DNA of 28,709 nt from a virus, in the IMG/VR virus record IMGVR_UViG_3300031963_000713, positions 1 through 28,709 of that record, one strand, 5' to 3'. Shown here piece by piece: positions 1-28,709 of this stretch. The stretch's first letter is position 1; the number at the start of each line of letters is the position of its first letter. The position numbers and the translations under genes were made by a program. Under the pieces are notes generated by a model that was given only the letters and a program-made list of their open reading frames with translations, ran no database searches and had not been told where the DNA came from.

Positions 1-13
1 TGTTTCCATGTGG

Positions 14-42
14 CCGCTGCTTTTTTTAGGCAGCGGTTTTTT
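14..42 (+). terminator. Rho-independent terminator, plus strand
   Basis: A perfect 7-bp stem pairs CCGCTGC (14-20) with GCAGCGG (30-36) around a 9-nt loop, and six T residues follow. The T-run lies on the plus-strand 3' side, so it should end a plus-strand transcript entering from left of the window. It does not look like an efficient terminator for the minus-strand genes that end at 41. Confidence 0.75.
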
Positions 43-439
43 ATTTCTTTACTATCAGTATTTCGTGTGTTTCGAATTTAATCAGTGCTGATACCTGTAG
101 TATTTTATTGCGCTTAAAGTATTCGTCTGCATCGTGTTCAATATCATTAACTAAAACCGTATTGCGGTCCCATAGCGCAAATTCGCAATGTAACCTAAAG
201 CGGTCCGACATAATCGAACTAAATAAAAATAACGGTATGTAATCGCTACTTTTAGGTAATTGCCTTATGAGGTCAAAATTAACGCATTTGTGATGGTTAC
301 AATAAACAGCCCATACAGATAAATCGGTAGGTATCATGCGCTGAATATCACCCATGCCAACACCTAAAGTTCTATTATGATATTCGGTTGTATCTAAATT
401 TGGAAACAATTTATTCACCGCCTTCGCTACGCAGTTCAT
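41..439 (-). CDS. Hypothetical phage protein, faintly cysteine-protease-like
   Basis: This is a 132-aa protein that I do not recognise. It starts MNCVAKAVN and later carries His84 in an HCEFALWD stretch followed by VLVND (Asp99). That Cys-His-Asp order and spacing loosely recalls papain-like or C39-like peptidases, where Cys sits in an N-terminal helix and His precedes a beta strand. I treat this only as a weak hint. The start overlaps the end of the upstream 136-aa gene by 29 bases, and it is the last gene of the minus-strand run. There is no signal peptide or membrane segment. Other possibilities are a substrate-binding or structural accessory protein. Confidence 0.6.
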   Translation of the reverse strand: MNCVAKAVNKLFPNLDTTEYHNRTLGVGMGDIQRMIPTDLSVWAVYCNHHKCVNFDLIRQLPKSSDYIPLFLFSSIMSDRFRLHCEFALWDRNTVLVNDIEHDADEYFKRNKILQVSALIKFETHEILIVKK

Positions 440-821
440 TTTGTGATTTATTGTAAGCTGAAAATAATAATTTTTTGCATTCGTTTAAATACCATTCCGA
501 CTGCGATTCGGGCAAAGTTATAGCCATCGCGATTAGTTCAGCAATAACCGCTACATTGTCGTAGGTACTTTCATTTAGTAGGTCGCGTTCGTCTGGTGTT
601 GCGGCCTTTTCAAAATTATTAACAAATAGGTTAATAGCTGTTCGCAAATCTAAAAAACGCTTTTTCATCTCAAATTTTAGCTTATTAGGTTCGAACTGAG
701 CAATAGCATATTTTGCCGTGCTAAGTGAACCCAATAATAGCCAAATGTTTTGGGTCAGTTCGTTTACTCGTTGTTCGCCTACCTTTTCAATTAGCGCGGC
801 TTTTTTTTCTTCATTCGTCAT
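411..821 (-). CDS. Hypothetical helical phage protein
   Basis: This 136-aa protein is mostly helical by eye, with many Leu, Ala, Glu and Lys residues. It has no signal peptide, transmembrane segment or cysteine cluster. The N-terminus is strongly charged (MTNEEKKAALIEKVGEQ) and the central part could form a helical bundle. It overlaps the 59-aa gene upstream by 11 bases and the 132-aa gene downstream by 29 bases, so it is part of one translationally coupled minus-strand operon. I do not recognise the family and assign no function. Confidence 0.65.
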   Translation of the reverse strand: MTNEEKKAALIEKVGEQRVNELTQNIWLLLGSLSTAKYAIAQFEPNKLKFEMKKRFLDLRTAINLFVNNFEKAATPDERDLLNESTYDNVAVIAELIAMAITLPESQSEWYLNECKKLLFSAYNKSQNELRSEGGE

Positions 822-990
822 GTCCTTTCAGTTTGTTTTGTAGTTCTTCAATTTTGTGAAAATAAATGTCAATTCTTAATTCTAATTCATCATCATAAGG
901 CTGTTCATCTTGAATCCATAACAGCGCATCATAATAGCCTTTTTTGTATTCAAGAATCTTTTTTAGCCTTTGTTGTTCTGTACGTGTCAT
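811..990 (-). CDS. Small hypothetical protein (59 aa)
   Basis: A complete 59-aa reading frame starts at ATG 990-988 and ends with TGA at 813-811. The start overlaps the stop of the 95-aa gene upstream in an ATGA arrangement, and the end overlaps the start of the 136-aa gene downstream. This filling of an otherwise empty gap, with coupling at both ends, is the main support. The protein begins MTRTEQQRLKKILEYKKG and ends in a charged helix (KIEELQNKLKGHDE), so it probably forms a short coiled coil. Function is unknown. Confidence 0.7.
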   Translation of the reverse strand: MTRTEQQRLKKILEYKKGYYDALLWIQDEQPYDDELELRIDIYFHKIEELQNKLKGHDE

Positions 991-1274
991 AGGTTTTCTT
1001 TTGCTTCTAATAACTTACTATAAACTTCGGCGGCTGCCTTATAACCGCGTTCAAATTCTGTTTTAGATTCTTTGCGTAAACGTTCACAATATAAAACGGC
1101 ATCCATTAACTCTTCTTGAATGTGATTTAACCAGTCTTTATAGTTTAAATCGGTTCTATCAAGTGTTTTGCCGTACTTTTCAATACCTATATCAGAACGC
1201 TGTTTAAACTTCGCTATAACGGATTCTACAATTGAATCAATAGGTTTTTCCATGTTTGTACGGTCTTGAAGCAT
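987..1274 (-). CDS. MazG-like/all-alpha NTP pyrophosphatase-type phage protein
   Basis: This is a 95-aa protein. Its core, an IEKYGKTLDR stretch followed by WLNHIQEELMDAVLYCERL, matches a family common in phages. The E-E-x-x-D-A signature resembles the metal-binding helix of all-alpha NTP pyrophosphohydrolases of the MazG/dUTPase-2 type, although only one such helix is evident. By family analogy it may hydrolyse or bind (d)NTPs; this is inference. The start could be ATG at 1274 or Met8 at 1253, and the latter reduces the overlap with the upstream MazG gene from 38 to 17 bases. The C-terminus is a charged helix. It sits directly behind a clear MazG gene, which supports a role in nucleotide-pool control. 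Confidence 0.6.
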   Translation of the reverse strand: MLQDRTNMEKPIDSIVESVIAKFKQRSDIGIEKYGKTLDRTDLNYKDWLNHIQEELMDAVLYCERLRKESKTEFERGYKAAAEVYSKLLEAKENL

Positions 1275-1593
1275 TGTATTGTAATTTAGCGTTAATATGA
1301 AAATCTAAATCAATGTTAAATTTATGGCTAAAATCTAACAGGCGTATAATCGCATCGGCTATTTCATCCTGTACCGTGTCTTTGATATTTTCGCGAAATA
1401 CCGCGGGGTGCTGATTATTCATGTAATTATCATAGTTTATTTGTGCCGCCCATTTGCCATCGCGGTCAGCTTCAATTGCTTCGGCTAATTCGCAAACCGT
1501 TAGCATTACTACTTCGGTTAATTTGCGTTCATCTTCCCAAAAACCGCGCGCGGCGTTACCTTCGTGTATTTCTTTTGCTAATTCGTTAAACAT
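1237..1593 (-). CDS. MazG-like nucleotide pyrophosphohydrolase
   Basis: This 118-aa protein has the all-alpha NTP pyrophosphohydrolase pattern. A first helix contains CELAEAIEADRDGK (Glu35 and Glu38), and a second contains VQDEIADAIIRLLDF (Glu77, Asp80); together these give the ExxE plus ExxD Mg-binding set. The tail YNASRPYKHGKTY is also typical of this phage family. Such enzymes hydrolyse NTPs or dNTPs to the monophosphate and pyrophosphate, cleaning the nucleotide pool or lowering alarmone levels. The gene begins 3 bases after the stop of the 144-aa gene and overlaps the 95-aa gene behind it. Family confidence is high; substrate is unknown. Confidence 0.85.
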   Translation of the reverse strand: MFNELAKEIHEGNAARGFWEDERKLTEVVMLTVCELAEAIEADRDGKWAAQINYDNYMNNQHPAVFRENIKDTVQDEIADAIIRLLDFSHKFNIDLDFHINAKLQYNASRPYKHGKTY

Positions 1594-1596
1594 GTG

Positions 1597-2031
1597 TTAT
1601 ATAAATTTAATTAAATCATCAAAATCAGGAACTTTAATATATTTTTTCTTTTCGATGCTATTCATAATTCGAACGCGAGATATGCCAAAATATAAACATG
1701 CTGAATCTACCGACATAAAGTTAATAAATGTATCATTAGCAAATACCGCTTTAACATGTCGGTTTTGTTTTGGTATTTTGCCTAACTGTTCTTTAATCGC
1801 GTTTCTATCTTGAATATATTTATAAACAGATTCAGCAGTTACTAAGCATTCTGTTTTAATGTTGCCTATATTTACAAATTCATCAAAGTGTTTAACATAT
1901 ATTTCATCGGGCGTTGCTTCAACTAAAAAACCAGCGTTAATAAGTTGCCTAATTCGAACCAAATGATAGTTTGAATTTTTAGCACCTTGAGGCTTTATTA
2001 GCTGCATCGCTTGTTCGAATGTTAAATACAT
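1597..2031 (-). CDS. Hypothetical protein with possible DNA-binding helices
   Basis: This 144-aa protein is not confidently assigned. The N-terminus (LTFEQAMQLIKPQGA, then HLVRIRQLINAGFL) looks like a helix-turn-helix of the excisionase/MerR type. A C-terminal stretch (FMSVDSACLYFGISRVRIMN) resembles NUMOD1-type helices, which bind DNA in homing-endonuclease-associated proteins. A regulator or DNA-binding accessory protein is therefore plausible but inferred. It starts only about 12 bases after the T-run of a strong minus-strand hairpin terminator, so its expression probably depends on read-through or antitermination from the ssb side. Confidence 0.6.
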   Translation of the reverse strand: MYLTFEQAMQLIKPQGAKNSNYHLVRIRQLINAGFLVEATPDEIYVKHFDEFVNIGNIKTECLVTAESVYKYIQDRNAIKEQLGKIPKQNRHVKAVFANDTFINFMSVDSACLYFGISRVRIMNSIEKKKYIKVPDFDDLIKFI

Positions 2032-2042
2032 ATCTTATTTTT

Positions 2043-2077
2043 AAAAAAAAACCGCCTGAACTTCAAAACAGGCGGTT
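2043..2077 (-). terminator. Strong hairpin terminator/attenuator downstream of ssb
   Basis: A 9-bp perfect stem pairs positions 2050-2058 with 2069-2077 around a 10-nt loop. On the minus strand it is followed by eight T residues (plus-strand A-run 2043-2050), so it is a textbook intrinsic terminator for transcripts coming from ssb. It lies only about 12 bases before the start codon of the next minus-strand gene at 2031, so it could act as an attenuator. Confidence 0.85.
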
Positions 2078-2139
2078 CAAACCAAAAGACCAATGAGAAC
2101 TGACAATAAAAAATAAGATAAAATTTTTATTTTTGCAAG

Positions 2140-2493
2140 TTAAAACGGCAAATTATCATCATTATTTTGTGAAATAATTTCAACTTCGACCGATTGCGCT
2201 TTAGGACCGTTATTTATTTTTCTGCAATACGAAGCAATGATATCGGTATAATATTTGCCTTCATGCTCCCGATATTCTATTTTACCTTCAATAAAAAGCA
2301 TATCGCCTTTTTCAAGTTTTGTATTATTCCAATAGCTAACTTGATGCCATTGTGTTTTTTCTTGCCATTCGCCGTTTTTGTCTTTGCTACTTTCAGATGT
2401 TGCAAAACTAAACTTAGTTAGCGTTTTTTCGCCAAATGTTTTTACTTCGGGTTCTTTGCCAATCCTACCGATTAGCGTTACGCGGTTTACCAT
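2140..2493 (-). CDS. ssb: Single-stranded DNA-binding protein
   Basis: This 117-aa protein is a compact SSB. It starts MVNRVTLIGRIGKEPEVK, the first OB-fold strand of bacterial SSBs. It carries the WHQVSYWNN strand (the equivalent of W-x-x-V in E. coli SSB) and the GDMLFIEGKIEYR strand, and ends with the acidic tip DDNLPF that recruits replication and repair partners. It coats ssDNA during phage replication and recombination. The linker is much shorter than in host SSBs, as is usual for phage versions. It overlaps the end of the 2465-2707 gene by 29 bases and is followed by a strong terminator at 2043-2077. Confidence 0.95.
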   Translation of the reverse strand: MVNRVTLIGRIGKEPEVKTFGEKTLTKFSFATSESSKDKNGEWQEKTQWHQVSYWNNTKLEKGDMLFIEGKIEYREHEGKYYTDIIASYCRKINNGPKAQSVEVEIISQNNDDNLPF

Positions 2494-2707
2494 CGTATTT
2501 TGTTTTTAGTGTTAAAGAATGATTATTAGGCCTTAATTTTCCCCTTGACCATATTTCAAAGTCATCGAAGAAAAATGTTTTTACATCGCCTAATTTATAG
2601 TATCTATTTTCGCGTGTGCAGATAGCTTTATAATTACCTTCGGGTAAGTGTTCAACTACCAGCCATTCATCGCCGTAAAGCTTATCGTGAAAAAATCGGT
2701 ACATCAT
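2465..2707 (-). CDS. Small hypothetical protein
   Basis: The frame is open from 2779 (104 aa), but that start would overlap the lysin gene by 98 bases. A start at tandem Met codons near 2707/2704 gives about 80 aa with an overlap of 23-26 bases, which fits neighbouring spacing better; 2722 is also possible. The protein begins MMYRFFHDKLYGDEWLVVEH and has a beta-rich look with aromatic residues and a basic tail (KTKYDGKPRNANR). No known domain is recognised. It lies between the lysin and ssb on the same strand and overlaps ssb by 29 bases. Confidence 0.5.
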   Translation of the reverse strand: MMYRFFHDKLYGDEWLVVEHLPEGNYKAICTRENRYYKLGDVKTFFFDDFEIWSRGKLRPNNHSLTLKTKYDGKPRNANR

Positions 2708-3206
2708 AAACCCAAAGGTCATATTTTTCAATGACACTAATAAGTATTTTATGATATTTTTTTTCGGTTGCATAACCACATTTTTTAAGACCGTGCGCCC
2801 ATGCTTTATAATTCAATCGGCTTAGTTTTGTGAGGTGTTTATAGTGCCGTGAGGTTAGTAGCTTTGAATGGTCCCGATATGACCACCACGCCGATTTGTA
2901 AACTTGAAACTTATCTTTAGGCGTATCATCTGCATAAACCGCAAATTTGCCCCTACCGCGATATTTTACGCCAAAGTGATTGTTATGTTTACGCGCTAAA
3001 CTTGAACGGCCTGCATTCGATTCTATAATGCCTTGCGCTAATGTTATACTCACAGGTATGTTATAAATTTTTGCTTCAGCTTGTGCCGTTTCTAAAAAGC
3101 GGTCAATGTATCGCTCAACGTGGTTTTTTTTCGGCTGTTTTTTTAGTGCTGGGAATGTAGCAGAAGTAAATAAAACTACTGCCAAAATTAAAATTGTTGT
3201 TCTCAT
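2682..3206 (-). CDS. Exported GH73-type N-acetylglucosaminidase (endolysin)
   Basis: This 174-aa protein has a hydrophobic N-terminus (MRTTILILAVVLFTSATFP) consistent with a Sec signal or signal-anchor. A GH73/FlgJ-type glucosaminidase domain then covers about residues 30-165. The signature ITLAQGIIESNAGRS carries the catalytic Glu62, and HFGVKY plus the WAHGLKKCGYAT motif are typical of the family. It would cleave the GlcNAc-MurNAc bond in the periplasm to lyse the host. The gene lies 7 bases after the 81-aa membrane protein, a plausible holin or release partner. Identification of the fold is strong; the lytic role is inferred from phage context. Confidence 0.88.
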   Translation of the reverse strand: MRTTILILAVVLFTSATFPALKKQPKKNHVERYIDRFLETAQAEAKIYNIPVSITLAQGIIESNAGRSSLARKHNNHFGVKYRGRGKFAVYADDTPKDKFQVYKSAWWSYRDHSKLLTSRHYKHLTKLSRLNYKAWAHGLKKCGYATEKKYHKILISVIEKYDLWVYDVPIFSR

Positions 3207-3213
3207 GTGTTTG

Positions 3214-3459
3214 TTATATTATAATGTTTACTAATGCTGCGCCTGTTGCGTAACCTAAGCCATAGCACAAAGCTAATTTTGCACGCTGCCAGTTGTTTTT
3301 TGCTTCAATCTGATAGGCAAGGAAGGGAAGCCCTAAGAAAGGTCCGATAAATGCCCAAAAAACCATCGGCACCAACTGCCTATCAGAAACGGCACTAATG
3401 TAAAATGTCGATGCAATTTCGATAATGACCGCGGCAAAGAATAGGATTGTGTATTTCAT
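3214..3459 (-). CDS. Small integral membrane protein, possible holin
   Basis: This 81-aa protein has about three hydrophobic segments: residues 2-22, 31-50 (VFWAFIGPFLGLPFLAYQ) and 62-81. An internal charged loop (EAKNNWQRAK) lies between the second and third. The size, membrane topology and position immediately before the exported glucosaminidase suggest a holin or lysis helper. However, the sequence also resembles a small phage membrane protein family of unknown role, so holin is inference from neighbourhood only. The upstream 190 bases are non-coding. Confidence 0.65.
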   Translation of the reverse strand: MKYTILFFAAVIIEIASTFYISAVSDRQLVPMVFWAFIGPFLGLPFLAYQIEAKNNWQRAKLALCYGLGYATGAALVNIII

Positions 3460-3650
3460 AAATAAAATTTAAAATGACTGTTCTCAGTCAGCGAGGTTAG
3501 TTTTTGATTGCCGTTGCACTGGAACTTTACCGAAACCAAGTATTTTAAAAATGCGTTTTTAAATTATCCCCTGAACGCTAACAGTGCCAACATACGATTT
3601 GGAATACCTATGTATTATCTTCGTTCCATGCAAGTGCACCTGCAGAGGGC
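3460..3650. other. Non-coding gap with weak RNA-structure potential
   Basis: No credible reading frame fills these 191 bases. A long-range imperfect stem can form between GTTGCACTG (3513-3521) and CAGTGCCAAC (3582-3591), enclosing GCGTT/AACGC (3553-3557 with 3574-3578). A small hairpin GACTG-TTCT-CAGTC lies close to the membrane-protein start. An imperfect palindrome with three TGCA copies lies at 3629-3644. I see no convincing TAnnTTTG promoter here. Confidence 0.35.
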
Positions 3651-3872
3651 TTAAAGATTTTCAATTTCTGTTTTGACTTCGTGCCAGTATTCAAACTGCT
3701 CATTTGGATATTCGTACTCGTGCCAGTCAATAGCTAAAAGGATTTCATCAACTGCAATCAAAGCGCATTGTTTAGTTGATTGTCGTTCTATATCATCCCC
3801 GTAAAAACTCTTAGTTAAGCAATGAGGATTACATTTATTATACAACTCCTTCGCTTTTTCTTTCGGTGTCAT
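3651..3872 (-). CDS. Hypothetical phage protein, MTPKEKA family
   Basis: This 73-aa protein begins MTPKEKAKELYNKCNPH and has a second conserved patch, KQCALIAVDEILLAID. This pattern (MTPKEKA, then a Cys-Ala-x-x-x-ValAspGlu helix) recurs in small proteins of Bacteroidetes phages, and this window holds a second copy at 4718-4963. The protein is helical and acidic at the C-terminus. Its start overlaps the stop of the 51-aa lipoprotein-like gene in an ATGA arrangement. Function is unknown. Confidence 0.7.
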   Translation of the reverse strand: MTPKEKAKELYNKCNPHCLTKSFYGDDIERQSTKQCALIAVDEILLAIDWHEYEYPNEQFEYWHEVKTEIENL

Positions 3873-4024
3873 TTCAAAGGTTTTATTTCCGTTATACTGT
3901 CATCAACAAAAAAGATTTTCAACGTATCAGCACCGTTAAATGTCGGTACTGGTGTTTCTTCGATTTCAATGCAGCGGTTAAGTGTGCATAACAAAACCGC
4001 TGCCAAAATAATATATTTAATCAT
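3869..4024 (-). CDS. Small exported or lipoprotein-like protein (51 aa)
   Basis: A complete 51-aa frame starts at ATG 4024-4022 and ends with TGA at 3871-3869. Both ends couple to neighbours: the start overlaps the upstream stop by 8 bases, and the stop overlaps the next start as ATGA. The N-terminus MIKYIILAAVLLCTLNRC is a clear hydrophobic signal with a Cys at residue 18 that could be a loose lipobox. The mature part is short and acidic (IEIEETPVPTFNGADT). It may be a small envelope protein; function is unknown. Confidence 0.65.
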   Translation of the reverse strand: MIKYIILAAVLLCTLNRCIEIEETPVPTFNGADTLKIFFVDDSITEIKPLK

Positions 4025-4346
4025 AGTACTGACATCTTAGGTTTTCGTAATATGCTTCGGCTTGCGCTTCTTGGTAGGCTTCATATTCTGCCTCGTAAGC
4101 TTCCTGTAATGCTTCTTGCATAAGTTCATCTATGTACAGTTCAGATGTTTGTAGAAAAAATGCTAATTCATCATTATCTGAAAATTCTACATCGCCAATA
4201 TGAGTGCTAATAATATCAAAATAGGCATCGCAATCGGGTTCTAATGGTGCGCCCCATCGGTCACGGCTGCCGCGTTCAGGTGCGTTATATTCACCTACTA
4301 TTGTAATAGTGTAACCTTCGTAGTTTAATTCTGCTGTCGTTTTCAT
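4017..4346 (-). CDS. Hypothetical acidic protein with Glu/Ala/Tyr-rich tail
   Basis: This 109-aa protein has an N-terminal beta-like part (MKTTAELNYEGYTITIVGEY) that reads like a small conserved phage domain. Its very regular C-terminal helix contains repeated EAYEAEYEAYQEAQAEAY-type units (about residues 80-100). The repeat suggests a long, acidic amphipathic helix that could mediate oligomerisation or mimic nucleic acid charge; this is inference. It overlaps the 51-aa gene downstream by 8 bases. I do not recognise a function. Confidence 0.65.
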   Translation of the reverse strand: MKTTAELNYEGYTITIVGEYNAPERGSRDRWGAPLEPDCDAYFDIISTHIGDVEFSDNDELAFFLQTSELYIDELMQEALQEAYEAEYEAYQEAQAEAYYENLRCQYYD

Positions 4347-4358
4347 AAAATAAGGTTT

Positions 4359-4721
4359 TTAAAGTTCTTGATAATCTGTAAATGGTTTAAATATTTTATA
4401 GCCTTTAGATTTTAAATGCTGTATCATTTGTTCATCTGTTATAAATTCTATTTCTGGTTGAATAGATGTTTTAGATTGGTAAAAATTATTATTTGTTTCG
4501 TTAATAACTTTTTTAATATTTTCAGCCATTTCAATTGAAGGCTGTTTAAATCTACAAAAATAATTTTTATTTCTTTTTTCTACTAAACCTAATTCTTTAC
4601 AAGTTAAAATAAATCTTGCACCTATTTTTCTATCTTTTGCGAATTTAGTGCTATTCTGAATTTTACCTATTTTTTGTAGGTCTAATAATGCATCGTAATA
4701 CTTTTCAATTGTCGTTTTCAT
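4359..4721 (-). CDS. Hypothetical protein, possible winged-helix
   Basis: This 120-aa basic protein has an N-terminal helical region (MKTTIEKYYDALLDLQKIGK, then STKFAKDRKIGARFILTCKELG) that could be a winged helix-turn-helix. The C-terminal part (TDEQMIQHLKSKGYKIFKP) is a short helix-strand motif seen in several small phage proteins. Its codon use is poorer in CpG than the neighbours. Its start overlaps the end of the 4718-4963 gene by 4 bases. A DNA-binding role is only a guess. Confidence 0.6.
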   Translation of the reverse strand: MKTTIEKYYDALLDLQKIGKIQNSTKFAKDRKIGARFILTCKELGLVEKRNKNYFCRFKQPSIEMAENIKKVINETNNNFYQSKTSIQPEIEFITDEQMIQHLKSKGYKIFKPFTDYQEL

Positions 4722-4963
4722 TGTTGAAAGTTTTTAAAGTTGATAATTTCATTTAATACGTCAAAATAATACTGCACTACTTCGGTGCTTTTTTCATCGG
4801 TTAAATCGTGAACTAATAAATCCGATACAACGCAATCGCCTAATTCATCGGCAACCATTAAACAGATATTTATAGTTTGTAGCTTTTCGACATCGGTCAT
4901 TTGTTCCCAACGCCCAAAGCTATACCGCTGTATTAGTTCGGTTGCCTTATCCTTGGGTGTCAT
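4718..4963 (-). CDS. Hypothetical phage protein, MTPKEKA family (second copy)
   Basis: The frame is open from 4996, but a start at 4963 gives MTPKDKATELIQRYSFGRW. That aligns with the start of the related 73-aa protein at 3651-3872 and cuts the overlap with the upstream gene from 50 to 17 bases. A matching second patch reads INICLMVADELGDC, corresponding to CALIAVDEIL. The two genes are therefore likely paralogues. The C-terminal part (VVQYYFDVLNEIINF) is helical. Function is unknown. Confidence 0.65.
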   Translation of the reverse strand: MTPKDKATELIQRYSFGRWEQMTDVEKLQTINICLMVADELGDCVVSDLLVHDLTDEKSTEVVQYYFDVLNEIINFKNFQQ

Positions 4964-5144
4964 TTCGTAAATATCTTTCGGTGTACCAAATGCCATTTAT
5001 ATTTTCAAGTTTATACATGTACTGATAAGAATCAGTAAACTTGATATCAATAATTTTTGATGTAAACGGTTTTGTAATTTTGTCATCATAGGTCACTATA
5101 TCGCCTACGTTGAACGCTGATGTAAATGTGATTACTTTTTTCAT
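4947..5144 (-). CDS. Small hypothetical protein, SH3-like/KOW-like
   Basis: This 65-aa protein begins MKKVITFTSAFNVGDIVTYDD and continues in short beta strands (SKIIDIKFTD, MYKLENINGIWYTE). The 'F-x-V-G-D-x-V' opening with alternating strands is like small SH3-like barrel proteins that occur in phage early regions. No catalytic residues are visible. It lies behind a leader sequence that is shared with the SPOR-like gene at 21581-21892. Confidence 0.65.
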   Translation of the reverse strand: MKKVITFTSAFNVGDIVTYDDKITKPFTSKIIDIKFTDSYQYMYKLENINGIWYTERYLRNDTQG

Positions 5145-5212
5145 TGTTGTTGAAGTTTTGAAAGTTTAGAAAATTGCAGTTGGCCGGATACTGCGCCCCG
5201 TGGCGGTGGTTA
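5145..5212 (-). promoter_or_regulatory. Leader element shared with the 21.9-kb gene
   Basis: On the minus strand this region carries TAACC, then GGGCGCAGTATC (complement of 5187-5198), then TGCA and a C/A-rich stretch ending directly at the ATG at 5144. The same order of blocks occurs before the SPOR-like gene start at 21892. A short stem (CGCC/GGCG) can form just upstream of the GGGCGCAG motif. It may be an operator, a leader RNA or a translation-control element. Confidence 0.4.
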
Positions 5213-5365
5213 TTTAAATATTGTAATTTGGTTTGGTAAAAATGTAAGTGTAATAAAATCATTTAAAAATGGAACATTTATATAATATAAACCATTTTCA
5301 AACTTTTCAACTTTTAACATTGTGCCTTTAAGTCCTAATAAATTGATTTCAATAATAGCTTTCAT
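5210..5365 (-). CDS. Small hypothetical protein (51 aa)
   Basis: A complete 51-aa frame starts at ATG 5365-5363 and ends with TAA at 5212-5210. It begins MKAIIEINLLGLKGTMLKVE and is beta-rich (LYYINVPFLNDFITLTFLP), with no signal peptide. It lies about 50 bases downstream of a near-consensus minus-strand promoter at 5416-5446, which makes it the first gene of the leftward early operon. Function is unknown. Confidence 0.6.
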   Translation of the reverse strand: MKAIIEINLLGLKGTMLKVEKFENGLYYINVPFLNDFITLTFLPNQITIFK

Positions 5366-5415
5366 AATCTTAATTTTTTGAAGTTTTTAAATAATCATTT
5401 CGTTGTATCTGAATG

Positions 5416-5446
5416 TAAAATTACAACCCTTTTTTAATTATGCAAA
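5416..5446 (-). promoter_or_regulatory. Bacteroidetes-type promoter, minus strand
   Basis: On the minus strand, TTTG (complement of 5443-5446) is followed by a 19-nt spacer and TAATTTTA (complement of 5416-5423). This matches the Bacteroidetes consensus (TTTG, about 19 nt, TAnnTTTG) in all but the last -7 base. It would drive the leftward gene run starting at 5365. The spacer end GGTTG matches the promoter at 22353-22383. Confidence 0.65.
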
Positions 5447-5463
5447 CTTTTTTATAAAAATTT

Positions 5464-7179
5464 TTATAAATTTTTTAAATTTATTGAAACGCAGCGGCCC
5501 GACATACCAGCGGCAAAACGCGTATTACTTCGCCTTGATGCGCCTTTGAGCCTTAATAAGATAGTATTCCATGATATTTGCCAAGGCGTATTATTTAAAA
5601 CTTTTTTTACAAAAACCGAATTATTTAGTATCAATAGGTCATCGCCAATGACACGAATACCTAAACGCATTAACCGTTCGTTTGCTTCGGCCTGTGATGG
5701 TTTAACCGATGGCTGATAATTATGAGCGCATTCTACAAGTTCGCCAACTGTTTTTGTGCCTACATAATTTTCGGCTTCAATGCGTATTTCTTGCGATAGT
5801 ATCTGTTGCAAACATCTTTGTTCATCGGTCAAATCTTCTTTGTCTTCTTCATACTTGCGCATGTCCAAAATGGCTGCTGCTTCTTCTAATGCTATTTCAA
5901 CCGTTACCGGGTCATCGTGCAGCGTATGCCACCAACCGCCCATAAGCGCCCCGAACTGGTCACCAACTGCTCTATCTTCAGTTATAAGCGATACGGCGTG
6001 TGTAAATAGCTTAATGCTTTTTTGTATGTTATCCGCCAAGTTTAGCATTCGCGCCTGAAAACGTGGGCCGAAGCCTTCAAATATTATTTTATTCTTTAGC
6101 TTTTCAACTTCATTAAATTGTTTCGGGTCCGCTAATTTTTTTAGTTCCAAAACACAAAAACGGCGCTTATCAGAATCGTTAACTAACTGCGGGTTAATAG
6201 ATACGAATAAAAAACAGCTACGTACAAAATAATCAATAGCTTTGCCATCTTTGCCGCCTTTGGCAATTGCAGGGCTTTTTTCACTACTTGCGGCCCGTGC
6301 TAATCCTATAATTTCTTGCATACGCTGTGCCGCGCGTTCATCATTGCCTTCGCCTTCATCAATTGTAACAGGTAGTGCATCACTATTTAATTTTTGCCTT
6401 ACCGCTGGTTCCGTTGCCGCCGTGCCCTGTACACTAACTGCAATGTTACCGATAACTTCATTAACTATATTTTCTAAAACCCATGATTTACCGTTACCGC
6501 GCGGGCCTGTTATCCAAACGTGGGGCCGCCATTTTAAAATACCGCTAATCGGTGCCAATGCTAACCAACCCGATAATAGTATTGCATCGGCTTTAGTTTG
6601 CCAATTTAATTTATTTAAAATCTTTGGTATCATACCAGCTTCAGTAGGTAACAGCGGCGCTTCAATAGGCATATCAATAGCTTTATTATAAACATAGCTG
6701 TATTTAGTATCTAAGCCGCCTAAATTGTATCGCTTTTTGTCCTGTATCAGTTGTTGACCTGCATGAAATACAACGCCGTTTTTTTCTTGCCATGCACCGC
6801 GACCGCGTATGTTTTCAGTATTATAAAAACCTACATGATTGCAAAAATTTATAAGATAATCAGCCGCCGTAGTTACATCGTAATTACTATTATCGCGATT
6901 TGGAAATGATAGCAACCAAAATTCTAAAGGCGCAATGCTCAATAAATTAGCCTTGTTTATTGTAGCAGCTTTGTACTTTACTATTGACATAGTTGAACGT
7001 ATGTAAAAATAATAAAGCATTTGCCCATCTTCAGTTGCCCAACCTAAGGGGCGAAAATATCCCCCTATAAAACCTTTTTTATCGGTTTCAGGCGCTGATG
7101 CTGCAGGGCGTTCGGCTTTAGGTTTCTTTGTGTTTTGTTTGGATTTTTGTTCCCAGTCAATTGGTTTGTCCTGTTTCAT
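5464..7179 (-). CDS. P-loop ATPase, primase/helicase-like (DUF927-type)
   Basis: This 571-aa protein has a Walker A motif, ITGPRGNGKSW (Gly225-Ser232), a Walker B motif, LPVTIDEGEG (Asp274-Glu275), and a sensor-like FVSINPQ (about 326-331) followed by Arg339-Arg340. The N-terminal part (FIGGYFRPLGW, YYFYIRS, then APLEFWLLSFP) resembles the region before the ATPase domain in DUF927/SF3-type phage and plasmid helicases. It probably unwinds DNA or loads the replisome at the phage origin. It starts 4 bases inside the end of the methyltransferase gene. No zinc-finger primase or TOPRIM motif is visible, so calling it a full primase is not justified. Confidence 0.75.
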   Translation of the reverse strand: MKQDKPIDWEQKSKQNTKKPKAERPAASAPETDKKGFIGGYFRPLGWATEDGQMLYYFYIRSTMSIVKYKAATINKANLLSIAPLEFWLLSFPNRDNSNYDVTTAADYLINFCNHVGFYNTENIRGRGAWQEKNGVVFHAGQQLIQDKKRYNLGGLDTKYSYVYNKAIDMPIEAPLLPTEAGMIPKILNKLNWQTKADAILLSGWLALAPISGILKWRPHVWITGPRGNGKSWVLENIVNEVIGNIAVSVQGTAATEPAVRQKLNSDALPVTIDEGEGNDERAAQRMQEIIGLARAASSEKSPAIAKGGKDGKAIDYFVRSCFLFVSINPQLVNDSDKRRFCVLELKKLADPKQFNEVEKLKNKIIFEGFGPRFQARMLNLADNIQKSIKLFTHAVSLITEDRAVGDQFGALMGGWWHTLHDDPVTVEIALEEAAAILDMRKYEEDKEDLTDEQRCLQQILSQEIRIEAENYVGTKTVGELVECAHNYQPSVKPSQAEANERLMRLGIRVIGDDLLILNNSVFVKKVLNNTPWQISWNTILLRLKGASRRSNTRFAAGMSGRCVSINLKNL

Positions 7180-8258
7180 TGTTCAAGTTTAGATAGCCAT
7201 TGTAAATAAATTTGTTTTGCTATTTGTGCAGTCATTACAGGCGGAACACTCATTCCAATTAGGTAACTATATTGCACACCAGTAAAATTATAATCTTGCG
7301 GATATGAGCCAATATAGCAACTTTCTATTTTGTTTGGCTTCCTGTATTCATCAAATAAATAAATCACATCTGAATTGCTTGTGTAAGTCATTGGAACAAT
7401 ATCTGAATAAAGATATTTATTTGTAAAGCATCTTTCAGCACCTTCAACTCTTTTTATTGTATCGCAAAAACTTTCATCTCCTTTTTGCCTATTCTGCCAA
7501 TACTCATACATCTTACCTTGTGAAGCAGGTCTATCATCAACACCAGCTTGATAAAATTCTCCAAAGTTTATTTGTGCCTCATCAAATTCAAGTTTTAATT
7601 TAGGCAATACCGTAAACATATCAACTTGCTCTATAAATTGTTTTGCCAAATCTTTTCGCAAAGCTATAAAAAACACACGTTCCCTACGTTGTGGCACACC
7701 CATTTTAGAAGCATCCAAAAGCCAATGTTGAACGTAATAACCTGCCAAATCAAATTCCCTATAAATTTGCCTTACATAGTTTTTTGCTTTACCTAAAAGC
7801 AATCCTTTTACATTTTCAGCTATAACAACTTTTGGTTGTAGCTTTTTTGCTAAATCAATAAAATCAAAAAATAGATTATCTAAAACTTGTTTAGCTTGAC
7901 CTTCTCTAAATTTCTTTTCTTTTCCCCAATCTTTTTCTCTATTTCCTGCAATTGAAAAACTGCTACAAGGCGGTGAGCCATCTAAAATATCAAGTTCATA
8001 TAATTCTTGTGGCAAATCAGTTCTTAATTTAAATGTTTGAATAGGCTGTAAATAAGCATATTTTGGGTTGTGGTTAGCTTTATATGCTTCCATCATTTTA
8101 GGGTCAATTTCATTGCATCCTAATACATCAAAACCTGCAAGTTTATAACCCATAGTTGAACCACCACCACAAGCAAAACAACTAAATACTTTACCTTTAT
8201 CTTTAGTAAAATTTGCATCTTTTAAAGTCCATTTATATGGAAAATTATGTTCTTTCAT
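7176..8258 (-). CDS. DNA (cytosine-5) methyltransferase
   Basis: This 360-aa protein carries the full C5-MTase motif set: motif I FSCFACGGGSTMGYKLAGF (25-43), motif IV GSPPCSSFS with catalytic Cys98, motif VI AENVKGLL (Glu148), motif VIII PQRRERVFFIA (about 189-199) and motif X YSYLIGMSVPPVM near the C-terminus. It would use S-adenosylmethionine to methylate cytosine in a target set by the region around 205-310. No restriction enzyme gene lies next to it, so it is an orphan that may protect phage DNA from host restriction. The gene is much poorer in CpG than both flanks, suggesting separate acquisition. Ends overlap both neighbours by 4 bases. Confidence 0.95.
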   Translation of the reverse strand: MKEHNFPYKWTLKDANFTKDKGKVFSCFACGGGSTMGYKLAGFDVLGCNEIDPKMMEAYKANHNPKYAYLQPIQTFKLRTDLPQELYELDILDGSPPCSSFSIAGNREKDWGKEKKFREGQAKQVLDNLFFDFIDLAKKLQPKVVIAENVKGLLLGKAKNYVRQIYREFDLAGYYVQHWLLDASKMGVPQRRERVFFIALRKDLAKQFIEQVDMFTVLPKLKLEFDEAQINFGEFYQAGVDDRPASQGKMYEYWQNRQKGDESFCDTIKRVEGAERCFTNKYLYSDIVPMTYTSNSDVIYLFDEYRKPNKIESCYIGSYPQDYNFTGVQYSYLIGMSVPPVMTAQIAKQIYLQWLSKLEQ

Positions 8259-8866
8259 TGTCTTATAATTTGCTTACCTACATTAAATTTTTTAATATTC
8301 TGCATCAGTTCGCGCACCGTTTCAAAAACATCATCGGTATCAGCGATAATCGTATTTATCATATTTATGCCTACTTTTATTAGTTCGCGCTGCACATGCT
8401 TTTGAATTAGTATCCTTGCATGGTATTCTAAATTTGCAGCACTTGCAACCCGATTAGTTAGTTCAGCTAAATAAGCTGGACCGCCGCAACGATATTTTAA
8501 TTTTTCAGCCACCGTAATTATGTCGACTACTTCAACAGATTGGCAAAGTTCAAAAATTAACTTGTGATTATCAAAATAAAAATGTTCGGGGCTTAAAAAA
8601 TTAACTTTATCGCGGGCGTTATTGTCAACTAAGATAGCACCTAAAATAACCTGTTCTAAGTCTTTGCTATGTGGGAACGTAATTTGTTTTTCAAAAAAAC
8701 TTTGTTCTTTTTCTTCAAGTGCTATAATGATATTTTGCAGCGTTAAAAGTTGCCGCTCTTTTAGTTGCCTATAATTTTGCCGCTTTGCATCATCCTTAAT
8801 ATAAGCATCCATTTTTAATGCTTCATCTTTTAGTTCAGATAGTAGGTTTTGTGCTTCGGTTGTCAT
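8255..8866 (-). CDS. Stand-alone DnaB N-terminal-domain protein
   Basis: This 203-aa protein matches only the N-terminal domain of replicative helicase DnaB. The match covers about residues 65-165, with LEQVILGAILVDNN, LSPEHFYFDNHKLIFE and the GGPAYLAELTNRVASAAN segment. The RecA-like helicase domain is absent, and the frame ends cleanly about 35 residues after the domain. The N-terminal 60 residues form a charged coiled coil. In DnaB this domain makes the hexamer collar and binds primase. Here it may recruit host or phage primase/helicase, or modulate the host helicase. It overlaps the genes on both sides by 4 bases within the replication module. Confidence 0.8.
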   Translation of the reverse strand: MTTEAQNLLSELKDEALKMDAYIKDDAKRQNYRQLKERQLLTLQNIIIALEEKEQSFFEKQITFPHSKDLEQVILGAILVDNNARDKVNFLSPEHFYFDNHKLIFELCQSVEVVDIITVAEKLKYRCGGPAYLAELTNRVASAANLEYHARILIQKHVQRELIKVGINMINTIIADTDDVFETVRELMQNIKKFNVGKQIIRQ

Positions 8867-9237
8867 ATCTCATCCGCTTTAAAGTCTTCATCAACCCAGC
8901 GCAAAATTTCACCTATGCCGCCCGATTTTCTGACTTGTTTAATAAAATTGATTTGTTCTTTTGTTGCTTTGCCGCTTAGGTTTTTAACTTCGAGGGCTGT
9001 AAATATAGCAATTTTTTGACCTATCATATCTTTAGTTATAATTTTTTCGGTCCAACCGATTAAATCAGAACTACCAACGCAAAGACCGAATGTTATTTGT
9101 CGCGGCTCAGTTATAATCGGGCGGCTGTTTATTACCGCCCGTTTGCCCTGAAATGCTGTGCCCGTATTATTACGAAATAAAACGCCGTATTTACTGTGCC
9201 GCGCTTGCAATTCTTTGTATAAGTGTTGTTCTTTCAT
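8863..9237 (-). CDS. VRR-NUC-type PD-(D/E)XK nuclease
   Basis: This 124-aa protein shows the compact VRR-NUC pattern: GSSDLIGW (Asp58), then ALEVKN (Glu83-x-Lys85), then ATKEQINFIKQVRKSGG (Gln95), which together make the PD-(D/E)XK active site. Phage members act as structure-specific nucleases, for example on Holliday-like junctions during replication and packaging. It sits within the replication cluster with 4-base overlaps on each side. No other domain is present. Confidence 0.88.
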   Translation of the reverse strand: MKEQHLYKELQARHSKYGVLFRNNTGTAFQGKRAVINSRPIITEPRQITFGLCVGSSDLIGWTEKIITKDMIGQKIAIFTALEVKNLSGKATKEQINFIKQVRKSGGIGEILRWVDEDFKADEI

Positions 9238-9518
9238 AGCTTTGATAAATCAGATTCTAAACGTTCTAAAAATGATTCATCGCCATCATCACCCGAAAGC
9301 AGCCAATCTATGCGATGCGCGTAAATATGTGCCTTTTTAAGGAGTTCTAAACCCTCTTTAAATTTAGCTATTACTTCAGCTGGATATTCATAGTGGTATT
9401 CATCCTCCCATGATTCCCTACGTTCGCGCTTTTTACCGTTCTTTAAAATTACATCTTCTAACTCTTCAGCTATTTGATATATTTTATACTGGTTGTATTC
9501 AAAAAATCCGCCCGACAT
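9234..9518 (-). CDS. Conserved phage hypothetical protein (MSGG family)
   Basis: This 94-aa protein starts MSGGFFEYNQYKIYQIAEEL and ends with HRIDWLLSGDDGDESFLERL. The opening MSGG-(H/F)F-x-Y and the closing 'RIDWLLSGDDGE-SF' are hallmarks of a widespread phage protein family of unknown function, recognised here from memory. It is acidic and helical. It sits between the VRR-NUC gene (4-base overlap) and the 92-aa gene (1-base overlap), so it is part of the replication operon. Confidence 0.8.
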   Translation of the reverse strand: MSGGFFEYNQYKIYQIAEELEDVILKNGKKRERRESWEDEYHYEYPAEVIAKFKEGLELLKKAHIYAHRIDWLLSGDDGDESFLERLESDLSKL

Positions 9519-9796
9519 TATATTTTCTTTGTTTTAGGTGAACAGCCTAACCAAAAGCTAAATGCAAATGCTTTAGCGCGGTGGCCTTTAATTTTATACT
9601 TTGCTATTGTTTCATCTAAAATGCGCTGCATCGTATCATGCTCACATTCGTAATCTAAAAACTTTATAACTTTTTCGCCGCGTTCGTTTACTTCAGCATT
9701 AGCTACAAGTTCATCGAAATCGGCTGGCGGTTCTGATACTGCATAAACACGCCTGTAAATTTCTAATAGTATTTCATAATCTGTTTTACGTTTCAT
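9518..9796 (-). CDS. Conserved phage hypothetical protein
   Basis: This 92-aa protein begins MKRKTDYEILLEIYRRVYAV and contains FDELVANAEVNERGEKVIKF followed by HDTMQRILDETIAKYKIKG. It is helical and mixed-charge, and the C-terminus (AFAFSFWLGCSPKTKKI) is basic. I recognise the general look of small proteins in phage replication regions but no function. It overlaps the lysozyme-like gene upstream by 4 bases and the MSGG-family gene by one base. Confidence 0.7.
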   Translation of the reverse strand: MKRKTDYEILLEIYRRVYAVSEPPADFDELVANAEVNERGEKVIKFLDYECEHDTMQRILDETIAKYKIKGHRAKAFAFSFWLGCSPKTKKI

Positions 9797-10257
9797 AGTT
9801 TTCTAAATTTGTTTAAATAATTTAATGTCGCATTATTTTTATAGCCTTCAGGACCGCCACACCACATTCGGGCTAACTGTTCGTAAGTTGGATAGTGTCC
9901 GTGCTTTTGTGCGTATGTATGGCAGAAAATACCCATTGTAGCCCAAAATACATGTACAGATTTTTCATGATTAAACATATCATCGTGCGCATAGCCTAAT
10001 AGGTCATGTAGTCCTGATGCTTTAACGCAAATGTTGTAAATCTGAAAACGCCCTTTACCATGACCGCCTACTTCTGTTAAAGTGTCATTATTGCCCGTTT
10101 CTATTTGGCCGATTTTGCGTATAAATTCAGAATCGCAAGTGTCAACGTAAACCGTATCGGTTAAATAGATAATAATAGGTTCTATCTGTTTTAAAGGTTG
10201 TTGTTTGCAGCTGAATAATACTGCTACTAATATAATAAATGCTGTTAATTGTTTCAT
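9793..10257 (-). CDS. Lipoprotein lysozyme/transglycosylase-like enzyme
   Basis: Starting at ATG 10257, the 154-aa protein begins MKQLTAFIILVAVLFSC, a lipoprotein signal with Cys17. The frame is open from 10302, but the extra 15 residues would precede the signal and lie in the non-coding RNA region, so 10257 is chosen. The mature part has KIGQIETGNNDTLTEVGGHGKGRFQIY, a lysozyme-like pattern with Glu53 as likely catalytic acid and GRFQI as the following strand. MWCGGPEGYKNNATLNYLNKF matches the C-terminal part of transglycosylase-like domains. It would attack peptidoglycan from the periplasm, anchored to a membrane. It is the second exported wall hydrolase in the window. Confidence 0.75.
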   Translation of the reverse strand: MKQLTAFIILVAVLFSCKQQPLKQIEPIIIYLTDTVYVDTCDSEFIRKIGQIETGNNDTLTEVGGHGKGRFQIYNICVKASGLHDLLGYAHDDMFNHEKSVHVFWATMGIFCHTYAQKHGHYPTYEQLARMWCGGPEGYKNNATLNYLNKFRKL

Positions 10258-10276
10258 GATGTTGTAATTTAAATAT

Positions 10277-10357
10277 CCCTGCGGCATCGGATTGAACGAC
10301 ACTTAAGACCTGAACTTTTAATAAAGCCTTGTTTTTCGCCACATAAACTACGCAGGG
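10277..10357 (-). ncRNA. tRNA-like cloverleaf, non-canonical
   Basis: On the minus strand this 81-nt stretch folds as a cloverleaf. A perfect 7-bp closing helix pairs CCCTGCG with CGCAGGG. U8 and A9 follow, then a 4-bp D-like arm GUUU/AAAC with a 10-nt loop carrying GG at positions 18-19. There is a T-like arm UGUCG/CGAUG (two G-U pairs) with the canonical loop UUCAAUC. The anticodon arm is poor: the best 7-nt loop has anticodon AUU but two mismatches in its stem. One extra C sits before the acceptor strand and there is no encoded CCA. It could be a decayed tRNA, a tRNA mimic or a coincidence. Confidence 0.35.
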
Positions 10358-10377
10358 GGTAATGTTAATTATAAAAA

Positions 10378-11043
10378 TTATTCAATTATTTCCCATGCTT
10401 TATTGAAATCATTATCTTTAAATGCTTCAGCAAGACCAGTAATTTGAGCAAGTCTTAAAACTTCATCAGCTTCCATGCCCAATTCTTTAGCTATTTTTTC
10501 ATCATTCCAATTTTTTCTTTTTAGATAAATTACCATATCAGACATTGATTCAACTTTGTGTTTACCCCTTGCTCTATTATGTCTTACAGTTGCAGCCATT
10601 CTATCAGATTTATCAGTTCTATCTGATTTAATTTTTACTATTGGCAAATATCCAAATATTCTTTTTTTAATAATCTCACTTTCTTTACCAACTCTATTTC
10701 TATGGAATCCATCAACAACTTCATATAAATTTTCATGTTCCATTGTAACTATAGGTTGAGTATAACCATCTGAATTTATTGAATGTACTAATAATTCCAT
10801 TTCAGGTGGCGCTACAGAATTAGGGTTATAATCATTAGCATGTATATTTTCATTTTTTACCCATATTACACAATCAACAGGCTCATTGTTAAAGGGTGAT
10901 ATTTCATGCATTTTTAATTTTATTGAATTTAAAGAATTGACTAAACTATCAATATTATCCTTTCCTAATGAAGATATAAGTTCAATAATTTTATTAGTCA
11001 AATCATTGTTTTCGGTCGATTCTAAATCATCAAATAGTGTCAT
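10378..11043 (-). CDS. ParB-like nuclease-fold protein (IbrB-like)
   Basis: Starting at ATG 11043, the protein has 221 aa. The frame is open to 11067, but 11043 gives an ATGA overlap with the upstream GNAT gene. Its centre is a ParB/Srx-fold domain: VIWVKNENIHANDYNPN (59-75), then IVTMEHENLYEVVDGFHRNR with the GFHR motif (112-115). It is followed by a helix-turn-helix-like region (WNDEKIAKELGMEADEVLRL, about 179-198). ParB-fold proteins bind DNA and can use CTP or act as nucleases. Pairing with a PAPS-reductase-like gene matches the IbrA/IbrB pair known from E. coli and many phages. The gene is CpG-poor. Function in phage is unknown. Confidence 0.8.
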   Translation of the reverse strand: MTLFDDLESTENNDLTNKIIELISSLGKDNIDSLVNSLNSIKLKMHEISPFNNEPVDCVIWVKNENIHANDYNPNSVAPPEMELLVHSINSDGYTQPIVTMEHENLYEVVDGFHRNRVGKESEIIKKRIFGYLPIVKIKSDRTDKSDRMAATVRHNRARGKHKVESMSDMVIYLKRKNWNDEKIAKELGMEADEVLRLAQITGLAEAFKDNDFNKAWEIIE

Positions 11044-11435
11044 AATTTTAATTTTAAATGTGAACAAATTTTATATTTTTTAATTTCTATATAGCCAAAT
11101 TTTAAATATATTGGCAATGCAAAAACAGAAGATATTACATTTATATATTTTATGTACTTAGGCAATTTATCAACAAAAATTATATGTAGTTTTTTAAAAA
11201 TGCCTTTATTACGATATTCTTTATAAATGTAGCAATATTTTAAATTACAAATTTCTTTTTTAAATTCATAGCTTAAAAAACCAATACAAATGTTATCTAT
11301 GCAACAAATTATATATTTTGAATTATTATTATGAAATATAGGTTCTCCAAGTTCTTTAAAAACATTTTTATCTAAAGAAAATTTAGATATGTGATTTTTA
11401 ACATCTTCAAAATTTTCTATGAAAATAAATTCCAT
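11040..11435 (-). CDS. GNAT-family acetyltransferase
   Basis: This 131-aa protein is GNAT-like. IGFLSYEF gives the beta-4 strand, and KYCYIYKEYRNKGIFKKL (about 67-83) is motif A with RNKGIF as the acetyl-CoA pyrophosphate loop, although the usual second Gly/Ala is Phe80. The ending VFALPIYLKFGYIEIKKYK matches motif B. The protein is very rich in Lys, Ile and Tyr. It lies between the PAPS-reductase-like gene (19-base overlap) and the ParB-like gene (ATGA overlap), so it is probably part of the same cassette. The substrate is unknown; it could be an amine on a protein, a metabolite or a modified base. Confidence 0.75.
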   Translation of the reverse strand: MEFIFIENFEDVKNHISKFSLDKNVFKELGEPIFHNNNSKYIICCIDNICIGFLSYEFKKEICNLKYCYIYKEYRNKGIFKKLHIIFVDKLPKYIKYINVISSVFALPIYLKFGYIEIKKYKICSHLKLKL

Positions 11436-12619
11436 TTTTCTCTATTTTTTTTCATTAACTTTAAATATTTTTCATAATTAGATGATTTTGTTATACTAAA
11501 ACCTAATGTTCTGCACCAATAGTCATTTTTAAGTAAGCATTTACAAATCAATTTCCATGAAGGAACTTTATCAAAAATATCTATTTCAACTTCATCATGT
11601 ATTCCATTTTCATAACCTCTTTGTTTATACCAATATAAATATTTTGCAATTTTATTTTTATAATGTTCTGCCGTTTTAGGTGGCATAGTATTTATAATAT
11701 GATTTGAAAATGATTCCCATGTATGACCATTAGGTAAACTTATAGTTCTATTGCCTAAAATATTACCTTTTTGTTTTCCATATTCATTAACAGTATTAGC
11801 ACCATTTACTCTACATACAATTTTCGCCCATGTTTCAGGTTCTATAATTTGATACAACCATAAACCACTTCTTGCTGTATCACCAAATGGTTCATCTATT
11901 CGCATTTGATTTATTGTTAATCCAGCTTGATACATTCTATCGTAAAGTTTATTGTAAATCATTTTATATCTTGAATTGTATATCCAAATATCCTCAGTTC
12001 GCCAATCATATATTGGATATACTGCCCAATTTTTATTTACTATATTAGTGGTATATTGTTTATTATCAAATTTATTTTTTTCCATTGCAATGGCTCTAAA
12101 TCTATTTAAAGATTCTTGAGTTCTTATTCCGATGAAATTTGCACATTTTTCACCTTGACTATACCATTCTGCAAATAAAGGCGTAAATTCTTCAAATGTA
12201 ATGTTTTCAAAATAAAATGGAAAATAACTTTTTGACTTAATAGCTATTTTTGGTTTTTCTCTAACCCATAAATTCTTTTTATCATCATCCCAGCACTTCC
12301 ATGTTGGTTCAATCATAGAACAAGCATTATCGGTTAAAATTGGTAAACATATCCAATAAGGCTCAATATATTCTGAATACATATTATAAATATTCAAACA
12401 ATGATTTTCAGTAATTTTAAATTGACATTCCCAATCAATAAAAAACATACAAACCTTTCTATTTCTTTTTATAGCTTCATCCATTACTAAATGAGTTAAA
12501 ACTGTACTATCTTTTCCACCTGAAAATGATATTATAATTTTATTAAAATTATCAAATGTCCAAGATATTCTTTGTTTTGCAGCTTCCAAAACATCAATTT
12601 CTAAATAATTTCTAAGCAT
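11417..12619 (-). CDS. PAPS-reductase-like protein, DUF3440/IbrA type
   Basis: This 400-aa protein has the PP-loop ATP pyrophosphatase motif IIISFSGGKDSTVLTHLV (28-45; SGGKDS at 33-38) and FIDWECQ soon after, typical of PAPS reductase and DndC relatives. IGIRTQESLNRFRAI and AVYPIYDWRTEDIWIY are hallmarks of the family. The long C-terminal part (PNGHTWESFSNHI, then PPKTAEHYKNKI) fits the DUF3440/IbrA subfamily. PP-loop enzymes adenylate a substrate before sulfur or nucleophile transfer. IbrA in E. coli acts with the ParB-like IbrB to activate eib genes, but its chemistry is unsettled. The start overlaps the 130-aa gene by 19 bases. Confidence 0.88.
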   Translation of the reverse strand: MLRNYLEIDVLEAAKQRISWTFDNFNKIIISFSGGKDSTVLTHLVMDEAIKRNRKVCMFFIDWECQFKITENHCLNIYNMYSEYIEPYWICLPILTDNACSMIEPTWKCWDDDKKNLWVREKPKIAIKSKSYFPFYFENITFEEFTPLFAEWYSQGEKCANFIGIRTQESLNRFRAIAMEKNKFDNKQYTTNIVNKNWAVYPIYDWRTEDIWIYNSRYKMIYNKLYDRMYQAGLTINQMRIDEPFGDTARSGLWLYQIIEPETWAKIVCRVNGANTVNEYGKQKGNILGNRTISLPNGHTWESFSNHIINTMPPKTAEHYKNKIAKYLYWYKQRGYENGIHDEVEIDIFDKVPSWKLICKCLLKNDYWCRTLGFSITKSSNYEKYLKLMKKNREKWNLFS

Positions 12620-12993
12620 AATTGTATTGATTTATTAAATTTACTTCTATATATTTTAACAATTTCATCAGCTTTATCATTAGCTAATTTTTGAACATCA
12701 GAATCTAAATTATTCCATGCTATTCTTACTGATTTTTCATTAGATTTATATTTAAAATTGCATGCAGCAGCACCCAAATAAGCCCTTGGATTTATATCTA
12801 AATTTGTTAAATTATGCTCTATACAATATTTCCAAGTGTTAATCATTTGAAACATTGTATCATAAAATAATTTACTATCAGATAATAAATTTTTACAATT
12901 TTCAATATGCAATTCTTCGTTATCAATTTCTTTTTTGTATAATCCATTTTTATAATCTTCCCATAATTCATGGGTATGATAAATTTGTTTCAT
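12601..12993 (-). CDS. Conserved partner of IbrA-like gene, unknown function
   Basis: This 130-aa protein begins MKQIYHTHELWEDYKNGLYK. Its conserved-looking core is NLTNLDINPRAYLGAAACNF, followed by SVRIAWNNLDSDVQKLANDK. The 'AxLGxAAC' and 'TRxAWxxL' type pattern recalls a small phage protein often placed beside PAPS-reductase-like genes, recognised from memory. It is helical, with no membrane segment. It begins 2 bases after the helicase stop and overlaps the start of the IbrA-like gene by 19 bases. CpG is scarce, as in the rest of the cassette. I give no function. Confidence 0.7.
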   Translation of the reverse strand: MKQIYHTHELWEDYKNGLYKKEIDNEELHIENCKNLLSDSKLFYDTMFQMINTWKYCIEHNLTNLDINPRAYLGAAACNFKYKSNEKSVRIAWNNLDSDVQKLANDKADEIVKIYRSKFNKSIQLCLEII

Positions 12994-12995
12994 GA

Positions 12996-14507
12996 TTAGT
13001 TCTTTTTACTTCTTAAAAAATTATTCCATGCCCTTTTAGCCGCCTGTTTTAAATCATTCTTATCAGTAGCATCTAAACCGTACTTTTTATTTATCCACTC
13101 AATACTGCCATTTTCTTTTAAAATACGGCTTTCAAAAATATAATAAACCCAATTGTCTTTATGCCCGCGTTTGTTTTTCAGTTCCCATAAATCAGCTAAT
13201 GTTTTACTTTTGCCCTGTTCTGATTTCTTAGCCTTTAGTAGTTCATCTAACGTTGTATTATCTTTTACTGCAACGCCTGCAACTTCTTCAATCTGTTGTA
13301 TTTTGATTTCGGGTTTAGCGCCACAGTAAGGGCATTTAGGTTCGGTCTTAATGTAAGTTCTTAAACATTCTGTACAATCGCCGTATTCAGCTTCTAAAGT
13401 TTCAGTATCGCGTTTTTTCTTTTGCACGCCTTCTAATGTCCATTCGCGCGTTTGAAGTGGGTGACCGTGCATTTTCTGATTTCCTACATGGTCCAAAATT
13501 AAACATCGGTTTTTACCTTGCATCGGCCTTAATCCGCGCCCAACTATCTGTAAGTATAAACTAAGCGACATAGTACGTCTAAGCATGCCTACAACGCTAA
13601 CCGCTGGTATATCTGTACCTTCGCTTATGAGGTCACAAAATGTGACCACATGTAGTGCGCCCGAAGCTAAACCATCAAACGCGGCCTTAACTTCATATTC
13701 TTCTAAGTTTCCATGTACCGCAACCGCCTTAAATCCTGCAGCATTAAACGCGGCTGCTACATTTTCAGAATGCTTAATATTTACACACGAATAAATAGCT
13801 GGTTCGCCCGGAGCCAAACGTTTATATTCATCGACTGCATTGCCTGTTATCGCTGGTTTGTCCATTTCCTTAAATAAATCATCCGCTTTGTATTCGCCGT
13901 TCCTATCTTTTTTAATCTTTGTAAAATCCGCCAACGGTTTGAAGTTGTAATACTCAGGCATAACTAAATTACCCATTTGCACTAATTCAGCTGGCAGCGG
14001 TCCTAAAACTAAATCACTAAAAACATCGCCTAATCCTTGCCCATCGCCGCGCCAAGGTGTAGCAGTAACGCCCAGCACAAAAACTTTTTCGCCGTAAAAA
14101 TCCAAAATATCCTTCCATGTTCCCGCATTTGCGTGGTGCGCTTCATCTATTATTAGTAGGTCGGGCGTTGGTACTTCGTTAAGTCTATTTTTAAGGCTTT
14201 GAACGCTGCATACTTGTGCGGGTAAATAATACTGCTTTGGCCTATTACCAGCTATAAAACCATGCTTTAAACCGTATCTTCTGCAACGTTCTGAAATCTG
14301 ATTTACTAAGTTTTTTTTATGAACTAAGAAATAAACGCGTTTGCCTTTTGATATTGATTCTAAAGCCATATAAATAAACGTTTCAGTTTTGCCACCGCCC
14401 GTAGGTAACACAAACAATACTTTACGGTTACCGCTTTTATAACTCTCTCTTATGTCGCTTACGCTTTTCGATTGATATTGCCTTAGCTGTATTGTGTTCA
14501 TTCTCAA
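12996..14507 (-). CDS. SF2 DEAD/DEAH-box helicase with zinc ribbon
   Basis: This 503-aa protein shows superfamily 2 motifs in order: Q-like RQYQSKSV, Walker A LPTGGGKT (34-41), Walker B IIDEAHH (Asp121-His124), motif III VTAT (about 147-150), TFCDLISEGTDIP and motif VI QIVGRGLRPMQG. A zinc ribbon follows (DCTECL, then KCPYCGAKP), then a helical C-terminus. It resembles the type III restriction/RadD-like helicase group common in phages. It probably unwinds or remodels DNA during replication or recombination. The start is at 14507, or two codons later at 14501; both overlap the XRE gene by 65-71 bases. CpG content is normal here, in contrast to the adjacent cassette. Confidence 0.9.
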   Translation of the reverse strand: MRMNTIQLRQYQSKSVSDIRESYKSGNRKVLFVLPTGGGKTETFIYMALESISKGKRVYFLVHKKNLVNQISERCRRYGLKHGFIAGNRPKQYYLPAQVCSVQSLKNRLNEVPTPDLLIIDEAHHANAGTWKDILDFYGEKVFVLGVTATPWRGDGQGLGDVFSDLVLGPLPAELVQMGNLVMPEYYNFKPLADFTKIKKDRNGEYKADDLFKEMDKPAITGNAVDEYKRLAPGEPAIYSCVNIKHSENVAAAFNAAGFKAVAVHGNLEEYEVKAAFDGLASGALHVVTFCDLISEGTDIPAVSVVGMLRRTMSLSLYLQIVGRGLRPMQGKNRCLILDHVGNQKMHGHPLQTREWTLEGVQKKKRDTETLEAEYGDCTECLRTYIKTEPKCPYCGAKPEIKIQQIEEVAGVAVKDNTTLDELLKAKKSEQGKSKTLADLWELKNKRGHKDNWVYYIFESRILKENGSIEWINKKYGLDATDKNDLKQAAKRAWNNFLRSKKN

Positions 14508-14673
14508 GTTTGGTTAATTCAGTTAGCAGTTTATCAAGTATTACTAAAGTTTGCGGTTCTACTTTTTTCCAGTGTTCAACAGTTTGCCGACCTACTTCGG
14601 CACGCCTGCATAATTCCGAAATACTGATGCCTAACATGTCGCATCGAATTGATAATTTTTCAAAAGTTTTCAT
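14437..14673 (-). CDS. XRE-type helix-turn-helix regulator
   Basis: This 78-aa protein has an HTH of XRE type at about residues 14-36 (LGISISELCRRAEVGRQTVE), followed by a Leu-rich helix and a basic tail. It is the first gene of the leftward operon and starts 22 bases beyond a TAACTTTG promoter element. A rightward promoter element lies only 11 bases further on. This placement fits a repressor or switch protein that binds the divergent control region at 14690-14725. The long overlap with the helicase start is unusual but both frames look real. Confidence 0.75.
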   Translation of the reverse strand: MKTFEKLSIRCDMLGISISELCRRAEVGRQTVEHWKKVEPQTLVILDKLLTELTKLENEHNTAKAISIEKRKRHKREL

Positions 14674-14695
14674 ATTTTTTTGTTTAAATGTGATG

Positions 14696-14703
14696 CAAAG
14701 TTA
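14696..14703 (-). promoter_or_regulatory. Minus-strand -7 element TAACTTTG
   Basis: The complement of 14696-14703 reads TAACTTTG, a perfect match to TAnnTTTG, 22 bases before the XRE gene start. The upstream sequence (AAAAAAGG then T-run) resembles the promoters at 5416 and 22353, but the -33 TTTG is missing. Confidence 0.55.
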
Positions 14704-14714
14704 AAAACCTTTTT

Positions 14715-14722
14715 TAAATTTG
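14715..14722 (+). promoter_or_regulatory. Plus-strand -7 element TAAATTTG
   Basis: Positions 14715-14722 read TAAATTTG, a perfect TAnnTTTG, 32 bases before the RecE-like start codon at 14755. The -33 position reads GATG rather than TTTG, as it does at the 16081 element. Together with the opposed 14696 element this makes a compact divergent control region beside an XRE regulator. Confidence 0.5.
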
Positions 14723-14754
14723 TGCTATTATTTAATAAAATATTTTTAAAATTT

Positions 14755-15510
14755 ATGACAAACCAAGAGTATCACAGAAAAACTGACTTCATTAGCAAGT
14801 CACTTTTAGACTTAGTACATAAGTCACCAGCGCACTACAAAGCCTATATAGAAGGTGAAAAACAAGCGCCAACATCAGCCATGAATTTAGGGTCATTAGT
14901 TCATAGCGTTGTATTTGACCAAAACAATTACGCCGTTATGCCCGAATGCGACCGCCGTACTAAAGAAGGTAAAGCTATCTACGAATCGTTTTTAGCTGAA
15001 TCTGAAGGTAAAGAATTATTCGTGTCGGCTAAAGATTACGAATTAGCACTAAACATTCGAAACGCTGTTTTAGCACATCCGAAGGCGGCGTTACTTTTAG
15101 AACACGGCCAAGCGGAACTACCTATATTTGGAAAAATCGCAGAACTTGACGCAAAGTGCAAAGTAGATTTTCTAAACACTAAGTACAATGTTTGTATAGA
15201 CCTTAAAACAACGGTCAGTTCTGCACCGGGCGAATTTTCTAAAAGCATCTACAATTACCGTTATCATGTCCAAGCGGCGTTTTACATGGACCTAACAAAG
15301 GCCGAACGCTTTATATTTATAGCAGTAGAAAAGGAAGCGCCGTTTAATGTAGAACTTTACGAATTAGATAATGATGCTATCGAACGCGGCCGACAAGAAT
15401 ATTTAGCCGATATCGAAACACTTAAAAAATGCAAAGAATCAAATAATTTTCACGGCTATACAACTGATAACAAAATACATATTATTTCATTGCCTACATG
15501 GGCTAAATAA
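14755..15510 (+). CDS. RecE/exonuclease VIII-like PD-(D/E)XK exonuclease
   Basis: This 251-aa protein starts at ATG 14755, giving MTNQEYHRKTDFISKS. The frame is open upstream to 14680, but that would cross the promoter. LLDLVHKSPAHYKAYIEG and NLGSLVHSVVFD (His50) are typical of the RecE/phage exonuclease (DUF3799) family. The active site is KVDFL (Asp138), then CIDLKTT (Asp149-x-Lys151), then HVQAAFYMD (Gln173). It would resect dsDNA ends 5' to 3' and hand ssDNA to the annealing protein encoded 30 bases downstream. Together they form a two-component phage recombination system. Confidence 0.88.
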   Translation: MTNQEYHRKTDFISKSLLDLVHKSPAHYKAYIEGEKQAPTSAMNLGSLVHSVVFDQNNYAVMPECDRRTKEGKAIYESFLAESEGKELFVSAKDYELALNIRNAVLAHPKAALLLEHGQAELPIFGKIAELDAKCKVDFLNTKYNVCIDLKTTVSSAPGEFSKSIYNYRYHVQAAFYMDLTKAERFIFIAVEKEAPFNVELYELDNDAIERGRQEYLADIETLKKCKESNNFHGYTTDNKIHIISLPTWAK

Positions 15511-15540
15511 CTAATTCATCACTTTATAATAACTTTAATC

Positions 15541-16074
15541 ATGCAACAATTAACAAAACTGCCAACACTTCAAGAACTATTAGTAGAAAATGAAGATAGC
15601 CTAAAGCAAAACGCGCTAACAGTATTATTGAATCAAGACCCGCCCGCTAAGTGGTTAGTTCAGCATCCGATGATTCGCGATTATAGATACATACCTATTG
15701 AGAAAATAGAATATCTTTTAACGCGCATTTTCGGGAACTTTAACGTAGAAATACGCGGCACTCAGATAGTAGCTAATTCAGTTGTTGTAACTGTAAGGCT
15801 GCATGTAAATAACCCGATAAGCGGCGAACCAATGTGGCAAGATGGCATAGGCGCTGCACCGATACAAACAGATAAGGGCGCTGGTGCTACTGATTGGAAT
15901 GCCGTAAAAACCGATGGTGTGCAAAAAGCTGCACCCGCCGCCGAAACATACGCCGTTAAAGATGCAGCCGAAAAGTTTGGTAAAATATTCGGGCGCGATG
16001 TTAGCCGTAAAAGTTCAATGAATTATACTGACTTGCTGAAAAAATCAAGTTTAAATGATGAATTAGAAAAATAA
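15541..16074 (+). CDS. Single-strand annealing protein, Rad52-like
   Basis: This 177-aa protein follows the RecE-like exonuclease by 30 bases. YRYIPIEKIEYLLTRIFG, then VVVTVRLHVNNPISGEPMWQ, and the segment AETYAVKDAAEKFGKIFGRD resemble Rad52-type annealing proteins, with the last in the place of the conserved 'TDAxKRAxRxFG' helix. Such proteins anneal complementary strands during phage recombination and repair. The C-terminus is helical and basic to acidic (LLKKSSLNDELEK). The Rad52-like call is from these motifs and from context; a RecT/Red-beta-like family cannot be ruled out. Confidence 0.75.
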   Translation: MQQLTKLPTLQELLVENEDSLKQNALTVLLNQDPPAKWLVQHPMIRDYRYIPIEKIEYLLTRIFGNFNVEIRGTQIVANSVVVTVRLHVNNPISGEPMWQDGIGAAPIQTDKGAGATDWNAVKTDGVQKAAPAAETYAVKDAAEKFGKIFGRDVSRKSSMNYTDLLKKSSLNDELEK

Positions 16075-16080
16075 AAGTGG

Positions 16081-16088
16081 TATATTTG
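16081..16088 (+). promoter_or_regulatory. Plus-strand -7 element TATATTTG
   Basis: TATATTTG lies 6 bases after the annealing-protein stop and is a perfect TAnnTTTG match. The -33 position reads GATG. A transcript would begin near 16092-16095, right at the first hairpin of the structured RNA. A related-looking AAAGTGGT-rich stretch precedes the terminase genes near 17645. Confidence 0.55.
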
Positions 16089-16091
16089 CGT

Positions 16092-16185
16092 ATGTTCTGC
16101 AACCACAGAAAGAACTAAAAGATATTTAAAGCCCTGAATGATATAGGTCGTGGTTGCCCTATTGATTTCGGGGCTTAGTTTTTTT
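16092..16185 (+). ncRNA. Structured RNA with predicted kissing loop
   Basis: About 94 nt lie between the annealing protein and the CoiA-like gene. Hairpin 1 is UUCUG (16095-16099), loop CAACCA, CAGAA (16106-16110). The terminal structure has a 10-bp outer stem (16129-16138 with 16167-16176, one G-U pair), an inner 5-bp stem AUAGG/CCUAU, and a 10-nt loop containing UGGUUG, exactly complementary to the hairpin-1 loop. The complement extends to 8 nt (GCAACCAC with GUGGUUGC). Seven U residues follow. It may be a phage small RNA or a transcription-attenuating leader of the next gene. It is non-coding in all frames by eye and not recognised as a known class. Confidence 0.6.
16129..16185 (+). terminator. 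Terminator at the end of the structured RNA
   Basis: The 10-bp stem AAGCCCUGAA/UUCGGGGCUU, with its inner stem-loop, is followed by AG and seven T residues (16179-16185). It can end either the exonuclease/annealing operon or a separate small RNA. It lies 12 bases before the next start codon, which suggests attenuation. Confidence 0.75.
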
Positions 16186-16197
16186 AAAAAATTTACA

Positions 16198-16992
16198 ATG
16201 CATGAAATAAAATATGCCTATGCTAAAAATGAGCAAAATATATATGTTTTTATAAATGACATAAACCAAAATAATAGATATGAATTTTATTATTTACTGT
16301 CAGATAAAGGCGATAAAATACAAATGATACCAGTAATAAATGGTGAAAGGCAAAAACATTTTAGGACTAAATCAGATGCAGTTGCAGTAGGTATGTCAGC
16401 CGAACACTTAAATTTGATTGCTAAGTTATGCGATGAAAAACAATTTTATTGTAAAGACTTAGATTTGCATGTTACTGCAAAACGCGCTAAAGATGAACAT
16501 ACTTTAGAAGATATAAACAGGCGTGTTGATGTTGCATACTTTGATGATAATGATGATTTTTTATGCGGCATTGAAGTAGTACACACAAATGACATAAATT
16601 ATAGTAAATTAAAAGATATACACCAATCGGATTATTTAATATTTAAAGTTTATACTTATGCTCCAGAAAGATTTAAATTTGTTAATAATACAAAAATTGA
16701 AACAGAAACAAATCGACAAGTTATTAGAGGATTCGAAGAAGAAATCCAAAAATCAAAAACAGATGGAATTGGAGAAGATGAAAAATTATTATACATACTT
16801 AAAGAAGATTCACGAAAGTTATTTAAAGAAATATATCCAATGCGAAACAAGCACAATATCGGATTGTCTTTCAATGATTCACTCAGACAATTTAAAGTTA
16901 GACTGCAACAAACTGAGGGCGAGGGAGGCGAACTTATTAGAAACATTGAACGGCTTACAAAACAGATAAATCAATTTCATACAACCCAATGA
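16198..16992 (+). CDS. CoiA-like putative nuclease
   Basis: This 264-aa protein starts at ATG 16198; upstream codons of the open frame lie in the terminator. It resembles competence protein CoiA: a short beta-rich N-terminal part, RQKHFRTKSD (His54-Phe-Arg), then SAEHLNLIAKL in place of the E-x3-H-x3-K helix. The nuclease-like core is NRRVDVAYFDDNDDFLCGIE followed by VVHTN (Asp111, Glu126). The usual CPxCG zinc ribbon is absent (YYLLSDKGDK instead). The C-terminal 100 residues are charged coiled coil. CoiA-type proteins are PD-(D/E)XK-like and act on recombination intermediates, which suits the recombination neighbours. Its stop overlaps the HNH-like start (ATGA). Confidence 0.6.
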   Translation: MHEIKYAYAKNEQNIYVFINDINQNNRYEFYYLLSDKGDKIQMIPVINGERQKHFRTKSDAVAVGMSAEHLNLIAKLCDEKQFYCKDLDLHVTAKRAKDEHTLEDINRRVDVAYFDDNDDFLCGIEVVHTNDINYSKLKDIHQSDYLIFKVYTYAPERFKFVNNTKIETETNRQVIRGFEEEIQKSKTDGIGEDEKLLYILKEDSRKLFKEIYPMRNKHNIGLSFNDSLRQFKVRLQQTEGEGGELIRNIERLTKQINQFHTTQ

Positions 16993-17258
16993 AACTACTT
17001 CAAATATTCAAACGCAGCCTTTGCGCTGACTACATTATGTTAGATGATTCTGATTATGATAAATGCCAAAACCACCGATGGCATTATAAAAAAAACAGGG
17101 TTATTAGTAATACTGGCGTTCTATTACATCATGTATTATTCCCGCTTAAAAACCATGATTTAAAGTACACTATGACTTTTTTAGATGGCAACCCGTTGAA
17201 CTATCAAAAAGAAAATATTGAATTTTCACATCGTAAAGTTTTAAAGTCTGAAAACTAA
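16989..17258 (+). CDS. Degenerate HNH-type protein
   Basis: This 89-aa protein reads like the HNH/AP2-type small homing nucleases: YIMLDDSDYDKCQNHRWHYK, then LLHHVLFPLKNHD, then FLDGNPLNYQKENIEF. The usual signature 'D-H-x-DGN-x-LDN-xx-NL' is altered, with TFLDGN in place of DHxDGN. One catalytic His is therefore missing, although His-His (LLHH) is present earlier. It is probably inactive or a DNA-binding remnant. It starts inside the end of the CoiA-like gene (ATGA) and is followed by a terminator. Confidence 0.6.
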   Translation: MKLLQIFKRSLCADYIMLDDSDYDKCQNHRWHYKKNRVISNTGVLLHHVLFPLKNHDLKYTMTFLDGNPLNYQKENIEFSHRKVLKSEN

Positions 17259-17291
17259 TACTTACTTTTGCCTTAACTGCGGTTTGCCGCT

Positions 17292-17323
17292 AACCGCTGT
17301 TCAACAAGTGCAGCGGTTTTTTT
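17292..17323 (+). terminator. Rho-independent terminator with competing hairpin
   Basis: An 8-bp stem AACCGCTG (17292-17299)/CAGCGGTT (17311-17318) with an 11-nt loop is followed by T residues to 17323. An upstream GCGGTT (17279-17284) can pair with AACCGC (17292-17297), which would disrupt the terminator. It ends the rightward recombination operon before the repeat-rich region. Confidence 0.8.
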
Positions 17324-17331
17324 ATTTGAAA

Positions 17332-17603
17332 TGTTAACACACGTTACACAGCATGTAACACTTAAACGATTGATTCTTAACTTTGTTACGCTGTTAACAC
17401 CTGTTACGGGGTTTTTCTCACATATACGCATACACATGCGTAGTTAAACTTAAAATACATATGTGTGTAGAATATAGTGTAACAGGTGTAAACATGTAAC
17501 ATCTTATGTATATCAATAAGTTATGTGTTACACTTAATGTAACAACTGTTAACAATAATAATAATAATATAAATAATAATACTAATAATAATATAGATAT
17601 AGT
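17332..17603. repeat. Iteron-like cluster, dyad and AT-rich tract (candidate origin or packaging site)
   Basis: Twelve related motifs occur between 17332 and 17554. TGTTAACA lies at 17332, 17392 and 17547. TGTAACA or TGTTACA forms lie at 17342, 17354, 17384, 17402, 17478, 17495, 17526 and 17538, and TGTAAACA at 17487. CTGTTAACACCTGTTAC (17391-17407) is nearly the inverted copy of TGTAACAGGTGTAAACA (17478-17494). Between them lies TACGCAT-ACAC-ATGCGTA (17425-17442). An AAT-repeat tract (17553-17603) follows. No gene is visible. The layout fits an iteron-type replication origin with an unwinding region; a terminase recognition site or repressor operator array are alternatives. Confidence 0.7.
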
Positions 17604-17705
17604 CTTAAAACGTATTTAAACGGCTTTTTAAGGCATTTTTATATTAAAGTGGTGTATAGATATCAAAAGTTATTAAAAGTTTCTTAAAACGAAAAATATA
17701 AACAA

Positions 17706-18125
17706 ATGGGTAGGCATTTAAAATATAAAACAACTGAAGAATTGCAATCTGCTATAAATTATTATTTCAGACGTTGTGATTCGAATCAAGAAGAATTTAT
17801 TAGTAAAGATGGCGAAACTTTTACTAAAACAGTTCCCGTGCCTTATACAGTTGAAGGTATTTGCGAAGTATTAGGTATAACAAGACAAACACTTTTAAAC
17901 TACGAAAAAGCAGAGGGTTATGAAGTTTTTTTTGACACAATAGAAAAGGCAAAAGCAAAAGTTTTAACTAATACAATGGAACGTGCGTTGTCAGGTAAGA
18001 ATAATCCTGCCGTTGCTATATTTTCGCTTGTTAATAATTATGGTTACAAAAACGCAAATCATAAGGAAACAACCGAGGACGATAAAAACATTAACATAAA
18101 CATTCAGTACCCACCTGATAAATAG
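17706..18125 (+). CDS. Terminase small subunit
   Basis: This 139-aa protein begins MGRHLKYKTTEELQSAINYYF and has VPYTVEGICEVLGITRQTLL (an HTH) followed by FFDTIEKAKAKV and GKNNPAVAIFSLVNNYGYKN. This is the DNA-packaging small-terminase family of the P22 gp3/Terminase_5-like type. It recognises the packaging site and regulates the large subunit. It lies right after the repeat region and its stop (TAG) overlaps the GTG start of the large subunit. The family assignment is confident. Confidence 0.9.
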   Translation: MGRHLKYKTTEELQSAINYYFRRCDSNQEEFISKDGETFTKTVPVPYTVEGICEVLGITRQTLLNYEKAEGYEVFFDTIEKAKAKVLTNTMERALSGKNNPAVAIFSLVNNYGYKNANHKETTEDDKNININIQYPPDK

Positions 18126-19576
18126 TGCCTCGAAATATCGATATAACACTATACAGACCGCATATAGGGCAACAGCGCATTTTAAACAATAAGCGCCGTT
18201 TCAATTGTATAGTGTGTGCGCGGCGATTTGGCAAAACTGAATTGATTACATCGGTTGCGTTACCGCTTATAAGTCCTGCAGTATTCGAAGGTAAGTTTGT
18301 AGGTATATTTGTGGATGACTTTAAAGATTTCGCGCAATCCTGGGCAAAGATAGTTGATACTTATAAGCTAAGTAATGAGGGCGGCATTATATCGCATAAA
18401 GATGAAACATCAAAGATAATTCAGTTTTTAAACGGCGGCGTTTTAGAAGTGTGGTCCATTGGCGATGAAGGGCGAAAAGACAAAGGGCGCGGGCGAAAAT
18501 ATCACCGCGTTATATATGAAGAAACGCAAAAGATACCAAGCCATATATTAGAGTATCATTGGAAAACTGTTGCCCGCCCTACCTTGACTGACTTCAAAGG
18601 TGAGGCGTTTTTCATTGGTACCGCTGCAGGTAAAGACAACTATTGGTACGAACTATGTAGAAACGGCGCTATTGCCGGGCAAGTAGAACGCAACTGTTAC
18701 GGCGATATTGATTTACCGCAATCTGAAAACGGCAGCGAAAGTTGGATAACCTTTCGAATGGAAACAACCGATAACCCTGCAATTGACCCAGCTGAGGTAG
18801 CCGATGCCAGCCGCGACCTTGACCGCCTTACGTTTGAACAGGAATACAAATCTGTATTTGTTGATTATTCAGGTGAAGCATGGGTGTACGTTCTAAAGGA
18901 TAAAAGCATTCAGCAAAAAGTATTTCAGCAATCAAAAAAAATCAGCTGGGAAACTGAACAGATTTATGTTAGTTTTGACTTTAACAAAATACCTATGACC
19001 GCGGCGGTGATGAAAAAAACAACATTATCACCCGACCTATCAGCACGTTCTCGTTATCGCTATGGTGTGCATATTATTAAAGAATTTAAGATAGGTTCAG
19101 AGGAACGCGGTGAAGCATCAATATATGATACATGCCAAGCGTTTAGGGAATGGGTATTTTCAGAAACAAATAAGAAAATAGGGCGCTGGTCCGATACTGC
19201 CATTTATCCCTGCACTATTCCGCTACTGATTACAGGCGATGCGAGTGGTGATAGGTCCGATGGTAGGCAGCGCGTTTCTAAAACTTACTACGAAATAATA
19301 CAAGAAGAACTGCAACTACCAGCGCGTTTTTTTGTAGTGCCTAAAGCGAATCCGCTGCATGCTGAAAGTTACGTTCAAACAAATACTATTATAAGCATGT
19401 GCCCCGATTTTCAAATCTATGAAGATAAATGCCCGGGCTTGCGTATGGACTGTTTACGTATCAAATCCGATAACAGCCGCCGAATCATTAAAGGCAAAGG
19501 CGAAGAACGCCAAGCGGACTTATTAGATAACCTTAGATACTTGCTTAATACTTTTTGTCAAGATATAAAACTGTAA
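18125..19576 (+). CDS. Terminase large subunit
   Basis: This 483-aa protein uses a GTG start overlapping the small-subunit stop. The ATPase has Walker A CARRFGKT (31-38) and Walker B RVIYEE (Glu132-Glu133). The nuclease domain has YVSFDFN (Asp285), LITGDASGD (Asp372) and ERQADLLDNLRYLL (Asp465/Asp468), the three-acid RNase H-like set. It would translocate DNA into the procapsid and cut concatemers. CpG content is normal throughout. No portal gene follows, which is unusual. Confidence 0.95.
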   Translation: MPRNIDITLYRPHIGQQRILNNKRRFNCIVCARRFGKTELITSVALPLISPAVFEGKFVGIFVDDFKDFAQSWAKIVDTYKLSNEGGIISHKDETSKIIQFLNGGVLEVWSIGDEGRKDKGRGRKYHRVIYEETQKIPSHILEYHWKTVARPTLTDFKGEAFFIGTAAGKDNYWYELCRNGAIAGQVERNCYGDIDLPQSENGSESWITFRMETTDNPAIDPAEVADASRDLDRLTFEQEYKSVFVDYSGEAWVYVLKDKSIQQKVFQQSKKISWETEQIYVSFDFNKIPMTAAVMKKTTLSPDLSARSRYRYGVHIIKEFKIGSEERGEASIYDTCQAFREWVFSETNKKIGRWSDTAIYPCTIPLLITGDASGDRSDGRQRVSKTYYEIIQEELQLPARFFVVPKANPLHAESYVQTNTIISMCPDFQIYEDKCPGLRMDCLRIKSDNSRRIIKGKGEERQADLLDNLRYLLNTFCQDIKL

Positions 19577-19620
19577 CATATCGTTGACACCAACGAAATG
19601 GTAACCTTAAACTATGACCC

Positions 19621-20457
19621 ATGATTTACCGCCCCAAAATTAAAGTACATTCAGAATCTGAAATTGAATATTGGAAAAACCTAATAAATCAAAAGCGTTA
19701 TCAAAACAAAACCCTTCAGCGCTGGTTAGTTGTTTCAGATGTTCATAGGCCGTTTCATAATCAGATACTTTGGCAAAAACTACTAAGGCTAATAAGCGAA
19801 TTAGGCACGAATCTTCACGGCATTGTATTAGCTGGTGATTATTTAGATTTATATACCCTTGGTTCATATAACGCCGAATCATTGGCCAACTTATCGGGGC
19901 TAACACTACAAGATGAGTACATAGATGGGCTACAGGGTATTGACGATATTAACAGCGCGTTCAAAGGTGCTAAAAAATATTTCTTATTTGGCAATCATGA
20001 AGACAGATACTTTAGGCATATCAAAGAAAAGGATAACGCAAAGTACGGCGGCGCATTGATTAACCCAACTGAAGCGCTATATCTTCACGAACGCGAATGG
20101 GAGGTTAAAACAGATTGGCAGTCGGACTATTTCACATTAGGCAAACACTTAGATATAGTACACGGTGTTTATACATCTATTCATGCTGCAAAGGCGCATT
20201 TAGATAAAACGCAGCACTCGGTAATGTTTGGACATACGCACCGCGTTCAATGTTACCATACCGGGAACAAAGCAGCCTTCAACATCGGCGGTTTATTCGA
20301 TATCAAATCTAAAGGTTTTACCTATATGCCGCGCTTTCAACGCCAACTGTGGGCAAATGGTTTCGCCATCGTCAATATAAATGACAATGGCGATTTTTAC
20401 GTAGAACAAGTTAATGTATGGGCTGATAAGTTTTTAGCAAACGGTAAGATGTATTAG
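19621..20457 (+). CDS. Calcineurin-like metallophosphoesterase
   Basis: This 278-aa protein has all motifs of the calcineurin-like family: VVSDVHRPF (Asp40, His42), GDYLD (Asp73), FGNHEDRY (Asn125-His126), DIVHG (His181) and FGHTHR (His205-His207). It needs two metal ions and could hydrolyse phosphodiesters in nucleotides or nucleic acid. It lies 44 bases after the large terminase and converges with the 20454-20837 gene. Its role in the phage is unknown; DNA-end processing at packaging is one option. Confidence 0.9.
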   Translation: MIYRPKIKVHSESEIEYWKNLINQKRYQNKTLQRWLVVSDVHRPFHNQILWQKLLRLISELGTNLHGIVLAGDYLDLYTLGSYNAESLANLSGLTLQDEYIDGLQGIDDINSAFKGAKKYFLFGNHEDRYFRHIKEKDNAKYGGALINPTEALYLHEREWEVKTDWQSDYFTLGKHLDIVHGVYTSIHAAKAHLDKTQHSVMFGHTHRVQCYHTGNKAAFNIGGLFDIKSKGFTYMPRFQRQLWANGFAIVNINDNGDFYVEQVNVWADKFLANGKMY

Positions 20458-20837
20458 CGCCTAAATATCATAGTATAAGGATGGCCGCCGTATTGAAACA
20501 ATGGCCCATGATAGGGCATTTTAACATAGTTTGTAATATGCTTTTGCCATTGTTGCCACGGCGTTTTAAACTTAGGTTCTTGAAAGTCTAACCAAAAATA
20601 ACAACGGTGCGTTTTTAGTTCGTTATTCAGTAATGCAACCCACGAATAATAACGCGATTCTGTTTCTAATACTGAGTAGTGCCGTGATGGCTGCCAAAAT
20701 TTAAAGCGCTTATATTTTCTGTAGAACTTACGCGTTAAGGGAAAACAGTTAAACGAATCATTTAGTATAAAACCAAGTTCGATGTTATCAGGTTGACCGC
20801 TTAAAATCAGTTGGCGTATCCATTTAGATTCTTGCAT
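20454..20837 (-). CDS. Hypothetical protein
   Basis: This 127-aa protein is rich in aromatic and basic residues (for example LTRKFYRKYKRFKFWQPSRH, and CYFWLDFQEPKFKTPWQQWQ). The layout suggests a compact alpha-beta fold with no signal or membrane segment. It overlaps the end of the convergent metallophosphoesterase gene by 4 bases and starts 14 bases inside the end of the sigma-factor gene. I do not recognise it. Confidence 0.6.
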   Translation of the reverse strand: MQESKWIRQLILSGQPDNIELGFILNDSFNCFPLTRKFYRKYKRFKFWQPSRHYSVLETESRYYSWVALLNNELKTHRCYFWLDFQEPKFKTPWQQWQKHITNYVKMPYHGPLFQYGGHPYTMIFRR

Positions 20838-21588
20838 ATTTGTTTCTTATTTTTTTAAATGCTTCTTGCTGAATTTGTCTTACACGTTCGCGGCTTAAAT
20901 TTAAACATTCGCCTACTTGCGTTAAGTCTTTAGGGAAGGTATCAAAGTATCTATACTGTAAAACTTTCAATTCACGGTCCGACAAACATTCGGTAACTTC
21001 GTTGTAAAGTTCTTTGATTTCAAGTTCTAAAACGTACTTATCTGTACGTTCATCGGATGCGACTTGATACATATTATCACCGTCTTCGTTTTTATCATCA
21101 AGGCTAACAAAACCAGCGATAGACTTAGCTGATTCTATAACGTGTTGTTTTACATTTAACTTTGCCGCTAATGTTTCTGTATCCGTTTCTTCATATTTAC
21201 CGATAGTGTACCGAATTTGTTGTAACTGGTGCGGTATTCTAACGCAGCTTTTTTTAGTATCAATAAATTCCTTGATATGCCGTTGAATAGGAAATAAAGC
21301 GTAACTGATAAACTTTACTTCGAATGCCGGGTCAAATGTATCAGCCGCTTTGATTAAGCCTAACATACCCTCGCTAATTAAATCCATAATATCACAGGCT
21401 GAATTATCATATCTAAACGCAACCGAAGCCGCAAACAACATATTATGTTTTATTAGCATATCGCGATTTGCGGTCCGTTCCTGTTCGTAACTTAGCGGCT
21501 TATATCTTTGCGCTTCGGTTAAAAACTGCTGCAGGATTTTTGATTTGTCGCGCTTGTTATTGCCTTTTATATTGATGTGCCTAATCAT
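20824..21588 (-). CDS. Phage-encoded sigma-70-family factor
   Basis: A start at ATG 21588 gives a 254-aa protein. The frame is open to 21648, but the later start reduces overlap with the SPOR-like gene to 8 bases. Region 2 is seen in ACDIMDLISEGMLGLIKAAD and VKFISYALFPIQRHIKEFI, region 3 in VRIPHQLQQIRYTIGKY, and region 4 in CLSDRELKVLQYRYFDTF with the HTH LTQVGECLNLSRERVRQIQ. The N-terminus (MIRHINIKGNNKRDKS) resembles the start of Bacteroidetes primary sigma factors. It would replace or supplement host sigma and reprogram transcription, perhaps for late genes. No region 1.1 is present. Confidence 0.92.
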   Translation of the reverse strand: MIRHINIKGNNKRDKSKILQQFLTEAQRYKPLSYEQERTANRDMLIKHNMLFAASVAFRYDNSACDIMDLISEGMLGLIKAADTFDPAFEVKFISYALFPIQRHIKEFIDTKKSCVRIPHQLQQIRYTIGKYEETDTETLAAKLNVKQHVIESAKSIAGFVSLDDKNEDGDNMYQVASDERTDKYVLELEIKELYNEVTECLSDRELKVLQYRYFDTFPKDLTQVGECLNLSRERVRQIQQEAFKKIRNKYARI

Positions 21589-21892
21589 GTGTATAGAATG
21601 AATAATAGTTAGAAACTTGTTTGCGGGTACGTGTACATATAAATGCATCTTTATGGGCGCGTTTCCACGTTGTTAGCATTATTTCAGCTTCTTCATAGGT
21701 ATCGTAAACAAACATAATCCTATACAGGTTATCTGTTTGTTCTACTTGCGCCTGTTCAATTGTACACATCGCTAAGTGTTCAGCGCGTATAAATTCGGGG
21801 TGTCGGGTGCTAAGTATTTGAATGCAATACACAGTGTCAGTTTGCGCATAAGCTGCCGCGCTAAATAGCAGAATAAAAAGTAGTGTTTTCAT
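21581..21892 (-). CDS. Exported SPOR-like protein
   Basis: This 103-aa protein has a clear signal peptide, MKTLLFILLFSAAAYAQ, with cleavage likely after AYA. The mature part (TVYCIQILSTRHPEFI, then LYRIMFVYDTYEEAEIMLTTW, then DAFICTR) fits the SPOR fold, which binds denuded peptidoglycan glycan strands. It might target lytic enzymes or alter septal wall during infection; this is inference. It is translationally coupled to the sigma factor behind it and is preceded by a leader element shared with the 4947-5144 gene. Confidence 0.65.
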   Translation of the reverse strand: MKTLLFILLFSAAAYAQTDTVYCIQILSTRHPEFIRAEHLAMCTIEQAQVEQTDNLYRIMFVYDTYEEAEIMLTTWKRAHKDAFICTRTRKQVSNYYSFYTHD

Positions 21893-21951
21893 TGTGTTGT
21901 GATTTTGAAATTATAAAAATGCAATGTAAGATGCTGCGCCCTGTTTGGTTA
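21893..21951 (-). promoter_or_regulatory. Leader element shared with the 5.1-kb gene
   Basis: On the minus strand it reads TAACC, then GGGCGCAGCATC (complement of 21930-21941), then TGCA and a T/A/C-rich stretch that ends in ACACA before the ATG at 21892. The same blocks in the same order precede the gene at 5144. The two genes are unrelated in sequence, so the element itself seems to be conserved. Confidence 0.4.
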
Positions 21952-21967
21952 GTTAATTTTAAAATAA

Positions 21968-22312
21968 TTATCCTCTATCGTATGGGTCTGTACCATTTTT
22001 GTTTATAAAATTAGCTATGGCGTGTGCTGCTGAAAATGGAACATAATATTCGGGAGTATATGTTTTTGTAGTAACATTTCCATATTTATCAATAAGTTTC
22101 ATAGCACAATCTTCAGTAATTATTAAATCTACTTCACTTTCTTGGTAAATTATATCTAAATCCTCTATAATTGCTTTAGATGAACGCCAACCTTTTTTAG
22201 TAGCTTCTTTAATGTCAGAAATTAAAATTGTTTCATTACCATTTTCCCATACAGAAAGATAACCTCTATTTAAGCTGCCATCGTTGTTTAATTTTAAAAA
22301 ATACTCTTTCAT
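21968..22312 (-). CDS. Hypothetical protein
   Basis: This 114-aa protein begins MKEYFLKLNNDGSLNRGYLS and has a beta-rich N-terminal half, then VDLIITEDCAMKLIDKYGNV. It has no signal or membrane segment and no recognised domain. It lies behind the best Bacteroidetes-type promoter in the window (22353-22383) and heads the sigma-factor region. It may be an early protein. Confidence 0.65.
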   Translation of the reverse strand: MKEYFLKLNNDGSLNRGYLSVWENGNETILISDIKEATKKGWRSSKAIIEDLDIIYQESEVDLIITEDCAMKLIDKYGNVTTKTYTPEYYVPFSAAHAIANFINKNGTDPYDRG

Positions 22313-22352
22313 AATCTTGAAGTTTTTTAATCCGTTTCATCAAATCGATGCT

Positions 22353-22383
22353 CAAAGATACAACCTCTTTTTAAAACTGCAAA
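22353..22383 (-). promoter_or_regulatory. Consensus Bacteroidetes promoter, minus strand
   Basis: On the minus strand, TTTG (complement of 22380-22383), a 19-nt spacer and TATCTTTG (complement of 22353-22360) match the Bacteroidetes consensus perfectly. It lies about 40 bases before the 22312 start codon. The spacer end GAGGTTG matches GGGTTG at 5424-5429. Confidence 0.8.
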
Positions 22384-22453
22384 TATTTTTATAAAAATTT
22401 TATAAAATGTTTTATCTTTTTTTGCCCTAACTTTACAACCAAATTAAACACAC

Positions 22454-23014
22454 ATGATTTTCAGAAAACGAAACAGAGCAGAACAAAACGAAAGTAATTA
22501 CCAGAAGTGGCTTAAAACCTACATTCCCGAAACTACAAAGCAGCGCATAGAATTGACAAGAGTATTTACAGACCGCGCTGGTAATAACTTTTATATTTTG
22601 AAAAACCCGGCAAACTTAACGCGTGAACGTGCGCAAAGAATTGAGGAAGCGATGACCGCTATTGATTTTGGCATTCATAAAAACGAAGTAGTTGAAAAGC
22701 TAAGTTCGATGTTAGAAACAATTGAGGATATGCCTTGGCAAAACATGACACGTGATAAGCTAAAAGAATTTCATACGAAGTCTAAAGACCAACTAAACGA
22801 TATTCTGTACAGGCTTAAAAGCGTTAAAATAGATGACCTATTATTAGAAGCTGGTTTGTATTTCTTTTATATTGATGGCGAAAATCCTTACATTATAAAT
22901 TCAGAAACTCAACAGCGCAAAATGGATGCAATTAAAAAAGATGATGAGTTGCGCGCTTTTTTTTTGAACAGTATAGAACAAATCTTGAAAGGTTCGAGCG
23001 CTTTAAAAAATTAA
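22454..23014 (+). CDS. Tail assembly chaperone (gpG-like)
   Basis: This 186-aa protein lies just before the tape measure gene, where gpG-type chaperones are found. It is helical (SSMLETIEDMPWQNMTRDKL, then LKEFHTKSKDQLNDILYR) with no enzyme motifs. Near its end a run of nine T residues (22957-22965) forms a T-TTT-TTT slippery site in the zero frame (GCT TTT TTT TTG). A -1 shift there leads into a further 100-codon open frame that overlaps the tape measure start. This gene order and signal are the hallmarks of the gpG/gpGT system. The short product binds the tape measure to guide tail tube assembly. Confidence 0.75.
   Translation: MIFRKRNRAEQNESNYQKWLKTYIPETTKQRIELTRVFTDRAGNNFYILKNPANLTRERAQRIEEAMTAIDFGIHKNEVVEKLSSMLETIEDMPWQNMTRDKLKEFHTKSKDQLNDILYRLKSVKIDDLLLEAGLYFFYIDGENPYIINSETQQRKMDAIKKDDELRAFFLNSIEQILKGSSALKN
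22957..22965 (+). other. Slippery site for -1 programmed frameshift
   Basis: Nine consecutive T residues read GCT-TTT-TTT-TTG in the gpG frame. The first seven, T-TTT-TTT, are an ideal X-XXY-YYZ heptamer. After a -1 shift the frame continues without a stop to 23268. The only Met codon near the start of that frame is far inside (about 23152), so frameshifting is the natural route. Confidence 0.75.
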
Positions 23015-23268
23015 ACTTTCCACGGCTAAACAAAATTGAACCGAACGTAAAACCAAAAAAGAAACCGCAAACATATCAGCACGCACTACAAAAACTAAAA
23101 GAACAAAACCGCGAAAACGATTATATAATAACTAAGGGTGACCCGGTACAGATGGCAAATGTTAGATTTTGGGTTATACGCGATTATTATTCAGCATTAG
23201 AACAGATACTAAAAGATAACGATAGGGCTGAACAGGCTAATAAAAAAATAAACAATGGCAGAAATTAA
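22963..23268 (+). CDS. Tail assembly chaperone gpT-like extension (via -1 frameshift)
   Basis: In the -1 frame, an open stretch of 101 codons runs from the slippery site to TAA at 23266-23268, overlapping the tape measure start (23255) by 14 bases. It reads FFFEQYRTNLERFERFKKL, then a basic linker (NVKPKKKPQTYQHALQKLKE), then ANVRFWVIRDYYSALEQIL. Fused to the first 170 residues of gpG it gives a 271-aa gpGT-like protein. In lambda-like phages gpGT binds the tail tube and tape measure. This segment has no start codon of its own. Confidence 0.72.
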   Translation, partial: FEQYRTNLERFERFKKLNFPRLNKIEPNVKPKKKPQTYQHALQKLKEQNRENDYIITKGDPVQMANVRFWVIRDYYSALEQILKDNDRAEQANKKINNGRN

Positions 23269-25948
23269 AGACGTTTATAGTTTAGAATTTAACAGTTCAC
23301 AGTTTCAGACTGAAATCAATTCAGCGATTCAAAGTATTGACGAACTAAATAACGCCATGGCCGAAGGCGTTGATGTTGCCGATGATTTAGAATCAGCACA
23401 GGCTAACTTAGTTAACGTGTTGAATACTGAAGCTAAGGGCGTTGAACAGTTAAATCAAAAACGCGATACTTTAGTTAAAACACAAAAAGCCGTTAACGCC
23501 GAATCAAAAGCTGGTGTAGCAGTTGGTAAGCAGTTGGATGCAACAAATAAACAAATAGCAGTTAGCACAGGTCAGGCGGCAACACAGCAAAGAGGATTTG
23601 CAAGTTCTTTAGTGCAAGGTGCTAGAAATTTAAATTCAATGCGCCGCGCTGGTATGATGCTTGGTAATTTATTTAGAGTTATTGGTGGTATAAATCCATT
23701 TGGTTTACTATTGACTGCTATACCTGCTTTAATATCATATTTAACAAGTGCAACAAGTGCGCAAAATTCTTTTAATGAAGCTGCTGAATCTGCAATTGAT
23801 ACTTATGCAAAAGAAAAAGTTGCTTTAGATGATTTGTTTGTATCATTAACTGATGTTAATTTGAAAGGTGAAGATAGAAAAGCTGTTATTGATGAAATAA
23901 ATAATCAATATGGTCAATATTTACCTAATCTATTAACTGAGGCTAGTACAGCCGAAGATGTTGCAGCCGCTTATGATTTAGTAAATCAAGCATTGATTAG
24001 AAAAGCTATAACACAAGCTAAAACACAAGCATTAGAAGAAGCTACTGCTAAACTTTTGAAGGGTCAAATGGCTTCTTTAAAAGAAATTGAAGAAATGGAA
24101 AAAATAATTCAAGAACAAAAAGATAAAGGTCAAAAACCATCAAAAAATGCTTTAGCTAGAGTAAAACAAGAAAGAGAAGCAATAAAAATATATCAACAAC
24201 AATATCAGGATTCATTAAAAATAATTGACAAAGCATCACAAGACTTAGAAAAAACATTATTAGCTAGTTCAACAAATACAACTAAAAATACAAATAACAA
24301 TACTAATAAAGTTCGTACTTATACACATACAAGTCAAAAACAAACAGTAAAACAAACTAAAGGTTTTTATAAAGAATTGCAAAAATTAGCAGTAGAACAA
24401 TTTAATAAAGCTGTTAACAATATTAAAAATGAAGAAAAAGCTAGAATAAAAGGAATACAAGATGCTATAAAAGCAACTGAAGACCTTTTAAATTATCAAA
24501 TATCAATAACTCAAGATGGTTCAATTGAGCGTGTAAATGCTGAAACTCAATATACTGAAGTATTAACTGATTTATATAAAAGATATGCTAAAGAACTCGG
24601 AATGTCTGAAACTCAAATAAATCAATTTATTGCAGATAGACTTAAAAATCGTGCTGAAACATACAACGAATATTATAACACAATATCTGATTTAAAAGCT
24701 AATTCAATTGAAACAGAACTTAATCAAGAGTTATTAGCATTAGAGCAAGAACGAAATAAAAAACTTGAAGCAGCTTTTTTAAATGTAGATTTGCAAGAAA
24801 AAATAGATGAAGAATACAATGCAAAAAGATTAGTATTAGAAGCTAAAGCTAATCAAAAAATATTAGATAGTAGGATACAATTTTTACAAAAGTCTAGAGA
24901 TTTATTATTTGCAGCAGGTGATACAAAAGCAGTATCAGAACTTGACAAACAAATATCTGATTTAAAATTAAAATATGAAGAATTAAACAAAGCTACTATT
25001 GATGCTAATAAAAGCATTTTAAAAGGAGCAGTTGATACATGGGAAAAAACGACTAAAGAAACAGAAGAAGGTACTAAAACACTTACAGATAAGCAAAAAG
25101 AACTTATCGACCAATCGGCACAACTAATCCAAGGCGTTTCCGATAATGTTTTCAATGTTCTTAACGCACAAGTGCAAGCCTATATAGAAGGGCTTGACAA
25201 GGCAATAGATAAAAGCAAATCGGCATTGGATGAAATACGCACAAATAGTGAAAATTACAACGCGCGCCAATTAGAAATAGAAAAGGAACGTTTAGAAAAA
25301 TTAGAAGCCGAACGGGCGCGGGCGGTCGAACGTGAAAAAACATTAGCACAGGTACAAATAGCTATTAACGCGGCTATTGCCATTTCAAAGGCGGCAGCTG
25401 AAGGTGGTGGAATTGCATCGGCTGTTACTATTGCATTGACTTTAGCTTCATTGGTTGCAGGTTTAGCACAGGCGCGTTCGGCCGCTGGTAATGCGTTTTA
25501 TCACGGTGTTGAATACTTAGAACGTGGCAATAATAAAGCGGGCCGTGATACAATCCCTGCAATGCTAAATGAAGGCGAACGCGTTATTACAACCGATACT
25601 AATAATAAATATTGGGATGTACTTAGCGCCGTACACAATAACAGAATACCAGCCGATGTACTTAATACATTTTCTAAAGCATATCAGCAAGGCGGCATTA
25701 AAAACGCTTTAGGTGCGTTTGGTGATAACGTATCACTTAGTAGTGAGTTAGGTCAAAAATCTATATTTGTAAACGTAGCGCAAACATACGGCGGACTTGA
25801 AAATAGATTAGAACGCATTGAAAATGTTTTAACTGAATTGCCTAAGTACATGCCACGAACTACAGTTAGCGCCAACGCAAATGGGATTTTTAGAATTGTA
25901 GAACAAAGACAAGCGCGTAAAAACTTTTCACGTAATTGGTCAAAATAA
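23255..25948 (+). CDS. Tape measure protein
   Basis: This 897-aa protein is mostly coiled coil with two hydrophobic stretches (about 147-165 and 702-742). It has the C-terminal signature GRDTIPAMLNEGERVIT (about 763-779), typical of tape measure proteins. It sets tail length and helps DNA entry through the host envelope. It overlaps the gpT-like frame upstream. Residues about 134-610 come from a stretch with very few CpG dinucleotides and AGA/GCA/GCT-type codons. The ends use CGC/GCG/GCC-type codons, with sharp transitions near 23655 and 25085, suggesting internal exchange. Confidence 0.92.
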   Translation: MAEIKDVYSLEFNSSQFQTEINSAIQSIDELNNAMAEGVDVADDLESAQANLVNVLNTEAKGVEQLNQKRDTLVKTQKAVNAESKAGVAVGKQLDATNKQIAVSTGQAATQQRGFASSLVQGARNLNSMRRAGMMLGNLFRVIGGINPFGLLLTAIPALISYLTSATSAQNSFNEAAESAIDTYAKEKVALDDLFVSLTDVNLKGEDRKAVIDEINNQYGQYLPNLLTEASTAEDVAAAYDLVNQALIRKAITQAKTQALEEATAKLLKGQMASLKEIEEMEKIIQEQKDKGQKPSKNALARVKQEREAIKIYQQQYQDSLKIIDKASQDLEKTLLASSTNTTKNTNNNTNKVRTYTHTSQKQTVKQTKGFYKELQKLAVEQFNKAVNNIKNEEKARIKGIQDAIKATEDLLNYQISITQDGSIERVNAETQYTEVLTDLYKRYAKELGMSETQINQFIADRLKNRAETYNEYYNTISDLKANSIETELNQELLALEQERNKKLEAAFLNVDLQEKIDEEYNAKRLVLEAKANQKILDSRIQFLQKSRDLLFAAGDTKAVSELDKQISDLKLKYEELNKATIDANKSILKGAVDTWEKTTKETEEGTKTLTDKQKELIDQSAQLIQGVSDNVFNVLNAQVQAYIEGLDKAIDKSKSALDEIRTNSENYNARQLEIEKERLEKLEAERARAVEREKTLAQVQIAINAAIAISKAAAEGGGIASAVTIALTLASLVAGLAQARSAAGNAFYHGVEYLERGNNKAGRDTIPAMLNEGERVITTDTNNKYWDVLSAVHNNRIPADVLNTFSKAYQQGGIKNALGAFGDNVSLSSELGQKSIFVNVAQTYGGLENRLERIENVLTELPKYMPRTTVSANANGIFRIVEQRQARKNFSRNWSK

Positions 25949-25960
25949 AAATATAACACT

Positions 25961-26197
25961 ATGCAAAAAATTAAATGTGAAATATATGGCAGTCCAACTA
26001 ATTCAAAGTATTTAATAAAAAAGCAAGAATTTTATTCAAAAAGTGCTTACTATGTTTATAAAAAGAATTGGTTAGGCTTTTTTAAATTAGTCAGCCATGA
26101 TATGAATAATGGCAAGCTTAAAACCTTAGAAGATGCTAAAAATTGGATAGATAAAATGGAATATAAAGATTATACATCTGAAAAACATTATTACTAA
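25961..26197 (+). CDS. Small hypothetical protein
   Basis: This 78-aa protein begins MQKIKCEIYGSPTNSKYLIK and is rich in Lys and Tyr, with a central YYVYKKNWLGFFKLVSHDM stretch. It has no signal peptide and no recognised domain. It lies 12 bases after the tape measure stop. The base composition is CpG-poor, like the middle of the tape measure gene, so it may have arrived with an exchanged segment. Confidence 0.55.
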   Translation: MQKIKCEIYGSPTNSKYLIKKQEFYSKSAYYVYKKNWLGFFKLVSHDMNNGKLKTLEDAKNWIDKMEYKDYTSEKHYY

Positions 26198-26242
26198 TTA
26201 TTTAATCACTATAACATCTAATTGTATAAATATTTAAACATT

Positions 26243-26368
26243 ATGCCACTAATCAAATGCTTACCCGGCGATAACAAATGTATTTCTAAAAACATTAGAA
26301 CTTTAATAGCTGAGGGCAAACCGCAAGAGCAAGCGGTTGCCATCGCTTTAAACTTGGTTAAAAAATGA
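26243..26368 (+). CDS. Small conserved phage protein (41 aa)
   Basis: A complete 41-aa frame runs from ATG 26243 to TGA 26368 and overlaps the next start in an ATGA arrangement. It carries the motif CISKNIRTLIAEGKPQEQAV followed by AIAL, which I recognise as a small motif found in many phages ('SxNI....EGKPxxQAxAIAL'). Function is unknown, but it is often found near structural genes. Confidence 0.7.
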   Translation: MPLIKCLPGDNKCISKNIRTLIAEGKPQEQAVAIALNLVKK

Positions 26369-26694
26369 AATACCTAATAGCCGTTTTAATCCTATTAGTA
26401 TCTGCATTGCTATACATCACTATTGACAATAGCACTAAGCTACATAAACAGATACAGAAAAACGAACAAAGAACCCGTGACAGTTTGTCGCAAATATTGC
26501 AACAATTTGCGACAAAATCAGACAGCCTGCAAGCGCATATAGATACGATGCAGACTACATTAGACAAACAAATAAAACAGTTTAGATATGACTTACACCG
26601 AATTAAGATTATTCAAATACCGAGTGTTAATTATAGCGACATTACTGACACTTTGCTCATTGGCCGCCTCATGTCAAATTACAAAGGTAAATAA
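26365..26694 (+). CDS. Membrane-anchored coiled-coil protein (i-spanin-like)
   Basis: This 109-aa protein has an N-terminal membrane helix, MKYLIAVLILLVSALLYITI. A charged helical region with heptad-like spacing follows (LHKQIQKNEQRTRDSLSQIL, then TKSDSLQAHIDTMQTTLDKQ). This is the layout of an inner-membrane spanin: N-terminal anchor and periplasmic coiled coil. The next gene starts 107 bases before its stop in another frame, as in Rz/Rz1-type pairs. Another possibility is a minor tail or cell-envelope protein; the call is by architecture only. Confidence 0.5.
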   Translation: MKYLIAVLILLVSALLYITIDNSTKLHKQIQKNEQRTRDSLSQILQQFATKSDSLQAHIDTMQTTLDKQIKQFRYDLHRIKIIQIPSVNYSDITDTLLIGRLMSNYKGK

Positions 26695-27046
26695 CGGTTA
26701 TTTGATAACCCGCGAATATGCCGAGTTTATAGCCTTGCGTTTTGATAGTTTAGATGCCTATAAAATTGCGTATGGCGAATGTGTTGATAGGGCGGTCGAT
26801 TGCAATAGTCTATTATATGATGCAGAATCGGTCATATCAGCCATGAAAGTACAATATAATATGCAAAGCGACATGATATTATTAAAAGATGCTATAATTA
26901 AAAGCCATGAACGCGACATATTTATTTTTAAAGATATTGAAAAGCAACTAAAAAAACAAACACGTCTGAAAAAAGTGTGGAAAATAACAACTTACGCGTT
27001 TATATCTGTATCTTTGGGGGCGTTAACATATTCTATACTTAAATGA
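26588..27046 (+). CDS. Lipoprotein-like protein with C-terminal membrane helix (spanin-like)
   Basis: This 152-aa protein begins with a basic start and a hydrophobic signal ending LIIATLLTLCSLAASC, so Cys29 could be lipidated. Its middle is helical and charged, and it ends with a membrane helix (TTYAFISVSLGALTYSIL). N-terminal lipid anchor plus C-terminal transmembrane helix is the architecture of unimolecular spanins, which join inner and outer membrane. It overlaps the i-spanin-like gene by 107 bases and the tail gene by 4 bases (ATGA). The function is inferred from topology only. Confidence 0.5.
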   Translation: MTYTELRLFKYRVLIIATLLTLCSLAASCQITKVNNGYLITREYAEFIALRFDSLDAYKIAYGECVDRAVDCNSLLYDAESVISAMKVQYNMQSDMILLKDAIIKSHERDIFIFKDIEKQLKKQTRLKKVWKITTYAFISVSLGALTYSILK

Positions 27047-28707
27047 ACGGCTTACTAATTTATTTTGATGGCATACCGCAAGACCTTGATAATTTCAATG
27101 GTACTGAATCGGCAAGTTTTGTTTTTCGCCGTAAAGATGAAGCTGGCGATTCTGCGTTTTCATTTGCCCCTGAGTTAACCGTTGTAGGTGATACCTACGA
27201 ATATGTTAGGCAGCAAATAATAAACGCGCCTAATCCAAATATTGCAGCGATACAAGTATTGATTTACGATACATGCTGCACTAATCCAGATGGTACCGAC
27301 CGTTTATTATTTACGGGAAAGATTGAAGGCGGTTCAGTTCGGTGGTGTACGTTTCCGACATGCGAGGCACAAGTAACGGTAGTCGATAATTCAGTAGATG
27401 CCGAAGCGATTAGGTGTTTAAAGAATCATTTAATTTGGGATAGGGTAGATAAAGCCGATGGCAGTGGTTTATCATTAGGTGAAGATACATTTAGAACAGC
27501 TGGCGAAATTCAATATTGCAATGATTTAAGACCACATGCTTTACAAGAAGCTTTAATGATAATTGGCATTATATTTTTTATTATACTTGTACCTTTTGCC
27601 ACTATAATTACAATTTTAAATCTTATTACAACAGGCAACGCGGGTGATTTTTATGATGAATTAGAAAAATATATTGTTGATTGTAGAAACTTTCATAAAG
27701 CGCCTTTCATAGATAGTTACATGAAAAATTTATGTAGTATTTGTGGCTTAGGTTTTAGAAGTTCTTTATTTGATGTTGGTGGTTATTATCATGACACAGT
27801 TAGATTAGATGCTGGATATGCTGAAGGCAGCGAAGGTGTAGGTGGTGTTATAACAAATTATCAAACTAATAAACCTAATTTAAACGGCATTCAGTTCTTA
27901 GATGAATTTAAACAATTTAATATTGAATGGAGAGTAATTAACGGAGTTTTACAAGTTGAGCGAAAAGATTATTTTGTAGGTGTAGAATGGTTTAATACTG
28001 ATAACTTAGCAGATAATCAATTGCTATCTATTTGTTATGAATCACTTGAAAAGCCACCTGCGGCTTATGCTGAATATATTTATCCAAAAGATATTGATTT
28101 AAGTGGAACTGAAACAGCTGCAAAATGGACACAAAAAGTTATAGATTGGAATCCTACAGATAATCCACAACAAGCAGGATTATTTAGTAAAAACTTTACT
28201 TTTGCATCTGCTTTATTTTTAGATGATGCCAATAGAACAACAAAAAGCCCATTAGATAAACCGTTTTATGCTGCATTTTATCAAAGTTTATCAATAAGGG
28301 GAATGCTTTTAATGGATAAAGGTATAACAGGTTTTCCTAAATTGATTGATTGTAATTATACAGAACCTTATCCAAATTATTTTAAAGTTAGTGCTAAATT
28401 TTTTAATAATGCGAGTAATCCAAATTTGTTTAATTTTAATACTATTTGGTGGGTATATGAAAATCCAATACCTAATACATCAAGTCAGTTAATAGACACC
28501 GCCTACCAACGCCTTTTTTACATTGATGACCCGCGCTTAACATCGGTCAAAACACGCAAAGTTACAATATCGGTAACTGCCGATTGCGACCTATTAACAA
28601 GTTTAGATATTGACAAATATGTTACAACTTCGCAAGGTCAAGTGCAAATTACTGAGATAACCTACGATACAAATAATAATTCCATAACTATAAACGGTTT
28701 AATATAA
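27043..28707 (+). CDS. Large tail/baseplate-type protein
   Basis: This 554-aa protein follows the tape measure and spanin-like genes, where distal tail or hub proteins are placed. The N-terminus (MNGLLIYFDGIPQDLDN, then SASFVFRRKDEAGDSAF) and C-terminus (VTTSQGQVQITEITYDTNNN) look like beta-rich tail structural domains. A strong hydrophobic segment (about 170-195, ALMIIGIIFFIILVPFATII) is unusual for a tail fibre and might insert into membrane. Positions about 27480-28490 are CpG-poor while both ends are not. Start is ATG overlapping the upstream stop. The next gene begins at the final ATG, overlapping this stop as TAATG. Confidence 0.7.
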   Translation: MNGLLIYFDGIPQDLDNFNGTESASFVFRRKDEAGDSAFSFAPELTVVGDTYEYVRQQIINAPNPNIAAIQVLIYDTCCTNPDGTDRLLFTGKIEGGSVRWCTFPTCEAQVTVVDNSVDAEAIRCLKNHLIWDRVDKADGSGLSLGEDTFRTAGEIQYCNDLRPHALQEALMIIGIIFFIILVPFATIITILNLITTGNAGDFYDELEKYIVDCRNFHKAPFIDSYMKNLCSICGLGFRSSLFDVGGYYHDTVRLDAGYAEGSEGVGGVITNYQTNKPNLNGIQFLDEFKQFNIEWRVINGVLQVERKDYFVGVEWFNTDNLADNQLLSICYESLEKPPAAYAEYIYPKDIDLSGTETAAKWTQKVIDWNPTDNPQQAGLFSKNFTFASALFLDDANRTTKSPLDKPFYAAFYQSLSIRGMLLMDKGITGFPKLIDCNYTEPYPNYFKVSAKFFNNASNPNLFNFNTIWWVYENPIPNTSSQLIDTAYQRLFYIDDPRLTSVKTRKVTISVTADCDLLTSLDIDKYVTTSQGQVQITEITYDTNNNSITINGLI

Positions 28708-28709
28708 TG

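Follow-up and report, generated by a model that had tools for sequence, protein, structure and literature searches.

The systems closest to the locus discussed here are the origins of P4 and of the staphylococcal islands, and the packaging site of P1. P4 carries two cis regions, ori and crr, made of short repeats in both orientations (6 and 5+5 annotated type-1 repeats, TGTTCACC, to be compared with TGTTACA below), without exact mirror order or annotated IHF sites. Of these, crr lies directly downstream of the gene for the primase-helicase alpha; ori itself lies apart from alpha, and adjacency is typical of such origins without strictly defining them. In the SaPI islands, the C-terminal domain of Rep binds iterons directly downstream of its own gene, apparently as two hexamers, and Cch2 of the SCCmec elements forms hexamers and dodecamers (PMC7581432). 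Both belong to staphylococcal islands and use another iteron word, whereas the virus considered here is a virulent tailed Bacteroidetes phage. In P1 pac, two clusters of hexamers (hexa4 and hexa3) flank the cut and IHF binds between them. For most virulent tailed phages, to our knowledge, the replication origin is not known. Which of these systems does the present locus resemble most? The window (the whole stretch analysed, a 28,709-base virus record in IMG/VR that lacks end repeats) contains an array of 12 short sites which, judged from its letters and those of its relatives, is probably the replication origin of a virulent Bacteroidetes phage, of the P4/SaPI self-loading primase-helicase type and bound by the phage's own primase-helicase; we give this reading a probability of about 0.74. 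What is new with respect to P4/SaPI-type origins is the occurrence in virulent Bacteroidetes phages, the strict mirror symmetry (a single 12-site mirror in place of the two regions of P4) and the IHF-consensus site in each arm.

The array occupies 17332-17554 (223 bp) of intergenic DNA and consists of TGTTACA/TGTAACA heptamers and the 8-bp forms TGTTAACA and TGTAAACA; the preliminary description had the 12 copies right, including the palindrome and heptamer variants. TGTTAACA starts at 17332, 17392 and 17547, which makes three of its four copies in the whole window, and TGTAAACA starts at 17487. The other sites are eight heptamers, two of them with a final G and one with an initial C. Counting the motif over the rest of the genome, as had been advised, gives a divided answer: the total for TGTWACA is at chance level (8 copies in 28.7 kb against 5.9 expected), yet five of the eight lie inside 191 bp. 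If F denotes TGTTACA-like sites, R TGTAACA-like sites and P the 8-bp forms, the site order PFRFPFRPRFRP is its own mirror image. The sites fall into four triads, T1-T2-centre-T3-T4, with six sites per arm. The left outer triad T1 (17332-17360, + strand) holds TGTTAACA at 17332-17339, CGTTACA at 17342-17348 and TGTAACA at 17354-17360 (P F R) and is mirrored by the right outer triad T4 (17526-17554, +; TGTTACA, TGTAACA, TGTTAACA; F R P). Likewise, the left inner triad T2 (17384-17408, +; TGTTACG, TGTTAACA, TGTTACG; F P F) is mirrored by T3 (17478-17501, +; TGTAACA, TGTAAACA, TGTAACA; R P R). Between the arms lies an AT-rich central region of 69 bp (17409-17477), the putative melting site, with the symmetry centre at 17443. 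An exact match to the E. coli-type IHF consensus WATCARNNNNTTR separates the two triads of each arm: AATCAATCGTTTA at 17363-17375 (- strand) between T1 and T2, and TATCAATAAGTTA at 17511-17523 (+) between T3 and T4. An AAT-repeat tract (17554-17592, +) follows on the TerS side; it is also present in the relatives read and may be a second unwinding element.

How strict is the symmetry? The midpoints of the six mirrored pairs are 17443, 17443, 17443, 17442.5, 17443 and 17443 (17443.0 ± 0.5), an agreement reached with P = 5e-5 when the observed gaps are permuted, and a motif-free scan found mirrored words at this sole place in the window and at none in five shuffles. The nested symmetry of the preliminary description is therefore stronger than claimed, with a different axis: the alternating purine/pyrimidine dyad TACGCAT-ACAC-ATGCGTA around which it had been drawn (17425-17442) is centred at 17433.5, about 9 bp off the symmetry centre of the array, and its sequence is not kept in relatives. 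The IHF consensus is at chance level across the window (7 found against 6.25 expected); shuffling the spacers of the window array puts it in both arms at mirrored places with a frequency of 5e-5.

Searching with TerL yielded 80 viral contigs (identity 91-100%) as well as a contig from a Bacteroidetes MAG; 59 distinct complete arrays of freshwater Bacteroidetes phages were taken from these. Exactly 12 sites are present in 49 of the 59, the orientations are mirrored in all 49 and the midpoints spread by at most 1 bp, so the comparison with relatives proposed earlier turned out in favour of the array; in these twelve-site arrays the centre measures 62-85 bp. Changes come in both arms at once. The outer triads are PFR/FRP in 44 of the 49 and RRR/FFF in the other five, both arms having switched together, and the inner P/P pair has become F/R in twenty arrays, again in both arms. 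The IHF consensus is found in the left arm of 52, the right arm of 58 and both arms of 51 of the 59 arrays. Conservation is 0.92 at iteron positions against 0.74 elsewhere (circular-shift P = 0.005), and the central region between the arms is poorly conserved in sequence and variable in length. Clustered short non-coding repeats that are conserved in relatives, the hallmark of an iteron origin, are thus what the locus presents. Twelve-site symmetry, arm co-variation and IHF-consensus sites are, as far as sequence comparison can tell, the signature of one putative two-fold symmetric nucleoprotein complex. Alongside this, the stretch that separates the array from the annealase gene (16150-17258 in the window) is a hot spot of gene exchange in relatives (HNH-like, MTase and other genes), and the array next to it is strictly kept.

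What would bind such an array? The leftward gene block comprises SSB, lysozyme-like, primase, DnaB N-terminal domain, VRR-NUC and helicase genes; the rightward one runs from exonuclease VIII and a Rad52-like annealase through two variable genes and the array to TerS, TerL, a metallophosphoesterase and virion genes. The proposed initiator is the primase-helicase encoded at 5464-7179 (- strand), which matches phrog_35358 (E = 1.1e-96), has a Walker A region and gives a weak match to DUF5906 (E = 0.007). Its gene is 10 kb from the array, so in this virus the array is not adjacent to the proposed initiator; it adjoins TerS. Within the virus group the primase is at least 86% identical, while TerS is exchanged. 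The AF2 model of the full-length protein is poor (pLDDT 50.8), with SaPIBov1 Rep (8tch) as a weak top match. An AlphaFold model of residues 165-571 reaches a pLDDT of 73.3 and, in a viral fold library, matches phage DUF927/Toprim primases with E down to 9e-6, two close homologues at the top being left out. Against the PDB, its matches to PriRep1 (7pds, on dsDNA), vaccinia D5 and MPXV E5 are weak (E 0.02-0.3; the best PDB matches have E = 0.015-0.1), and a PDB sequence search with the primase was uninformative. The fold matches are consistent with, and no proof of, an SF3-type self-loading helicase. Those to SaPIBov1 Rep and PriRep1, weak as they are, are among the points of likeness to SaPI Rep and the SCCmec proteins Cch and Cch2, from which the window virus differs by its IHF-consensus site per arm and by the 10 kb between the putative origin and the helicase gene.

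Several side observations may be added. Beside the primase gene, 8255-8866 encodes a stand-alone DnaB N-terminal domain protein without a helicase domain, which may recruit host DnaG or DnaB. A low-GC cassette at 10378-12993, with ParB-domain, acetyltransferase-like and PAPS-reductase genes, is confined to this virus among the 11 records compared. One related contig (IMGVR_UViG_3300044675_004667, 46416 bases) encodes the primase twice, close to either end, with 97% and 86% identity to that of the window; this reflects either genuine duplication or chimeric assembly.

Do related primases elsewhere have such arrays beside them? Seven named phages (~39-53 kb) were chosen solely for a primase 28-35% identical to that of the window and were scanned, without any given motif, for hexamers with at least three forward and at least three reverse copies in 320 bp; with P4 as a positive control, the scan returned only ori and crr. 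Mirrored arrays of GTTAC-like words came up in six of the seven, five of them within 1.6 kb of the primase gene. In phi1422 the array (14007-14312; GGTAACA, in the order RRRFRRFFRFFF) starts 11 bp after the primase gene, with TerS 7.2 kb away. The primase gene is within about 0.3 kb of the array in S-H1 (17680-17937; CGTTAG/AACGGT), in KLER1-1 (48793-49061; CTTACA) and in Acjo_20 (3076-3432; GTTACA), where TerS is ~4 kb off around the circle. It is 1.6 kb away in MQ-4 (41325-41673; GTAACA/CGTTAC) and 4.6 kb away in ZRG1 (25597-25958; CGTTAG), which has TerS at 3 kb. The same scan gave no array above noise in PY223 and none in six relatives chosen by TerL. P4, with crr directly downstream of alpha, shows the same arrangement as these arrays beside related primases. 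Eight further primase relatives, mostly 90-kb phages scanned within 8 kb of the primase, gave one array, so the rule that an array lies near the primase is not universal at this sensitivity. That array, in Aeromonas phage ST4 (15354-15650), packs 15 GCTACC/GGTAGC copies, some forward and some reverse, into 300 bp; it is unannotated and lies ~5.6 kb from the related primase gene. Conservation in relatives, the P4 control and the company of primases in distant phages together uphold the part of the preliminary description that saw an iteron-type origin; the packaging site or terminase operator offered there as a second option is not supported, as discussed below.

Pattern scans with the word itself are harder to read. 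They found same-word arrays in unrelated phages, some beside TerS and others beside primase-helicases of the DUF5906, VapE, Prim-Pol, phrog_35358, DUF927 and D5 kinds; in one contig the gene directly next to the array is for a helicase of the Cch/SaPI Rep type (DUF927+HTH_56). One ORF, considered as a primase, proved to be TerL. Counted per record, DUF5906 occurred with 14 of 50 arrays and in 5 of 50 controls, a modest difference, many contigs being fragments. At a threshold of at least six sites with at least two per strand, GTAACA was found in 58 of 114 contigs and the scrambled word GACAAT in 41 of 120; at eight or more sites the figures were 40 and 13 contigs. Since the scrambled word also yields mirrored arrays, word identity alone proves nothing and it is the architecture that makes the class; for the same reason, the same-motif arrays in unrelated phages are partly a search artefact, and GTAACA as a universal phage word was dropped. 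Mirror-symmetric GACAAT arrays were seen in ten contigs, which suggests that the mirrored architecture may be common with other iteron words. A text search for the array motif returned only primers.

How might an origin of this plan work? Protomers of the primase-helicase (5464-7179, -) would bind the TGTTACA-type sites, and the six sites of each mirrored arm would seed one hexamer. A host protein of the IHF/HU type would bend the DNA of each arm at the gap between the triads. The two hexamers, facing each other, would then open the central 69 bp, the flanking AAT tract or both, and leave in opposite directions with the host polymerase following, so that replication would be bidirectional. Two comparisons, by a Mantel test of low power, count against the origin reading: the correlation of array divergence with primase divergence is weak (r = 0.16, P = 0.09), and that with TerL divergence is a little stronger (r = 0.26, P = 0.03). 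GC skew, earlier suggested as a check, is useless for placing an origin here because it follows gene direction, and third-position asymmetry is uninformative. A broader proposal can be put forward tentatively, and we would bet somewhat against it rather than for it: that the array represents a widespread and so far unrecognised class of virulent-phage origin, a counterpart of SV40/papillomavirus origins, with a strict 6+6 iteron mirror, one IHF bend per arm and a double SF3-type hexamer pre-assembled on duplex DNA, in which the primase-helicase of each phage would dictate the iteron word and the origin could become separated from the primase-helicase gene. Mirrored iterons with IHF sites near a phrog_35358/D5/DUF927 primase-helicase would allow origins to be predicted in many uncultured phages, and the 6+6 plan could be used to test directly whether double hexamers of self-loading helicases form on duplex DNA.

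The origin reading also sets origin and packaging module apart, despite the confusing position next to TerS, and this position is where the strongest rival starts. The array ends 152 bp upstream of the gene for a TerS of the P22 gp3 type (17706-18125, +; Pfam GP3_package, E = 1e-23), which is not the proposed binder. As a pac site, the array would have TerS or a partner bound to both arms, IHF bending the DNA and the terminase cutting at the centre, as in P1 pac, with which it shares two clusters of short sites around a centre together with IHF. Terminase_2 TerS genes often adjoin arrays in other phages (13 of 15 matches within ~1 kb of the array), and scattered contig ends fit headful packaging. 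What makes this reading unlikely is that the array ignores TerS. A site bound by TerS would be expected to co-vary with the DNA-binding domain of TerS, whereas one array type stands unchanged over four TerS classes with different recognition helices (~45% identity, one class sharing only the C-terminal tail), all beside a TerL that is 91-100% identical. The gap between array and TerS holds an inserted methyltransferase gene in four relatives and a HAD-like gene in two others. Divergence of array and TerS is uncorrelated (Mantel r = 0.07, P = 0.23, in a test of low power). Adjacency to TerS, seen in the window and in many contigs, is absent from phi1422, ZRG1 and Acjo_20 at the kilobase distances given above, and the scan gave no array in the six TerL relatives. 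In both respects, co-variation and distance, such arrays depart from P1 pac. A cos end at the array was also rejected, because the ends of the 10 long contigs are scattered and most of these contigs continue across the array.

Much less probable is an operator, on whose many tandem sites a phage repressor or activator would control the late operon that starts with TerS. The array is intergenic, follows a terminator-like hairpin and T run that ends the upstream operon (17291-17325, +, recognised from sequence) and precedes the late genes, and genes for small HTH proteins and for a sigma factor are present in the phage. Against this, an operator would not need two-fold symmetry over 223 bp between genes of the same direction, the gene downstream of the array differs among relatives, and the arrays of the distant phages come after the primase gene and not in front of a TerS operon; the HTH gene's own promoter carries no cluster of such sites. 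A partition site or recombinase attachment site can be practically dismissed: IHF-flanked arm-type sites do resemble attP or P1 parS and the window carries a ParB-domain gene (10378-11043), but the array is universal and this gene is limited to the window virus (1 of 11 records), the centre shows no sequence conservation, and attP of a tyrosine recombinase was rejected with an integrase (PF00589) in 0 of 11 records and 14 of 14 control genomes.

A last observation concerns TerS itself. The protein is built of modules: in the window and its relatives, one C-terminal tail, DDKNININIQYPP, is joined to four DNA-binding parts that are unrelated or only distantly related. This tail is encoded beside the near-invariant TerL, as if it docked TerL while the front of the protein is swapped.
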